Assembly (NCBI GenBank): GCA_030145205.1 | Contig: JAQYVZ010000006.1 | Coordinates: forward strand, 1 to 64,000 | Reading direction: 5' to 3' | Source of the DNA: Desulfuromonadales bacterium | GTDB lineage: Bacteria > Desulfobacterota > Desulfuromonadia > Desulfuromonadales > BM103 | Length of the DNA stretch: 64,000 bases | Shown here: piece after piece, positions 1 through 64,000 of the stretch | Layout: every line of letters begins with the position of its first letter | How positions within the stretch are numbered: the first letter of the stretch is position 1 | Program-made: the position numbers and the translations under genes | The notes under the pieces: generated by a model | What the model saw: the letters and a program-made list of their open reading frames with translations, nothing else | Told to the model about the DNA's origin: nothing | Database searches by the model: none

Positions 1-1435
1 CCGTGAAAGCGTAATCTTCCGCAAAGCCCTCGATCGACGCGACACCCTCGCGCCAGCAACGTAACAGTCTGCCTGCCGAGGTGGTCAACTCCCCTTGAAG
101 AAACGCGACAATCCGTTCCGCTTCCGCGTACAAGGAAGCATCATCGAGAACGGTCGATGCTTTGGCCAATGCGGACACCAGCATGCCGTTCCAGGCGGTG
201 ACAACCTTATCATCCCGGTGCGGTCGGAGACGCTGCTGTCGCACCGCCAATAATTGCTGGCATGCTTCAGCCAGATCGTCAGCAGCACCTAGGTCGGCCT
301 GCGGCATCAGATAGAGAATATTCGCGCCGGTCCGTTCACCGCTGGCTTCATCATGAAAATTGCCGGCGGCTTCAACACCATAAACCGTCTTGAAGCGCTG
401 TGCAGTCTCTTCATCCAGAATCTCGCGCAGTTCCGCGTCCATCCAGATATAGAACTGCCCTTCCACGCCTTCCGAGTCCGCATCCTCGGCCGAATAGAAA
501 GCGCCCTGCGGTGCTTGCAGATCGCGCCTCAGATAAGTGACAATTTCCCGGGCTGTCCTGGCGTACAACGGCTGGCCCGTAGCTTGAAAAGCCTCAGTGT
601 AAACCGCCAGCAGACCGGCCTGGTCATACAGCATTTTTTCGAAGTGAGGAATCAGCCACGCGGCATCCACAGTGTACCGATGGAAACCGTAGCCGAGATG
701 GTCGTAAATGCCTCCACAGCGCATGGCGACCAGGGACTGCTCAACCATCGCGAGCAGGCTCTTTTGGCCAGTTTGCCGGTAGCGGTACAGCAGAAAAGAA
801 AGATCGTGCGGCCGGGGAAACTTAGGGGCGCCGCCGAATCCGGCATGACGTGCATCAAAGTTTTCACTTAACTGTCTGGTCGCCCGCTCAAAAATTGTCG
901 CGTCCAGTTCCTGCGATGCTGTGGGACTGACGATATCAGCCAGCGCCTCGACAACCTGCTGCCCGGTTGTCGTCAAAAGCTCCGGCTCGGCACGCCATTT
1001 TGCGGCAATCAACGGCAACAGATCGACAATTCCGGGTCGCCCTTGACGCCCCCGCTTCGGAATATACGTCGCCGCGTAAAAAGGCAGCGCGTCCGGCGTC
1101 ATGAAGATGGTCAACGGCCAACCGCCACTGCCTGTCATCCGTTGACAAACATCCATGTAGACCTGGTCAACGTCTGGACGTTCCTCGCGATCCACCTTGA
1201 TGGCGACAAAATCCCGGTTCAACAGGGCAGCGACCTCGTCATCCTCAAAACACTCGTGCGCCATGACGTGACACCAGTGGCAAGTGGAATAACCGATCGA
1301 CAGAAAAATCGGTTTGTTTTCGCGGCGCGCTTTTTCGAAGACGGCCGGTTCCCACGGATACCAATCGACGGGGTTCCGGGCATGTTGCAACAGGTAGGGG
1401 CTAGCTGCTCCGGCCAGGTGGTTCTCTGACATCAT
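1..1435 (-). CDS. Thioredoxin domain-containing protein, DUF255/YyaL family (partial, C-terminus off window)
   Basis: About 478 codons are present and the frame runs off the left edge, so the C-terminal third of a roughly 680-residue family is missing. The N-terminus reads [18 protein letters not shown] followed by STCHWCHVM, giving a CxxC pair near residues 52-55 in a thioredoxin-like fold. The motif [10 protein letters not shown] further on belongs to the (alpha/alpha)6 barrel part seen in the YyaL/SPATA20 family. Two ATG codons are adjacent (1435 and 1432); a good AAAGGAG lies about 9 bases upstream, so either may be used. The family's biochemical role is not settled (a redox or sugar-epimerase-like function has been suggested). 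It is divergent from the small membrane ORF at 1672. Confidence 0.9.
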
Positions 1436-1671
1436 CCGATCCACTCCTTTTTGGTCAGGCGGAACATCAAGTCGGTCTCAACAACCACCTGACTATGACC
1501 AGACTTTATCTTCAACGGCTTCTGTCTGGTTCACCATCAGTTTAATCCATTACACCGGAGATTCGCCAGTCTCCTCAGAAAAGAAACATAAAACGAGAGC
1601 GAACCAGTTGCAATCGACCGTGGAAACGGTACATTGAGAGTTAGCGTACAGAGTTTAAGCTGGGAGGAGCG

Positions 1672-1845
1672 ATGTTCGAATATGGCGCGCTGCTCAACAA
1701 ATCCCTCACAGATCAGGTGAGTGAAAGTTTTGCCTTGCTGGTTCAATTTCTCAGTGAGATTTCACCCCTCTGGTATGTTGGAGGAGTCATCCTGTTCATC
1801 GCCTTCGCTCGCATGCTAAACAATCACCGCATCACCCGAAAATAA
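1672..1845 (+). CDS. Small single-span membrane protein, unknown function
   Basis: A 57-codon frame starting MFEYGALLNK and ending HRITRK, preceded by a strong GGGAGGAG about 3 bases before the ATG. Residues about 34-50 (WYVGGVILFIAFARML) form one hydrophobic segment followed by a basic tail, as in a single-span inner-membrane protein with its C-terminus in the cytoplasm. The short polar N-terminal helix carries acidic residues. I do not recognise the family. The Shine-Dalgarno sequence and membrane-like composition argue for a real gene, but no homologue can be checked here. The next gene is the aminotransferase on the same strand, about 157 bases downstream. Confidence 0.5.
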   Translation: MFEYGALLNKSLTDQVSESFALLVQFLSEISPLWYVGGVILFIAFARMLNNHRITRK

Positions 1846-2002
1846 ACGACAGTCCACCTTCTGCAGCAACTACAGAGACCCTTTCTCTTGGTTCCTCCGC
1901 GCCTCCCCTGAAGCGACTCAAAACTCCTTGCGGATTCCGACAACAACAGTTAGCCTTGGCAACGGCTCATGCAACAACACTCACCCGAAAAGGATTTCCA
2001 CA

Positions 2003-3190
2003 ATGTCTGCAACAGAAACAATCCCTCTCTCACAGCGCGCCGCAAACGTCACGCCGTTTCTTGCCATGGAGATCATGGAACGCGCCAAACAGCTCGAACT
2101 CAGTGGCCGGGATGTGATTTACCTCTGCCTCGGCGAACCGGACTTCCCCACACCGGAACCGATTGTACAAACCGCCCACCAGGCAATGTTGGCTGGAGAA
2201 ACCCGCTATACGCATTCATTGGGGCGCATTGAACTGCGTGAGGCCCTGGCGGACCATTATCGCGACCGCTACGCTGTGGAGGTCGATCCCGATCAGATCA
2301 TCGTTTCTTCCGGTACCAGCCCGCTGATGCTACTGCTGTTTGCCGCCCTGTGCAACAACGGCGATGAGGTCATTCTGACCGACCCCTGCTACGCCTGCTA
2401 CCCGAACTTCGTCCGCTTTGCCGGTGGAGTCCCGCACTTCATCAGAACCCGTCCGGAGGATGGTTTCCAACCCCGCCTGGCAGATATAAAGGCAGCAATC
2501 AACGAACGCACACGCGCTCTACTGATCAACTCACCGGCAAACCCTGCCGGTTCCGTCCTCAGCAGGCAACAACTCGAAGAGATTGCCACCCTGCCGATCC
2601 CGATCGTGTCGGACGAAATCTACCACGGGTTGACCTACGCAGGAGAAGAGCACAGTATCCTTGAATTTACCGACAATGCTTTTGTCCTCGGTGGTTTCTC
2701 GAAAGCCTATGCCATGACCGGCTGGCGACTTGGCTACCTGATTGCCCCAAAATCGGCAGTTCGCACCCTGCAGACGTTTCACCAGAATGTCGTCATCAGC
2801 GCCAACAGCTTTGTCCAACTTGCCGGGGTAACCGCGCTGCGCGAAGGTGGCCCTTACGTTGACAGCATGCGTAAAGAGTACGATCGCCGCCGGCAACTGA
2901 CGATCCGCCGCCTGGAAGAGATCGGGCTCAAGGTCAGGACTCACCCGGCCGGAGCTTTCTACGTACTGGCCGACGCCCGCCACATCTCCAACGACTCGCT
3001 GGCGCTGGCTCGGGAGATCCTGGAAGCCACCGGTGTCGCTGTGACCCCCGGAATTGACTTCGGTGAGGGCGCGGAGGGCTTTCTGCGTTTTTCTTATGCC
3101 AACTCGCTGGAGAATCTTGACCGGGCAATTGAAAGAATCGGGGAGTATTTGAAAGTGAGGAGCGAACAGAATTCTGCTCTCGCCCTGTAG
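2003..3190 (+). CDS. Pyridoxal-phosphate aminotransferase, class I/II
   Basis: A 395-residue fold-type I aminotransferase, a normal length for the AspC/AlaT-like subfamily. Diagnostic segments are CLGEPDFPTP near the N-terminus, SSGTSPLMLL in the cofactor pocket, NSPANPAGSV (substrate/cofactor Asn), SDEIYHGLTY, and GGFSKAYAMTGWRLGYL, in which Lys234 should form the Schiff base. FLRFSYANS near the end supplies the carboxylate-binding Arg. The open frame extends to 1928, but ATG 2003 is preferred: it begins MSATETIPLS, has AAAAGGA upstream, and lacks the implausible leader. Substrate specificity (aspartate, alanine, aromatic or other) cannot be decided from the sequence. A terminator follows at 3207. 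Confidence 0.93.
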   Translation: MSATETIPLSQRAANVTPFLAMEIMERAKQLELSGRDVIYLCLGEPDFPTPEPIVQTAHQAMLAGETRYTHSLGRIELREALADHYRDRYAVEVDPDQIIVSSGTSPLMLLLFAALCNNGDEVILTDPCYACYPNFVRFAGGVPHFIRTRPEDGFQPRLADIKAAINERTRALLINSPANPAGSVLSRQQLEEIATLPIPIVSDEIYHGLTYAGEEHSILEFTDNAFVLGGFSKAYAMTGWRLGYLIAPKSAVRTLQTFHQNVVISANSFVQLAGVTALREGGPYVDSMRKEYDRRRQLTIRRLEEIGLKVRTHPAGAFYVLADARHISNDSLALAREILEATGVAVTPGIDFGEGAEGFLRFSYANSLENLDRAIERIGEYLKVRSEQNSALAL

Positions 3191-3206
3191 AGGGGAATAT
3201 ACAATC

Positions 3207-3235
3207 CCTCTCCTATCAAGGGAGAGGAGGTTTTT
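3207..3235 (+). terminator. Rho-independent terminator after the aminotransferase
   Basis: Stem CCTCTCC (3207-3213), loop TATCAAG, stem GGAGAGG (3221-3227), then AGGTTTTT. It lies between the convergent aminotransferase and threonine aldolase genes. It closely resembles the hairpin after glgP at 11663. Confidence 0.75.
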
Positions 3236-3241
3236 CTATCA

Positions 3242-4255
3242 TCAACGCGTTACGAAATATCTTTTGATCAATTCGACAACTCTGTCGACATCCGCGGCCG
3301 TCAGATCGAGATGAGTCACGAAACGTAAATTGCCGTAACCGCCGACAAGTACGCCCTCTTCCCTCAAGTAGTCTATCAACCCTTCAGCCGTAGCCGTATC
3401 CGGCCAGGCAAAGACCATGTTGGTTTGGACTGAAGCAGGATCGATCACCAGCTCTTCGACCTCAGCCAACCCCACGGCCAGGCGCATTGCATTGGCGTGA
3501 TCCTCAGCCAGGCGGTCCACATGCTCTTCCAGAGCAAGAATGCCGGCAGCGGCGATGATGCCCGCTTGCCGCATGCCGCCGCCGAGCATTTTGCGCCAAC
3601 GTCTCGCCTTGGCAATCAGGTCAACGGAACCACACAACACGGAACCGACCGGCGCCCCCAATCCTTTGGAGAGGCAGACAGACACCGAGTCGAAATGACC
3701 CGCAATGTCGGACACTGGCACATCCAGCTTAACAGCAGCATTAAAAATCCGGGCACCATCCAGATGCAGCCCCAGCGACATCGTGTGTGTCAGAGCAGCA
3801 GCCTGTTCCAGATAGGCCAAAGGCAGCACTTTGCCTGCCTGGGTATTTTCCAGGCAAAGCAGACGGGTCCGTGCAAAATGGCAATCATCGGGCTTGATCA
3901 CGGCGGCGACCGCAGAGAGGTCGAGAGACCCATCCGGCTCGAGATCGAGCGGCTGCGGCTGGATACTGCCGAGCACGGCGGCTCCGCCAGCCTCGTACCG
4001 ATAGGTATGCGCCTGCTGACCGACAATATACTCGTCGCCTCGCTCACAGTGACTTAACAGCGCCAACAGGTTGGTCTGGGTACCGGTGGCAGCGAACAGG
4101 GCAGCTTCGCAGCCGAGCCGTTCCGCCGCCAGCGCTTCCAGACGGTTGACCGTCGGGTCTTCGCCATAGACATCATCACCGACCACGGCGTCGGCCATCA
4201 CCTGCCGCATTCTGGCGGATGGACGGGTCACTGTATCACTGCGTAAATCAATCAT
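3242..4255 (-). CDS. ltaE: Low-specificity L-threonine aldolase
   Basis: A 337-residue PLP enzyme that splits L-threonine or L-allo-threonine into glycine and acetaldehyde. The family N-terminus MIDLRSDTVTRPS is present, then GDDVYGEDPTVNRLE, the HLDGARIFNA aspartate region, and CLSKGLGAPVGS, whose Lys197 falls at the position of the cofactor lysine in the E. coli enzyme. Length is typical. It lies downstream of rbgA on the same strand with a 157-base gap, and is convergent with the aminotransferase across a terminator. Both neighbours are PLP amino-acid enzymes, but nothing ties them to one pathway. Confidence 0.93.
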   Translation of the reverse strand: MIDLRSDTVTRPSARMRQVMADAVVGDDVYGEDPTVNRLEALAAERLGCEAALFAATGTQTNLLALLSHCERGDEYIVGQQAHTYRYEAGGAAVLGSIQPQPLDLEPDGSLDLSAVAAVIKPDDCHFARTRLLCLENTQAGKVLPLAYLEQAAALTHTMSLGLHLDGARIFNAAVKLDVPVSDIAGHFDSVSVCLSKGLGAPVGSVLCGSVDLIAKARRWRKMLGGGMRQAGIIAAAGILALEEHVDRLAEDHANAMRLAVGLAEVEELVIDPASVQTNMVFAWPDTATAEGLIDYLREEGVLVGGYGNLRFVTHLDLTAADVDRVVELIKRYFVTR

Positions 4256-4412
4256 GTTTTTCTCTCACACCACGCGCTCACTTCGCTCGCTGGAGGACAC
4301 GAAGCTCACGAAGAAAATCTCAAAAGGCCTTTTGGATAAGCATAAAGCCTCTTCCTGACATGTTCCGTATCTCCGTGGCGAATAGCTTCAGGGCACCGAC
4401 AGCTTACAAACA

Positions 4413-5249
4413 TCAGGACGCAGCAGGTGGCGCTTCCAGGCTTATCAGCCCGATCCGTCCCGCCTGAAATTCCTGCAACAGAATCTCGGCCGCCCGCTGC
4501 AGGTCGACCTCGCCCCCTGCCACCAGACAACCGCGCCGCCGGCCGACCTCTTCCAGCGCTGCATCCGCATCAACCGGTTTCTGCTTGAACTTGAATCGCG
4601 TCATGAAAAGAGTCGGATACTGTTCAAGCAGAAAATTGCCGACAAAGGTCGCCACCGTGACATGGTCTATGGCGTTGTCGCCGATCGCCCCACTCGCTGC
4701 CAGCCGGAAGGCACCATCCTGATCGTCGAGGTCCGGCCAGAGCAGGCCCGGTGTATCATGTAGATGGATGCCGTTACGCAGGTCGATCTGCTGGGTACAG
4801 GTGGTCACCGCCGGGCGGTCGCCGACTTTGGCCATTTTCTTCCCCGCCAGAGTGTTGATCAGGGTCGATTTGCCGACATTGGGGATGCCGACCACCAGCG
4901 CCCGCAAGGTTTTGCCGGGTTTGCCGCGATTCGGGGCCAAACGCCGACACAGCTTGAGCAGGCCCATCGCTTGTGAACGATTCTTGGCTTCCATCGGCAA
5001 GGCTCGCACGCCCTGCTCCCGCTCAAAACTGCGCACCCAGGCCTTGGTAACATCCGAATCTGCCAGATCCTGTTTATTGAGAACCTTGATACAGGGCTTG
5101 GCGCCCCTCAGTTCCTGCAGAAGGGGGTTGGCGCTCGACACCGGCAAACGGGCATCCAGAACTTCGATGACCACATCAATCGTTGTCAGTGCCTCGGCGA
5201 TCTGTCGCTTCGCCTTGGCCATATGTCCGGGGAACCAACCTATTTTCAT
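4413..5249 (-). CDS. rbgA: Ribosome biogenesis GTPase RbgA/YlqF
   Basis: A 278-residue circularly permuted GTPase that assists late maturation of the 50S subunit. The permuted motif order is visible: the G4 motif NKQD at about 58-61 comes before G1 (GIPNVGKST, 121-129) and G3 (DTPGLLWP, 165-172). The N-terminus MKIGWFPGHMAKAKR is the family signature. The C-terminal region (about 190-278) is the short helical RNA-contacting domain. It lies downstream of the selenoprotein gene, but a very strong terminator at 5334-5369 separates them, so it probably has its own promoter. Confidence 0.93.
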   Translation of the reverse strand: MKIGWFPGHMAKAKRQIAEALTTIDVVIEVLDARLPVSSANPLLQELRGAKPCIKVLNKQDLADSDVTKAWVRSFEREQGVRALPMEAKNRSQAMGLLKLCRRLAPNRGKPGKTLRALVVGIPNVGKSTLINTLAGKKMAKVGDRPAVTTCTQQIDLRNGIHLHDTPGLLWPDLDDQDGAFRLAASGAIGDNAIDHVTVATFVGNFLLEQYPTLFMTRFKFKQKPVDADAALEEVGRRRGCLVAGGEVDLQRAAEILLQEFQAGRIGLISLEAPPAAS

Positions 5250-5333
5250 TATCTGAGCTGCCCTTTCGTGCGGGTTCTATCACGCTCCGGAGAATACACG
5301 AATTCCCCTCGAGACGCAAAGCTGTCGCAGCAA

Positions 5334-5369
5334 CAAAAAAAGCGCCGTCACAGAAACTGTGACGGCGCT
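5334..5369 (-). terminator. Strong Rho-independent terminator of the selenoprotein gene
   Basis: A perfect 13-bp stem AGCGCCGTCACAG / CTGTGACGGCGCT (5341-5353 and 5357-5369) with an AAA loop. On the minus strand it is followed by a run of seven T. It begins about 24 bases after the stop of the IscA-like gene, confirming that the reading frame ends there and that transcription runs through the internal TGA. Confidence 0.92.
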
Positions 5370-5392
5370 CGCAACTCTTATAAGCGAATGGA

Positions 5393-5683
5393 TCAGCAAC
5401 AACCGCTGCTCAGCATCGGGGCAATCACGAACCCCTGACTGTGCTGCGTATCGACATAATCGATTTGGTTGCCATCCGTGAAAGGCATAACCTCGTCGGC
5501 AATCAGCAGATCAACTTCATTAACCGTATAACTTTTTTGATCTTCTTTCAGCTCTTCCAGAGCCAGCCCCAAGCGGGGACCGCCTCAGCCAAAGCCTTCG
5601 AACACGACCCGGAGAATTTTGCCCGGGTATTCTTTCATGACTTCCTTGAACTGGTCACGCGCTGCTTCACTAATTGTCAACAT
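5393..5683 (-). CDS. HesB/IscA-like selenoprotein (in-frame TGA = selenocysteine 33)
   Basis: A 96-residue A-type Fe-S carrier-like protein. Translation runs from ATG 5683, 7 bases after a perfect AGGAGG, through MLTISEAARDQFKEVMKEYP to a TGA at 5587-5585. It then continues in frame as GGPRLGLALEELKED and ends SSGCC at a TGA just before a strong terminator. The context FEGFG-U-GGPRLGLALEE fits the known HesB-like selenoprotein family of Geobacter-type bacteria. Sec33 takes the place of the first of three conserved IscA cysteines, and the C-terminal GCC supplies the others. An automatic gene finder would truncate this gene or miss it. A hairpin needed for Sec decoding should lie just after the TGA; candidates are at 5551-5578. 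A sequencing error or nonsense mutation is the alternative, but conservation on both sides of the TGA argues against it. Confidence 0.88.
5551..5578 (-). promoter_or_regulatory. Candidate bacterial SECIS hairpins downstream of the Sec TGA
   Basis: Two short hairpins follow the TGA in the mRNA. CCCC-GCUU-GGGG (5578-5567) begins 7 bases after it. GCUCU-GGA-AGAGC (5563-5551) begins 22 bases after it, with a loop that starts with G. The second fits the usual 16-37 base distance of bacterial SECIS elements. I cannot fold the RNA here, so which one, if either, binds SelB is a guess. Confidence 0.4.
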
Positions 5684-5717
5684 ATGCCCTCCTTTTAAAC
5701 TCGTTTAATTGTTTACA

Positions 5718-5745
5718 ATAATATTCATATATCTATAATTGTCAA
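5718..5745 (-). promoter_or_regulatory. Sigma-70-type promoter of the selenoprotein gene
   Basis: On the minus strand a perfect TTGACA (5745-5740) is followed, after a 16-base AT-rich spacer, by TATTAT (5723-5718). The predicted start of transcription is about 30 bases before the ribosome-binding site. The surrounding 50 bases are much more AT-rich than the neighbouring genes. No clear regulator box was recognised. Confidence 0.7.
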
Positions 5746-5947
5746 TACCTATTTTTCAACGCACTTCACCGGTCAACATCCTTCCGCGACATGAGGCAAC
5801 TCAACTGATATAAAACGGGAAACAAGAGCACAGGATCTCAATGAGCATGTTTTGTAAGAAAATGGTTAGGTGCCTATTTTCGGGTTGAACTTCTGCGGCA
5901 AAGTGCTATCAATAGGGGCGCATTATCAGCACTTCAGTGGAGATCCC

Positions 5948-7249
5948 ATGACGAACAGCCTATTGCCTTTCAAGACACACCCTCTACGCGAAGCTATCTA
6001 CGACGAACTGCATATCCGTCCGTTCCATATTGTCAGCACGCCACATCAGCTCTCTCATCTGGCCGCACGCGCCAGTAAAGAGGAACAGGAGCTCGCCCAC
6101 CAGCACCTGTGTGAACTCTGCAGGCGCTACAGCGTTAACCAGCCGGTACCTGCAGCAGTGACCTTTCAGCAGGACTTTGGTGAATTCACGGTTCACTGGG
6201 AACGGCACGTCGAATTCTACTCCATCACCTTGCTACACGCTGGTAACTTCAGCGGCGAACCGTTTGAACATACGGTGATCAACCTGCTGCCGACCGATTG
6301 GCTGGCCGGGTTGCCAGGTGAAACGGTTGCCGCCTTTCATCTCATTCTTGATGATCACTCCCTCGCCAACGATCCTGAATCGCTGAGCCGGTATTTCGAG
6401 GGGCAGCGCCTTTCCATGAGCAAGGCGCGTGACGAAAAAGCATTGATCGCGACCGCCTTTCGACTGCATGGTGACGGCTATGGCCGCTTCATCATTCAGA
6501 ATCTTGGCATGTCGGATATCCAGATCGGTCGTCTGACCCGACGCATCATCGAGATGGAAACCTATCGTCTGCTGGCGCAACTCTCACTGCCACTGGCCAA
6601 ACAGATTGCGCCGCAGCTTTCCGAGATGGATCGCAGTCTGGCGGAAGTTCTTGCCCTGGTACCGCAACTGGATGGTGCCGAGGAAGAACGTAAGATGCTG
6701 CAGACGCTGACCCGCAAAGAAGCCAAACTGGAAATGTGGCGCGCTGGAACCAACCGGCGATTTTCCGGCTCGCGCGCCTACCACAAAATTGTTCTGCAGC
6801 GAATTGAAGGAATTAGCGAAAGCAAGGTTGAAGGCTACCCAATGCTCTCAGAGTTTATGAACCGCCGCATGTTCCCTGCCCTGACAACCCTGGAGAGCGT
6901 CCAGAGCTGGATGGAAGACCTGTCGCGCCGGATAGAGCGTGCGAGCGACCTGCTGCGCACCCGGGTCAATCTCACCATGCAGGAGCAGAACCGCCACCTG
7001 CTGGCCTCAATGAACAAACGTAGCCAGTTGCAATTTCGTCTACAGGAAACAGTCGAAGGCCTGTCGGTGGTCGCCATCAGCTATTACATCATCGGCCTGC
7101 TCGGCTACTTGCTGAACGGTCTGCCTCTCAAGCAATGGCATCTGAGTAAGCCGGTTGTTCTGGCCGTTGCCATTCCTCTTGTCGTCTTTACGATCTGGTG
7201 GGTTATCCGCCGAATCAAGCGCCGTCTGATCAAAAATCCGAACGGCTAG
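5948..7249 (+). CDS. DUF3422 family protein with two C-terminal membrane helices
   Basis: A 433-residue protein of the DUF3422 family, function unknown. The N-terminal half begins THPLREAIYDELHIRPF, a family signature. The middle (about 200-370) is rich in charged heptads and looks coiled-coil, including a repeated LxRRI pattern (LTRRIIEME, LSRRIERA). Two hydrophobic segments at about 374-392 and 402-420 end the protein with a basic tail (RRIKRRLIK), which suggests a large N-terminal domain anchored at the membrane. ATG 5948 is chosen over the longer frame because GTGGAG lies 5-6 bases upstream. Its TAG stop overlaps the TAG of the convergent LysE-family gene. Confidence 0.85.
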   Translation: MTNSLLPFKTHPLREAIYDELHIRPFHIVSTPHQLSHLAARASKEEQELAHQHLCELCRRYSVNQPVPAAVTFQQDFGEFTVHWERHVEFYSITLLHAGNFSGEPFEHTVINLLPTDWLAGLPGETVAAFHLILDDHSLANDPESLSRYFEGQRLSMSKARDEKALIATAFRLHGDGYGRFIIQNLGMSDIQIGRLTRRIIEMETYRLLAQLSLPLAKQIAPQLSEMDRSLAEVLALVPQLDGAEEERKMLQTLTRKEAKLEMWRAGTNRRFSGSRAYHKIVLQRIEGISESKVEGYPMLSEFMNRRMFPALTTLESVQSWMEDLSRRIERASDLLRTRVNLTMQEQNRHLLASMNKRSQLQFRLQETVEGLSVVAISYYIIGLLGYLLNGLPLKQWHLSKPVVLAVAIPLVVFTIWWVIRRIKRRLIKNPNG

Positions 7250-7884
7250 ACGCCTGCCCAAAGCGTCAGGAGCAACCGCCCGCCCATAACCAGCAACGAC
7301 ACGCCGAGCACGCTCTGAATCACGGGCAACGCTCGATCAAGCAACGGGCGCGTTCGCCGGCCAGTCATCAGCAGCACAACCGTTGCATACCAACTGAAAG
7401 AAATCAGAAACATCAGAACCGCCAGCAAGACCTTCCCCCAGAGCGGGCACCCGGGAGCAAGCATCAGGGTGAACATGCTCAGGTAGAAGGCCCAGGCCTT
7501 CGGGTTGGTCAGGTTGGTCAGCAAACCGGTACGAAACGCCACCCGTCGCGACATCGGGCGAGCAGTGTTGACATCAACTGCAGAGAACTCGGCCGACCGT
7601 TCGCGGATCATGCGGAATCCCAGGTAGAGGAGGTAGCCGCCACCGACAATCGGCATCAAGGTGTCGAAATGAGGGAGTGTCTTCACCAGCACCAGGAGAC
7701 CGACCAGACCGGAGATGGCAAAGATACCGCTGCCGACTGCCACACCAAGGGCCGTATGCAGTGCGTTCTGACGGGAGCCAGCAAGGGAGGCCCCGGCCAC
7801 CAGAATAAAATTCGGGCCGGGACTGATAATCGCCAGGGAGAAAACCACCAGGAAGGAAAAAATGTTCAGCCAGACAGCATCCAT
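7246..7884 (-). CDS. LysE/RhtB-family amino-acid exporter
   Basis: A 212-residue protein with about six hydrophobic segments and the family motif SPGPNFILV at residues 21-29, followed by the GVAVGSGIF glycine-rich helix. Members export amino acids or their derivatives (threonine, homoserine, lysine) across the inner membrane. The substrate cannot be told from sequence. Length is standard. It lies after gspB on the same strand with a 67-base gap, but there is no functional link to secretion. The stop codon overlaps that of the convergent DUF3422 gene. Confidence 0.9.
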   Translation of the reverse strand: MDAVWLNIFSFLVVFSLAIISPGPNFILVAGASLAGSRQNALHTALGVAVGSGIFAISGLVGLLVLVKTLPHFDTLMPIVGGGYLLYLGFRMIRERSAEFSAVDVNTARPMSRRVAFRTGLLTNLTNPKAWAFYLSMFTLMLAPGCPLWGKVLLAVLMFLISFSWYATVVLLMTGRRTRPLLDRALPVIQSVLGVSLLVMGGRLLLTLWAGV

Positions 7885-7951
7885 GTCCGGATTTTATGCC
7901 GCGTGACACGGCATTGCAAGTTCTCCGTCATAACCGTTTATAATGCACCGT

Positions 7952-8704
7952 TCAGGGGGTAAGCAGCGGGATGACAAGTAGGGCACCGTCAACGTTAAAA
8001 TGAATCTTGTCGGCGAAAATCTTCTCAACCCGCACATCATCGATCATCATGCCCTCCATCACCGGAAGGTCATCAACAACGGCCATGCTGTCGCCGTCCT
8101 GATTAAAAAAGATTGCCGAGACCTGCAGATTCGTGGGAACAGCCAGCGGCGAAAATTGTGGCGGTTCAACCGCCGCAACCTCCTCTTTCAACATCTGGAC
8201 CTCTTCGACCTCAATTACAGCGGCCGGCGGCACAACCTTCTCCACGACCTTGACCGGCTCAGGCTCAGAGATTGTCGCCTCAATAACCGTTTCTGCCCTA
8301 CCCGCTGATGAACTGTCCTTTGAAACCACTGGTAAAGTTGCTTCATAAACCGGCTGAAAGACAGTGACGACTGGCTCCGACACCGCTTCCGCCAGCACCT
8401 CCGGTGAGTCGGCTGAGCTCTTCTCCACAAGCTCCTGAGCAGGGGGTGGCGACTTTTGCACAGGCCCACTAACCAATGAAACGGCAGCGACCGGAACTTC
8501 ATCAGGCCCCGCTTTCATCCAGGAGAACCAACCGAAAGCCATTAAGACACCGAGAAGCAAACCTCCTGCCAGAAACAGGGCAGCATGCGGCCGACCGGTT
8601 TCCGAACGGTCACTTTCGTGACAGGCAACCTGGCCCGAGAGTTGTCCCGTTGTACCGCTGCGCTCATCTTCGAGCTTCTTTAATGCTTTGAGGATCGTAC
8701 TCAT
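7952..8704 (-). CDS. gspB: General secretion pathway protein B (GspB/ExeB-like)
   Basis: A 250-residue inner-membrane protein. The N-terminus MSTILKALKKLEDER is the GspB hallmark. One membrane span lies at about 41-63. A Pro/Val/Glu-rich periplasmic linker (about 70-185) follows, then the compact C-terminal domain (VSAIFFNQDGDSMAVVDDLPVM onward, about 194-250) typical of T2SSB. With GspA it is thought to help insert or assemble the type II secretion secretin through the peptidoglycan. It sits 45 bases after the GspA-like gene, as in other genomes. No other gsp genes are in the window. Confidence 0.85.
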   Translation of the reverse strand: MSTILKALKKLEDERSGTTGQLSGQVACHESDRSETGRPHAALFLAGGLLLGVLMAFGWFSWMKAGPDEVPVAAVSLVSGPVQKSPPPAQELVEKSSADSPEVLAEAVSEPVVTVFQPVYEATLPVVSKDSSSAGRAETVIEATISEPEPVKVVEKVVPPAAVIEVEEVQMLKEEVAAVEPPQFSPLAVPTNLQVSAIFFNQDGDSMAVVDDLPVMEGMMIDDVRVEKIFADKIHFNVDGALLVIPLLTP

Positions 8705-8749
8705 TCAAAAGACCTGTGCTGTAGAGCAAGTTGGACCAAAATCGATAGT

Positions 8750-9667
8750 TTACCGAAAGATTCCAGCGAGATTTTCATTCAGGAGCCAAACCAAAACACC
8801 GGCACAGCCAAGAGCCATAGCCGTTAACCACCACAGGCGTTGCTGCTTATAACCTGCCGGCTGTCGTGCCAGTTCGCGTCCGGCCCGCCGCACCTCACGC
8901 CGCGTCAGGCGACCGACACTGTCAGCATAACCGATCAAAAGGGTCCGATCACACAGGAGATTAATCAGCCTGGGAACGCCACCACTCAACCGATGGATTG
9001 CGCGTATCGCCGCCGGTGTAAACAGCTCTCCGTCCGGGCGACCCGCAATCTTGAGTCGGTGACGAATATAATCGCGACTGTCCTGCAGATCAAGCGGTGC
9101 CAGATGGTAACGCACGGCAACCCTCTGATTGAGTTGGCGCAATTCTGGACGGTCCATAACCTGCGCCAGTTCGGGCTGCCCAGCGAGAACAATCTGGATC
9201 AGCTTCTCCGTTTCCGTTTCCAGGTTGGAGAGCAAACGAATTTGCTCCAGGACATCACCTGAGAGATTCTGGGCCTCGTCGATCACAAGCACCGGAACAC
9301 GATCGGCCCGGCTTTCTTCCAGCAGAAACTGGTTGAGGGCGTCCACCAGCTCGGCAAGGGTCTCGCCCTGCACCGGAACACCGAACTCACCATTGATGTT
9401 GCGCAACAGTTCGAGCGCGGTCAGGCGCGGATTGAAGATCAATGCAACCTGGAATTTAACGGAATCAAGTTCACCAAGAAAAGTTCTCAGTATCGTAGTT
9501 TTACCTGTTCCGACCTCACCCGTTACTTCAATAAAGCCAACCCGGTTCTGCACCCCGTAGAGCAGATGGGCGTACACCTCCCGGTGGATCTTGCTGAGAT
9601 AGAGAAATTGTGGATTCGGGGTCAGGTTAAACGGCTTGACCTGTAATCCGAAAAACTGTGTGTACAT
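8750..9667 (-). CDS. gspA: GspA/ExeA-like AAA ATPase with C-terminal membrane anchor
   Basis: A 305-residue ATPase. It starts MYTQFFGLQVKPFNLTPNP, a signature of the ExeA family. Walker A is GEVGTGKTT (50-58), Walker B is VLVIDEAQNL (about 126-135), and the sensor region contains GQPELAQVM. A hydrophobic segment near 277-297 (WWLTAMALGCAGVLVWLL) anchors it in the membrane. Full-length ExeA carries a periplasmic peptidoglycan-binding domain after this helix. It is absent here: only about 10 residues remain, so this is the short form. It is the partner of the adjacent gspB. A second, soluble paralogue is in the Che cluster (51458-52270). Confidence 0.88.
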   Translation of the reverse strand: MYTQFFGLQVKPFNLTPNPQFLYLSKIHREVYAHLLYGVQNRVGFIEVTGEVGTGKTTILRTFLGELDSVKFQVALIFNPRLTALELLRNINGEFGVPVQGETLAELVDALNQFLLEESRADRVPVLVIDEAQNLSGDVLEQIRLLSNLETETEKLIQIVLAGQPELAQVMDRPELRQLNQRVAVRYHLAPLDLQDSRDYIRHRLKIAGRPDGELFTPAAIRAIHRLSGGVPRLINLLCDRTLLIGYADSVGRLTRREVRRAGRELARQPAGYKQQRLWWLTAMALGCAGVLVWLLNENLAGIFR

Positions 9668-9770
9668 CGCTCACTCACCTGACAGGTTCAGACAAACCAT
9701 CTCGGGGCATTTTCCATTGACTTCGACCAATTTGCAAGCTTCGACTTGAGCCTGAAATATATCATCAAGT

Positions 9771-9799
9771 TTGCAGAAGGAAACCCTGTAAGATATGAT
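9771..9799 (+). promoter_or_regulatory. Sigma-70-type promoter of glgP
   Basis: TTGCAG (9771-9776), a 17-base spacer, then TATGAT (9794-9799), 73 bases before the glgP ATG. It lies in the divergent region shared with gspA. Confidence 0.55.
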
Positions 9800-9871
9800 A
9801 TTCTTTCTAGCTGAAGAATCGACAATTATCACATCAGCCGCCAGGCTGCCCCATCAAGGACCAAGAGAACA

Positions 9872-11587
9872 ATGAAAAACTGGAGACGCTTTACCGAAGG
9901 CGAGCGGATCGCTTATTTCTCAATGGAAATCGGCTTAACCACGGAGATCCCGACATACAGCGGCGGTCTCGGAGTTCTGGCCGGCGATACCATCAAAAGC
10001 GCGGCCGACCTGAAGCTGCCGCTGGTTGCTGTCACCCTGCTGAGCCGCAAGGGCTACTTCAAACAGTCTTTTACCAAAGAAGGCTGGCAGGTCGAAGAGC
10101 CGGTCAAGTGGGAACCGGAAGAGATGCTGGAGCTGTTGCCCGGCAAAACTCTGGTTACCATCGAACAACGGGATGTCAAGGTGCAGGCCTGGCTTTACCG
10201 GGTCAAAAGCCCCACCGGCGGCGAACTGCCCGTTCTTTTCCTCGACACCGACATTCCCGGCAACCTGCCGGAGGATCGTAAGATTACCGACCACCTCTAC
10301 GGCGGTGATCGTGCCTACCGCCTCAAGCAGGAGATTGTACTCGGCATCGGCGGCGCGCGCCTGTTGCGGATTCTCGGCTTCCAGATCCGCAAATATCATC
10401 TCAACGAGGGTCATGCCAGCCTGCTGACTTTGGAACTGCTCAATCGCCACCGTCGCCCGGTCGAAGACACCTGGGACGAACGCGCGTCATGGGACACCTA
10501 CAAGGTCCAGGAAAAATGTGTATTTACGACCCACACTCCGGTTGAAGCAGGGCATGACCGCTTCGACTATGACCTGGTGGAAAAAATCATGGGGCCGGTT
10601 ATTCCCTACCCGCTGCTGAAAGAACTGGGTGGACAGGATCAGCTGAACATGACGATGCTGGCCTTGAATCTTTCCCATTACGTCAACGGCGTCGCCAAAA
10701 AGCATGGCGAGGTCTCCCAGGCGCTCTTCCCCGGCTTTGAGATTCATTCGATCACCAACGGGGTGCACCCTTTTACCTGGACGTCCCCTTACCTGATGTC
10801 CCTGTTCGACACCTACCTGCCCGGTTGGGCCAACGAACCGGAGCTGCTGGTACGGATCGACCTGATCCCGGATGAGGAACTCTGGGAAGCCCACTGCGGG
10901 GCCAAGGCATACCTGTTTCAATACATCAGCGAAATCACCAACGGTGTCCAGCTTGACCCCGATGTCCTGACCATCGGCTTTGCCAGACGGGCCACGGCCT
11001 ACAAACGTGCCAACATGATTTTCACCGACCCGGAAAAGCTCCTGGAGCTCGGCGATGGCAAGATCCAGCTGGTATATGCCGGCAAAGCCCATCCGAACGA
11101 TGATAATGGCAAGCGCATGATTCAGGAGATCAGGAAACAAGCCGACTATTTTGGCGACCGGCTCAAAATCGTCTACCTGCCGAATTACAACATGGATGTC
11201 GCCAGCCGACTGATCCCAGGTGTGGACGTCTGGCTCAACAACCCGTTACGGCCCCTGGAAGCCTCAGGAACCAGCGGGATGAAGGCAGCCTTGAATGGCG
11301 TACCGAACTTCAGTGTGCTGGACGGCTGGTGGATCGAGGGACATATCGAGAATGTCACCGGCTGGGCGATCGGCCCGCCGCCGACAGAGACTTCCACCGA
11401 CGTGACCACATCGGACGAAGACGTCGAGGATCTTTACAAAAAACTGGAGGAGGTCATCGTCCCGCTCTATTACCAAGACAAAAAAGGCTGGATCCAGGTG
11501 ATGAAATCGGCGATTGGCAAGAATGCCTACTACTTCAACACCCACGTCATGATGCGACGTTATGTGACGGACGCTTACCTGCGGTAG
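9872..11587 (+). CDS. glgP: Alpha-glucan (glycogen/maltodextrin) phosphorylase, short GT35 form
   Basis: A 571-residue phosphorylase that releases glucose-1-phosphate from alpha-1,4-glucans. It is the short bacterial/archaeal type, not the roughly 800-residue E. coli form. The N-terminus carries IAYFSMEIGLTTEIPTYSGG. Other landmarks are YHLNEGHASLLTLE (active-site His), TNGVHPFTW, and FARRATAYKRANMIF. EASGTSGMKAALNG (463-476) contains Lys471, expected to hold pyridoxal phosphate. Its own promoter is at 9771 and a terminator follows at 11663, so it is likely a single-gene unit. Other glycogen genes are not in the window. Confidence 0.93.
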   Translation: MKNWRRFTEGERIAYFSMEIGLTTEIPTYSGGLGVLAGDTIKSAADLKLPLVAVTLLSRKGYFKQSFTKEGWQVEEPVKWEPEEMLELLPGKTLVTIEQRDVKVQAWLYRVKSPTGGELPVLFLDTDIPGNLPEDRKITDHLYGGDRAYRLKQEIVLGIGGARLLRILGFQIRKYHLNEGHASLLTLELLNRHRRPVEDTWDERASWDTYKVQEKCVFTTHTPVEAGHDRFDYDLVEKIMGPVIPYPLLKELGGQDQLNMTMLALNLSHYVNGVAKKHGEVSQALFPGFEIHSITNGVHPFTWTSPYLMSLFDTYLPGWANEPELLVRIDLIPDEELWEAHCGAKAYLFQYISEITNGVQLDPDVLTIGFARRATAYKRANMIFTDPEKLLELGDGKIQLVYAGKAHPNDDNGKRMIQEIRKQADYFGDRLKIVYLPNYNMDVASRLIPGVDVWLNNPLRPLEASGTSGMKAALNGVPNFSVLDGWWIEGHIENVTGWAIGPPPTETSTDVTTSDEDVEDLYKKLEEVIVPLYYQDKKGWIQVMKSAIGKNAYYFNTHVMMRRYVTDAYLR

Positions 11588-11662
11588 GAAAAAACACGCA
11601 CCACGGAGGCCACAGAGGCCGCGGAGCGAAGTCTTTCTTTAAATCATCCATCCCTAACACGA

Positions 11663-11712
11663 CCCTCTCCTTTAGACCCTGCGGGTCCGTCAAGGGAGAG
11701 GGCGTTTTTTTG
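11663..11712 (+). terminator. Rho-independent terminator after glgP
   Basis: Outer stem CCCTCTCC (11663-11670) / GGAGAGGG (11695-11702), inner stem GACCC-TGC-GGGTC (11675-11687), then CGTTTTTTT. The outer stem matches the hairpin at 3207-3227, suggesting a dispersed terminator-like repeat family. Confidence 0.85.
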
Positions 11713-11714
11713 TT

Positions 11715-12980
11715 TCAGGAAACTTTGGCTGCATTTTTGCCAGCCAGATAACCTGTCGACCAGCAGACCTGCAGGTTGAATCCTCCGGTCGGGCCATCCA
11801 GGTCAATTATTTCACCGGCGAAATAGAGGTTATCCACCTGTTTGGAGCGCATGCTGCGCATGTCGATCCCCGACAGTTCGACCCCACCGGCAGTGACGAT
11901 GGCGCGTTTAAAATCGCCGCAGCTTTTGACAGTGAGCGGCAGTTCTTTGAACAGAGAGAGTAGCCGACGGCGCTCTTCCCGGGTCACAGAGTGACACTTC
12001 TTCTCCGGCGGGATTTCGGATAACCGGATGAACAGAGGAATCATGTCCCGCGGCAGCAGGCCGCCGAGGACGTTGCGGAAATCCCGGTTGCTCTGTTGCT
12101 CCAGTTCCCGTTGAATGCGCCGATCGAAGGTCTCTGGGTCAACTGCCGGCTTGAGGTCGAGAGACAGCCTTACCGGGCCCTGTTGTAGCGCCTTGCGGAT
12201 CGCAGCACTCATGTCGAGTACAATCGGACCGCCGATACCGCTGCGGGTAAAAAAAGCCTCGCCGAAGCGTTCATCAAGTTCCCTGCCGTTCTGCAGAAGG
12301 GTGATGCGCACGTTACGGAGGTTGAAATTACAGACCTCGGAGGTCCACTCCTCGACCAGTTTGACAGCGACCAGGGAGGGCACCGGCTTGGCCACACTGT
12401 GGCCTGTCTGACGGGCCCAGCGATACCCGTCACCGGTGCAGCCGGTCTCGCGATAGGACAGCCCGCCCGTTGCGACAATGACGCGGTCGGCAACGACTTC
12501 ACCTTGTGCAGTCTGGACGGCATCGACGTGGTTCTCCGACAGCCGAAGTCCGGTCACATCAGTGGCGGTGGCCAGAGTCACCCCCGCCTCGGCAACAAAC
12601 CGTTCAAGCGCCTTGAGAACATCTCGTGCGCCCCCTTTTGCCGGGAACACCCGCCCACCTCGCTCGATATTCAGGGGCAAACCATACTGTTCGAAGAAAT
12701 CGATCGTTTCGGTCACACCAAACGCATAGAGTGCAGTTAGAAACGCCTTGCCATTCCGGCCAAAGTGTTCCACGAATTTCCGTGGATCAGTTTCACTGTT
12801 GGTCACGTTGCAGCGTCCCTTGCCGGTAATCAGCAGCTTTGCTCCACAACGGTGGTTCTTCTCCAGCAGCAGAACCTCGGCGCCTTCACGCGCAGCCATC
12901 CCCGCTGCAAACAGTCCGGCAGGTCCGCCGCCGACAACGACCACATCATAACGGCGCTGTAATAGTCTCTTTTCACTCAT
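11715..12980 (-). CDS. BaiN/HI0933-like FAD-dependent oxidoreductase
   Basis: A 421-residue flavoprotein of the HI0933/YhiN (BaiN-like) family. The N-terminal Rossmann motif is VVVVGGGPAGLFAAGMAA followed by the acidic end of strand 2 (LLLEK). GKGRCNVTN at about 52-60 is the family signature. VIVATGGLSYRETGCTGDGY binds FAD. The C-terminus FAGEIIDLDGPTGGFNLQ is also diagnostic. The physiological substrate is unknown for most members; calls such as 'aminoacetone oxidase' are not well founded. It overlaps the upstream MFS gene by 4 bases, so the two are translationally coupled. Confidence 0.9.
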   Translation of the reverse strand: MSEKRLLQRRYDVVVVGGGPAGLFAAGMAAREGAEVLLLEKNHRCGAKLLITGKGRCNVTNSETDPRKFVEHFGRNGKAFLTALYAFGVTETIDFFEQYGLPLNIERGGRVFPAKGGARDVLKALERFVAEAGVTLATATDVTGLRLSENHVDAVQTAQGEVVADRVIVATGGLSYRETGCTGDGYRWARQTGHSVAKPVPSLVAVKLVEEWTSEVCNFNLRNVRITLLQNGRELDERFGEAFFTRSGIGGPIVLDMSAAIRKALQQGPVRLSLDLKPAVDPETFDRRIQRELEQQSNRDFRNVLGGLLPRDMIPLFIRLSEIPPEKKCHSVTREERRRLLSLFKELPLTVKSCGDFKRAIVTAGGVELSGIDMRSMRSKQVDNLYFAGEIIDLDGPTGGFNLQVCWSTGYLAGKNAAKVS

Positions 12981-14395
12981 TTTGATTTTCCCGTCAAAGA
13001 AGCACTCTCAACGCTAATTTTCCTGTGCGAACCCTGTCCTCGCAACGCACGACCTGCATATAGCAATAACACCAACAGGCAGACCAGGAAGAACCCGGGG
13101 AACCAGAGCATCGATTCAATAAAAACCTGGTTCTTGACAACCTCTGCTGACATACCCTTAGTCGTCAAATCAATCCGCGAGTTCAAAAACGCCAGCAGCA
13201 AGGAATAAAGAATGCCCACGGAACCGTAGCCAAGGTTGAAAAACAGGCCCTTGAAACTCAGTACCGTGGCGCGCTGTTCGGAGCTGGTGGCGCGGTTCAG
13301 GTAGTAGCTCAGGAAAAACCCGACAAAGTACATGTTGGCAAACAGGATCAGAGCCGGAACCAGTCCAACAATCGGCCAGAAAAAAGTCATACCAATCATT
13401 CCGGCAATAACCAGGACACTAACCAGACCCAGAATATAGACCGGCGTGCGCCGCTCCGCCAGGGAGCGAGCATAACGCGGCACGATAAATCCCAGCATCG
13501 CCAAGCCGGAGCCGATCAATCCGAATAACGCCTCCGGCAAATCGATCAGGCGGTAGTACTGGCTGTTCATGGTCAGGAGCATGCGGATCACGCTATCGAA
13601 CAGCAATCCGAACAGGATGACAATCAACACGAAAGGGGTTCGAAAAATCCAGCGGCCAGCGTCGTACATCAGCCGGGAAGCGGTCTTGATCGATGTCGTC
13701 TCCGGAGTACCCGACTCTGTGCCAGGGACACTCTCTTCACGCATCAGCAGGGTTGTCGCTAACGTCAGCAGTGCCATTCCCATGGTCAGGGCGATCGGGA
13801 TCCGCAGGGTCATCTCACGGGTGACCAGCAGGTCCATCTGGAAGAAATCGGCCAGCGTCTGCATCAGGTGCAGGTCATACACAGCGCCACCGATCGCCAT
13901 GGCCAGCACAAAACCAACCGACTGCATCTGGATCTGCCTCTCGAGAACCAGACCCCAGTCTTCAGGATTCCCTTCCCGCTTCAGGGCATCGTACCCCAAG
14001 GCCTCATCGGCACCGCTGGCTGATGCCTCGGCCAGACCGCTGAGCACACGGTTCAATACGAACACGGCGAATAGCAGGTTGGTGTTGCCCCGCGGCACAA
14101 ACAGCAGCAGACTGATCTCGGCTACCATCAGAATCGCCGCAAAACGCAGCAGACTGCGTCGCCCGAAGGTGTCAGCCAATGCTCCGGAAGGTACCTCGCA
14201 TGCAACAATGGTCGCCGCCCAGATTGCGTTCAGGATAGCAAATTGCGACAGGCTGAGACCGAAATCGAGGAACAGGACCGTAAAGACCGGGTAATAGAAA
14301 CGCGCATTGAAAAACACCCGGAATGCCATAAACAGACGCACATTGCGGATGGCGAAGGGCGATGTGTTTGAAGAGGAAACAGTCTGCATGGACAC
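12977..14395 (-). CDS. Major facilitator superfamily transporter
   Basis: A 472-residue protein with about 12 hydrophobic segments. The N-terminal half has the MFS loop motif ALADTFGRRSLLRF, near residues 75-88, where conserved G-R-R residues follow the second or third helix. The central loop (about 225-240) is polar. The C-terminal tail is basic. The substrate cannot be deduced. It begins at MSMQTV or the ATG two codons later. It overlaps the flavoprotein gene by 4 bases (12977-12980), so the two form an operon. The divergent methyltransferase starts 128 bases away. Confidence 0.88.
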   Translation of the reverse strand: MSMQTVSSSNTSPFAIRNVRLFMAFRVFFNARFYYPVFTVLFLDFGLSLSQFAILNAIWAATIVACEVPSGALADTFGRRSLLRFAAILMVAEISLLLFVPRGNTNLLFAVFVLNRVLSGLAEASASGADEALGYDALKREGNPEDWGLVLERQIQMQSVGFVLAMAIGGAVYDLHLMQTLADFFQMDLLVTREMTLRIPIALTMGMALLTLATTLLMREESVPGTESGTPETTSIKTASRLMYDAGRWIFRTPFVLIVILFGLLFDSVIRMLLTMNSQYYRLIDLPEALFGLIGSGLAMLGFIVPRYARSLAERRTPVYILGLVSVLVIAGMIGMTFFWPIVGLVPALILFANMYFVGFFLSYYLNRATSSEQRATVLSFKGLFFNLGYGSVGILYSLLLAFLNSRIDLTTKGMSAEVVKNQVFIESMLWFPGFFLVCLLVLLLYAGRALRGQGSHRKISVESASLTGKSK

Positions 14396-14523
14396 TTTCA
14401 GCGCAGCTTAAAAGTCTCTCAGAATTTATGATTGACATCCCCCCGGCCCGGAGGTACACCAAACGTCAGGAACGATGAAACAGGGCGGTGCTTTGTCCGC
14501 CGCAGGCACGCAAGGAGAAACCG

Positions 14524-15204
14524 ATGGTCCAGGATCCGCTCAACCGGTTTATCGCCACCATCAACACTCACTTTCCCCTGGCCGGGAAAAGTGTCCTGGA
14601 GATCGGTTGCGGCAAAGGTCGGGTTACCCGTGATCTGGCTGCTTTCGCCCGGGAAGTCATCGCGACCGACCCTGACGCCACTGCGATTGCGGCAGCCCGC
14701 GGCTCCGTACCAGCGGACAATGTCACCTTCATCGTGACCGAGGATGGCCTCCCCTCTGCCCCACCCGCCAGCTTTGACGCAGTGCTCTACACTCTCTCCC
14801 TGCATCACGTCCCGGAAGCGGCAATGGTGGCAAGCCTGCAGAAAGCGGGGCAGCTGCTCCGTCCCGGCGGGGTCATCATTGTGGTGGAGCCGGGGGATGG
14901 TGGCAGCTTCAACGAAGCGAAGCAGCGCTTCGGTGCCGGCAGCGGCGACGAAGGGCCTCTCAAGGCCGCAGCCACCCGTGCCATGCAGGCCCTGCCCGGT
15001 TGGCATCTCGGCGACACCATTCTCTTCCAGACGCACTTCCTGTTCGACGATGAACAGGACTTCTGCCGCAGCAAGCTACCAGATTACCAGAACCTTGCCG
15101 CACCAGAACAGCAGGAGGTCATGGCCTTTCTGGGCCAGCATAAGACAGACGAGGGCATTCTGCTCTCATCCGACCGCTGTCTGAACATCCTCACCAAAGT
15201 CTGA
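14524..15204 (+). CDS. Class I SAM-dependent methyltransferase
   Basis: A 226-residue protein with a UbiE/Methyltransf_11-like core. Motif I is VLEIGCGKGRV (24-34), binding S-adenosylmethionine. The acidic end of strand 2 is ATDPDA, and FDAVLYTLSLHHV is the motif IV region. The substrate is unknown. ATG 14524 is chosen over an earlier in-frame start because AAGGAG lies 6 bases upstream and the extension (LCPPQARKEKP) looks non-coding. It is convergent with the exonuclease gene; only 17 bases separate their stops. Confidence 0.88.
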   Translation: MVQDPLNRFIATINTHFPLAGKSVLEIGCGKGRVTRDLAAFAREVIATDPDATAIAAARGSVPADNVTFIVTEDGLPSAPPASFDAVLYTLSLHHVPEAAMVASLQKAGQLLRPGGVIIVVEPGDGGSFNEAKQRFGAGSGDEGPLKAAATRAMQALPGWHLGDTILFQTHFLFDDEQDFCRSKLPDYQNLAAPEQQEVMAFLGQHKTDEGILLSSDRCLNILTKV

Positions 15205-15221
15205 CGTCTGACAGCTTGCAA

Positions 15222-15899
15222 CTAAAAGTCGAACAGAGAACCCTGTACAGCAGGCTCCGCAGCGGGTTTAGTGCCGGTCATCCGATCGCAGGCAACCAGC
15301 CAGAGCTGCCGGGTCAGGTCGATATCATAGCGCGAATCGTGCAGACGTCCGTCATCAACCTCAATGCCGCAGTACCGGGCAACAGTCGCCAGCTTGAAGT
15401 TCGTCAGCTGTCCCCTCTCATCCTTCAGAATCTGCGCCCAGATCAGCATCACATCCAGGGAGGGGTACCAGAACCAGCTGCCCAAAAAGCGATCGTTATT
15501 CTTTTCCCAGAAGCGGCGCAAAAAAGGCATGTCGAAACTGTGAGAGTTGTAGCCGACGAACTGCAGCTTGTCACTCTTGTTGTACGGGTCGACGTAACGA
15601 GCCAACAACTCCTTGAAGGCAGCAAAGGTCTCAAAGGGGTCATCAAAAACCTGTCCTTCAACCTTGAGACAGTTCGGATCATCAGCAGGTAGAAACTGGC
15701 GACGATCGAAACCGGTCACCTTCAAGGCTTCGTCTTCGATCACATCGTCCCTGAAGGGGCGAATGAAATAATCAAAATACTCTTTAACCTCGTCGCCGAC
15801 CTGCACACAACCGGAGAGCTGAATCAACCCGTTTCGTTCGGGGCTGGTGCCAGTGGTTTCGACATCAACGAACAGTAATTTATCTGTTTGCACTGTCAT
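15222..15899 (-). CDS. 3'-5' exonuclease, DEDDh family
   Basis: A 225-residue exonuclease resembling the DnaQ/RNase T superfamily. The first catalytic motif is VDVETTG (Asp12, Glu14). The middle Asp lies in HSFDMPFLRRFWEK, and the final His-Asp motif is HDSRYDIDLTRQLW. The short C-terminal tail has no extra domain. It is not fused to a polymerase or helicase. Whether the substrate is DNA or RNA is not clear. The gene stands alone between the convergent methyltransferase and the divergent Cys-rich gene. Confidence 0.85.
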   Translation of the reverse strand: MTVQTDKLLFVDVETTGTSPERNGLIQLSGCVQVGDEVKEYFDYFIRPFRDDVIEDEALKVTGFDRRQFLPADDPNCLKVEGQVFDDPFETFAAFKELLARYVDPYNKSDKLQFVGYNSHSFDMPFLRRFWEKNNDRFLGSWFWYPSLDVMLIWAQILKDERGQLTNFKLATVARYCGIEVDDGRLHDSRYDIDLTRQLWLVACDRMTGTKPAAEPAVQGSLFDF

Positions 15900-16141
15900 A
15901 TCAGCGTCTTGCTCCTCTCAATTCATTTCCTTGAGATTAACAGGATTTGACCTGAAATGAAACTGCGACGCAACGGGGAAGCGACAACATTCTGAAACGA
16001 TAACAAACAAGCCTCCTCAAGGCTAAAAACATCAAATTAACGAGCACTTATCCTATATATATTGTCAAGAAAATCTTATTGTGGAAAAATACGCAATCTA
16101 GGTTTTGATATTTAATTATAGACTTGGGAGGTCATAAACAA

Positions 16142-16558
16142 ATGAAGCGCCACACGATCAATAAGTTGATTTTCTGTTTTTTCCTATTTTCCTGCTGTCT
16201 GCTGGTAGGACTACCTGTTCATAGTGGAGAAGATCATCAGCACGACCCTGGCTACAGATACATCTGTGGCTGTGCCATGGCAACAGGCTGCCAACTTTCA
16301 TACGATCATCCGGGGAAATGCCCTTGCGGCAAGCCCCTGTTTAAAAAGAAAATCATCAAGGAAGATGAAAAATATTACTACATCTCCCGCAGCACAAAAT
16401 CCGGCTGTGATTGTTCTGAGCACTCGGAAGACAAGACCAAATGTCGCTGCGGTGCTGAGCTCTTCGCCCTGGAAAAGAAACCCAAAACCACTTATGACTG
16501 TTTCAAGAATGGTGGTTGCGTTCTCAACAAGGATGGCGAAGAGGGACATGGGGGCTAA
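16142..16558 (+). CDS. Secreted Cys-rich protein with two HMBD-like metal-binding repeats
   Basis: A 138-residue protein. It starts MKRHTINKLIFCFFLFSCC, with a basic start and a hydrophobic core to about residue 24, so it is likely exported. GGGAGGT lies about 10 bases before ATG 16142. The mature part has two related units: YRYICGCAMATGC...HPGKCPCGKPLF and YYYISRSTKSGCDC...KTKCRCGAELF. They recall the heavy-metal-binding domain that fronts some CopA/CusB proteins (CPMHP...PGKCPKCGM). A third Cys pair follows (YDCFKNGGCV). Metal binding is inferred from this pattern. The gene is flanked by AT-rich DNA upstream and a bidirectional terminator downstream, so it is monocistronic. Confidence 0.7.
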   Translation: MKRHTINKLIFCFFLFSCCLLVGLPVHSGEDHQHDPGYRYICGCAMATGCQLSYDHPGKCPCGKPLFKKKIIKEDEKYYYISRSTKSGCDCSEHSEDKTKCRCGAELFALEKKPKTTYDCFKNGGCVLNKDGEEGHGG

Positions 16559-16584
16559 ACCCTCTTCTCGATAAGTGATTACGT

Positions 16585-16625
16585 AAAAGGGGATGTCGAA
16601 AGACATCCCCTTTTCTCTTTTTTTA
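16585..16625. terminator. Bidirectional terminator with GAAA tetraloop
   Basis: Perfect 13-bp stem AAAAGGGGATGTC (16585-16597) / GACATCCCCTTTT (16602-16614) closed by a GAAA loop, with a T-rich tract on the plus side and A/T on the other. It separates the convergent Cys-rich and M48 genes. Confidence 0.9.
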
Positions 16626-16666
16626 CCTCTCTTGTTTCCGCAACAAAACAGTAACACGCCCCAGCT

Positions 16667-17692
16667 TCACTCTGCAGGTTCCTGCATTCTCACGATGCGC
16701 TCCTGTGTTCCTGGGTGTGTTGATAAGTAATCAGACCAACCACTCTCGCTGCTGTCTGGCCCAGGATTCTGATGCGATCGGTGCAGCTTCTCCAAAATCG
16801 CGATGAACGGTGCGGTGGACAGCCCCTGACTACGTAAATAGGCGGCAGCAATGTCATCCGCCTCCCGTTCCATATCGCGAGAGAACTTGGTTTCAACCAG
16901 CACTGCGGGCAACGTTGCCGCCAGGGCAGAGACTGACGTCAGATCACCGGTAAGTGTCGCAACAACCAGACCGGCGCCCATGTTCTGGAAGATGCGTCGC
17001 ATAATGTGACGGCCCTTGACATGACCAATTTCATGAGCCAGGACCGCGGTCAGCTCCTGTTCATTGTCGACCAATGCAACAAACTGATCGGTCACCACCA
17101 CAAGGCCGCCCGGCAGGGCCAGGGCGTTGGCGCCCATTTGCGGTGAGGATCTGAAAGCTAATGCGCACCCCTGCTCTTCCAGAGACGCACACACTCGGTC
17201 GAAAATTGTCTGGATCTCTGCTTGGCGCGTCTCCGGCAAAGTGCTTGGAACGAACAGGGAGCCATCGAGCAGCGCCAGGGATTCCCGTCCCAGAACCTCC
17301 TCCGTTGCCGGCGGAAGGGCGTGAGCGGCCGTTTCGGCCATCAAAGGGACCCCGTACTGGATAAAGCCCCAGACCACGCCAACCGTCAGCAGCAGAGCGA
17401 CAAACGCCAGCTTCAGACTGTTCTCCCAACGATGCAGAACCCGTTGCGAAGAATCCTCATTCCCTTCGAGGTGTCGGACAAAGGCGCCATCCGGCAATTC
17501 ACAATTTCCACCGTCCGGCAAATACACGGTGCGATCAAGCGAAGCCAGCGGCGCTGACACCCGGATCGTATCAAGCGGCCAGGAGCACTGCCCCTGGGGA
17601 CCACTCAAGTAAAGGGAATCGTCCCGAATCGTCAACAGGACTGAATGCCGTACGGAGGATTTACCGTTGTAGTAGTTGGCTCTAGCTTCCAT
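16667..17692 (-). CDS. M48-family zinc metallopeptidase, membrane-anchored
   Basis: A 341-residue protease. Residues 1-80 form a small N-terminal domain (DUF7092-like, YYNGKSSVRHSVLL). One membrane span lies at about 95-113. The zinc motif HEIGH is at 220-224, followed by the third ligand in MEREADDIAAAYL. The arrangement places the catalytic domain outside the cytoplasm. Members degrade or mature periplasmic or outer-membrane proteins (compare BepA/LoiP), but the substrate here is unknown. The start codon overlaps the stop of the DUF898 gene by one base, so both are co-translated. Confidence 0.9.
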   Translation of the reverse strand: MEARANYYNGKSSVRHSVLLTIRDDSLYLSGPQGQCSWPLDTIRVSAPLASLDRTVYLPDGGNCELPDGAFVRHLEGNEDSSQRVLHRWENSLKLAFVALLLTVGVVWGFIQYGVPLMAETAAHALPPATEEVLGRESLALLDGSLFVPSTLPETRQAEIQTIFDRVCASLEEQGCALAFRSSPQMGANALALPGGLVVVTDQFVALVDNEQELTAVLAHEIGHVKGRHIMRRIFQNMGAGLVVATLTGDLTSVSALAATLPAVLVETKFSRDMEREADDIAAAYLRSQGLSTAPFIAILEKLHRSHQNPGPDSSESGWSDYLSTHPGTQERIVRMQEPAE

Positions 17693-18924
17693 CAGAATGC
17701 AATCTCGATATCAATATCAAAAATGTCGCCAATCTCTTCGCCGGCTGCATCGACCTCCGGCGTCGAGGCGGCCAGGAAATCACCCAGACTACCTTGCAGA
17801 TTCAGAGCGAGGTGACTCACCCGGTAGCGGGCCAGCCGGACCGCTGCCCAAGGGATCAACAGACCGCAGCTGGCAGTAATTGCCAGCGCGTTGCTCAAAA
17901 AGAGCCAGAACAGGTCCCGAACCCGCAACCGGCTGACAAAACGATGCGAGCCAAGCCGCGTCGCATTGAATGTGAGATTGAAAATCCGCGTCTGAAAATA
18001 GATGTAGACCAGCAGATAACCGGGCATCGCCACCAGAAGCAGAAGAAATGGCAAAAACGTGCCGACTTGGAACGGTCCAGCGGCCATGGCACCCAATCCG
18101 CCGAAAACGCCGAACAGACTAAACGTCGCAGCAAACACCAGGAGAGCCAGACCGGAAGATTTCATGGCTATGATGTAAAAATCGCTGACGCCAGCACCAA
18201 AGCTGAATGGTGTCTGACCGAAGCGGGCATTCTCAACCAGGAACCTTTTCTGTCGCCAATACATGTAGGGCACGATCATGCCCAATGTCAAAGGTGCCAG
18301 CAACGGCAGCCAGGCATAGGCCGCGTACGCCTCCCGGTACGCGGGTTTGAAGTTGAAGCGCAGACTCCGGTATGCGGTATTGCGCGTATTGAACAAACGT
18401 GAACGTACGACCAGCCAGGGCAGGACCAACAGGAACAGCAGTCCGGCAACGTTGCCAAACAGGGGGCTAAAATTGGACCCGAGCGTATAGGCGATAAACA
18501 GCCCCGCACCAAGCACCCAACCTTTCAGCAGCACCAACGGATCGGCAAGATAGTCGAACGAAGTGTTGTCTACCCTTGAGTTGGCGTAAAAAAACCGCCT
18601 CTTGCGCACTTTCGCCCAAGGGGAATAGATCCCCAGGGTCACTATTTTCAGCAAGGTGTTAACAATCCAGATGCCGAAATATTCACGAGCCGTCCCATGA
18701 AACTGAAACGGAACCAGACGATCAGCAGGCGTCTTGCCAGACTCTGGCTGCAGCGGAGGTGCGTTCGGCGGAGCAGCCGTCTGGTGAGCCGTGTCAGTAG
18801 ACAACAAGAAGACATGACTGCATTGCGGACACTTGGCACGCGTGCCGGCTGCGGGGACCCGTTCACTGGGCATGGTCTTCGTAAACTGACATTGAGGGCA
18901 GCGGATTATTACAGACACCAACAC
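17692..18924 (-). CDS. DUF898 (YjgN-like) membrane protein with N-terminal zinc ribbon
   Basis: A 410-residue protein. Residues 9-35 hold two CxxC pairs (Cys9/12 and Cys32/35) of the MJ0042-type zinc ribbon. After a Pro-rich linker comes the DUF898 body (FQFHGTAREYFGIWIVN onward) with eight or more hydrophobic segments and the repeated pattern FGIW.../FLVENARFG. DUF898 function is unknown. The start is uncertain: GTG 18924, TTG 18921 and GTG 18918 are consecutive after GGAG, and the later two have better spacing. The downstream M48 protease gene overlaps by one base, which suggests a shared envelope task. Confidence 0.87.
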   Translation of the reverse strand: MLVSVIIRCPQCQFTKTMPSERVPAAGTRAKCPQCSHVFLLSTDTAHQTAAPPNAPPLQPESGKTPADRLVPFQFHGTAREYFGIWIVNTLLKIVTLGIYSPWAKVRKRRFFYANSRVDNTSFDYLADPLVLLKGWVLGAGLFIAYTLGSNFSPLFGNVAGLLFLLVLPWLVVRSRLFNTRNTAYRSLRFNFKPAYREAYAAYAWLPLLAPLTLGMIVPYMYWRQKRFLVENARFGQTPFSFGAGVSDFYIIAMKSSGLALLVFAATFSLFGVFGGLGAMAAGPFQVGTFLPFLLLLVAMPGYLLVYIYFQTRIFNLTFNATRLGSHRFVSRLRVRDLFWLFLSNALAITASCGLLIPWAAVRLARYRVSHLALNLQGSLGDFLAASTPEVDAAGEEIGDIFDIDIEIAF

Positions 18925-19239
18925 ATCTCCATGGAATCATTCCATTATCTACAAGCAAGGACAGACCATCAAATCAGCAAATTCCATGCCGACCAAGAGC
19001 GCCACACTGGGAAGAGTGACAACTTAAAGAAACATGTTTTCAAAATGATGGTAAGGCGTGATGAACAGGGCAAGACGATGAAGCGTACCATCAACCTTCG
19101 ATCCAGACGATCTGCTGACAACTCACACCGACCTCGCGTTCTGACTCCGCCAGGCAGTCATAACACGGGGACGGCATTTCTCAAAACAGATCAACACCCT
19201 CAAAAGGACACTCAAACAGAGCCGATCTTCCATGCAGAC
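18925..19239. other. 315-bp intergenic stretch, no gene seen
   Basis: Between the start of the DUF898 gene and the stop of the ferritin-like gene. A plus-strand frame crosses it, but it lacks a ribosome-binding site and continues antisense through both neighbours. No promoter or hairpin was convincing. Confidence 0.6.
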
Positions 19240-19713
19240 CTAGTTTTCCGTCAAAAAGTGCGCCTCGTAACTGTCTTCGAGTTTCTGCAAAAGACCGGTC
19301 TGCTCATCACCCAGACGTTTGAACATTTCACTCATCGGGGCACCAGCACAGGCCTTGCTCATTCCCTGGTAAAATGTGACCGATTCCGTAACCAGATGAA
19401 TGGCATAGGACATGGCATCACGGGTATCAGCGCCTGCCGCCAGCTTGTGACTGCCGTAATGCTGGTCAAGTTTCATGGTCGGAACGGCAGCGTGCAGGTC
19501 AAGACCATCGAGTGTTCCCAACAGAAGAGCTTGCTCAAGCGTGTGCTTTTGTTCCAGCTTGGCAAGAGCTGTCTCCCGAAGAACATTCTGAGCGTGGACA
19601 TTCTCCACGGCTTGGAGAGAACTCCAAAAGTCGGCAAAAATCGAATTTTCCAACTCAATCGCTTTTTCCAGAGCCGCTCCCAAAGTGAAACAGATATAGT
19701 TTTGGCTGTTCAT
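19240..19713 (-). CDS. Ferritin-like (rubrerythrin-type fold) protein
   Basis: A 157-residue all-helical protein. Four long amphipathic helices carry regularly placed acidic and His residues: LEKAIELENSIFADFW, LAKLEQKHTLEQAL, YAIHLVTESVTFYQGM and FKRLGDEQTGLLQKLEDSYE. This spacing is what a di-iron ferritin-like or rubrerythrin fold shows, but no C-terminal rubredoxin domain is present. The function (iron or peroxide handling) is inferred only. ATG 19713 is preferred over the upstream start because GGAGGTGATCCT precedes it directly. Flanked by long non-coding DNA, it is probably a single-gene unit. Confidence 0.65.
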   Translation of the reverse strand: MNSQNYICFTLGAALEKAIELENSIFADFWSSLQAVENVHAQNVLRETALAKLEQKHTLEQALLLGTLDGLDLHAAVPTMKLDQHYGSHKLAAGADTRDAMSYAIHLVTESVTFYQGMSKACAGAPMSEMFKRLGDEQTGLLQKLEDSYEAHFLTEN

Positions 19714-19863
19714 AGGATCACCTCCAGTCGGATCAAGGGTCCAGACGCGTACCTGGTCAGGAGCCATACGACTTCGAACAACTTGCCTTCACCTTAATTT
19801 TATCAGTAAATCAGACTGTTGCCAGCGGCAACTCCTGGCACAGGAGGTTCCAAGGGGAGGACA

Positions 19864-19890
19864 CAAAAAAGCCCTCCAAGAAGAAGGGCT
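19864..19890 (-). terminator. Rho-independent terminator of the DUF882 gene
   Basis: Minus-strand stem AGCCCT / AGGGCT with a 9-base loop, followed by TTTTTT, about 23 bases after the stop codon. Confidence 0.8.
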
Positions 19891-19912
19891 CTGAGATCTG
19901 GAGACACAAACT

Positions 19913-20497
19913 TTACCAGCTGCGAACCGGACCGGTATCGAGATGGATAAAATCGGAAGCGGGGTAGTATCCGACACCGCCACGCCGCATTTGCAACGCC
20001 GCCTGACGTAATGTTTTAAGAGGCACCCCCGGCAAACGTAAATCAATCGCCTGCCCCAGCATGTGATAACTCTTTTTGGCGACACCGGAAGAGGAGCGCT
20101 GCAGCATCAGATTGGTTTCCGGTGAGCGATAACCGGAAATGATCTCAAGAGGCTGCTTAACCGAAAATTTCTCCCGCAGGGCAAACATCATATCGAGTGC
20201 ATTGGCATCAATCCTGGTAACCTGATCGTTACGATGGTCGCGCAACAGGTAGTTAATGTCACGCAGTGAATCCTCCAGATAGTGACCACCCTGCCAATAA
20301 ACCACCTTGCAAAGCTTTTCACCCGTATGGGTATTCAACAAGCTGAGTGACCGCTCGGGACGCTCGGCCAGGAGACGATACGACGCCCAGGCCGGCCAAG
20401 GCATGGCAGACGCAACAGAAGCGAGGATGCCAGCCTGAATAAATTGTCGACGGGATAATTGTGACACGGAATTTTGTTTGAAAGATTTCTTTGTCAT
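19913..20497 (-). CDS. Tat-exported DUF882/YcbK-like murein peptidase (M15-like)
   Basis: A 194-residue protein. SRRQFIQAG at about 15-23 plus a hydrophobic stretch ending ASAMPWPAWA is a twin-arginine signal. The mature domain has ISGYRSPETN, SYHMLGQAIDLRLPG (zinc His-x6-Asp) and GGVGYYPASDFIHLDTGP (final His), the metal ligands of the peptidase M15/DUF882 fold. E. coli YcbK (MepK) cleaves murein crosslinks, so a cell-wall role is likely. A terminator follows. Upstream lies 333 bp of non-coding DNA with three ACATGTG boxes. Confidence 0.88.
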   Translation of the reverse strand: MTKKSFKQNSVSQLSRRQFIQAGILASVASAMPWPAWASYRLLAERPERSLSLLNTHTGEKLCKVVYWQGGHYLEDSLRDINYLLRDHRNDQVTRIDANALDMMFALREKFSVKQPLEIISGYRSPETNLMLQRSSSGVAKKSYHMLGQAIDLRLPGVPLKTLRQAALQMRRGGVGYYPASDFIHLDTGPVRSW

Positions 20498-20830
20498 AAT
20501 CCTAAATACTTGTTTCGTTGAGGTTTTTATCAGAATACGCTCTATTGATCAAGCAAATGATGTTCCTTTTTCCAAAAAAACTTTCAGAAAAGATTTAGCA
20601 CGCTTGAGAGATTCAGAAATTACAAAAACATTCCGGCAAGTTAGGTTGATACAAGGAAGAGAAAAAAATATCAGAGGGCGAGACAAAACCAGGCGGGAGT
20701 TACAGACAATATAGTTTTTCCCTGAACATGTGTGAAATCACGGGCACATGTGACACTTTTGGAGACCGGCTCCACACATGTGGCACAGCTACCCGCAAAA
20801 AGGAACAACATCCAGGCGGTATCGTTGTTA
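20498..20830. other. 333-bp non-coding region with clustered ACATGTG boxes
   Basis: No gene seen. The half near 20530-20700 is purine-rich without long frames. The half near 20720-20790 holds three palindromic boxes, listed separately. Confidence 0.7.
20726..20782. repeat. Three ACATGTG boxes spaced 20 and 30 bp
   Basis: ACATGTG occurs at 20726, 20746 and 20776, the last two within CACATGTG palindromes. The intervals are 20 and 30 bp, about two and three DNA turns, so the boxes would face the same side of the helix. GGAG-ACCGG-CTCC lies between boxes two and three and could form a hairpin. The boxes lie downstream of dodecin and 230-270 bp upstream of the DUF882 start. Confidence 0.6.
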
Positions 20831-21049
20831 TCAGCCGAGCTCAAAAGCGATCTTCAGCACAACTTGATATTCCGACACCTTGCCTTCATCATTGATATGC
20901 CCGCGAACTTCCTGGACCTCGAACCAGGAAAGACTATCAAGCGATTCGCGGGCACGATCGACAGCCTTCTGAATGGCCGATTCAACACTCTCTGTAGAAA
21001 TCCCGATCACTTCGATCTTCTTATAAACCCTGTCATGTGAATACATCAT
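20831..21049 (-). CDS. Dodecin (flavin-binding dodecamer subunit)
   Basis: A 72-residue protein of the dodecin family. The pattern VYKKIEVIGISTESVESAIQ, then LSWFEVQEVRGHI and the final EYQVVLKIAFEL matches the single helix plus three-strand fold. The Trp in LSWFEV is the residue that stacks on flavins. Dodecins store or buffer FMN, riboflavin or CoA. Two ATGs are adjacent (21049 and 21046); GAGGTG upstream suits either, and the second has better spacing. It lies 95 bases after the nitroreductase gene on the same strand; both handle flavin. Confidence 0.92.
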   Translation of the reverse strand: MMYSHDRVYKKIEVIGISTESVESAIQKAVDRARESLDSLSWFEVQEVRGHINDEGKVSEYQVVLKIAFELG

Positions 21050-21144
21050 GGCCCACCTCAGCTTTCTGAAAGACTGAATGTCACGTACAGTTTCAGTTTA
21101 TCAGCGGCCATGTAAAATGCAAAAAAGCAGAGCAGCAACGCGTC

Positions 21145-21672
21145 TCAGGAGGGCTTATAGGCCCCGAAATGAACATGGTTCTGCGGCAGCCTGTCTGCCG
21201 GATGCGGGATTTTTGCTTCGACGGGGTGGCCGATACCGATCACGCACTCGACGGCAAATCGATCGGGCAGCTGCAGCAATTCTTTGAGATAGGCGTTCGC
21301 CGTCCGCTCTGCATCATGCGGCCGGTTGCGAACCTGCGCCCAGCAACTGCCGAGGTTCAAAGACTCTGCCATGAGTTGCAGAACAATCGCGGCAATTGCA
21401 CAATCTTCAATCCAGACATCACTTTTGATGGTGTCCGCAGCAATCACAATGGCCAGCGGAGCTCTGGCAAGAAACGCCGAGCCTTGCCCTTTAGCCATTG
21501 ACAGCTTTTCGAGCATCTCCGGGTCATCAATCACGATAAATTCCCAGGGACGGAAACCACGAGACGTCGGTGCCCGCAACAGGGCCTCAACAAGTTGTTC
21601 AACCTGTTCGGAGGTCACCGGGGAAGGCTTGAAAAATCTGACACTGCGCCGTTGGCGGAGGATATCCAGCAT
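21145..21672 (-). CDS. Nitroreductase-family flavoprotein
   Basis: A 175-residue FMN-dependent NAD(P)H oxidoreductase-like protein. The family start MLDILRQRRSVRFFKPSPV supplies the FMN phosphate-binding Arg-Arg-Ser. APTSRGFRPWEFIVI and the later IAAIVLQLMAESLNLGSCW complete the fold. Length is normal for the small subgroup. The substrate is unknown. Its neighbours are dodecin downstream and a REC-PilZ gene ending 54 bases upstream. Confidence 0.88.
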   Translation of the reverse strand: MLDILRQRRSVRFFKPSPVTSEQVEQLVEALLRAPTSRGFRPWEFIVIDDPEMLEKLSMAKGQGSAFLARAPLAIVIAADTIKSDVWIEDCAIAAIVLQLMAESLNLGSCWAQVRNRPHDAERTANAYLKELLQLPDRFAVECVIGIGHPVEAKIPHPADRLPQNHVHFGAYKPS

Positions 21673-21726
21673 TCTCTGCTCTCCTTTTGATGGGGCGAAC
21701 TGCTCTGTGATCAGCCGGGAAGGTCT

Positions 21727-22431
21727 TCAGGCTTGTTGAAGGAACTTATTTATCACCGTGGCTGACTCACGGCTCATCGACTGTATTTCAATACCGAATC
21801 CCTGTGCCTGAGACAGGTTCTGACGTGGGAACCCCTGATTGACCCAGGCGATCCGCCCCTCCCCCTCGACTTGCTGGGAGCTGATCGTCGGCAAAATGAA
21901 ACTGAAGCTGATTTTCTCGTCGGGTGGCAGTTCATCGCGGAACTCGACATAGAGTCCGTTTTCGCTGAGATCCGCCCCGATGCCGCTGAACGACTTGCCA
22001 GCGATGGTAAAATCGACGGTCATCTGACAGGATACGCGGCGTTCACGGCGCTCCAGGTGAAACAGGTGCTGATGCCCGAGATTCAGGAATTCCTTACGAC
22101 CGAAAGGTTTGACCAGGTAACCGTCACATCCCGAATCAAGGATTTCTTCGATGCTCGCATCTCGTAATGGCGTAAAAATCAGCAGGATCGGGATATTACG
22201 CAGCTGCGCATCAGCCTTAAGTTTTCGGCATGCTTCGATACCGTTCATTCCGGGCATGGCGACATCCATGAAGACCAGATCCGGTTTCTCGCGCACAGCA
22301 ATTTCGACAGCCTCTTCCCCAGACCGTGCCTGCAGAATTTTGGCGGGAGTCCGCTGCAGATAGTCGCACATGACATCGCGGAAAAAATCGACGTCATCGA
22401 CAACAAGAACCTTCAGGTTTTCTTCGACCAC
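21727..22431 (-). CDS. Response regulator with PilZ domain (c-di-GMP)
   Basis: A 234-residue two-domain protein. The receiver spans about 6-120, with the acidic pair in VVDDVD, phospho-acceptor Asp56 in VFMDVAMPG, Thr87 and Lys108 in YLVKPF. The PilZ domain (about 125-230) starts ERRERRVSC, giving the RxxxR c-di-GMP motif, followed by DLSENGLYVEF (the D/NxSxxG motif). It likely links a phosphorelay to c-di-GMP-controlled motility or adhesion. The start is a GTG, with AAGGAGG 8 bases upstream. No histidine kinase is adjacent. Confidence 0.9.
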   Translation of the reverse strand: MVEENLKVLVVDDVDFFRDVMCDYLQRTPAKILQARSGEEAVEIAVREKPDLVFMDVAMPGMNGIEACRKLKADAQLRNIPILLIFTPLRDASIEEILDSGCDGYLVKPFGRKEFLNLGHQHLFHLERRERRVSCQMTVDFTIAGKSFSGIGADLSENGLYVEFRDELPPDEKISFSFILPTISSQQVEGEGRIAWVNQGFPRQNLSQAQGFGIEIQSMSRESATVINKFLQQA

Positions 22432-22489
22432 GGAAAGTCCTCCTTCAGATCAAAGTTCCCCCTGAAGGCTGAACATTTAACAGATATCG

Positions 22490-22771
22490 TCACGTATTTG
22501 CCTGTCCTAAAAGTATCTTCAACTTGGCGATCTTTGTATCAACCGCTTTTTGAACCGTGTCCTCACCCAGCATATAGATCATCTGACCGGCCATGAGCAA
22601 AACATCAGCCAGTTCTTCAGCTACGGCCTGCTCTGTGACTTTCTCGCGCCGCAAATGATGCACAGCAGCAATGAGCTCAGCACATTCCTCAACCAGCTGA
22701 TCGAACTGAGCCTCCCGGCCCCACTTTTCAATGGCAGCCTTATAAATGACCGCATAATCATCAAGATTCAT
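22490..22771 (-). CDS. MazG-like nucleotide pyrophosphohydrolase
   Basis: A 93-residue all-alpha NTP pyrophosphatase-like protein. QLVEECAELIAAV and VAEELADVLLMAGQM supply the ExxE...ExxD metal-binding acidic residues of the MazG fold. It is a single-domain, short form, unlike the two-domain E. coli MazG. The likely job is hydrolysis of non-canonical or excess nucleotides. A promoter is predicted 49-77 bases upstream (22820-22848), separating it from the sigma-54-controlled small ORF further upstream. Confidence 0.82.
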   Translation of the reverse strand: MNLDDYAVIYKAAIEKWGREAQFDQLVEECAELIAAVHHLRREKVTEQAVAEELADVLLMAGQMIYMLGEDTVQKAVDTKIAKLKILLGQANT

Positions 22772-22819
22772 CGCAGGGAGCCCCAGGAAGTGTCGGGAGA
22801 AGAAAACGTCATGAGGTTG

Positions 22820-22848
22820 TTTATACAGGACATTTCAGGATCAGACAA
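22820..22848 (-). promoter_or_regulatory. Sigma-70-type promoter of the MazG-like gene
   Basis: Minus strand: TTGTCT (22848-22843), 17-base spacer, TATAAA (22825-22820). Confidence 0.55.
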
Positions 22849-22974
22849 GGGACACATGATCAGCAAGTTTCTGCCAAAGCACGCAAATAATGCATTATCT
22901 TTCGGACAAAGTGCGGCACTCAGGACCACAAAATAAATAGTTGGAAGCACTCTGGGCGCCGAGAGGCTGAATCC

Positions 22975-23148
22975 TCATTGGAACAATTCAGAAGAAGCCC
23001 CCGGCACAGGTTGAGATTCCAGCGCGACACATCTTTGGCCGGTCTCAAGGCAAATCTGGCGTAACAGGTCGAAAGAAAGGCAAATTCCCTCGACAACCTC
23101 TTTCTCAGCTCTCACGCATCTGGCTTCATTAAACGCTTCCAGGTTCAT
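22975..23148 (-). CDS. 57-residue ORF downstream of a sigma-54 promoter
   Basis: Frame MNLEAFNEARCVRAEKEV...ASSELFQ, 57 codons, with CGGAGGGTCAT immediately before the ATG. It carries four cysteines (11, 23, 33, 40) in an otherwise amphipathic helical sequence and has no signal peptide or membrane span. I do not recognise it. Support comes from the ribosome-binding site and from the consensus sigma-54 promoter at 23233-23248, which would start transcription about 73 bases upstream. The transcript could equally be a small RNA or a leader. It lies between a Cys-rich ORF (23291) and the MazG-like gene. Confidence 0.5.
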   Translation of the reverse strand: MNLEAFNEARCVRAEKEVVEGICLSFDLLRQICLETGQRCVALESQPVPGASSELFQ

Positions 23149-23232
23149 ATGACCCTCCGTGACAAGCTCGATAACTCTCTCGAATCACTTTGCTCTCAAT
23201 CAGGCCTGCTTGAGTCTGTGATAGAAATAATG

Positions 23233-23248
23233 AGCAAGCACCGTGCCA
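23233..23248 (-). promoter_or_regulatory. Consensus sigma-54 (RpoN) -24/-12 promoter
   Basis: On the minus strand TGGCACG-GTGC-TTGCT, an exact match to TGGCACG-N4-TTGCW with GG and GC 12 bases apart. It is intergenic, 40 bases after the stop of the ORF at 23291, and points to the 57-aa ORF. Confidence 0.85.
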
Positions 23249-23290
23249 TTGGAGAACATCTGGAATTCTTCGGAGGGACCTACTGAACGT

Positions 23291-23551
23291 TCAGCCACAC
23301 TGGGCCTTGCGTGACATACACTCACATGCACAAGCGGCCTCATAATCTTCATCCTCCAGAATTTTCCCTTCAGGATTCATTTGGGCAGGAGAATCCGAAC
23401 CGTGCAGTTCCTTGTAAAGTTTACGCACGCACTGATCCATATAGGGACCCTTGCAGTAGAGACGTTTAAGACGATTCGCCTCATCAGCATCGAGATGCTT
23501 ATATTTTTGAAAAAATGGGCAGCTAACAAGCCACGAACATTCTCTGGACAT
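23291..23551 (-). CDS. Small Cys-rich cytosolic protein, unknown
   Basis: An 86-residue protein, MSRECSWLVSCPFF...CVRKLYKEL...CACECMSRKAQCG. Nine cysteines are spread as C5, C11, a YCKG and a QC in the middle, and a terminal CACEC with a final QC. The pattern could bind a metal or Fe-S cluster. There is no signal peptide. I do not recognise a named family. It has its own frame with a plausible start and a real TGA stop; continuing past that stop gives no conserved sequence, so it is not another selenoprotein. Confidence 0.65.
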   Translation of the reverse strand: MSRECSWLVSCPFFQKYKHLDADEANRLKRLYCKGPYMDQCVRKLYKELHGSDSPAQMNPEGKILEDEDYEAACACECMSRKAQCG

Positions 23552-23660
23552 ATATCACTCTTTCGGAAACGGTCACTAAAGTAACGGGCTTTATTTATTT
23601 ATACCACACCTTTCTAATCGGTGGTTATTCCCTACATACAGCAAAACTCATACCCTTTTA

Positions 23661-24179
23661 CTAAGAATTGGCCAAATACCGCAGGACAGTCAAAATCGAG
23701 GCGACACAAAGACCGCAAAGCAAGGTCCAGAGGCCGTTGCGAATTAAGGCATACTTATGGGTCAAACGATGGCGTCCGAGATAATAGATTTCCTTGATAT
23801 AGGCGTCATAAAGCTTGTCACGGTCGGCAATTGTTTCTTTAAAAGCAGCAAGGAATTCTTCCTCGCCGACCTGTGAAAAGGACCTGAAATAAAACAGGTT
23901 CAGAAAGCCTTTGACGTGCAGAGCAGGAATAATCGCAAAGATCGAAAAGAGAATTGCCAGCCCTCCAGTCAGCAGCAATACCAGGAATACCGGCATTCCG
24001 AGCCGATCGAACTGTGTCACAGCGATCGTCACAATCAGGGATGAGGCGGTCATGATCATCGATGCTTTCTGATCCGCCATCTGGTTCAGCGCCATATGTT
24101 TGGACAAGTTGGCGCGCAGGGCGTTGCTGGCCATCAACCGGGGCAACACAGCTTCATCTTCCAGAAAATGGTCTTGCAT
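23661..24179 (-). CDS. PycTM/DUF5706-like membrane protein
   Basis: A 172-residue protein with three hydrophobic segments: about 40-58 (ASMIMTASSLIVTIAVTQF), 62-87 and 148-166. The motif MADQKASMIMTASS before the first span, and NLFYFRSF...EIYYLGRHRLTHKYALIR before the last, resemble the Pycsar effector TM domain (PF18967, formerly DUF5706). Known Pycsar effectors sit beside a uridylate or cytidylate cyclase. None is here, so this may be an unrelated family member with a housekeeping role. GGAGG precedes the ATG. Confidence 0.6.
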   Translation of the reverse strand: MQDHFLEDEAVLPRLMASNALRANLSKHMALNQMADQKASMIMTASSLIVTIAVTQFDRLGMPVFLVLLLTGGLAILFSIFAIIPALHVKGFLNLFYFRSFSQVGEEEFLAAFKETIADRDKLYDAYIKEIYYLGRHRLTHKYALIRNGLWTLLCGLCVASILTVLRYLANS

Positions 24180-24403
24180 CCGTATCCTCCATTCAGGGGT
24201 TGTCGATAAGAATTCCTTCTAATAAAAATCTTTACTGAAGTGCTTGATTTTTTTACGAGGAAATTTTAAGTAAAAATTCAACTCTTCATAATTGAGTACA
24301 GATATAGGCAAATAACCAGATAAGTCGTCAATTGACCAAAACCTGCAAAGGCTTTGACTTCTCTGTGCAGAATACCATCGAAGCAGCCCTCCCCTACAGC
24401 CCC

Positions 24404-24445
24404 AAAAAAGAACAGCCACCTGCAAACGATTGCAGATGGCTGTTC
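24404..24445 (-). terminator. Terminator after tRNA-Arg
   Basis: A 16-bp stem with one mismatch (24410-24425 / 24430-24445), ACGA loop on the plus strand, followed on the minus strand by TTTTTT. It starts 4 bases after the tRNA CCA end. Confidence 0.88.
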
Positions 24446-24449
24446 AGAC

Positions 24450-24526
24450 TGGCGGCCCCGACAGGATTCGAACCTGTGGCCCCTCGCTTAGGAGGCGAGT
24501 GCTCTATCCAGCTGAGCTACGGGGCC
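24450..24526 (-). tRNA. tRNA-Arg (anticodon CCT)
   Basis: A 77-nt gene with acceptor stem GGCCCCG / CGGGGCC, D arm TAGCTCAGCTGGATAGAGCA, anticodon stem CTCGC / GCGAG with loop CTCCTAA (anticodon CCT, reads AGG), T arm with GGTTCGAATCC and an encoded CCA. A terminator follows directly. It lies 49 bases downstream of apt on the same strand. Confidence 0.97.
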
Positions 24527-24575
24527 CAAAACGGTGTTGAAAACGAAACCATAAGTATTGCCGTACTCTTTCAGG

Positions 24576-25091
24576 CTAAAACTTCAGCAAGCTGAAGACC
24601 TTGCCATCGGGCAATTTCTTGCGTCCTCCAAGAAACTCAAGTTCCGCCATAAAGGCGCATTCGACAATCTCAACGCCCAGCTCTTCGACTAATTCCACAA
24701 CCGCCGCAACAGTTCCACCTGTTGCCAACAGATCATCTGCAATCAGGATCTTTTCACCGGCCTGAAAAGCATCCTCATGGATCTCAAGAGAGTCCGTGCC
24801 ATATTCCAGATCGTAAGTCACCTGGCGGGTCTTGTGAGGCAACTTGCCCGGTTTGCGAACCAGAGTGATCCCGGTCCCCAGCTTGTAAGCGAGTGCAGAG
24901 CCAAGAATAAAACCACGCGCCTCGATCCCCACGATTTTATCGATCTGCCGCCCAACATAACGATGCGCGATCAGGTCGATCATGCGGTGAAAGCTCTTTG
25001 CATCGGACAAAAGCGTGGTGATGTCTTTGAAAATAATTCCCTTTTTAGGGAAATCGGGGATATCACGAATAATCTTTTTCAGCTCTTCCAT
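24576..25091 (-). CDS. apt: Adenine phosphoribosyltransferase
   Basis: A 171-residue purine-salvage enzyme that makes AMP from adenine and [24 protein letters not shown] is the purine-binding region. [11 protein letters not shown] is the flexible loop. [20 protein letters not shown] (about 115-134) is the PRPP-binding loop. Length and N-terminus ([21 protein letters not shown]) are typical. It begins 20 bases after the rpoS stop and likely shares its transcript. Confidence 0.96.
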
Positions 25092-25111
25092 ATTCTGCTC
25101 CCAAAAAGCCT

Positions 25112-26047
25112 CTAGTTAACGGAGGAGCTACGATCAGCGTCCATTTCTGTCTCAAGGAGAACTGCACGCAGTTTTTCGAGTGTCTTTGCTTCGATCTGCC
25201 GAATTCGCTCCCGGGTGACCCCGAACTGCCGGCCAATGGTGTCGAGTGTCTGTGGATCCCGATCATCCAGGCCAAAGCGCAGGGCCAAAATTTCTTTTTC
25301 ATTATCGTTCAGATTGTCGATCAACGTCGTCACAACCCGGTACTTGTTAAGCTGCTCGGCCAACTCAAGCGGATTGACGACGCTGGTGTCTTCGATTGTA
25401 TCAATCAGGCTGTAATCGCTGTTCTCGCCCATCGGATGTTCTATGGAATAGGTTTTCTTCAGCAAGACCAGCAGGCGCCGCACCAGTGCCGGGTCAACCC
25501 CCATTGCGTCAGCAACCTCACTGACCTGCGGCTCACGGTTCAACCCATGCCCCAATTCTCTAGAAACTTTGATCAGCTTGTTGATTTCATCGGAGATATG
25601 AACCGGCAGACGAATCGTGCGGCTCTGGTTCACCAAAGCCCGTTCGATCGACTGGCGGATCCACCAGGTCGCATAAGTAGAGAAACGACACTCCTTGCTG
25701 AGCTTAAAGCGTTCAACCGCCTTGATCAGGCCCAGGTTGCCCTCCTCAATCAGATCCAGAAACGGCAACCCGCGATTCATGTAGCGTTTGGCAATCTTGA
25801 CGACCAGGCGCAGGTTAGATTCAATCATCCGATCGCGGGCGGCCATATCTCCCTCGGAGATCTTTTGGGCCAACTCACGCTCCTGCTCGGCAGTCAAGAG
25901 CTTGGTTTTCTGAATATCCTTGAGGTACAGCTTGATCGCATCAACAGTATGAGTTTCGGTCTCATCAGCCTCGCTCTGTTTCTTCTTGGCGGATGCGGAC
26001 CTCTTCCCATCCTGATTGGTCAGTTCTACCTTTTCATTGTCACCCAA
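25112..26047 (-). CDS. rpoS: RNA polymerase sigma factor RpoS (stationary phase/general stress)
   Basis: A 311-residue group 2 sigma-70 factor. Region 1.2 is [20 protein letters not shown]. Region 2 is [37 protein letters not shown] with the -10-binding [16 protein letters not shown]. Region 4 ends in [20 protein letters not shown], the -35 helix-turn-helix. The N-terminal 35 residues are Lys/Glu-rich. Its place after nlpD and before apt in a surE-pcm-nlpD cluster marks it as RpoS rather than RpoD, which is about twice as long. The frame starts at a TTG (26047), 5 bases after GGGAGGG, a weak codon for such a regulator. Confidence 0.94.
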
Positions 26048-26102
26048 AATACCCTCCCATCAGAAAGACAAAAGCCGGACAAATACTAGGCAAGCAAACA
26101 GC

Positions 26103-26873
26103 CTAAGGCAAGTAAAAAATTGGATCGACAGCCGACTTACCCTTCCTGATTTCAAAGTGAAGTCGCGAACTTTGTGCAGCAGTTGGTTCTCCGCACAGGG
26201 CGATCTTATCACCCTGCCCGACAAAATCGTTTGTTTTTACAACAATTTTTTTATTGTAGCCGTAGACTGTAAAAAAATCACGCGCGTGCTCAATAATCAC
26301 CAGGTGACCATAGCCACGGATCCCACGACCACTGTAAATCACTTTACCAGGCGCTGCTGCTGCGACTGCGGCACCTTCCCGACAGGCGATCTCTATTCCC
26401 TTATTTGCCGTACCGTTTTTCGCACCAAATTTGCTGACAACTTTTCCTTTGATCGGCCAGGAAAAGGTTCCTTTGCCCACGGCAGCCGCTTTGGTAGAAG
26501 AAGGTTTCGTCTTTGCGGCGGTCGGCGCTGTTTTTTTAACTTTTGCCTGTACCGGCCTGGTGGTCGAAGTTTTTGTGGGAGCGGCCTTGGCGACCGACTC
26601 TGATGTTGTCACTGATGCGACCCGCCGGGGCTGTGTTACCCCGGGGACATAAACTTTCTGACCGACCCGTAACCGGGTCGGATCACTGATCCGGTTGATC
26701 CGGGCAAGTTCCGCTTCCGGAATCTCGTAGGTCTTCGCGATCCGGTACAAAGTCTGCCCCGATTCAACGGTGTGATAGATCCCGGTTGGCGCGCAAGCAC
26801 ACACAACCGCCAGCAGCAGCCACAGCGGCAAACTCACCCAACGACGGATTTTGCGAACCGTGAACTGAGTCAT
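26103..26873 (-). CDS. nlpD: NlpD-like LysM/LytM-domain lipoprotein
   Basis: A 256-residue envelope protein. The hydrophobic signal ending LLLAVVCACAP looks like a lipobox with the lipid-bearing Cys near residue 26-28. A LysM domain (about 33-76: YHTVESGQTLYRIAKTY) binds murein. A Lys/Thr/Ala linker follows. The C-terminal LytM domain (about 137-256) has NKGIEI where active M23 enzymes have HxGxD, and no HxH ligand in VYGYN. It is therefore likely inactive and, as for NlpD/EnvC, activates an amidase. It lies 55 bases upstream of rpoS. Confidence 0.88.
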   Translation of the reverse strand: MTQFTVRKIRRWVSLPLWLLLAVVCACAPTGIYHTVESGQTLYRIAKTYEIPEAELARINRISDPTRLRVGQKVYVPGVTQPRRVASVTTSESVAKAAPTKTSTTRPVQAKVKKTAPTAAKTKPSSTKAAAVGKGTFSWPIKGKVVSKFGAKNGTANKGIEIACREGAAVAAAAPGKVIYSGRGIRGYGHLVIIEHARDFFTVYGYNKKIVVKTNDFVGQGDKIALCGEPTAAQSSRLHFEIRKGKSAVDPIFYLP

Positions 26874-26948
26874 GCACTTAATTTAGTCAATTCCATGGGT
26901 TGCGTCAATTTTTTAGCCAATTTGGAGATCAACTGACACGACAGTTCG

Positions 26949-27542
26949 TTATTTAACCAGCTTCAACACCAGGAAACCTCCCAGTAGCAGGACCATGAAC
27001 AACAGGCAAAGCAAATTGAAATATTTTTCAATAAATGCCTTGATGCCCGGTCCGAAACGGAAAACCAGACCAGCTACCAGGAAAAAACGCAAACTCCTGC
27101 TAGCAATAGAAGCCAACATGAACATGACCAGATCGACCTGGAAGACCCCCGCCCCAATGGTAATCACCTTATAGGGAATCGGCGTAAACCCGGCCGTAAA
27201 CACGACCCAGAAGTTGTATTCAGCAAACAGGCTCTGGACATGTGCAAAGATTTCCGGGCTGAAGCCGGGAATATACGTATAAAAAATATCAGAGACCAGC
27301 GACCACCCTCCCCAGCCGATACCGTAACCGAGGAGACCACCCAGAACCGAGCCGAGTGACGCCAGAAAGGCGAAGCGCCACGATTTAAGCGGCAGAGCGA
27401 TGCAGAGAGCAATGAGTAAAATGTCCGGCGGCACCGGGAAGACTGAGGCTTCCACAAATGCCAACAGAAACAGAACCGGCGCTCCATAGGGCGTACTCGC
27501 CCAATGCAACACCCAATCATAGAGCCCGCGCAATACCTTCAC
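26949..27542 (-). CDS. DedA/YqaA-family (SNARE-associated) membrane protein
   Basis: A 197-residue inner-membrane protein of the DedA/VTT superfamily, YqaA branch. It has four to five hydrophobic segments and the motifs FVEASVFPVPPDILLIAL and AGFTPIPYKVITIGAGV, with the conserved Glu and Pro residues of lipid flippase-like DedA proteins. The frame extends to 27593 into pcm, but GTG 27542, 5 bases after the pcm stop and preceded by GGAAGGG, is the likely start. It stands in the surE-pcm-(dedA)-nlpD-rpoS cluster. Confidence 0.85.
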   Translation of the reverse strand: MKVLRGLYDWVLHWASTPYGAPVLFLLAFVEASVFPVPPDILLIALCIALPLKSWRFAFLASLGSVLGGLLGYGIGWGGWSLVSDIFYTYIPGFSPEIFAHVQSLFAEYNFWVVFTAGFTPIPYKVITIGAGVFQVDLVMFMLASIASRSLRFFLVAGLVFRFGPGIKAFIEKYFNLLCLLFMVLLLGGFLVLKLVK

Positions 27543-27547
27543 GTCGA

Positions 27548-28207
27548 CTACCCTTCCCAGCCCTTGTCCCCGACCAGGGGAACAAAACGGCAATCGAGCA
27601 GACTTTCAGTCCGGTAATCGCCCGCAGGGAGACGGGTGACACGTTTGAGAATCTGGCTGTTACGATCACCGACAGGAATCACCAACCGGCCACCAATTGC
27701 CAATTGCTGCAGGTAGGTCTCAGGGATCTCCGGTGCTCCGGCGGTCACAACGATACCGTCAAAGGGCGCCTCGTCGTCCCAGCCGTAGGTTCCGTCTGTA
27801 ACTCTGATGTTGACCTTGGAGAAACCATTCTGGTTTAAGACCAGGCGGGCACGACGAGCCAGGGAGGAAATCCGTTCCAGGGAAAAAACCTGGTCGGCCA
27901 ACAGAGCCAGAACGGCAGCCTGATATCCCGACCCGGTGCCGACTTCGAGGACTTTTTCATTCCCCTGCAACTGCAGAGCTTCACTCATGGCAGCCACAAT
28001 AAACGGTTGGGAAATGGTCTGACGCTCTCCAATCGGCAGCGGATAGTCGCTGTATGCCTGGCTGGCAAAGGCCTCCTCCACAAACTTGTGGCGGGGGACC
28101 TTGAGCATCGCCTCAATAACCCTTGGATCGGTTATGCCACGACCACGGAGCTGACGATCAACCATGCGGCGGCGCGCTATCGAAAAATCACTCATCCGCT
28201 TCGACAT
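27548..28207 (-). CDS. pcm: Protein-L-isoaspartate O-methyltransferase
   Basis: A 219-residue repair enzyme that methylates isoaspartyl residues in aged proteins. Landmarks are [33 protein letters not shown] and the SAM-binding [16 protein letters not shown], then [16 protein letters not shown]. Length matches E. coli Pcm. The ATG lies inside the end of surE (20-base overlap), and the next start lies 5 bases after its stop. This coupling fits a stationary-phase repair operon. Confidence 0.96.
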
Positions 28208-28967
28208 CTCCGTCCGCTAAAAAATCGGCTGACATCTGCCACTGCCTGAGTCGCTCCAACGCGGCATAATTGGTCAAATCAAGATGCAAAGGCGTCACCG
28301 ACACATCGCCCGCTTCAACAGCGTTGAAATCGGTCCCATCAAGATCCTGAAAGCTGAGCTCTCCGGCGCCGATCCAGTAATAATCATTGCCGCGCGGATC
28401 TGATTTCTGAACAACAGCACCCTCATAGATACGCTTGCCTTGCCGGGTCAAACGAATCCCGTTCGGACGCCCCGCCGGGACATTGACATTGAGAAACGTA
28501 TCGGCAGGCAGGCCGTGCTCGCACACCGTAACAGCCATAGTTCGCGCAACCCGCGCCGCCCACTGGAATGCCTCAGCAGTAAAATCAGAGGAATCGAGGG
28601 ACATGGCAAATGCCGGAACCCCCATCAGGGTCGCTTCCATGGCTGCGGCAACTGTCCCTGAATAAGTGAGATCGTCGCCCATATTTGCGCCACGGTTGAT
28701 GCCAGAAATCACCATATCGGGCGTGGCTTTCAACAAACCGTGAATACCAAGGCTGACGCAATCGGTTGGAGTGCCATCGACAGCCCACCAGTCCGGCTGA
28801 TGTTCGTGCGCGCGCAGGGGCGCATGCAACGTCAAGGCATGACCGACAGCACTCCTCTCACGATCGGGAGCGACCACCACGACTCGGCCCAGAGTACTGA
28901 CCTGTTCAGCAAGTATCCGCAATCCGGCTGAGTGGATTCCATCATCGTTCGTCAAAAGAATCAGCAC
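28188..28967 (-). CDS. surE: 5'/3'-nucleotidase SurE
   Basis: A 259-residue divalent-metal phosphatase acting on nucleoside monophosphates. [19 protein letters not shown] supplies metal ligands Asp8/Asp9. [18 protein letters not shown] gives the Ser loop. [27 protein letters not shown] is the nucleotide-site signature. Typical length. It overlaps pcm by 20 bases and follows the MerR-type gene by 40 bases, so the ihfA-merR-surE-pcm run is likely one unit. Confidence 0.96.
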
Positions 28968-29007
28968 GAAAGGACCTTCAGTCGAGAGGAGGCGCAGCCA
29001 GCGCCCA

Positions 29008-29400
29008 TTAGTTCAGAGAGTCCTTGAGCCTGCGGACATCCTGTTTGATTTCATCCAGCAGAGACCGGTCGATTCCACCGGCCAGGAAGAGGTTCATCTG
29101 GTCGTCCGATGCTGGATCGGGACGGGATGTGACAGGTTTCTCGGGGGGGGGGTCCGGTTTGCGCCGCAACTGTTTGCGCGCGCCGGAGATGGTAAAGCCC
29201 TGGTTGTAGAGAAGATCCTTCAGCCGAAGGATCAGTTCAATATCCTGCCGACGGTACAGTCGCTGCTTACTGCGGCTTTTGGTTGGACGAATCGAAGCAA
29301 ACTCCGACTCCCAGTACCGCAGGACATGCGGCTTGACGCCAGCAATGTCAGCAACTTCGCCGATTTTGAAGTACAGCTTGTCCGGAATCTCAGGATCCAT
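29008..29400 (-). CDS. MerR-family transcriptional regulator
   Basis: A 130-residue regulator. The helix-turn-helix with wing is [20 protein letters not shown] followed by [32 protein letters not shown] and GARKQLRR, a variant MerR/CarA-type domain at about 8-80. The rest is a Pro-rich linker and a short tail ([16 protein letters not shown]). There is no obvious Cys effector site, so it is not a metal- or redox-sensing MerR. Genes of this type commonly sit right after ihfA; regulation of its neighbours is unknown. Confidence 0.88.
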
Positions 29401-29435
29401 GCGCGCACCACGGGTGGAGCGAAGAGGACAAACAG

Positions 29436-29714
29436 CTACGAGTTATTGATGGAGGCTTTGAGCACCTGACTCGGCTTAAACGTCAAGATCCGGCGAGAAC
29501 AGATTTCAATCTCTTCACCGGTCTGAGGATTACGCCCGCGACGCGTCGATTTGTCCTTAACGACAAAGTTGCCGAATCCGGCTATTTTGATCTTTTCGCC
29601 GCCTTCCAGAGTGTTCTTCATGATATCGAAAACCATCTCGACGATATCAGCGGACTCCTTCTTGGAAAAACCCGTTTTCAAATATACATTTTCGACAAGG
29701 TCCGCTTTGGTCAT
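29436..29714 (-). CDS. ihfA: Integration host factor alpha subunit
   Basis: A 92-residue DNA-bending protein of the HU/IHF family. [21 protein letters not shown] starts it. [30 protein letters not shown] contains the GxGxF motif and the beta-arm Pro that intercalates DNA. It follows pheT, as in E. coli, which favours IhfA over HU. AGGAGGTGGCGACG precedes the ATG. Confidence 0.94.
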
Positions 29715-29795
29715 AACGTCGCCACCTCCTGTTATATCTACCTGAATTTTCTCGTTTTTATATCATAGCCCCAGAACCATCGCAATAGCTTTTTT

Positions 29796-32204
29796 TCAAC
29801 GAAGCTCAGCACCAAGCTCTTTTTCGAGGCATTTAATCAATTTTCCGTGCTGTTTCTGGATAAGATCGTCGGTCAAAGTCCGGTCGAGAGCGCGGTAGCG
29901 GGCACGAATCGCAATACTTTTCTTACCCTCTGGCAGGCCCTTGCCACGATAAACATCAAATAACACGATACTTTCGAGATCCTTCAGTTTGACCCGATTC
30001 AGTGCCTCAAACACCTGGCGAACCGGAAGGTCTTCATCAATCAGCAAAGCGCTGTCGCGGGCAATATCCGGATAGCGCGACAGGGGAGCAAACCCGGGGA
30101 ATTCGCCGGCCTGCGCAAACACGGCTTCCAGGTCAAGGTCGCACAGGACGACGCGCCGGTTCAGGTCAAAAACCGGAGACAGACCGGGGTGCACCTCACC
30201 AATCGTCCCGAGCAGATGCTTACCGGAATACACCGAAGCAGATTTTCCAGGGTGATAGAAGCAGTCACTTTCAGCAGAATCCCAGCGCAGATCGGCAACC
30301 CGTAGTGACTCAAGCAGGTGTTCGACCACCCCCTTGAGGTCAAAGAAGTCACATTCCGCGGCGTCCTGGGCCCAGCCCTCCGGATCACGTCGGCCGCACA
30401 TCAGTGCGGTCAAACGCAAGGCCTCAACCGGCAATTCTTCACCATCTTCAGCGCTGAAAACCGGCCGCAGCTCAAACAGGGCTAGATCTTCATTACGATA
30501 CGCCAGGTTCCCGGCGGCGGTTTCAAGCAGACCAGGAACCAGCGTTGTGCGCATCACCGCCTGATCTTCACTCAACGGGTTCAGAACTGCGACACTGCTG
30601 CGTCTTTTATCAGCAGTCGGCAAACCGATTTTATCAAGAGAGTCTGCGGCGACAAACGAATAGTTGATCACTTCGGCAAAACCTTCAGCAACCATCAGGT
30701 TTCGCACTGTTTTTTCAAGCGAAAGGTGGCGTGGCAGATGCTGGCAGTCAAGCTGGCTGTTCGGCATCGTCGCCGGGATTCGCTCGTAACCGACCAGTCT
30801 GGCAACTTCCTCAATAAGATCGACTTCACGTTCAATATCCGGACGAAAATTGGGAACTGCCACCTGCAGGAGATCTTCATCCGTTCCCGGAACCGCCTGT
30901 AACCCGATACTGCTCAGCACCTTCCCGGTCTCATCCCGCGAGATATCGACACCCAGCAGACGATTGCTGCGCGACACTGAAAGCTCGAGGGCCATCGGCT
31001 CAATTGTTTCAGGATACGCGTCCAGGATCCCCTTGGCAACCTGGCCACCGGCCAGATCAGCAATCAGCGCCGCAGCACGGTCCAGAGCAATCGGTGCCAT
31101 GTCGACATCGGAACCCCGTTCAAAACGGTGCGACGATTCTGTATGCAGACCAAGTCGCTTACTGGTCCGCCTGATCGCGATCGGGTTGAAATAGGCGCTC
31201 TCCAGGAGAATGTCAGTGGTGTCTTCTTCGACCTCCGAGTTCAGACCACCCATGACTCCGGCCAGTGCCACAGAACCCTCACCGTCACAGATCATAAGAT
31301 CGTCCGCCTGCATGCAGCGTTCCTGACCATCCAGAGTCGTAAACTTTTCACCCTCTGCGGCCCGCCTCACCACAATGCGCCCTTCGCGCAGACGGTTGTA
31401 ATCAAAAGCATGCAGAGGCTGACCCAACTCCATCATGACAAAGTTGGTAACGTCGACAACATTGTTGATCGAGCGCATACCGACGGCTTCCACCCGGCGC
31501 ACTAACCAGTCGGGAGAAGGACCAATTTTGACACCTTCGATCAGACGCGCTGTGTAACGGGGGCAGAGATCGGCATCTTCAAGCAGTACAGAGCTCTTTT
31601 GGTTGATATCCGTTGCCGACTCGTTGATCTCCACTTCAGGCAAGCGCAATGTATTGCCGGTCATGGCCGCAATTTCACGCGCAACACCGACGACACTGAG
31701 GCAATCGGGTCGATTCGGTGTCAATCCGAGCTCAAACTGAACGTCTTTCAAGCCAGCCGCTTCGAAGAAAGGCTGACCGAGCGGCGACCCCTCCGGCAGG
31801 ATCAGAATACCGTCCGCTTCCTCCGACAAACCAAGCTCTTTTTCCGAGCAGAGCATCCCTTGAGAAAGCTGGCCGCGAATCTTCGATTTCTTAATCTTGA
31901 AGTCGCCTGGCAGCACACTGCCGACTTGAGCGAAGGCAATGAGATCTCCGGTTTTGTGATTGGTGGCACCACAAACCACCTGGCAGGTTTCGTTGCCGGT
32001 CTCCACCTGGCAAACGGTCAGACGATCCGCATCGGGGTGCGGGCTGACATCGGCCAGATGCGCCACAATCACGCTATCCAGACCTTCACCCAGCCGCTCG
32101 ATGGCATCCACCTCAAGACCAGTCATGGTCAAGCGATGGGAAAGATCATCCACGGAGAAATCGAAGTCGACATATTCCTTCAGCCAGTTGTACGTCACCT
32201 TCAT
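29796..32204 (-). CDS. pheT: Phenylalanyl-tRNA synthetase beta subunit
   Basis: An 802-residue subunit. The N-terminus MKVTYNWLKEYVDFDFSVDD is followed by the EMAP/tRNA-binding fold (about 40-150: VIVAHLADVSPHPDADRLTVC). Then come the B3/B4 editing region, the B5 domain (about 405-480), the catalytic-like core (VARLVGYERIPATMP onward) and the C-terminal ferredoxin-like anticodon-binding domain (PLSRYPDIARDSALLIDEDL, about 705-800). Length is typical. It starts 49 bases after the pheS stop. Confidence 0.97.
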   Translation of the reverse strand: MKVTYNWLKEYVDFDFSVDDLSHRLTMTGLEVDAIERLGEGLDSVIVAHLADVSPHPDADRLTVCQVETGNETCQVVCGATNHKTGDLIAFAQVGSVLPGDFKIKKSKIRGQLSQGMLCSEKELGLSEEADGILILPEGSPLGQPFFEAAGLKDVQFELGLTPNRPDCLSVVGVAREIAAMTGNTLRLPEVEINESATDINQKSSVLLEDADLCPRYTARLIEGVKIGPSPDWLVRRVEAVGMRSINNVVDVTNFVMMELGQPLHAFDYNRLREGRIVVRRAAEGEKFTTLDGQERCMQADDLMICDGEGSVALAGVMGGLNSEVEEDTTDILLESAYFNPIAIRRTSKRLGLHTESSHRFERGSDVDMAPIALDRAAALIADLAGGQVAKGILDAYPETIEPMALELSVSRSNRLLGVDISRDETGKVLSSIGLQAVPGTDEDLLQVAVPNFRPDIEREVDLIEEVARLVGYERIPATMPNSQLDCQHLPRHLSLEKTVRNLMVAEGFAEVINYSFVAADSLDKIGLPTADKRRSSVAVLNPLSEDQAVMRTTLVPGLLETAAGNLAYRNEDLALFELRPVFSAEDGEELPVEALRLTALMCGRRDPEGWAQDAAECDFFDLKGVVEHLLESLRVADLRWDSAESDCFYHPGKSASVYSGKHLLGTIGEVHPGLSPVFDLNRRVVLCDLDLEAVFAQAGEFPGFAPLSRYPDIARDSALLIDEDLPVRQVFEALNRVKLKDLESIVLFDVYRGKGLPEGKKSIAIRARYRALDRTLTDDLIQKQHGKLIKCLEKELGAELR

Positions 32205-32253
32205 GACTTCATGTCCTTTATAATCAAATGTATCTTAACTTACTAACTAACAA

Positions 32254-33357
<1,104 letters not shown>

Positions 33358-33370
33358 TTACGGAAAAGCA

Positions 33371-33405
33371 TAAAAAAAAAGATGGGGACAAGCCCCATCT
33401 TTTTT
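33371..33405 (-). terminator. Terminator (possible attenuator) between rplT and pheS
   Basis: Stem AGATGGGG / CCCCATCT (33380-33387, 33393-33400) extended by A-T pairs, loop ACAAG, with nine A (T on the minus strand) on the far side. It starts 14 bases after the rplT stop and ends about 100 bases before pheS, so it either ends the infC-rplT transcript or attenuates entry into pheST. Confidence 0.85.
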
Positions 33406-33418
33406 CTCGTTATTACGA

Positions 33419-33775
33419 TTACTGGAGCTTTGTTTTGGCTTTTTCGACGATGCTGCCAAAACCGCTCGGATCGGTCACCGCCAACTGAGCCAGGATTTTC
33501 CTGTCGATGGCGATGTCGGCCTGCTTGAGGCCATGGATCAGACGGCTGTAAGACAAACCGTTGTCCCGGGAAGCCGCGTTGATACGCGCAATCCACAATG
33601 CGCGAAAATCACGCTTACGCACACGCCGGTCACGGTAGGCATAGCTGAGGGCTCGATCAACTGCTTCGGTGGCGCTCCGGAACAACTTGCCACGGGCACC
33701 ACGGTACCCTTTGGCCAGCTTAAGAACCTTGTTCCGTCTGCGTCTCGCTTTAAAACCTCTTTTAACTCTTGGCAT
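33419..33775 (-). CDS. rplT: 50S ribosomal protein L20
   Basis: A 118-residue basic protein that binds 23S rRNA early in 50S assembly. [20 protein letters not shown] and [18 protein letters not shown] are family signatures. Normal length. It follows rpmI with a 104-base gap. In E. coli L20 represses rpmI-rplT translation through mRNA folding, but I cannot tell whether that holds here. Confidence 0.98.
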
Positions 33776-33879
33776 TTTCTACTCCTTCAATGGTTTTGGT
33801 TTGCGGGACAACCCGCGTCCGGATCTGAAGGGGGAGACAGGACCCCTCAGTTCGCGGCACAAAAAACACGTAAAGCAGG

Positions 33880-34077
33880 TTAAACGTAAGGAATCAAACG
33901 GCTGATGTTGCGGGCATCCCGCGCGTCAACCAGAGTTCCCTGGCGCAAACCACGCTTACGCTTCGTACTTTTCTTGGTCAGAATGTGGCTACGGAAAGCC
34001 TTGTTACGGCGAATCTTGCCGGTTCCCGTCTTAGTGAAACGCTTGGCCGCGCCACGGTTTGTTTTGATTTTAGGCAT
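33880..34077 (-). CDS. rpmI: 50S ribosomal protein L35
   Basis: A 65-residue basic protein starting [20 protein letters not shown], the canonical L35 N-terminus. The open frame extends 13 codons upstream, but ATG 34077 has AAGGAG 7 bases before it. It lies between infC and rplT, the conserved order. Confidence 0.98.
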
Positions 34078-34164
34078 CTGCCAACTCCTTTTTAAAAATT
34101 CCCGGCGTGAGCACACGCCGACCCCTGGGGGCCTGGCAACTCACACCGTTGTGAATGAAACAAC

Positions 34165-34680
34165 CTATTTTTTAAGTGGTGCCACCACCATCGACATAAA
34201 CCGGCCGGACATGCTCGGGCGGCTTTCAGCCTGAGCCAGGTCTGCGACCTCTGCGACGAGACGCTCCAGCAGTTTGCGGCCAAATTCGGGATGCGTCACT
34301 TCACGCCCCCGGAACATGATGGTGAACTTGACCTTGTTGCCAGCTTCAAGGAAACGTCGAGCGTTCTTCAACTTGAACTGGAAATCGTGCTCTTCGGTCT
34401 TGGGACGCATCTTGACTTCCTTGATGTCGACCCTGACCTGTTTCTTCTTGGCTTCTGCGGCACGCTTGCTCTGCTGATACTTGTATTTGCCATAATCCAT
34501 AATACGGCAAACAGGCGGCTCTGCATTTGGCGACACCTCAACCAGATCCAAGCCACGTTCTGCAGCAGCCGTCAGAGCACTCTCCAAATCCATGACACCG
34601 AGCTGTTCACTCTCGTCATCAACCACTCTGACTTCGCGCGCCCGAATGGCACGGTTAATATTGGTCTTGTCCTTGCTTAT
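34165..34680 (-). CDS. infC: Translation initiation factor IF-3, probable ATA start codon
   Basis: A 171-residue factor. The N-domain contains NINRAIRAREVRVVDDESEQLG. The linker is Lys-rich. The C-domain is VDIKEVKMRPKTEEHDFQFK and VTIMFRGRE-type sequence ending RPSMSGRFMSMVVAPLKK. No ATG or GTG gives a good start near the right position: one in-frame ATG lies within thrS without a ribosome-binding site. TGAGGAGGTGTGTC is followed by ATA (34680), with GGAGG 6 bases away, directly after the thrS stop. E. coli infC starts at the equally rare ATT, which lets IF-3 repress itself, so the same control is likely. Confidence 0.95.
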   Translation of the reverse strand: MSKDKTNINRAIRAREVRVVDDESEQLGVMDLESALTAAAERGLDLVEVSPNAEPPVCRIMDYGKYKYQQSKRAAEAKKKQVRVDIKEVKMRPKTEEHDFQFKLKNARRFLEAGNKVKFTIMFRGREVTHPEFGRKLLERLVAEVADLAQAESRPSMSGRFMSMVVAPLKK

Positions 34681-34691
34681 GACACACCTCC

Positions 34692-36608
34692 TCAGTGATG
34701 CTTCCGGCACTCTTCCTGAATGAATTCGACGAACTCCGCCGGGGTCATTGCAGTGAGCGTTTCACCGGAACGATGTCGGGGCGACAAGGTCCCATCGGCT
34801 ACTTCCTTGTCACCAATGACCAGCATATACGGAATTTTTTCAACCTGGGCCTCACGAATCTTAAAGCCAAGCTTCTCATTACGCAAATCGACCTGAACCC
34901 TGACCCCCTGCTGCCGCAACTGGTCGCAGACCTGCTGGGCATAGTCAGCCTGGTTGTCCGTCACGTTGAGAATCTTAGCCTGGACTGGTGAAATCCAGAG
35001 AGGGAAATTCCCGGCAAAATGTTCAATCAGCACACCGACAAAGCGCTCAATGGCTCCGAGAATAACCCGGTGAACCATGACTGGTCGATGCTTTTCGCCA
35101 TCGCTGCCGATATACGTCAAATCAAAACGTTCGGGCAGCGTAAAATCGCACTGGATTGTAGCACACTGCCACTTCCTGTCAAGGGCGTCCTTAAGCTTGA
35201 TATCGATCTTCGGCCCGTAGAAAGCGCCGTCACCTTCATTGATATCGTACTCAAGACCGGTATCATCCAGAGCGCTACGCAGAGCGTTGGTCGCCCGCTC
35301 CCAATCCTCATCGGAACCGATCGATTTTTCGGGGCGGGTGGAGAGTTCCAGTTCATATTCAAAACCGAAAATCGCCATCACATCTTGAACAAAGGCCAAG
35401 ACACCCTTAATTTCAGCATCGAGCTGCTCCGGCATACACAGGATATGCGCGTCGTCCTGGGTAAAACCACGCACCCGCAAAAGCCCGTGCAGCACACCGC
35501 TCTTCTCATGCCGGTGCACCATCCCCAGCTCGAAATAACGTTGCGGCAGGTCCCGATAGGAGCGTCGCTTTGACTTGTAGATCAGCATGTGTGCCAGGCA
35601 GTTCATTGGCTTGACACCATAGCTCTGGCCATCCACTTCCGTGAAATACATGTTCTCACGGTAGTTGTCGAAGTGACCGGAAGTCTGCCAGAGTTCGGTT
35701 CGTAATATCTGCGGACCGACGACAATCTCGTAACCGCGCTTGAGGTGTTCTTCCCGCTCAAAGTTTTCGAGCAAGGTCCTCAACATCGCGCCTTTCGGAT
35801 GCCAGATCACCAGGCCAGCACCAGCCTCTTCACTGAACGAGAAGAGGTCAAGCTCGCGACCCAGCTTACGATGATCGCGCTTGCGGGCTTCTTCGAGCCG
35901 GACCAGATACTGTTTTAATTCTTTTTTATCGGGGAAGGCCGTCGCGTAGAGCCGCTGCAGCATGGCATTCTCTTCACTGCCACGCCAATAGGCCCCCGCC
36001 ACGCTGGTCAGTTTGAATGCCTTGAGAATGCCGGTGGTCGGCACATGCGGTCCACGACACAGGTCTACAAAATCGCCCTGGCGATACAGGGAGACTTCTT
36101 CTGCGTCCAGGTCTTCGATCAACTCGACCTTGTAGTCTTCACCCATTGCGCGGAACAAAGCAATCGCCTCATCCCGCTTCATCACTTCACGCTCAAGCGG
36201 CAGATCAGCCTTGGCCAATTCAGCCATCTTCTTTTCTATCTGCTCGAACTCATCGGGACTGAAGGTATGGCTTTCACTATAGAAATCGTAATAAAAACCA
36301 CCCTCGATCGCCGGGCCGATCGTGACCTGCACCTCTTTACCGAACAGTTCCTTAACGGCATGGGCCATCAGGTGGGCAGACGAATGTCGGTAGATTTCAA
36401 GCCCTTCGGGAGTCTTCAACGTGATCAGCTGCAGGCTGACATCTTCCAGAATGGGCGTCGTCGCATCGACCAGTTGCTCATTGAGACGTGCAGCAACCGT
36501 TTGACGTGCCAGACCTGGACTGATTGAGCGTGCCACATCCAAGGGAGTTATCCCCTGCTCAACCTCTTGAACAGCTCCGTCGGGCAGCGTGATTCTGACA
36601 TTCGCCAT
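34692..36608 (-). CDS. thrS: Threonyl-tRNA synthetase
   Basis: A 638-residue class II synthetase. In order: TGS domain (1-62, [16 protein letters not shown]), editing domain with [11 protein letters not shown] and the SAD domain, catalytic core with [31 protein letters not shown] (motif 2, about 365) and motif 3 [18 protein letters not shown], then the anticodon-binding domain. The frame extends upstream, but ATG 36608 with GAGGAAG before it matches other ThrS N-termini. It is the first gene of the thrS-infC-rpmI-rplT run, and infC starts 11 bases after its stop. Confidence 0.97.
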
Positions 36609-36640
36609 AAGGCTTCCTCTGACCGTTGCAACGGCGTGAA

Positions 36641-36667
36641 CGAAAAGAGGCATCCGGGGATGCCTCT
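36641..36667 (-). terminator. Terminator of tRNA-Val
   Basis: Hairpin AGAGGCATCC / GGATGCCTCT (36646-36655, 36658-36667), followed on the minus strand by TTTTCG. It lies between the tRNA and thrS. Confidence 0.75.
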
Positions 36668-36692
36668 GCGTGTCATATTGGGGCAGGTTAAA

Positions 36693-36767
<75 letters not shown>

Positions 36768-36786
36768 ACACCCAAAATGCTGGTCA

Positions 36787-36816
36787 GTATTAACAGAATG
36801 ATCCGAGGGATGTCAA
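36787..36816 (-). promoter_or_regulatory. Sigma-70-type promoter of tRNA-Val
   Basis: Minus strand: perfect TTGACA (36816-36811), then TTAATA after 17 bases or TAATAC after 18. The predicted start lies about 10-15 bases before the tRNA. Confidence 0.7.
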
Positions 36817-36864
36817 GCACTTTTCAACGATATGAGCCGTTAGAAAGGGCCTCTGTCCCTTTCA

Positions 36865-38448
36865 TCAAACGGCACGACCGCGACGTGTCACCTTGGCAAC
36901 CAGAAAACTACCGCAACGCCTGATTTCATCCACACCGAACACCCAGCAACCGAGCGCGTACGCCACAGCACCACCACAAACAGCGGCCATCAAGATCATG
37001 AGCCGCGGCCAGAAGGGACCAGGAGTCAGCCAGTCGACCCGCGCGAGGACCGTGTGTGCCACAACGGCCATCAGCCCCAGGCCAGGCAGCAGGCGCGCCA
37101 AGTTAGCCAACAGACGCTCACCGCCGAGGCCGCCTTCACGCCGAGCCAGCAGGGTCAACAGAACGAGACCGTTGAAAACGGACGCCAGAGTCAGAGCCAG
37201 GGCAAGGCCGACATGTCCAAAGGGCCCCATCAGCATGTAGCCGAGACCAGCATTGACTAACAGGGTCCAGAAAGAGACGATCACAGGTGTCCTGGTATCT
37301 TTCAGGGCGTAAAATGTCGGTGCGACGACACGACTCACACCCACAAACAGCAGGCCCGGGGCATACCAGACCAGAGCACGCGCCGCCTGCGTAACATCAA
37401 AGGCGGTAAATGCTCCGCCCATAAAGAACAAGCTGTAGACCGGCTCCGCACATAACACCAACCCGACGGAAGCCGGTAACGCAACCAGCAGAATCAGCAG
37501 GAGGGCAAAACGCAACGACTCATGAAAGCCTGCGCGGTCGCCATCTGTCGCCTGACGGCTCATACTGGGCAGCACCGCCTGCGCCAGCGACACGATAAAA
37601 ATCCCTTGTGGAAATTCAAACAGACGCTGACCATAGTAGAGCCAGGAGACACTCCCCTCTTGGAGAAACGAGGCCAGCAAGCGGGTCACAATCACGTTTA
37701 TCTGGTAAATCGCAACCCCGGCGATGCCAGGCAACATCAAACGTGCCACCTGCAACACACGCGGTTGCCGGAAGAGAACACTGAACTTCAGGTCGAAGCC
37801 CTTTGTGTAGACCACCGGGAACTGAACCACCAACTGCATAATGCCGCCAATCAGCACGCCGACAGCCAAAGCCAGGATTGGCTGTTCAAAGCGCGGCGCC
37901 AGCACCAGGGCGCTGCCGATCATCGCCAGATTCAGTAGAACCGGAGAGAGTGCCGGCAACAGAAAATGCCCTAAAACGTTCAAGACTCCGGTCAACAGGG
38001 CCAGCAGGCTGACACACAGGATGTAAGGGAACATGACCCGATTGAGCAGATTGGTCAGTTCCAGTTTCCCTTCGACGCCAACAAAACCATAACCGATCGC
38101 CTTGACAACCCAGGGTGAAGCCAACACTCCCAGCAGGACGATGCTGATGAGAACCAGCAGTAACAAGGTCCAGCAGGCACGCAGCATCTGCCGGGCAGCA
38201 TCGCGTCCCTCTTTGTGATAGACCTCAGAAAAGGTCGGCACAAAGGCCGCCGTCAAGGAACCTTCAGCGAAAAACCGCCGTAGGAGATTCGGAATGGTGA
38301 AAGCGACGAAAAACGCATCGGTCACAAAACCGGCGCCAAAAACAACAGCAATCACCATGTCGCGGGCCAGACCGGCCAACCGGCTGAGAGCGGTTGCTGC
38401 GGCCAACACCCCTGTCGCTTTGGCTATTTTTCGCTGTTCACTTGCCAC
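36865..38448 (-). CDS. murJ: Lipid II flippase MurJ (MviN)
   Basis: A 527-residue polytopic protein with about 14 hydrophobic segments that moves lipid II across the inner membrane. Signatures are ATALSRLAGLARDMVIAVVFG at the N-terminus, AFFVAFTIPNLLRRFFAEGSLTAAFVP (with essential Arg residues) and FPQGIFIVSLAQAVLPSMSR. Length is typical. It is transcribed away from rpsT; the intervening 197 bases contain the rpsT promoter. Confidence 0.95.
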   Translation of the reverse strand: MASEQRKIAKATGVLAAATALSRLAGLARDMVIAVVFGAGFVTDAFFVAFTIPNLLRRFFAEGSLTAAFVPTFSEVYHKEGRDAARQMLRACWTLLLLVLISIVLLGVLASPWVVKAIGYGFVGVEGKLELTNLLNRVMFPYILCVSLLALLTGVLNVLGHFLLPALSPVLLNLAMIGSALVLAPRFEQPILALAVGVLIGGIMQLVVQFPVVYTKGFDLKFSVLFRQPRVLQVARLMLPGIAGVAIYQINVIVTRLLASFLQEGSVSWLYYGQRLFEFPQGIFIVSLAQAVLPSMSRQATDGDRAGFHESLRFALLLILLVALPASVGLVLCAEPVYSLFFMGGAFTAFDVTQAARALVWYAPGLLFVGVSRVVAPTFYALKDTRTPVIVSFWTLLVNAGLGYMLMGPFGHVGLALALTLASVFNGLVLLTLLARREGGLGGERLLANLARLLPGLGLMAVVAHTVLARVDWLTPGPFWPRLMILMAAVCGGAVAYALGCWVFGVDEIRRCGSFLVAKVTRRGRAV

Positions 38449-38550
38449 CAGACCACCGTTTCAAGGATTATTTTTATTTAATCCACTACAAAAACAACCT
38501 AATTGACTTAAATTACGACATATTTCTACTTGTATTGGATTTTTTTTATC

Positions 38551-38579
38551 TTGACTGTCACCGTTTAGGGTGCTATAAA
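38551..38579 (+). promoter_or_regulatory. Sigma-70-type promoter of rpsT
   Basis: TTGACT (38551-38556), 17-base spacer, TATAAA (38574-38579), preceded by a T-rich tract resembling an UP element. It lies 67 bases before the rpsT start. Confidence 0.8.
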
Positions 38580-38645
38580 CCCTGCGTAATCTGAAAATAG
38601 AAACGACACCAAAGACAATATTAGACCGTCAACTGGAGGAACCTC

Positions 38646-38915
38646 GTGGCAAATCACAAATCAGCATTGAAACGTAACCGTCAGAATAAAGTCCGGAACG
38701 CCCGGAATACACATATCCGTGCCACCATGCGCACCTACGTCAAGAGAGTTCGCACGGCAGCCGCCGAAGGCGACCAGGAGAATGCGGCCACATTCCTGGC
38801 TGTGGCCATCCCTTATATCGACAAGGCTGCAACCAAGGGCGTCATCCACAAAGCAACTGCCAGTCGCAAAATCAGCCGCCTGAACAAGCTCGTCAACGCT
38901 CTTAGCGAGAACTGA
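38646..38915 (+). CDS. rpsT: 30S ribosomal protein S20
   Basis: An 89-residue basic helical protein. [21 protein letters not shown] at the start and [19 protein letters not shown] at the end are S20 signatures. The start codon is GTG (38646), with TGGAGGAACC before it. Monocistronic: own promoter at 38551 and terminator at 38942. S20 in E. coli uses a TTG start and autoregulates, so a weak start here fits. Confidence 0.98.
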
Positions 38916-38941
38916 TTGCTGCTGACATATAAGAACTTCGC

Positions 38942-38971
38942 AAAGGGGCGTCTTACGCCCCTTTCGTTTTT
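38942..38971 (+). terminator. Terminator of rpsT
   Basis: Stem AAAGGGGCG / CGCCCCTTT (38942-38950, 38956-38964), loop TCTTA, then CGTTTTT. Confidence 0.92.
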
Positions 38972-38984
38972 ATCCTCCGAAACA

Positions 38985-39998
38985 TCACTTCCGCGCCCCA
39001 CCTGACTGACAGATCTCGAGAACGAGCTTTTCCAGATGAGCCCGTGGCTCACTACCGCTCGATTTTAAGGCCAGATCTGTTTCCAGAAAACGTTCAAACA
39101 GACTCCGGTAATCAGCCGAACGGTAATAGCCTGACTGCCGAACCAACCCTTTCAGAAAATAGGGGCTGATCCCGACCAGTCGGGCAAGGTCCTTCTGTGG
39201 CGTCCCCCTGTCAACCAGCTCTCGCGTCTTCCAGAGCTGCCGAAAATGGCGAGTCAGCATAGCCAGGACCATCAACGGCGCCTGTCCGTCATCAAGCAGG
39301 CGTGAGAGCAGACGCAGGGCCTGAGCAGCCTCCCCTTCACCAAGGGCGTCGGTCAGATCAAAGACGCTTTCAACCCGGGTATCGGACACGACTGCGGTAA
39401 CGTCCTCTTCCTCAACCAGGTTACGCTCACCGAGATAGCTGATCAACTTTTCCAGTTCGCCGTTGGCTTCGACAAGATTCGTTCCGACGCGCTTACAGAA
39501 CAGCTGCAGTGAACCCGCCGTGAAGGTCACGCCTCGTTCACGAGCCATGTCTCGCACAAGAGACGGCAACTGGTTGTCATAAACTCTCTTGAATTCAATA
39601 GTCTCGCCTACCTGCTTGAGTTTTTTAAAAAACTTGCGGCGGGCGTCGATCTTGCCTCCGGCAATCAAAAGGAGCGTTTCCGGTACCGGGTCATCCAGGT
39701 AATCGGAAAGACTGTCCAGCTGATCAGCCGAGGCATCTTGAATGTCTTTGAGGAGGATCAGTCGACGCTCGGCAAAAACCGGAAAGGTTCTCGCCTGGTC
39801 GATAAGTTCGGGCGCTTTGAAGTCTCGGCCCTGATACACAGCGAAGTTAAAATCGCGGCTTTCCGGTGGAACTGCACTATCGCAGATCAGACGAACGGCC
39901 TCTTCGACAAAATATGCCTCTTCACCGTACAACAGCAGCAAGGCAGGAAGCTTTCCTGCCTTGGCGGCCTGTTTGAGTTCGGCATAAGTCATTGGCAA
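38985..39998 (-). CDS. holA: DNA polymerase III delta subunit
   Basis: A 337-residue clamp-loader subunit. PALLLLYGEEAYFVEEAVRL starts the AAA-like domain. FPVFAERRLILLKDIQ and the C-terminal collar LMVLAMLTRHFRQLWKTREL support HolA. No Walker A is present, as expected for delta. It is the last gene of the leuS-lptE-holA unit, starting 6 bases before the lptE stop region, and is convergent with rpsT. Confidence 0.94.
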   Translation of the reverse strand: MPMTYAELKQAAKAGKLPALLLLYGEEAYFVEEAVRLICDSAVPPESRDFNFAVYQGRDFKAPELIDQARTFPVFAERRLILLKDIQDASADQLDSLSDYLDDPVPETLLLIAGGKIDARRKFFKKLKQVGETIEFKRVYDNQLPSLVRDMARERGVTFTAGSLQLFCKRVGTNLVEANGELEKLISYLGERNLVEEEDVTAVVSDTRVESVFDLTDALGEGEAAQALRLLSRLLDDGQAPLMVLAMLTRHFRQLWKTRELVDRGTPQKDLARLVGISPYFLKGLVRQSGYYRSADYRSLFERFLETDLALKSSGSEPRAHLEKLVLEICQSGGARK

Positions 39999-40004
39999 AA
40001 ATCG

Positions 40005-40516
40005 TCAGAAGGCATTGCTAAGCCGGGCACGCAGATCTTCTGCCAGGCGGGCGGCAGCCAGACGGGCGGCCTGGGCCTGTCCTTCAAGCTGCAGATTCTT
40101 ATCCGCAGTTGCCGCATAACGTTCAGACCGGTTCAGCGCATCCTGCCACAGAACCTCCTGAGACAGGTTTTCAAGCAGCCGAGCCTGGACAGTAAGAGTG
40201 ACCTTATAGTCCTCGATACGATCGCTCTGACCGAAAGCGGTCGCCTTGCTCTCGAAACGGGAGACAGTCCCTTCCAGCACGAGGTCTGCGGTCTGACGGT
40301 CTTCTGTCAACTCGAACTGACGCGAGCGCGCCAGTTGCCGCACAACCAGCTCAGTGACATGGTTGTCAAGGTAAGGCTCCGACGTCCGATTGGCAAACAG
40401 TTCCACATAGAGAGTCTTCCCCTCTCCGCCGACCCAGGCATCACCAGCACCCGGGGTATGGTAGCCGCAACCTCCCAGCAAAACCAGACAACTCAGCAGA
40501 AACAGGGACAGGAGCC

Positions 40517-40520
<4 letters not shown>
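40005..40520 (-). CDS. lptE: LPS-assembly lipoprotein LptE
   Basis: A 171-residue outer-membrane lipoprotein. The signal [21 protein letters not shown] has a lipobox with Cys18, and GYH right after it is typical of Lpt[22 protein letters not shown] and the [11 protein letters not shown] strand match the family. It plugs the LptD barrel that inserts lipopolysaccharide. The ATG overlaps the leuS stop by 4 bases, and holA follows, the conserved leuS-lptE-holA order. Confidence 0.92.
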
Positions 40521-43081
<2,561 letters not shown>

Positions 43082-43197
43082 AACACCTCCGCAACCATTG
43101 GTTGCATGAAACATGAAAACCGGCGTACGCCGGCTCAACGTGCTTAGTTAACAGCCAGCGGGTGGCACTACCCCACCCGACAAGCTGTCCTAACCAA

Positions 43198-43416
43198 TTA
43201 TTTGGCCCGATACGTAATCCGTCCCCGGCTCAGGTCATAAGGCGACAATTCAACGGTGACGCGGTCACCGGGCAGGATACGAATATAATATTTACGCATC
43301 TTGCCAGAAATATGTGCCAGAACCACATGCTTGTTGTCCAGTTCAACCCGGAACATGGCATTGGGTAACGGTTCGATAACGGTTCCTTCAACTTCAATGG
43401 CTTCTTCTTTAGACAA
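43198..43416 (-). CDS. infA: Translation initiation factor IF-1
   Basis: A 72-residue OB-fold protein: [43 protein letters not shown] and [13 protein letters not shown] are diagnostic. ACAGGAGG precedes the ATG. It is not in a ribosomal-protein operon; it starts 32 bases after the last Che-cluster response regulator and may be read from that long transcript. leuS follows after 116 bases. Confidence 0.97.
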
Positions 43417-43448
43417 ACTAACCTCCTGTTATAAATGCGCTGCAGCCA

Positions 43449-43823
43449 CTAGGCTAACAAACGCTTGACGGTATCGAGTATTGTTGTAGTCTGAATCGGC
43501 TTGGTAATATATTCATTGGCCCCAAGTGCCAAGGCTCTCTCACGGTCTTCCACAGCGCCCTCTGTCGTAATGACGACAATCGGAACCTCTTTGTACCGGG
43601 GATCGTTGCGCACCATACTCACCAGCTTGAGGCCATCCATAATCGGCATGTTAATGTCGGTCAGGATCAAATCGAAGGTGTCGGCACTCAACTTCTTCAA
43701 ACCATCCACACCGTCATTCGCTTCAGAAATTTTCAGGCCGCGAATCCGCTTTAGTGCGAATACAATCAGCTGGCGCATGGTGGGTGAATCTTCGACAACT
43801 AAAACTTTACGGACGTCCATCAA
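43449..43823 (-). CDS. CheY-like single-domain response regulator
   Basis: A 124-residue receiver. VLVVEDSPTMRQ holds the acidic pair, LILTDINMPIMDG the phospho-acceptor Asp, ITTEG the Thr and YITKPI the Lys. It resembles the regulator at 54348 (DINMP, STEG and LALGAN motifs shared), so the two are probably duplicates. It is the last Che gene before infA. There is no output domain, so it likely acts by protein contact. Confidence 0.92.
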   Translation of the reverse strand: MMDVRKVLVVEDSPTMRQLIVFALKRIRGLKISEANDGVDGLKKLSADTFDLILTDINMPIMDGLKLVSMVRNDPRYKEVPIVVITTEGAVEDRERALALGANEYITKPIQTTTILDTVKRLLA

Positions 43824-43834
43824 ACACCCTCCGA

Positions 43835-44665
43835 TTACTTGGTCAACAGGTCAATAAAGCCCTGGATGGTCGAAAGTTTGCGTTCTGAATCCGAATAGAG
43901 CCGCGACGAGAAGACAGCAGTTGCCGCATGACCAGCCAGCAGGGTGAACAGTTCGTAATCGACGCTGTTAAATTCATCCTTCTGAACCAGAAGCTTGTAA
44001 ATTGCGATCACGCCAATGTTTTGATCCTTGATCATCAAGGGGATGCAAACCAGAGGCTGTTCGAAATTACGCTCATACCCGGCCATAGAGTCGATGAAGT
44101 AGTTCTCTCCCGATTGGGCTGCCTCACCGATGATGCCTCTGCCGATAGCCACCGCAGGGATATCAGAGGTTGACAGGCCTTCGGACGCGACCGGTTCAAG
44201 ACGATTGGTTTTCTCATCAAGGAGAAGAACGCCGAACTCTTCAGCGCCGATCAGGTTGATAACAATTTCCAGAATGATCTGCAGAACTTCTTTGAAATCC
44301 AGAGTCGAGTGCAACTGGAAAGAGGCGATATAAAGATTGGCCAACATGTTGTTCTCTTCTTCGATCTCAACATACCGGTGTGCAAAATCTTCATTCTCCT
44401 CCTCAATCTCCTTGACGCGCCCGAGAATCTCCTCTTTCTCCCGTTCCAGCTCAAGAACCCGCTGGCGTAGCTGCAAGGTCTCAGCATCGTCCTCGCTCCC
44501 GTCAGACGGTCCTTTACCCAGGGCCTCCTCCAGTCCGACTAAACGGTAGCGCAGCTTCTCATTCTCCTTCAGCAGTTCCTGGGTGAACTCCGCACCCTTC
44601 TTGAACACCTGAAGAAATTCCTCGCCACGGTTGGTGGGATTCTTTGTGTCGTCATTGCGACCCAT
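43835..44665 (-). CDS. Coiled-coil GAF-domain protein
   Basis: A 276-residue protein. Residues about 20-110 are Glu/Arg/Leu-rich heptads (LQLRQRVLELEREKEEIL), a long coiled coil. Residues about 115-270 form a GAF domain (LYIASFQLHSTLDFKEVLQIILEI, then GRGIIGEAAQSGENYFI and PLMIKDQNIGVIAIYKLL). There is no kinase, cyclase or helix-turn-helix output. Within the Che cluster it is a candidate soluble sensor or scaffold that could replace the missing receptor; that is inference. It ends 11 bases before the CheY-like gene. Confidence 0.85.
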   Translation of the reverse strand: MGRNDDTKNPTNRGEEFLQVFKKGAEFTQELLKENEKLRYRLVGLEEALGKGPSDGSEDDAETLQLRQRVLELEREKEEILGRVKEIEEENEDFAHRYVEIEEENNMLANLYIASFQLHSTLDFKEVLQIILEIVINLIGAEEFGVLLLDEKTNRLEPVASEGLSTSDIPAVAIGRGIIGEAAQSGENYFIDSMAGYERNFEQPLVCIPLMIKDQNIGVIAIYKLLVQKDEFNSVDYELFTLLAGHAATAVFSSRLYSDSERKLSTIQGFIDLLTK

Positions 44666-44771
44666 GCATCAACTCCTTCTCCAAAACGGGGAGGCCTCTT
44701 GTAAAGAGGACCCTAGCATCATGAACCCCGGAATAATAACAACCTTGCCTGAAAATTTCCAGTGAATTGGT

Positions 44772-45851
44772 TCATCCCGTCAGCTTGCAGAACTTGAGAA
44801 TTTCCCGGCACATCTGCGGCAACGGCACGATGCCGTCCACATCCACGGCAGCGATGGTTTCCTTGGGCATGCCGAACACGACACTGCTCTCTTCCGCTTC
44901 GGCAAAAACGGAGCCATTATGCTCCTTGATCGAAACGGCGCCACGCGCTCCGTCATTACCCATTCCAGTCAGCACAACTCCCAGCAGTCGCTCCCGACAG
45001 ATCGGCGCCAGGCTGGCCAACAACACATCGACTGAAGGGATATAACGATGATGCGGCTTGGGGTCGGTCAATTCCGCCACCAGACTCCCGCGGCGTTCAA
45101 TAAAACCAAGGTTCTTGCCGCCCGGCGCAATCAGGACCGTCCCAGGCGTCAAAACGTCGCCATGAGCAGCCTCCCGGATTTCAAGGGCGGAGAAACGATT
45201 CAAGCGTTCGCCAAATGCTTTAGTGAAGCTCGCCGGCATGTGCTGGGCCACGGCAAAGGCAACCGGAATTTCGCTCTGGATCGATGAAAACAGGGTCTGT
45301 AATGCCGGCGGACCACCCGTCGAAGAGCCGATCGCCACCACAGGGAAATCTCCAGGAACTTCCTGGCGGACAGACGGAACAGAAGCAGGCACTGACCGCT
45401 GGGGGCGGATTGTCTCTTGGGAACTGCTCCGCGCCAGCACGTTGTTCATGTTCGCGCCCGTCACCTCCCTCACCTTCTCAATCAGCTCCTCCCGGATATC
45501 CATCAGGGATGGCGATACACGTGAGGTCGGCTTGGAGACGAATTCCACGGCGCCCAGCTCAAGGGCTTTAAAAACGTTCTCATCGCCGGACACCGAGGAG
45601 ACCACGATAATTGGTGTCGGCTGGTTCTGCATGACAATGCGCAGCAGGGTAAAACCATCCATCCTCGGCATCTGCAAATCGAGGGTCACCAGGTCAGGCT
45701 TCAGATCAATAACCTTGCGAAGCCCTTCTTCGCCATCACAAGCGTAGCCAATCACTTCGACATTCGGAAGAGATTCCAACATCTTAACAATGGCCCGGCG
45801 ATTAAATGCCGAGTCATCGATCACCAGAACCCGCACGCGACCGACCGTCAT
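44772..45851 (-). CDS. cheB: Chemotaxis protein-glutamate methylesterase CheB
   Basis: A 359-residue enzyme that removes receptor methyl groups. The receiver domain (1-125) has Asp58 in VTLDLQMPRMDG. A linker (about 125-165) follows. The esterase domain has the Ser-His-Asp triad visible as GSSTGG (Ser177), AQHMP (His204) and GMGNDG (Asp300). The start overlaps the cheR stop by 4 bases. Its presence implies methylated receptors somewhere, although none is in this window. Confidence 0.95.
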   Translation of the reverse strand: MTVGRVRVLVIDDSAFNRRAIVKMLESLPNVEVIGYACDGEEGLRKVIDLKPDLVTLDLQMPRMDGFTLLRIVMQNQPTPIIVVSSVSGDENVFKALELGAVEFVSKPTSRVSPSLMDIREELIEKVREVTGANMNNVLARSSSQETIRPQRSVPASVPSVRQEVPGDFPVVAIGSSTGGPPALQTLFSSIQSEIPVAFAVAQHMPASFTKAFGERLNRFSALEIREAAHGDVLTPGTVLIAPGGKNLGFIERRGSLVAELTDPKPHHRYIPSVDVLLASLAPICRERLLGVVLTGMGNDGARGAVSIKEHNGSVFAEAEESSVVFGMPKETIAAVDVDGIVPLPQMCREILKFCKLTG

Positions 45852-46726
45852 GGCAAGCCTCCCGATGAAGCTGTCGTAGCCGGCTTCTGATAAACCATGT
45901 CGTGCTGAAAATGCCGCAGCTTAAATGACGTGCTCAGGTTGATCAGGGATTCCGAGTGGCCAAGCAGCAGGAAACCTTCCGGGTGCAGCCTCTGGAAGAA
46001 GCTGTCAATCACCTTCTTCTTGCCGTCGAGGTCAAAATAAATAATCACGTTGCGGCAAAAGACGATATCCATCTTGCCAAGCAAGGCGATACGGGCTTGA
46101 TCGAACAGGTTGAGGTGGCTGATGGTCACTAGGCCCTTGACGTCATCGCCGATCTGCGCTTTGCCATCGTTCTCAACGAAAAAGCGCCGCCGGCAGGCAG
46201 GATCGGTATTGCGGAAAGAGGCTTCGCTGTATTCACCCTGACGCGCCTTCTGGAGCACCTTCTGGCTGATATCTGTACCGATAATTTCTACACGCCAGGA
46301 GTTGAGCCAGGGTTGGTCAAGCAACATCATGGCTAACGTATAAGGCTCTTCCCCGGAGGAGCAACCGGCACTCCAGATTCTGAGCTGCTTATCACCCGAG
46401 GCTTCCTTGCGCTTGCGAATCTCCGGAAGAACGTCTTCAACAAAAGTCCTCAGCTGATATTCTTCCCGAAAGAAATACGTCTCGTTCGTGGTCAGCAGAT
46501 CGACAACTTCAGACAGCTCCTGGTCCTTCTCAGGCTTATAACGCAGAAAGTAATAGTAATCCTTGAAGCTCTTCAGGTTATGGACCTGCAGGCGCCGGCC
46601 AAGACGCTTTTCCAGAAGGTACTTGGAATCCTCTGTGAAGTTCAGGCCACAATGTTGATAGACAAAGTCCCGCAACAGGCGAAACTCGTCCATACTCATT
46701 GGTATTTCAGGCGAAAGCAGCAGCAT
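45848..46726 (-). CDS. cheR: Chemotaxis protein methyltransferase CheR
   Basis: A 292-residue SAM-dependent enzyme. The N-terminal helical domain is FRLLRDFVYQHCGLNFTEDSKYLLEKRL. The catalytic domain has TNETYFFRE, IWSAGCSSGEEPYTLAM (SAM site), DISQKVLQKARQG and FCRNVIIYFD. There is no TPR tail. The ATG is either the first codon or the one at MSMDEF, ten codons in. It is co-translated with cheB and follows the HEAT protein by 4 bases. Confidence 0.95.
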   Translation of the reverse strand: MLLLSPEIPMSMDEFRLLRDFVYQHCGLNFTEDSKYLLEKRLGRRLQVHNLKSFKDYYYFLRYKPEKDQELSEVVDLLTTNETYFFREEYQLRTFVEDVLPEIRKRKEASGDKQLRIWSAGCSSGEEPYTLAMMLLDQPWLNSWRVEIIGTDISQKVLQKARQGEYSEASFRNTDPACRRRFFVENDGKAQIGDDVKGLVTISHLNLFDQARIALLGKMDIVFCRNVIIYFDLDGKKKVIDSFFQRLHPEGFLLLGHSESLINLSTSFKLRHFQHDMVYQKPATTASSGGLP

Positions 46727-46730
46727 AAAA

Positions 46731-48746
46731 TCAATCTTCTGAGGTTGTCAGAATCTGCAAAGCTTCGGCAATCTGCTGCCGGACCAGGTCCTCAGTTTCA
46801 ACCTCCAGGCGTCGTTCCAGCAACGGTCGGGCCTCCGCTCCGAGCAAGGTCGCGGCAAAACGGGCAAAGTGCGTCCTGACAGCCCAGAAGGGATGGTTGA
46901 TCAGCGCCTCGGCGTGGCCTGTAAACCAATCGGTCCGGCTGCACCGTGACAACAGGTTCAGGGCGGCCGAAACAACCTCCTCATCAGGATGTTCCAGAAC
47001 GTCCACAAAAACCGGACAGGCCTCCTCGCCGAGGATGTCGAAAAGCGTTTCAAGAGCGGCAATACTGACCAGTCCGACCGGATCCTCGGTAACCTTGGAA
47101 ACCTGCCCCGCCACAGCTTGTCCGCCTAGATGACCGTAGGCTCTGACCGCAGCAGACCGGACCCAGATATCTTCGTCGTTCAAAGCCAGTTTCAGCCCAT
47201 CGACGGCCTCCGGCTGTCCCGACGCCGCGAGAATATCGACGGCCGTTCGCCTGACTTCGCCGTCCTCATCGGTGAGCGCCAGCATAATACTACTAAGATG
47301 CTCCTCGGAAACCCGACCTTCGAAGGACTTGATGGCCGCCCGACGCACGTCCGGATCGGCATCCTTCATCGCCTTGCCGAGTTGCCCGGCCACATCCGGA
47401 TGATCAATATTCCCCAGCGCTTCGATCGCAAACTTGCGTTGCAAAGGGTCCCCCTGTTCCAAGGGGTGTTGCAGGGCGACAAAGGTCTCGGCAGGAAAAC
47501 TGGCTCCCAGACCAACCAGCGATTGGCTGGCGGTTGCCTGTACGGACGTGTCGCTGTCAGCCAGACAGTCGACCAAACCGGCAACGGCCTCAACGCACCC
47601 CAGCTGTCCCAGAGCATACACGGCCATTTTTCGCAACTGAGAATCGTCCGCATCAAGAGCATCAAGCAGCAGGGAAAGAGCCTCGCGGCAACCGGCTTCA
47701 CCCAGAACGTAAGCCAGGTAAGGCTTCCGGGCAGGCGCAACATTCGACCAGGCCGAGATCAGTGCGTCTGGCTTGGCCGCTCCGATATCAGCGAGTGCAA
47801 CCAAAGCGTCCTGCTGCAAGGTTTCCAGGTCAAGGAACCCCAGCATCTGATCCACGATCGCACCAGCTCCGAGCCAGCCAAGCACACGCAAGGCGGCCAC
47901 ACGCACCTTATCAGACTGACCGTCATCAAGAAATTTGGTGACGGCTTCAACCGTTGATGGCAGATCATGCTCACTCAAGGCGGAACGAACCGGATCAGGA
48001 TAACGCTGCGACAGATTCATCAAAGCCAGGAGCGCTGACTTGCGCACATTACGCATCGGGTCGGACAAACCGGCAATCACTTCAGAAATGGCGGTGGGAT
48101 CCCCGACCTTGCCGAGACAGTCCATCAACGCCTTGCGCAGCAGTTTTTCATCACGGAAGGGCGCCAGCCGGGCCAGAGGGACAGGTTGATCAATCTTTCC
48201 AAGAGCTTCAAGAATCGTGAACCGCAGCAACACATCAGGATTCTGCATGGTATCCAGCAGAGCGGGAACAGCTTCAGCAGCCTGCAGTTTACCGAGATTT
48301 TCTGCCGCTGCAGCCAGAACGTTGTTATCCGTATCACTCAGGGCATTCATCAGGGCAGGCACAGCCTGGCGTTCGCCAATCTCCCCCAGGATATCGACGA
48401 TAAACTTCCTGACATCATGATCCGGACAATTCACCCGGTCCAAAAGCATCGGGAGGGCATCACGCCCCATCTTGATCAGAATCTCGACAGCGGCATTCCG
48501 CAGCCCGGCGTTTTCTTCGGCATGCAGCAACTCAACGATATCGCCGACCAGCTCCTTGCGCATCGGCAGAGCCAGGAACATGCTGATCGCTTCCTTGCGC
48601 ACCCGCCAGCTGACATCCCCGAACGCTTTGAAGATCGAGGGGAGAATCTGCTCAGGCTTTCCGTCAGACAAGACCCGCAGCGACTGCAGACGGACCTCTT
48701 CATCCTCTGAACTCAATGCCTCGAAAGCTTCTTCGATACTCGTCAC
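46731..48746 (-). CDS. HEAT-repeat scaffold protein
   Basis: A 671-residue protein built almost entirely of about 20 HEAT/PBS-lyase-type repeats of roughly 31 residues, with recurring patterns such as VRKEAISMFLALP, AVPALLDTMQNPD, LRKMAVYALGQLG and VRRAAIKSF. It has no signal, membrane span or catalytic motif. HEAT superhelices act as protein-binding scaffolds. Its position between cheR and the zinc-ribbon regulator suggests a role in organising the signalling complex. The start is a GTG (48746). Confidence 0.88.
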   Translation of the reverse strand: MTSIEEAFEALSSEDEEVRLQSLRVLSDGKPEQILPSIFKAFGDVSWRVRKEAISMFLALPMRKELVGDIVELLHAEENAGLRNAAVEILIKMGRDALPMLLDRVNCPDHDVRKFIVDILGEIGERQAVPALMNALSDTDNNVLAAAAENLGKLQAAEAVPALLDTMQNPDVLLRFTILEALGKIDQPVPLARLAPFRDEKLLRKALMDCLGKVGDPTAISEVIAGLSDPMRNVRKSALLALMNLSQRYPDPVRSALSEHDLPSTVEAVTKFLDDGQSDKVRVAALRVLGWLGAGAIVDQMLGFLDLETLQQDALVALADIGAAKPDALISAWSNVAPARKPYLAYVLGEAGCREALSLLLDALDADDSQLRKMAVYALGQLGCVEAVAGLVDCLADSDTSVQATASQSLVGLGASFPAETFVALQHPLEQGDPLQRKFAIEALGNIDHPDVAGQLGKAMKDADPDVRRAAIKSFEGRVSEEHLSSIMLALTDEDGEVRRTAVDILAASGQPEAVDGLKLALNDEDIWVRSAAVRAYGHLGGQAVAGQVSKVTEDPVGLVSIAALETLFDILGEEACPVFVDVLEHPDEEVVSAALNLLSRCSRTDWFTGHAEALINHPFWAVRTHFARFAATLLGAEARPLLERRLEVETEDLVRQQIAEALQILTTSED

Positions 48747-48788
48747 GCCGCCCCCTGTCTATGGTAGTCAGGTTCATTCTGCATATGT

Positions 48789-49709
48789 CTAGATTCCCAG
48801 TTCCTGCTGGCGATGCTGCAGCAAATCCAGGAACGCTTTTTCAAGGATTTTTGCTTTCTGGATCTCTTCACCGGGGAACTTCTCACGGAAAATCCGCCGG
48901 GCTTCTCTGACTTCAGACGCCAGTAATTCGTTCCAGTTTCCGCCACGAATGCCTTCGTCCATTTGGTCCTGGCAGTAGAGAGCGATATCGGACACGATGA
49001 TCCGTGCCAGGCGTCCGGCGCGATCCAGATCGCTCCCCTCCAGGTGACCATCCACCTGCTGTTCCTCTGCCTGCAGAATTCGGGCATTGACCGCGTCAAT
49101 GAAATTGCTCTGCGCGGCGTACTGCTGTTCCGGCATGGCCTGTCCAGGCTGCTCCATTTCTCCCGCCTTGCGACGACCGGTCGCCGGCGCGATGTCGATA
49201 ACCAGACGGTTGATCTTGGGAATCAGATCATCAGGGATGTGGTGCTTTTCGATGTAGTCATCCGCGTTGTACAGCGAAGACGGCGCACGTTTGTAAGCGG
49301 TCTTGCTGTACACCGAAGAGAGCAGGATGATCTTGACCTGCTCCAGGCCGGGCCGCTGTCTGATTTTGTCTACAACTTCAAACGCATAAAGACCCTGCAG
49401 GGCGACATCGACCACGGCAATCTGGGGTGGGGTTGCTTCCATCTGCGCCAGGACGCTTTCACCATTATGAGCCATGACGCTCTGGATGCCCGCATTGTCC
49501 AGAATTTCGCGCATCATAATACACAACCCCTCATCGGAGTGCGCCAACATGACCAAGGTCCCACCATTCTCGGGACGCGTGTCTTCACGCGGCATTTCTA
49601 CCCGAAACGGGCTGCGACATTTGGAACAGCGCAACATCAGACGCTTGCCGGCCAGTTTTTGTCGGTCCAGCCGAAATCGCGCTTGACATGACGGACATTT
49701 AACAATCAT
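48789..49709 (-). CDS. Zinc-ribbon plus receiver-domain protein
   Basis: A 306-residue protein. MIVKCPSCQARFRLDRQKLAG and LRCSKCRSPFRV form an MJ0042-type zinc ribbon with two CxxC pairs (1-38). A receiver-like domain spans about 50-175, with Asp in IAVVDVALQG. The usual acidic pair is only AHSDEG, and the switch Thr is Ser (LLSSVY), so phosphorylation is possible but not certain. A C-terminal helical region (about 200-306) has no recognised fold. This architecture recurs in deltaproteobacterial signalling loci, but its output is unknown. Confidence 0.82.
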   Translation of the reverse strand: MIVKCPSCQARFRLDRQKLAGKRLMLRCSKCRSPFRVEMPREDTRPENGGTLVMLAHSDEGLCIMMREILDNAGIQSVMAHNGESVLAQMEATPPQIAVVDVALQGLYAFEVVDKIRQRPGLEQVKIILLSSVYSKTAYKRAPSSLYNADDYIEKHHIPDDLIPKINRLVIDIAPATGRRKAGEMEQPGQAMPEQQYAAQSNFIDAVNARILQAEEQQVDGHLEGSDLDRAGRLARIIVSDIALYCQDQMDEGIRGGNWNELLASEVREARRIFREKFPGEEIQKAKILEKAFLDLLQHRQQELGI

Positions 49710-49793
49710 TCAATAACCCCTGGAAAAATGGTCCAACCTCAACTGGACACATCAACAGCTGCACTCCCCTCCCAGATACGTCAACCAACAGGT

Positions 49794-50327
49794 TCAACTT
49801 ACTCCAGGGGATTCTTCCGCTACGGCCGCAGCCTGTTCAATAGCCTGCAGGGAAATTCTCGCTTCGCTGGACAGAATCCTGCCCAAATCAATCAACATCA
49901 CCAGACGATCTTCCTGACGAGCAACGCCCAGGAAAAAATCGGCCTCTGGCCCTTTGATAAACTGAGGGGCCGGCACAACATCCTGGCGGGTAAAGCGTCG
50001 CACTTCCATCACCTCGTCCACCAACAGGCCGACCAGCCGATCATCCAGGGCGCAAACAAGGATGCGGTTTTTACGCGAGTCCTCGAGGGTGTCCTGATCG
50101 AACCGCTTACGCATATCCGCAACCGGAATCACCGCACCACGCAGGTTAATCACTCCTTCAATAAACTGGGGCGCCTTTGGTACCGGCGTCAGTTTTTGCG
50201 GACGAATGATTTCCTTAATCTGCATGATGTCGAGACCATACAGCTCCTGCCCCAGGCGGAAGCAGGCGATCTGGATCTCCTGCCGGGCGATCTCTTCAGC
50301 TGTCGCCGGTTCGGTCGCAATATCCAT
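49794..50327 (-). CDS. cheW: CheW-like coupling protein (first copy)
   Basis: A 177-residue CheW domain. IQIACFRLGQELYGLDIMQIKEII starts the SH3-like fold, followed by VPKAPQFIEGVINLRGAVIPVADMRKRF, the family signature, and VGLLVDEVMEV. Short N- and C-terminal extensions. It links CheA to receptors. GGAGGGACCT precedes the ATG. It is one of two CheW paralogues here, separated by a response regulator gene. Confidence 0.95.
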   Translation of the reverse strand: MDIATEPATAEEIARQEIQIACFRLGQELYGLDIMQIKEIIRPQKLTPVPKAPQFIEGVINLRGAVIPVADMRKRFDQDTLEDSRKNRILVCALDDRLVGLLVDEVMEVRRFTRQDVVPAPQFIKGPEADFFLGVARQEDRLVMLIDLGRILSSEARISLQAIEQAAAVAEESPGVS

Positions 50328-50340
50328 AGGTCCCTCCTTT

Positions 50341-50709
50341 TCAGGAGATGAAACGTTGGATGGTTTCGATCACCATGGCCGACTTAAACGGCTTGGTGAT
50401 GTACCAATCGGCACCGACCTGCTCGCCGCGAGCCATGTCTTCACGGCTCTTTTTGGCAGTCAGCATGATCACAGGAATATGCCGGGTCTCGGCGTCTTCC
50501 TTGATCCGGCGACAGACCTCAAAGCCATCAATCTCAGGAAGCATAATATCCAGCAGGACCAGGTCCGGCTTCATCTCCTTGAGTACTTCCAGTGCGGCTT
50601 TACCGTCAGCGACGCCCTCGACCAGGTAGCCTTTCGAAGTCAGCAGAATGCTCTCAAGCTTGAGCAAGCTCTCCTCATCCTCAACAATTAATATTTTTTT
50701 CTTGTTCAC
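50341..50709 (-). CDS. CheY-like response regulator
   Basis: A 122-residue receiver. ILIVEDEESLLKLESILL has the acidic triplet, LVLLDIMLPEIDGFEVC the phospho-acceptor Asp, MLTAKK the Thr and YITKPF the Lys. It resembles PleD/PilH-type receivers more than the other two CheY-like genes here. The start is GTG 50709. It is sandwiched between two CheW genes with gaps of only 13-15 bases. Confidence 0.92.
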   Translation of the reverse strand: MNKKKILIVEDEESLLKLESILLTSKGYLVEGVADGKAALEVLKEMKPDLVLLDIMLPEIDGFEVCRRIKEDAETRHIPVIMLTAKKSREDMARGEQVGADWYITKPFKSAMVIETIQRFIS

Positions 50710-50724
50710 AGAATCACCCTTTCG

Positions 50725-51444
50725 TCAAATCATCTCGATATTGAGTACGTTCTCAACGTCCAGAAGAATAATCATTCGTCCATCGTGTCGGCCGACACCT
50801 GTCATAAAATCTCTGTCCAGACCGGACAAAACAGCAGGCGGCGGTTCGATTCCGTCATCAGCCAGCTTAATCACCTGATGGATACTGTCCACCAGGAGGC
50901 CCACCATTATCTCGCCCGACTGACAAACAATAATCCGCGAGTTTGCAGTCAACACCGACTCACCGAGATTCAGGCGAGCCGTCAGATCAAAAACCGGCAC
51001 CACAACTCCGCGCAACGAGAGGATTCCGAGCACAAATTCGGGAGCGCGTGGCACTTCCGTGAACTCCTTCACCTTGATGATCTCGCTGATCGCGGCAATT
51101 TCTAATGCATACTCTTCCCGCCCGATGTGGAACGCCAGGTACTGTGTTTCAGCCAATTCTGCCCTGCCGGCGTCTTCACCGATCACAGTAAGACCACTCT
51201 CGGCGACGGCCAACTCCTGGGCATGCCGACCACTGAACAGTCGATCGAGACCGTCCTCATCATCCGGAACATATACGTCAGGGGCGTCTAGTTCATAAGA
51301 CTGCAACTCCAGCGACTCTTCTGCCTGGCCGGTCTGGACAACTCCGGCGGCAACCGTCTCTGAACTCGGAGACTTGCCCTGATCGGTCTGACCGTCCTTG
51401 GCTTTCTCTTCGTTCGCCTTCCTGCGTAATTCGGCAATATCCAT
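50725..51444 (-). CDS. cheW: CheW-like coupling protein (second copy, N-terminally extended)
   Basis: A 239-residue protein. Residues 1-95 are a polar, Glu/Gln-rich extension starting MDIAELRRKANEEKAKD. The CheW domain (about 97-235) has YLAFHIGREEYALEIAAISEIIKV, VPRAPEFVLGILSLRGVVVPVFDL and VGLLVDSIHQVIKL. The extension may bind another cluster protein. It starts 13 bases after the ExeA-like ATPase gene. Confidence 0.92.
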   Translation of the reverse strand: MDIAELRRKANEEKAKDGQTDQGKSPSSETVAAGVVQTGQAEESLELQSYELDAPDVYVPDDEDGLDRLFSGRHAQELAVAESGLTVIGEDAGRAELAETQYLAFHIGREEYALEIAAISEIIKVKEFTEVPRAPEFVLGILSLRGVVVPVFDLTARLNLGESVLTANSRIIVCQSGEIMVGLLVDSIHQVIKLADDGIEPPPAVLSGLDRDFMTGVGRHDGRMIILLDVENVLNIEMI

Positions 51445-51457
51445 AAACGGTTCCTCT

Positions 51458-52270
51458 TCAGTCTTGCATGATTCCCGTCAGTTCGTGCATGACGGCATCC
51501 ATCACCATCCCGTCGATCACCTTCGCCCCACGGCCAAAGCCTTCCAGCAGGGCCAGTGAGGCCGCATGATTAATCCGGCGCGGGATCCCTGCCGAGTAGG
51601 CGTGAATCCGCTGGACGGCATCTTCGGTAAACAGTCCGGCTGAACCGCCCGCCTTACAGACTCTGAAATCAAGATAGTCAGCCGTCTCTTCCGAACCGAG
51701 CGGCTGCAGATCAAACTGCAGTCCGATCCGCTGTCGCAAGGGCTCATAAACCCTGTGCTGTAATCTCCGCCGCAGCTCAGGCTGCCCCATCAGCACCACA
51801 CTGAGCAGGTTGCGGTCATCCAGCTGAAAATTCGTCAGCAGCCTGATCTCGTCAAAGGTCTCCTTGTGAGGCACCAGCTGGGCTTCATCCACCACGATCA
51901 CGGGGCAGACATTCTGTTCAAAACAGGCAAACAGCTCGGCACCTATCTGTTCCAACAAGTCGGTCTTGGAACGAGCCGGTTCGCGGATACCGAGGCGATG
52001 TGCCAGGCTGCGCAAAAACTCCAGCGGAGTCAGCCTGGGGTTCACCAGCAGAATCACCCGGAACTCGTCACCCAGAGCGTCCATCAAGGCCCGGGACAGA
52101 GTTGTCTTGCCGCAGCCGATCCCGCCGGTCAGCAACACCATATCGCGCTCTTCTACAGCATACTGCAAACGCGCCATGGCCTCGCGATGTCCCCGGCTGA
52201 AAAACAGGTAGGCCGGGTCCGGGGTTTTACTAAACGGCCTCTCCGTCAGGCCATAGAACTCTTTATACAT
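51458..52270 (-). CDS. Soluble ExeA/GspA-like AAA ATPase in the Che operon
   Basis: A 270-residue ATPase. MYKEFYGLTERPFSKTPDPAY is the ExeA-type N-terminus, Walker A is GGIGCGKTT (49-57), Walker B is VIVVDEAQ (about 124-131), and VLMGQPELRRRL lies in the sensor region. A RINHAASLALLEGFGRG lid region follows. It lacks the C-terminal membrane helix of the paralogue at 8750, so it should be cytosolic. ATG 52270 overlaps the end of cheA by 8 bases, a clear sign of translational coupling. Its role in chemosensing is unknown. Confidence 0.88.
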   Translation of the reverse strand: MYKEFYGLTERPFSKTPDPAYLFFSRGHREAMARLQYAVEERDMVLLTGGIGCGKTTLSRALMDALGDEFRVILLVNPRLTPLEFLRSLAHRLGIREPARSKTDLLEQIGAELFACFEQNVCPVIVVDEAQLVPHKETFDEIRLLTNFQLDDRNLLSVVLMGQPELRRRLQHRVYEPLRQRIGLQFDLQPLGSEETADYLDFRVCKAGGSAGLFTEDAVQRIHAYSAGIPRRINHAASLALLEGFGRGAKVIDGMVMDAVMHELTGIMQD

Positions 52271-54335
52271 GCAAGGCCGACTCGCTACGGATCGCCTCAT
52301 TCATTAAGCCGGCGACATCCAGCACCAGGATTGTTTTCTGGTTACCAAGTTCAGCGGCCCCGGCTATTCCTTTAACAAATGAGAGTGCCTTGCCAAGTGA
52401 TTTGATCACCACATCCTGCTGACCCAGCAGCTCATCAACGACGAATCCCATTTTCTTTTCCGCCAGACCGACGATGGCAACAAACAGCCGCTGCTCCGAT
52501 GACTCGCTCTCTTGCTGCTCCTGCATCCCGAATATCTGGTCAAGACGCAGCAGCGGCACTGTGGTCCGCCGCAACTCGATCACTTCGCATTTCTCGATAG
52601 AGCTGATATCATCCGCTTCCAGCATCAGCGTCTCGAGCACCGAGTTGATGGGAATTGCGTAGGTCTTGCTGCCAACCCGGACAATCAGCGCCTTGATGAT
52701 CGCCAGGGTAATCGGCAGCGTCAGGGTTACCACCGTGCCCTGACCGATATCGCTCGCCAGGCCAATCATCCCCGCGAGTTCAGCGATATTGTTCTTGACG
52801 ACATCCATGCCGACGCCGCGTCCGGACAGATCACTGACTTCATCCCGCGTCGAGAACCCGGGCATGAACAGCAGTTCGCGGATCTCTTCAGGCGACAGCT
52901 CCTGGTCTTCCGCGACCAGGCCTTTCTGAATCGCCTTGCGCCTCACATACTCAGGGTCTATGCCGCGGCCGTCATCACGCACCTCGATGACTACGTGGTT
53001 GCCCTTCTGTGCGGCACTCAACAGGATCGTTCCCTTCTCCGGCTTGCCCTCAGCCCGCCGCTCCACTGGAGCCTCAAGGCCGTGATCTATCGCATTACGG
53101 ATGATGTGCATCAACGGGTCGGACACATCTTCAATAATCAGTTTATCAAGCTCCGTTTCGGCGCCCCGAATCTCGAGATCGACTTTCTTGCCCTGTTCGT
53201 TAGAGACCCGCCGAACGATCCGGGTCATCTTCTCGAACAGTTGGCCGATCGGCACCATGCGAACATCCATGACACCTTTTTGCAATTCTTCAAGGCGACG
53301 CTCAAGCGAACGGGTTGCCTTGATCAGGTCCGCAGATGCTTCGTTGTTAACTTCCGTTTTGAGCCGGTCAGAGATCGTGGCTATGGCCCCCTTGGAGAGC
53401 ACCAGTTCGCCGACAATATTCATCAGCAGGTCAAGTTTGTCGATGTCCACTCTGACCGTCCGACTGATAGAACGCAGGCTGCTGCCTTCACTCTCGGCTG
53501 GAGTTTGCGGCATCAACGGGCTGACAGGCTCCTGGGTCTCAGGCTCAGGTGTTTCCAAAACAAAGCCTTGGTCGTCGGCGTCGTCAGAAGCCGCATCACC
53601 GTAAGTCGTTACATTCAGGTCGTCACGTTCCAGCAAGTCGTAAATGCCCTGTCTCTCCAGATCACTACCGTACAAAATCTGGAAAGCAATCCGTTCACCG
53701 ATATCACCAGCGGACGGCAACGTACTAATCACTTCACCCTGCTGCTTGAGAACCTGGGTCAATTCCGCCAGATCCTGATCAAAACTCGAAAGATCGAAAT
53801 CGATCTTCAGCAAGTGGATATTCCGGCTCTTTTTGACATTTTCAAGCAGGCGGTGCTCTTCATACTCGGTCAGGACATTGAGGATCTCGTTGCCGATCTC
53901 AAGAGACTGCAGAGGATCCTCCTGCGTCCCGCTGTCGCCAACAAGAACCTGTTCGATCCGGTCAAATACCTGCGTAAGATCAAAGGTGAACAGTTCATCG
54001 GTACTTTTGCCATTGATCAGGCGGGTCAACTGTTCAAGAGCGTAGAACAGGGTGTCCAGCAAGCCCTGACTGAAGGCAACCTTACCGAGGCGCAAACTGT
54101 CGAGCAGGTTTTCCATCCGGTGAGCCAACTGTGAGATGTCATCGAAGCCAAACATCCCGGCCAAACCTTTGACAGAGTGCGCTCCACGGAATATCCCATT
54201 GACCAGATCAGGGTCCGCATCGCCCGCCTCGACAGCATCCGACAAGGTCATCAGATCGAGGTTCAGCGCCTCGATGATCTCTTCCGTTTCGCTGATAAAC
54301 TCTTTGAGCGCCTGCGATGAGTTGTTGTCTGTCAA
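52263..54335 (-). CDS. cheA: Chemotaxis histidine kinase CheA
   Basis: A 690-residue hybrid-free CheA. The HPt domain has GAHSVKGLAGMFGF with phospho-acceptor His about 53. A second region (about 110-250) may be a regulator-binding domain. SRTVRVDIDKLDLLMNIVGELVLSKGAI starts the dimerisation helix. The ATPase has DPLMHIIRNAIDHGLEAP (N box), RDDGRGIDPEYVR (G1) and LSGRGVGMDVVKNNI (G2). The C-terminus is a CheW-like domain (VGSKTYAIPINSVLETLM). The frame opens at GTG 54347, right after the cheY stop, but TTG 54335 has GGAGG 5 bases upstream and is the likelier start. Confidence 0.94.
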   Translation of the reverse strand: MTDNNSSQALKEFISETEEIIEALNLDLMTLSDAVEAGDADPDLVNGIFRGAHSVKGLAGMFGFDDISQLAHRMENLLDSLRLGKVAFSQGLLDTLFYALEQLTRLINGKSTDELFTFDLTQVFDRIEQVLVGDSGTQEDPLQSLEIGNEILNVLTEYEEHRLLENVKKSRNIHLLKIDFDLSSFDQDLAELTQVLKQQGEVISTLPSAGDIGERIAFQILYGSDLERQGIYDLLERDDLNVTTYGDAASDDADDQGFVLETPEPETQEPVSPLMPQTPAESEGSSLRSISRTVRVDIDKLDLLMNIVGELVLSKGAIATISDRLKTEVNNEASADLIKATRSLERRLEELQKGVMDVRMVPIGQLFEKMTRIVRRVSNEQGKKVDLEIRGAETELDKLIIEDVSDPLMHIIRNAIDHGLEAPVERRAEGKPEKGTILLSAAQKGNHVVIEVRDDGRGIDPEYVRRKAIQKGLVAEDQELSPEEIRELLFMPGFSTRDEVSDLSGRGVGMDVVKNNIAELAGMIGLASDIGQGTVVTLTLPITLAIIKALIVRVGSKTYAIPINSVLETLMLEADDISSIEKCEVIELRRTTVPLLRLDQIFGMQEQQESESSEQRLFVAIVGLAEKKMGFVVDELLGQQDVVIKSLGKALSFVKGIAGAAELGNQKTILVLDVAGLMNEAIRSESALHV

Positions 54336-54347
54336 GCCGACCTCCAC

Positions 54348-54713
54348 TCAGGAAAGATAGTCCTGAATCAGGGATTGCAATTCATCCGGGGTGAATGGTT
54401 TAACCAGGTAAGCGTTCGCTCCGAGCGCAAGCCCTTTTTCACGATCCCGCTCGCTCCCTTCAGTGCTGATAATAAACAGGGGCGTTTCCTTGTAATTCTC
54501 GTTGTTGCGGATAAAGCTCACCAGTTCAAGACCGTTGATATCCGGCATATTGATGTCGGTAATAATCAAATCGACCTTTTCACGCGGCAGGATTCGTAAA
54601 GCCTCGAAGCCATTGGCCGCCTCCACCGTCTCATACTCGCCCAAGGCGTCGATTGTCGAAACAATCAGAGACCGCATTGTTGGCGAATCTTCAGCAATCA
54701 GTATCTTTTTCAT
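54348..54713 (-). CDS. cheY: CheY-like response regulator
   Basis: A 121-residue receiver starting MKKILIAEDSPTMRSLIVS, with LIITDINMPDINGLELV (phospho-Asp), ISTEGSERDREKG (Thr) and AYLVKPF (Lys). It is immediately upstream of cheA, and the cheA frame begins at the base after its stop. It is most like the regulator at 43449. Confidence 0.93.
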   Translation of the reverse strand: MKKILIAEDSPTMRSLIVSTIDALGEYETVEAANGFEALRILPREKVDLIITDINMPDINGLELVSFIRNNENYKETPLFIISTEGSERDREKGLALGANAYLVKPFTPDELQSLIQDYLS

Positions 54714-54730
54714 GGCACATCAACTCCCGG

Positions 54731-56440
54731 CTAACTCGCCTGGCCATTCATCAAACGTCTCTCCAGCAGAGCTTTTTCCATAGCAAGCCCAGCCTGAGAG
54801 AGAAAGATCTCCAGCGCTTCCGTATCGCCAATCCGCTTTTGCTCCGGCAGATTGTCGCCATACAGAACGGCGACCACACGACCTTCGCTCAGGAGCGGAC
54901 CGATAAACACCTCTTCGGGCCGTTGCCCACCCAATTGCTCGAACAGATAATTAATCCAGGGACCATCGGGCGGCTCAAAGGTCTGCGGAGCACGGGCATT
55001 CAGAACCCCGGAGAACACATTTTCTTCGTCAACGGGGATGCACATATTGCGCACCTTGAGATCGGGAGATTCTCCCGCCAGATCGATTCCGAACTGCCCC
55101 AGACCGACGATCTCCGATTCCTTAACCAGAAAAATCACCGCCCGGTTCATCAGTTCGCTGGCAAAGCGCAGGATCAACAGAATGATGCCACCACCCAAAG
55201 ACGGGTTGTTCAATTCCTGCAGCATGCCGCGCAGCAGATGCAGACCGGGAGACTGTTGTGGCACGACAGGCAGCTCACTGTCACCAACTTCACCCATCTC
55301 CTGCATCAGCTCCGCACCTATATTGAACAGTTTGTCCGGCTCGACTGCAGCCGGTTGGGAACGCTCACCTCCGGCTAACATCTGATCCACCAGGGCCTTC
55401 AGGACCTCTCCGCTTTCCGCGCTCTGAACCTCGGTCTTCTTCGGCTTCAGCAGCAGATTCGGCACACCAAACTTCTGAACGTTCCGCTCGGCTTCCTGAT
55501 TCGGATGGTCCGACATCACCATCACAGACAGCTCAGGATAGGTCTGACGCACATCTTCGAGCAGTTCGAGTCCGCCCAGGATGCCGCTGCCATCCTTGCG
55601 CGGCATAATCAGATCGATCAGCAAAAGCGTTTCGGCCGGATCCGTCGTTTCCAGGGACTGGAAGAAAGAGACCGCATCACTGAACGCCCGGACTCTGATT
55701 TTACGGGATTGCAGCACAATCGCCAATTGTTCAAGTGTCGCAAGATCATCGTCGACGACAAACACGACCGGGCCAGTCTCCGCTGCGACACTCGCCCCGA
55801 CTGTAGTCGATCCCAAGTCGTAGGGATCCTGCTCAGCCTCCCTGGACGAGGTCCCACCTAAAGCTTCAGCCATAAGGCGTTCGACGTTGACAACCGACTC
55901 GCCCCGCTCATCCAGGTCTTCACCGGCATGCCGCTTCTCATCGAGAAGACGGCTCCCCTCCATGGCCAGCCATTGAGGGTTGAGTCCATTATCGAGCACA
56001 AAATGCAGCGGGTTAAGCGAGGTGACCGGAAGCTCTTCAGGGTCACCCAATTCAAACGCAAAACTTCCCTCGTTCCAGGAGAAAAAGCTGTAAACAACTT
56101 TTTCAACCTGTTCGCGAACGGTGGTCTCTACCGTCTCCTTGTCCAAGCCGAATTCATCGACCAGAATTTCGCCGAAACGCCGCGTATGCCCCTCGTCCTG
56201 CTGGATCACCAGGGCCTGCTTCATCGTTTCAAAATCAACCAGATCACGGCGCAGCAACAGATCGCCGAGATTTTCAGGGAAAGTCGACGCTGTCGCGCGG
56301 GTTACTTCGCCATCGCGAAAGACCACCCGGCCATCCCGGTCGAGACTCTTCAGTTCGAGAATGCCGGATTTACGGCTCAAACTGACGATTTGCAGAATTT
56401 CACCGAGACCGAGGTCTTCGAGATTTCCAACCAGACTCAT
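54731..56440 (-). CDS. DUF4388 - receiver - GAF-like regulatory protein
   Basis: A 569-residue protein and the first gene of the Che operon. Residues 1-165 form a DUF4388 (PATAN) domain: MSLVGNLEDLGLGEILQIVSLSRKSGILEL, then GRVVFRDGEVTRA. A receiver (about 225-340) has VVFVVDDDLATLEQLA and LLLIDLIMPRKDG. The C-terminal part (about 400-565: LRGMLQELNNPSLGGGIILLI to LEIFLSQAGLAMEKALLERR) looks GAF-like. DUF4388 proteins are frequent in Geobacter and Myxococcus signalling loci; the mechanism is unknown. ACAGGTGTC precedes the ATG weakly. Confidence 0.85.
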   Translation of the reverse strand: MSLVGNLEDLGLGEILQIVSLSRKSGILELKSLDRDGRVVFRDGEVTRATASTFPENLGDLLLRRDLVDFETMKQALVIQQDEGHTRRFGEILVDEFGLDKETVETTVREQVEKVVYSFFSWNEGSFAFELGDPEELPVTSLNPLHFVLDNGLNPQWLAMEGSRLLDEKRHAGEDLDERGESVVNVERLMAEALGGTSSREAEQDPYDLGSTTVGASVAAETGPVVFVVDDDLATLEQLAIVLQSRKIRVRAFSDAVSFFQSLETTDPAETLLLIDLIMPRKDGSGILGGLELLEDVRQTYPELSVMVMSDHPNQEAERNVQKFGVPNLLLKPKKTEVQSAESGEVLKALVDQMLAGGERSQPAAVEPDKLFNIGAELMQEMGEVGDSELPVVPQQSPGLHLLRGMLQELNNPSLGGGIILLILRFASELMNRAVIFLVKESEIVGLGQFGIDLAGESPDLKVRNMCIPVDEENVFSGVLNARAPQTFEPPDGPWINYLFEQLGGQRPEEVFIGPLLSEGRVVAVLYGDNLPEQKRIGDTEALEIFLSQAGLAMEKALLERRLMNGQAS

Positions 56441-56558
56441 CGACAGACACCTGTGTACAACGAAAAAAAGACAGCCTTAGAAGACTGCAAACATATAATA
56501 AATAAAACCACTTCAGTATATAGTAGCGCAAAGCTCCAAGTAAAGCGGTTTCGACGCG

Positions 56559-57875
56559 CTACTGACGCTCCCGATCCTTGAATTTCAACCGGATCGGACA
56601 CCCCTCAAAACCGAAGGCTTGTCGGATACAATTGGTTAGGTAACGCTCGTAAGAAAAGTGGATCCCGTCCGAGTGGCTGACAAAAATTACAAAAGTCGGC
56701 GGCCGTACCACCACTTGGGTCATATAAAAGAGTTTCAGCCGCTTTCCTCTGTACATTGGCGGCGGATGACTGATTTCGGCATCTTTGAGGACGCGATTTA
56801 ACTCAGCCGTCGCGATGCGCCGCGTAAATTCGGCGCTGACCCGTTCAACATCGGCCATGATTTTATTGACTCGCTGGCCGGTCAGTGCAGAGACAAACTG
56901 AATCGGGTAGTCCGGCAGAAACTTGAACATTCGCCGGACTTCCTTGATGTATTCCCCCATGGTCGTGTGATCCTTCTTGACCTGATCCCACTTATTCACG
57001 ATCAGAATAACGGCACGGCCACGCTCATGGGCATAACCAGCGATGGTCAGGTCCTGGTCGGTTATTCCTTCAACGGCGTCAATCAGAACCAAGGCCACGT
57101 GACAGCGGTCAAGCGATTTGAGAGCCTGCAGCACTGAAAACTTTTCCAGCTTCTGAGAGACCCGCCCTTTACGCCGGATTCCGGCGGTGTCGATCAGCAC
57201 ATATTTCTTCTGATTGAAAGTCAGGACGCTGTCAATGCTGTCTCGCGTCGTACCGGCTGTCGGGTTGGCCACAACCCGCTCGAAGCCGAGTAAACGGTTA
57301 ACCAGGGAGGACTTGCCCACATTCGGTCGACCCACGACAGCAAGTCGGGTCTCCGTCTCTTCGCCATCGTCTGCGGCCGTATCCGGCAGCACATCAAGGA
57401 TGCCATCAACCAGGGTATTGATCCCCAGGCCATGCTCGGCTGATATCAGCTGGATATCATCGACTCCCAGGGCGTAAAATTCCGCTGCGCCGACCTCCTG
57501 ATTGGGCCCATCCACCTTGTTGACCGCAAAAAACACCGGCTTCTCGACACGCCGCAGCATTTCTGCGACTTCCTGGTCAGCCGGAGTCAATCCCTCACGG
57601 CCATCCATCAGAAAGAGGATAACGTCAGCCTCTTCCATGGCGAGCTGCGACTGCTCACGCATCTGGCTCAGCAGGGGCTCTTTGCTGATCGGCTCGAAGC
57701 CGCCGGTATCCACCAGCGTGAAGGTTTTCTCGAAACGGGTAACCACGGCGTAGTTGCGATCACGCGTCACCCCAGGGAAATCGTCCACAATCGCGGTACG
57801 TCGCCCGAAAATCCGGTTGAACAGGGTCGATTTCCCTACATTCGGTCGACCGACAATGGCAACGATTGAACTCAT
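56559..57875 (-). CDS. der: Ribosome-associated GTPase Der (EngA)
   Basis: A 438-residue double GTPase needed for 50S assembly. The first G domain has [16 protein letters not shown] (8-23), DTGGFEPI and NKVDG. The second has [16 protein letters not shown] (about 184), [10 protein letters not shown] and NKWDQVKKD. The C-terminal KH-like domain (about 355-438) ends [10 protein letters not shown]-type sequence and IRLKFKDRE. It starts 63 bases after the era stop. Confidence 0.97.
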
Positions 57876-57938
57876 ATCAAAACCTTTAACGATAAGCTGT
57901 TTGTGCTGTAAACCATGAACTGTTCACTGCGCGTGGGC

Positions 57939-58838
57939 TTATTCGTATCCAAATTCTTTCATCATGCGGTCGGACGACGTCCAGTTCTTCTGCACCCGCA
58001 CAAACAACTCCAGATAGACCTTAACGCCGAGCAGACGCTCGATTTCGAGCCGGGCCGCCGTACCGATATTGCGAACCATGCTCCCCCGTTTGCCGACCAG
58101 GATCCGTTTGTGAGCTTCCCGCTCCACATTCACCACAGCACCAATCGAGATCATGTTGCTCTTCTCGTTTTCCTGAAAGCTCTCGACGACCACCGCGACA
58201 CCATAAGGAACCTCTTGCTGCGTCCTGTTGAGAACCTGCTCCCGGATGATCTCCGCGACAATGAACCGTTCAGGGAGATCGGTCACCTGATCCTCGGGGA
58301 AATAGCGCGGACCCTCGGGCAGGTATTCCAGCATGACCTGTTGCAGCACATCGACGCCCGTCCCCTGCAGGGCCGAGAAAGGCACAATTCCGGCAAATTC
58401 ACGCTGACGACTGTAGGCATCAATCAAAGGCAGCAGCGCATCCCGCTCGACCAGGTCCATCTTGTTGATCCCCAGGACAACCGGCGTCGAAATCTTCGAG
58501 AGCACCTCGTGCACCGGCGAATCTTCATCGACCGGGCGGTCCGCTTCGACCAGCCAGAGCACCAGATCGACATCCTGGCAGGCGGCCCGCGCCTGATCGA
58601 CCATATACTTGTTCAACGAAGATTTTGCCCGGTGAATGCCCGGCGTATCCAGAAACAGCATCTGGGCATCGTCACGGCTCAGGATACCGAGAATCCGGTT
58701 GCGCGTAGTCTGTGGTTTCGGCGAGGTAATCGCGATCTTCTGGCCGACCAGGCAGTTGAGCAGAGTGGACTTGCCCACATTGGGCCGTCCGATAATTGCA
58801 ACAAATCCGGAACGAAATCCGGCTTCAGGTTGTTTCAC
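57939..58838 (-). CDS. era: GTPase Era
   Basis: A 299-residue GTPase that binds the 3' end of 16S rRNA. The G domain has [36 protein letters not shown]-type sequence, DTPGIHRAK and NKMD. The KH domain follows in VEREAHKRILVGKRGSMVRNIG. The start is GTG 58838: it overlaps the TGA of the upstream radical SAM gene (bases 58838-58835), with GGGAG 7 bases before it. A longer in-frame start exists but reads through that gene. It lies in the conserved rnc-era-der run. Confidence 0.96.
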   Translation of the reverse strand: MKQPEAGFRSGFVAIIGRPNVGKSTLLNCLVGQKIAITSPKPQTTRNRILGILSRDDAQMLFLDTPGIHRAKSSLNKYMVDQARAACQDVDLVLWLVEADRPVDEDSPVHEVLSKISTPVVLGINKMDLVERDALLPLIDAYSRQREFAGIVPFSALQGTGVDVLQQVMLEYLPEGPRYFPEDQVTDLPERFIVAEIIREQVLNRTQQEVPYGVAVVVESFQENEKSNMISIGAVVNVEREAHKRILVGKRGSMVRNIGTAARLEIERLLGVKVYLELFVRVQKNWTSSDRMMKEFGYE

Positions 58839-59845
58839 ATCTGTTCTCCCGATAAAAGCGTTTCCTGGAGGTGGTGGCATGCCGTACCGACAAGGAAAGA
58901 GTCCCGCGGCAGGGTATCATCGACACGAATGCGCTCGAGTCCATGCTGTTGCTGCAACCATACCAGATTTTCACGGCGATGCCCGAGGGCATCGCTGAGG
59001 TCGCTGGAGTGCACTGCAACCGTACGCGATGTCCCGGCAGCCCGGTCCAGGGCCCAGCGCCAGAGCCGCGATCGGACCAACTGACCGAACGCCGGATGCC
59101 AGGGGCCGGCAAGAACGGCACCAGCCAGCCCTTCACTCGCCTGCAAACCCATCCGGATAACCGGGACACCGGCAGCGCGACAGACAAGCAGCTGACGAGC
59201 AACCAGGTCCACGGCAGCGTCCAGCTCCAGCGGCTGATAATCACCACATCGCCAGAGCTCCGCCAGACCGGTTTCCTTGAATACGAGCGTTGGGTAAATT
59301 CGCAGAAACGCAGGGGTCAGGGCCAAAGCTGCACGCAATGACTGCATTGACTCATCCGGGGAGGCCCCTGCCAACCCCGGCATCAATTGCAGGCCGAAGG
59401 TCAAGCCGGCCGCTCGACAGGAGGCAACCGCAGCATGAATGTCCCGGACGGTATGGCCACGATGGTTGGTCACCAGGACCGTGTCGTCAAAACTCTGGCA
59501 TCCGATTTCAACCGTCGTGACACCCTGCTCCGCCAGATGTCTACTGCGCTCACCCTGCAACGCATCCGGGCAGGTTGAAATCCGAATTCCTGCCACACGC
59601 CCCTGTTCAACAAAGCGTCGGGCTGCCTGCAGGAAAGCCCCCTGCTGCACATCAGGCAACGAAGAGAAGGTTCCGCCATAGTAGGCGATCTCGCCACGTC
59701 CTTCTGCGGGCAGGGTCGTGTCGAGCCAAGCAGTAACTGCATCAGGCGCAGGCAGCTCCACCTGCCCCGTTGTGGTCTGCTGGTTGCAGAACAGACACTG
59801 CTGTCGGCAGCCGGCATGTGGCAGAAACACCGGGAAAACCTGCAT
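58835..59845 (-). CDS. Radical SAM protein (ELP3/coproporphyrinogen-like)
   Basis: A 336-residue protein. MQVFPVFLPHAGCRQQCLFC supplies the CxxxCxxC cluster (Cys13, 17, 20). IAYYGGTFSSLP is the GGE-like motif. EIGCQSFDD and GLQLMPGLAG complete an ELP3/MiaB-type barrel. The C-terminal third is a hydrophilic extension. It probably modifies tRNA or another macromolecule, but the substrate is unknown. ATG 59845 is 1 base after the rnc stop and the TGA overlaps the era start, so all three are co-translated. Confidence 0.88.
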   Translation of the reverse strand: MQVFPVFLPHAGCRQQCLFCNQQTTTGQVELPAPDAVTAWLDTTLPAEGRGEIAYYGGTFSSLPDVQQGAFLQAARRFVEQGRVAGIRISTCPDALQGERSRHLAEQGVTTVEIGCQSFDDTVLVTNHRGHTVRDIHAAVASCRAAGLTFGLQLMPGLAGASPDESMQSLRAALALTPAFLRIYPTLVFKETGLAELWRCGDYQPLELDAAVDLVARQLLVCRAAGVPVIRMGLQASEGLAGAVLAGPWHPAFGQLVRSRLWRWALDRAAGTSRTVAVHSSDLSDALGHRRENLVWLQQQHGLERIRVDDTLPRDSFLVGTACHHLQETLLSGEQM

Positions 59846-59846
59846 C

Positions 59847-60557
59847 TCAAGATTCCAGTCTTTCGAGGGCCTGTCTGGCAGCAGCCTGCTCTGCCTTCTT
59901 CTTGGTCGTGCCGCTACCTTCTCCGCCCGACTGTCCATCCAGGTAGACAACGATCCGATAACAGCGCTGATGATCGGGGCCGCTCGCTTCGGCCAGCTGG
60001 TAAACCGGCAAAGACTCCTGCTGTGCCTGCCGATACTCTTGCAAGCGCGTCTTGTAATCATGTCCGGAGCGCTTGGATGCCGCCTGCAGCAACGGCAACA
60101 ACAACGGCTCGATCACCATGACCACCTGTTCAAAACCACCATCGCTAAAAACAGCGCCGAACAGGGCCTCCAGGGCGTCTGACTGCAAACTGTCACGAGT
60201 CCGGCCACCGCTCCGTTCTTCGCCACGCCCCAGCAAGAGGCAACCCTGCAAATCGATCTGCCTGGCCAGTCGAGCAAGGCTCGGCTCAGCGACAACCTCA
60301 GCTCGCAAACGGGTCAGATCCCCTTCATTGAAGTCCGGAAAATCGCGCAATAAACAATGGCTGACCACAAGATCAAGGACCGCATCCCCCAGGAATTCGA
60401 GCCGTTCATAGTCAGCGAATCCGTGTGCAGCGGCTTCATTGGCGAACGAACGATGGGTCATCGCTTCCTGCAGCAAATCACGCTGCTCAAAACGGTAACC
60501 AATCCGCACCTCTAAAGCATCCCAAAGGGATTGATATCGTGCAATCACGTCGTGCAT
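59847..60557 (-). CDS. rnc: Ribonuclease III
   Basis: A 236-residue double-strand RNA endonuclease. The endonuclease domain carries the signature YERLEFLGDAVLDLVVSH (about 50-67), with the second metal-binding Asp/Glu in DALEALFGAVF. The dsRNA-binding domain (about 163-235) has YKTRLQEYRQAQ and KKKAEQAAARQALERL. A hairpin lies 25-55 bases upstream of the start codon in the leader. The first gene of the rnc-(radical SAM)-era-der unit. Confidence 0.96.
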   Translation of the reverse strand: MHDVIARYQSLWDALEVRIGYRFEQRDLLQEAMTHRSFANEAAAHGFADYERLEFLGDAVLDLVVSHCLLRDFPDFNEGDLTRLRAEVVAEPSLARLARQIDLQGCLLLGRGEERSGGRTRDSLQSDALEALFGAVFSDGGFEQVVMVIEPLLLPLLQAASKRSGHDYKTRLQEYRQAQQESLPVYQLAEASGPDHQRCYRIVVYLDGQSGGEGSGTTKKKAEQAAARQALERLES

Positions 60558-60581
60558 GCCATACTCTCGACAAAATAATTT

Positions 60582-60612
60582 CGGCCTGTTCCCTTATGGA
60601 TTAAACAGGCCG
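60582..60612 (-). promoter_or_regulatory. Inverted repeat in the rnc leader
   Basis: CGGCCTGTT (60582-60590) and AACAGGCCG (60604-60612) form a 9-bp stem with a 13-base loop, 25 bases before the rnc ATG. E. coli RNase III cleaves a hairpin in its own leader to lower its expression. This one is shorter, so a similar role is only a possibility. It lacks a T run and is not a terminator. Confidence 0.55.
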
Positions 60613-60698
60613 GACAAATCGTACACCAGTTCGGTCCAGAGATCAATTGAACCGATGGAAGATCAAGGACTTTTGACTGGTTTCTCTGGGTTTTGCCC

Positions 60699-60727
60699 TT
60701 GCCTCGCTGAAACAGGCTTTCTATAAT
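60699..60727 (+). promoter_or_regulatory. Sigma-70-type promoter of holB-ricT-metG
   Basis: TTGCCT (60699-60704), 17-base spacer, perfect TATAAT (60722-60727), 146 bases before holB. Confidence 0.7.
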
Positions 60728-60872
60728 GGAAAATTCGTCCAACAGTTTTCAAAAGAGCTTTTAACGTAAAGCAGCAAAGTTTGCGAAGAAAAAATGACCT
60801 CTGCGCATTAAAACGATGCTTCTCCACATCTTCGCAGCTCTCATAGATGCTGAATAAAGGTTTTGCAGATTC

Positions 60873-61859
60873 ATGAATTTTGACCAGATTCTCGGACATG
60901 ATCGGCAGATTGAAATCCTGCGCCGCGCTCTCAACACGGACCGTCTGGCCCACGCTTACCTGTTTCATGGCCCGGACGGCGTTGGCAAACGACTCGTTGC
61001 CCTGGCTTTGGTTCAAGCCACGTTCTGCATTGATGGCCAAGGCTGCGGCCGCTGCACGGCCTGCAAGAAAATTGCTCATCGCAATCATCCGGACATCCAT
61101 TTCCTTGAACCGGACGGCAACAGTATCAAGATTGAACAGATTCGCAACCTGCAGCGCGAACTCAACTTCAGACCGCTTGAAGCCTCCTGCAAAGTCGGCT
61201 TGATCGATCATGCTGAACGGATGACTGTCGGAGCGGCCAACGCTTTGCTCAAGACTCTGGAGGAGCCGACCGGCAACGCCCTGCTGATCCTGCTGACACC
61301 ACAACCTCAGCGCCTGCTGGAAACGATCCGTTCACGCTGTCAACCTCTGCAATTCACCCGGCATACCCACGCCAGGATTAAAGACGTCCTCGAGCAGAAA
61401 CTCGGACTGGCTGAAACCGAAGCCCACATCCTCGCAGCCCTTTCGGACGGCAGCTTCAAAAAAGCCTTTGGCAAAGACAAAGAGCTCTATCTGGAGAAAC
61501 GCCGCGATCTGCTAAAAACCTTGACCGGTTTATCCTCAGGAAGTATCTTGCCAGTTCTGGAATTTGCTGAATATCTTGCCTCGGAAAAAGCGGATCTGCC
61601 TGACATTCTCGAAATCTTCCAGGCCTTTTTCCGCGACGTCCTGTTGATGCTGCACCATCAGGACGAAAGCCGTCTGGTGAACCAGGACCTTATGGACCGG
61701 ATTCGACAGGTCACCCGGCGGGAGAGCACCACCGCAGTCCTTGACAAACTCGAGGCCCTTGCGGCAGCAAACACACACCTTGAACGCAACGTCAACCGGC
61801 AGCTGGCGATGGAGGTTCTCCTTCTTCGGCTGACGGCAGACTCAGAACGGCACATATGA
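60873..61859 (+). CDS. holB: DNA polymerase III delta' subunit
   Basis: A 328-residue clamp-loader subunit. MNFDQILGHDRQIEILRRAL starts it. Walker-A-like GPDGVGKRL lies at 33-41, the zinc-binding CGRCTACKKIAH follows, then EPTGNALLILLTPQP and IRSRCQPLQF, the arginine-finger SRC motif. Length is typical. It is the first gene of a plus-strand unit and overlaps ricT by 4 bases. Confidence 0.94.
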   Translation: MNFDQILGHDRQIEILRRALNTDRLAHAYLFHGPDGVGKRLVALALVQATFCIDGQGCGRCTACKKIAHRNHPDIHFLEPDGNSIKIEQIRNLQRELNFRPLEASCKVGLIDHAERMTVGAANALLKTLEEPTGNALLILLTPQPQRLLETIRSRCQPLQFTRHTHARIKDVLEQKLGLAETEAHILAALSDGSFKKAFGKDKELYLEKRRDLLKTLTGLSSGSILPVLEFAEYLASEKADLPDILEIFQAFFRDVLLMLHHQDESRLVNQDLMDRIRQVTRRESTTAVLDKLEALAAANTHLERNVNRQLAMEVLLLRLTADSERHI

Positions 61860-62914
61860 TACGTCTTGTCCTTGTAAGATTTCAGCCGGCCGGCAGGCAC
61901 TACCATTTCGACGCCATGGACCTGGAGCTCAAGACCGGTTCCAAAGTCGTCGTGGAGACAGACCGCGGCCGCGCCATGGCGACCGTGGTCACCCCACCAG
62001 CCGAAATCCCCGATGAGCAGGCGCCCGACGGGCTGAAGAGCCTGTTGCGCCTGGCAACAGAAGAAGATCTGGCCCTGTCGGAAAAAAACGGCGCCCGCGA
62101 GAAGGACGCCTACCGCTACTGCCTGGATCGCATCCATGACCGCAAAATGGAGATGAAGCTGGTCCGGGCGGAATACGCCTTCGACGGATCGAAGATCATC
62201 TTCTACTTCACGGCTGACGGTCGCGTCGATTTTCGCGAACTGGTCAAGGATCTGGCCCACTATTTTCATACCCGCATCGAGATGCGACAGATTGGCGTAC
62301 GTGACGAAGCGAAGCTGGTCGGAGGCCTCGGGGTTTGCGGCCGGGAGCTCTGCTGTCGCAGCTTCCTCACCGAATTCAATCCAGTCTCTGTCAAGATGGC
62401 GAAGGAACAGGGCCTGGCGCTTAACCCCGGGAAGATTTCGGGGCAGTGCGGCCGACTGCTCTGCTGCCTGAGCTACGAATATGAAACCTACCGCTGTCTG
62501 CGCAAGGGGATGCCGAAATGCGGCAAAAAAGTCCACTGGCAGAATGACGAGTGGGAGGTCCGTAACCAGGATGTTCTCGGGCAAAAGCTGACCCTCCGCA
62601 AGGCAGATGGTACTTCCGAGAATATCGATCTCGAAGCGTTCGAGGCCGGCCGAACCCAGCCCGACGAAAGCGCCCCAGCAGACAAACCAAAGGCCTCCCC
62701 GAGCCAGCGCCCTGCATCGCAGCGCAGTCCACGACGCAAGCGGAAGCCTGAGGGCAAAGAACCCGTCAAGGAGCAGAACAAAGAGAAAACAGCCTCAAGT
62801 GGGGAGACCCCGCGTCAGGATGAAAAATCGTCGACGGAGCAGCCGATCAAACGCAAGAGACGCAGCAGACGGCGGCGGAGCAAGCGACCTGCACAAAAGA
62901 ACCAGGGAGAATAA
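61856..62914 (+). CDS. ricT: PSP1-domain protein, RicT/YaaT family
   Basis: A 352-residue protein. The PSP1 domain spans about 1-205: LVLVRFQPAGRHYHFDA, then FYFTADGRVDFRELVKDLA, IEMRQIGVRDEAKLVGGLGVCGRELCC and GQCGRLLCCLSYE. The paired Cys motifs (CGRELCC, CGRLLCC) can bind Fe-S clusters in B. subtilis RicT, where the complex adjusts mRNA cleavage. The tail from about 265 is Lys/Arg/Pro-rich and low-complexity, so it probably contacts nucleic acid. It sits between holB and metG, a conserved order. Confidence 0.9.
   Translation: MIRLVLVRFQPAGRHYHFDAMDLELKTGSKVVVETDRGRAMATVVTPPAEIPDEQAPDGLKSLLRLATEEDLALSEKNGAREKDAYRYCLDRIHDRKMEMKLVRAEYAFDGSKIIFYFTADGRVDFRELVKDLAHYFHTRIEMRQIGVRDEAKLVGGLGVCGRELCCRSFLTEFNPVSVKMAKEQGLALNPGKISGQCGRLLCCLSYEYETYRCLRKGMPKCGKKVHWQNDEWEVRNQDVLGQKLTLRKADGTSENIDLEAFEAGRTQPDESAPADKPKASPSQRPASQRSPRRKRKPEGKEPVKEQNKEKTASSGETPRQDEKSSTEQPIKRKRRSRRRRSKRPAQKNQGE

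Positions 62915-64000
<1,086 letters not shown>

Follow-up and report, generated by a model that had tools for sequence, protein, structure and literature searches.

A very probable HesB-like selenoprotein gene, interrupted by an in-frame TGA, in a Desulfuromonadales bacterium

Does a minus-strand reading frame that is interrupted by a single TGA encode a working protein, and if so, of what kind? The question arises at one locus in the window, as we call the whole stretch of 64,000 nucleotides that was analysed. The list of open reading frames, with its floor of 80 aa, holds no minus-strand ORF at this locus and gives only an 85-aa plus-strand frame. The original prediction read the locus as an IscA/HesB-like selenoprotein, and that reading is supported by the analysis below. 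The frame is open from an AGGAGG (5693-5688) to a terminator (5370-5340) except for one TGA, just as had been claimed, and the features of the gene are these:

5718-5745, minus strand: sigma-70-like promoter TTGACA-16-TATTAT, 11/12, overlapped by ATATATGAATATT
5688-5693, minus strand: ribosome-binding site AGGAGG, read from the sequence
5393-5683, minus strand: putative coding sequence of a HesB-like selenoprotein, 96 residues with selenocysteine (Sec) at 33, ATG at 5683, stop TGA at 5395-5393
5585-5587, minus strand: in-frame TGA for Sec33, aligned with the first ligand Cys of A-type carriers, motif U-x-G-P
5396-5401, minus strand: codons for the only two Cys that follow Sec33 (Cys95 and Cys96), which occupy the place of the A-type C-terminal CxC
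5340-5370, minus strand: intrinsic terminator, a hairpin plus a T-run, read from the sequence

Read through, positions 5683-5393 of the minus strand give MLTISEAARDQFKEVMKEYPGKILRVVFEGFG-U-GGPRLGLALEELKEDQKSYTVNEVDLLIADEVMPFTDGNQIDYVDTQHSQGFVIAPMLSSGCC-stop, in which the TGA at 5587-5585 is the sole interruption and the true stop is a second TGA. The local motif is U33-G-G-P, and the protein ends in Cys-Cys (residues 95-96). The promoter and the terminator together suggest a one-gene transcription unit. The gene is flanked by a divergent DUF3422 gene (483 bits) and by a GTPase gene (MMR_HSR1, 61.5 bits), which we take to be YlqF-like and which lies downstream, past the terminator, on the same strand. 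No Fe-S assembly gene was recognised adjoining the gene, nor among the neighbor clusters common to its relatives, which were unannotated and inspected by eye; Rfam gave nothing at gathering score near it.

The sequence on both sides of the TGA (FEGFG before, GGPRLGLALEE after) had been described as family-like, and profile searches agree. With Cys written for the TGA, the window protein matched NF038090 (IscA_HesB_Se) at 59 bits (E 4.4e-16; cut-off 85), TIGR01911 (HesB_rel_seleno) at 38 bits (cut-off 66.35), TIGR00049 at 42.6 bits (cut-off 58.8) and, above its cut-off of 26.3, PF01521 at 29.2 bits. Since the first two scores lie below their cut-offs, the gene falls outside the curated models and inside the wider published group only. 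Against the A-type equivalogs the protein scored 31.2 bits for ErpA (cut-off 117), 29.5 and 27.8 bits for SufA (161 and 136.2), and 21.4 and 18.2 bits for IscA (150.6 and 181). The read-through product aligns with HesB-like selenoproteins and also with A-type carriers, and in the latter alignment the TGA falls on the first cluster-binding Cys of IscA, where it had been predicted to lie; in the PDB alignments listed, the Sec position likewise lines up with the first Cys in each of SufA, HI1723, and AQ_1857. The fold is predicted to be of the IscA type. AlphaFold2, run on a 39-row alignment, gave a model with a pLDDT of 88.7 (below 50 for the last four residues) that matched E. coli IscA (1r94) with Z 11.5 and rmsd 2.7 over 94 residues, Allochromatium vinosum DsrR (2k4z) with Z 10.6 and 22% identity, and 2d2a_B with Z 9.8. 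DsrR, which has the IscA-like fold in common with the window protein, is a sulphur-oxidation protein without ligand Cys residues.

The 39 rows of this alignment are the window and 37 loci (38 sources), from 40 regions fetched. No row came from L100, where the gene seems to leave the contig, from L124, whose copy lacks a TGA, or from L121, a matchless 100-base stretch; the HesB gene in L042 also seems to run past the contig end. Row starts were picked by a simple rule, and L089, L108, L112, and L123 begin at an inner or wrong codon. With C for Sec, all 39 rows match NF038090 and TIGR01911 at E <= 0.001. GFGUGGP is read in 38 of them and GLGUGGP in one, against QGGU[SA]GP in the 27 main-clade Sec rows that were sampled.

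A TGA in such a place could also mean that a nonsense mutation has broken the gene, or that a TGC or TGT was misread in sequencing; that there is a single TGA, and that it sits at a Cys position, fits these readings too. Its conservation does not. The closest relative, from the same genus and 79-80% identical, has the identical TGA. Of 22 genomes of the same taxonomic family, three give a match, all with a single TGA (identity 79% within the genus and 56% in a different genus). Across the order (Desulfuromonadales), 57 of 136 genomes match NF038090, and 53 of these 57 hold a TGA copy; the other four (G052, G096, G097, and G099) have only copies or fragments without the TGA. G098 and G102 are also among the few genomes of the order with HesB-type copies that lack it. 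Since other genomes conserve the TGA, a read error in the window genome cannot explain it. By a simple Nei-Gojobori count against the closest relative, dN/dS is ~0.08 on either side of the TGA (0.069/0.84 before it, 0.138/1.71 after it), so that the segment after the TGA is under the same protein-level selection as the segment before it.

A bacterial SECIS-like hairpin follows the TGA, and a second, shorter hairpin lies in the interval:

5548-5566, minus strand: candidate bacterial SECIS hairpin with stem 22-28/34-40, numbered from the U of UGA
5567-5579, minus strand: short CCC/GGG hairpin between the UGA and the SECIS element, its closing pair doubly changed in 14/39 rows and unpaired in 9/39

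The bacterial model set out in passages of PMC13188914 has a loop of 3 to 9 nt with a G in the first two positions, an upper stem of 4 to 16 bp, a distance of 16 to 37 nt from the UGA, and a free energy of -7.5 kcal/mol or lower. The geometry of the window hairpin agrees with this, with a 5-nt apical loop, UGGAA (5559-5555), G at position 2, and 25 nt from the UGA to the loop; the outermost pair, C22/A40, is unformed. Free energy alone is slightly weak, at -6.5 kcal/mol for the isolated 19-nt hairpin against the published -7.5 (-15.7 for the 42 nt after the UGA), and in the best RNAfold structure of the 48 nt from the UGA on, the region is paired differently from the SECIS model. Among the 39 rows, 94.5% of 273 stem cells are paired, compared with 15.8 to 48.7% after the partner has been shifted one to three columns, and four of the seven stem pairs are changed on both sides (18 cells). 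None of 500 shuffles reached the observed pairing, the double-change cells, or the covariation score; as many doubly changed pairs as observed arose in 35 of them, and as many pair types in 452. Kinship among the rows can inflate these statistics. The loop is UGGAN in 38 rows, with G at position 2, and UAGAU, with no G in the first two positions, in L095. Pseudogene and sequencing error were rejected on the conservation of the TGA, the selection after it, and this covarying hairpin, kept by paired changes; we regard them as highly improbable.

The machinery for inserting Sec is in the genome, as had been asked of it: selB (401.7 bits), selA (601.4), and selD (368.5), all above their cut-offs, adjoin on one contig, selD carries its own TGA at the UxxK site (SGUAAK), and a tRNA-Sec with anticodon TCA scores 76.8 bits. 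A second tRNA-Sec match, of 77 bases, is barely above the gathering score (48.2 versus 47 bits). Throughout the order, selB is above the cut-off in 115/136 genomes and in 49 of the 53 with a TGA-HesB gene; the four in which no selB above the cut-off was found (G028, G055, G073, and G106) are drafts of 130 to 470 contigs, two of them rated 96-100% complete. Elsewhere, TGA can be recoded to other amino acids, and the in-frame TGA might be read as Trp or Cys in this way. We consider this very unlikely: TGA is also the final stop in 24/39 rows, the window's included, the genome has the full Sec pathway, and A-type carriers have a Cys at the aligned position. The reading of the final TGA as a second Sec codon was likewise rejected, given that TAA or TAG stands there in 15/39 rows and that the letters beyond look unlike, by eye, in L003 and L004. 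Very probably, then, the locus is a genuine gene, whose small product resembles iron-sulphur carriers and contains selenocysteine; its identity as a HesB-like selenoprotein is, as far as sequence can establish it, close to certain.

Proteins of this kind are already in print, and the kind is therefore known; the window gene is a new, divergent member. The presence of HesB-like selenoproteins in Geobacter-type bacteria, to which the original prediction appealed, is confirmed by the entry for Geobacter sulfurreducens in Table 3 of PMC1794560, a table that also gives Desulfuromonas acetoxidans; the UxGP motif of the group appears in the same paper and in Table 1 of PMC13188914. In a stop-codon survey, as described in part of PMC1914089, the HesB-like family was split in two clusters because its members were "too short and diverged." With the HesB-like selenoproteins of NF038090 and TIGR01911 the window protein shares fold, length, Sec at the first ligand Cys, and UxGP, but it scores below the curated cut-offs, and some members of its clade have a tail reduced to one Cys. 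With the A-type carriers IscA, SufA, and ErpA it shares the fold, the first ligand position, and a C-terminal Cys, but it has Sec for Cys, and its clade has CC or a single C in place of CxC. The HesB-like selenoprotein of Methanococcus maripaludis belongs to the same published family but is archaeal, and archaeal SECIS elements differ from bacterial ones (PMC13188914, in the section consulted). According to passages of PMC11097638, 75Se labelling and mutagenesis served to identify that protein; the paper describes its function as unclear and cites an unpublished observation that nitrogen fixation persisted when the gene was disrupted.

When 74 rows were placed in a tree, three A-type carriers split off from the 71 HesB-type rows, which clustered together (SH-aLRT 96, starred). 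The 39 rows of the order lie on one side together with one Cys-type row (L026), with a support of 87, which is below the starring threshold; since alignment columns are few, the inner forks of the HesB tree are unsure. An even sampling of the phylum gave NF038090 matches in 220 of 395 genomes, 167 of the 395 above the cut-off, and most among the matches listed have one TGA. The cut-off was passed in none of the 136 genomes of the order, where the best score was 74.7 bits with the stop left in place, and no HesB-type match was found in 79 of the 136, which makes the protein dispensable in the order. The lack of a match in 19 of the 22 same-family genomes likewise marks it as accessory and non-essential to the lineage. 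A scan of the contigs of the window genome with the window protein found no relatives; a second scan, built from the alignment, returned 14 loci, but its pattern had a Cys codon at the Sec position, so only Cys-type relatives were retrievable.

Canonical A-type carriers are nearly absent from the order. At E <= 0.01, PF01521 matched 30 of the 136 genomes, many of which are drafts; 29 of these matches are TGA-HesB, and a canonical ErpA-like carrier was found in a single genome (G075, 75 bits). In the control, 9/14 genomes were above the PF01521 cut-off. This search is blunt for Sec forms, since it missed at least 27 of the 57 HesB-matching genomes, the window's included, but an A-type carrier as near to PF01521 as that of G075 should still have shown. 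It follows from this near-absence that, in most genomes with Sec-HesB, no other IscA-family protein was found.

What, then, might the protein do? A-type carriers have three Cys ligands, with a C-terminal CxC. The window protein has no CxC, and its candidate ligands are Sec33, Cys95, and Cys96. All 39 rows have at least one Cys within the last 11 residues, and 13/39 have exactly one Cys after Sec, so that Sec plus one tail Cys is the minimum seen, below the three Cys of A-type carriers; other tails are richer in Cys (e.g., CGSSCGGSCG), some rows having three in an extended tail.

Upstream of HesB in 10 of the 38 sources, but not at the window locus, lies a gene for an FmdB-type zinc ribbon (TIGR02605, 45.7 bits; PF09723, 46.1 bits), whose end is 72 to 109 nt from HesB by the picked starts. 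Its C-terminus reads GFT-TGA-G-stop in nine of the ten and GFT-TGA-A-stop in one. A sweep of all sampled loci gave 17 distinct cases, these ten included, in 17 genomes and each upstream of HesB (L021-L025, L027-L029, L031, L032, L035, L040, L042, L046, L108, L109, and L123). The hairpin that follows the zinc-ribbon TGA has the loop [CA]GUN in 17/17; 88.2% of its 119 stem cells are paired, compared with 29.4 to 56.3% with a slid partner, and the outermost pair fails in 11/17. Six of the seven pairs are changed on both sides, a number reached in 3 of 500 shuffles; none of the 500 reached the covariation score, and 420 reached the number of pair types. The FmdB-type zinc ribbon ending in Sec-Gly or Sec-Ala is thus likely to be a second selenoprotein, as judged from its sequence. 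The FmdB selenoproteins described in parts of PMC2398784, PMC9312934, and PMC13188914 have Sec in CxxU or UxxU, in two sequences, and the FmdB of PMC11227280, from the portion consulted, is another protein; those portions of the literature on FmdB and zinc-ribbon selenoproteins that were searched hold no description of a zinc ribbon with penultimate Sec.

The best explanation of the window locus, and in our judgment a probable one, is a single-gene unit for a HesB-like selenoprotein in which Sec33, Cys95, and Cys96 form a metal or cluster site for transfer. The modeled IscA-type fold, the UGA aligned with the first ligand position, the covarying SECIS-type hairpin, and the complete Sec machinery all point to the selenoprotein. 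SelB bound to the hairpin would deliver Sec at the UGA, and translation would then stop at the second UGA. With much less assurance, we suppose that Sec33 and Cys95/Cys96 meet, probably, as in IscA, between different subunits of a dimer or tetramer, and that the selenolate/thiolate site may bind iron, an Fe-S cluster, or some other soft metal and pass it on; such a carrier would act in a lineage from which the usual A-type carriers are nearly absent. The role of Sec-HesB as a metal or cluster carrier is itself tentative, a plausible candidate that falls somewhat short of likely: CxC is absent, a single Cys follows Sec in 13/39 rows, and the tail is the poorly predicted part of the model. The main rival is a true selenoprotein that lacks an Fe-S cluster and serves in redox chemistry or metal(loid) scavenging, with Sec33 and a C-terminal Cys forming a selenenylsulphide pair. 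The reduction of the ligand set to Sec and one Cys in a third of the rows (13/39) is consistent with this, as is the position of the gene, in some relatives, close behind a zinc-ribbon gene seemingly ending in Sec-Gly or Sec-Ala; in the relevant part of PMC1794560, 15 of 17 Cys-to-Sec families are homologues of thiol redox proteins. The IscA fold and the placement of Sec at a cluster-ligand position argue against it, and the extended tails with three Cys in some rows look like metal binding, so we hold the redox role to be rather unlikely.

More speculative is a combination of the two genes, which we put forward as a doubtful but definite proposal: Sec-HesB could be a selenolate-ligated carrier in one pathway with the upstream-encoded FmdB-type zinc ribbon ending in Sec-Gly or Sec-Ala, in an order nearly without A-type carriers. 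It is chemically unusual for Sec to occupy a putative Fe-S ligand position, and the clade is a clean system for studying this, with short genes, a single-gene unit here, and competing A-type carriers almost never found. Used at their cut-offs, the family models would leave these HesB genes unnamed. The neighborhood, by suggesting a possible partner selenoprotein, makes the function testable.

Several further observations concern the surroundings of HesB genes. TTGACA followed by ATATATGAATATTAT or close variants is found at 5718-5745 in the window and upstream of HesB in L086, L087, L102, L105, and L110; this promoter-like stretch contains a small inverted repeat and is a possible operator. 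The 14-mer ATATATGAATATTA has a single occurrence in the genome at one mismatch or fewer, the window's own copy, and no regulon is therefore claimed. Tandem HesB pairs, in which a TGA copy and a non-TGA copy lie a few hundred bases apart, occur among the phylum matches listed (e.g., G305:C165, G252:C28, G223:C1, G149:C1, G346:C58, G518:C1, G408:C1, and G486:C57), and G107 and G108, of the same order as the window genome, have two consecutive TGA copies; such tandem copies hint at hetero-oligomers. Finally, a convergent two-gene block lies 3' of HesB in L088-L090, L092, L096, L107, L108, and L112, and partly in L093; judged by eye from the letters, it looks like the subunits of cytochrome bd.
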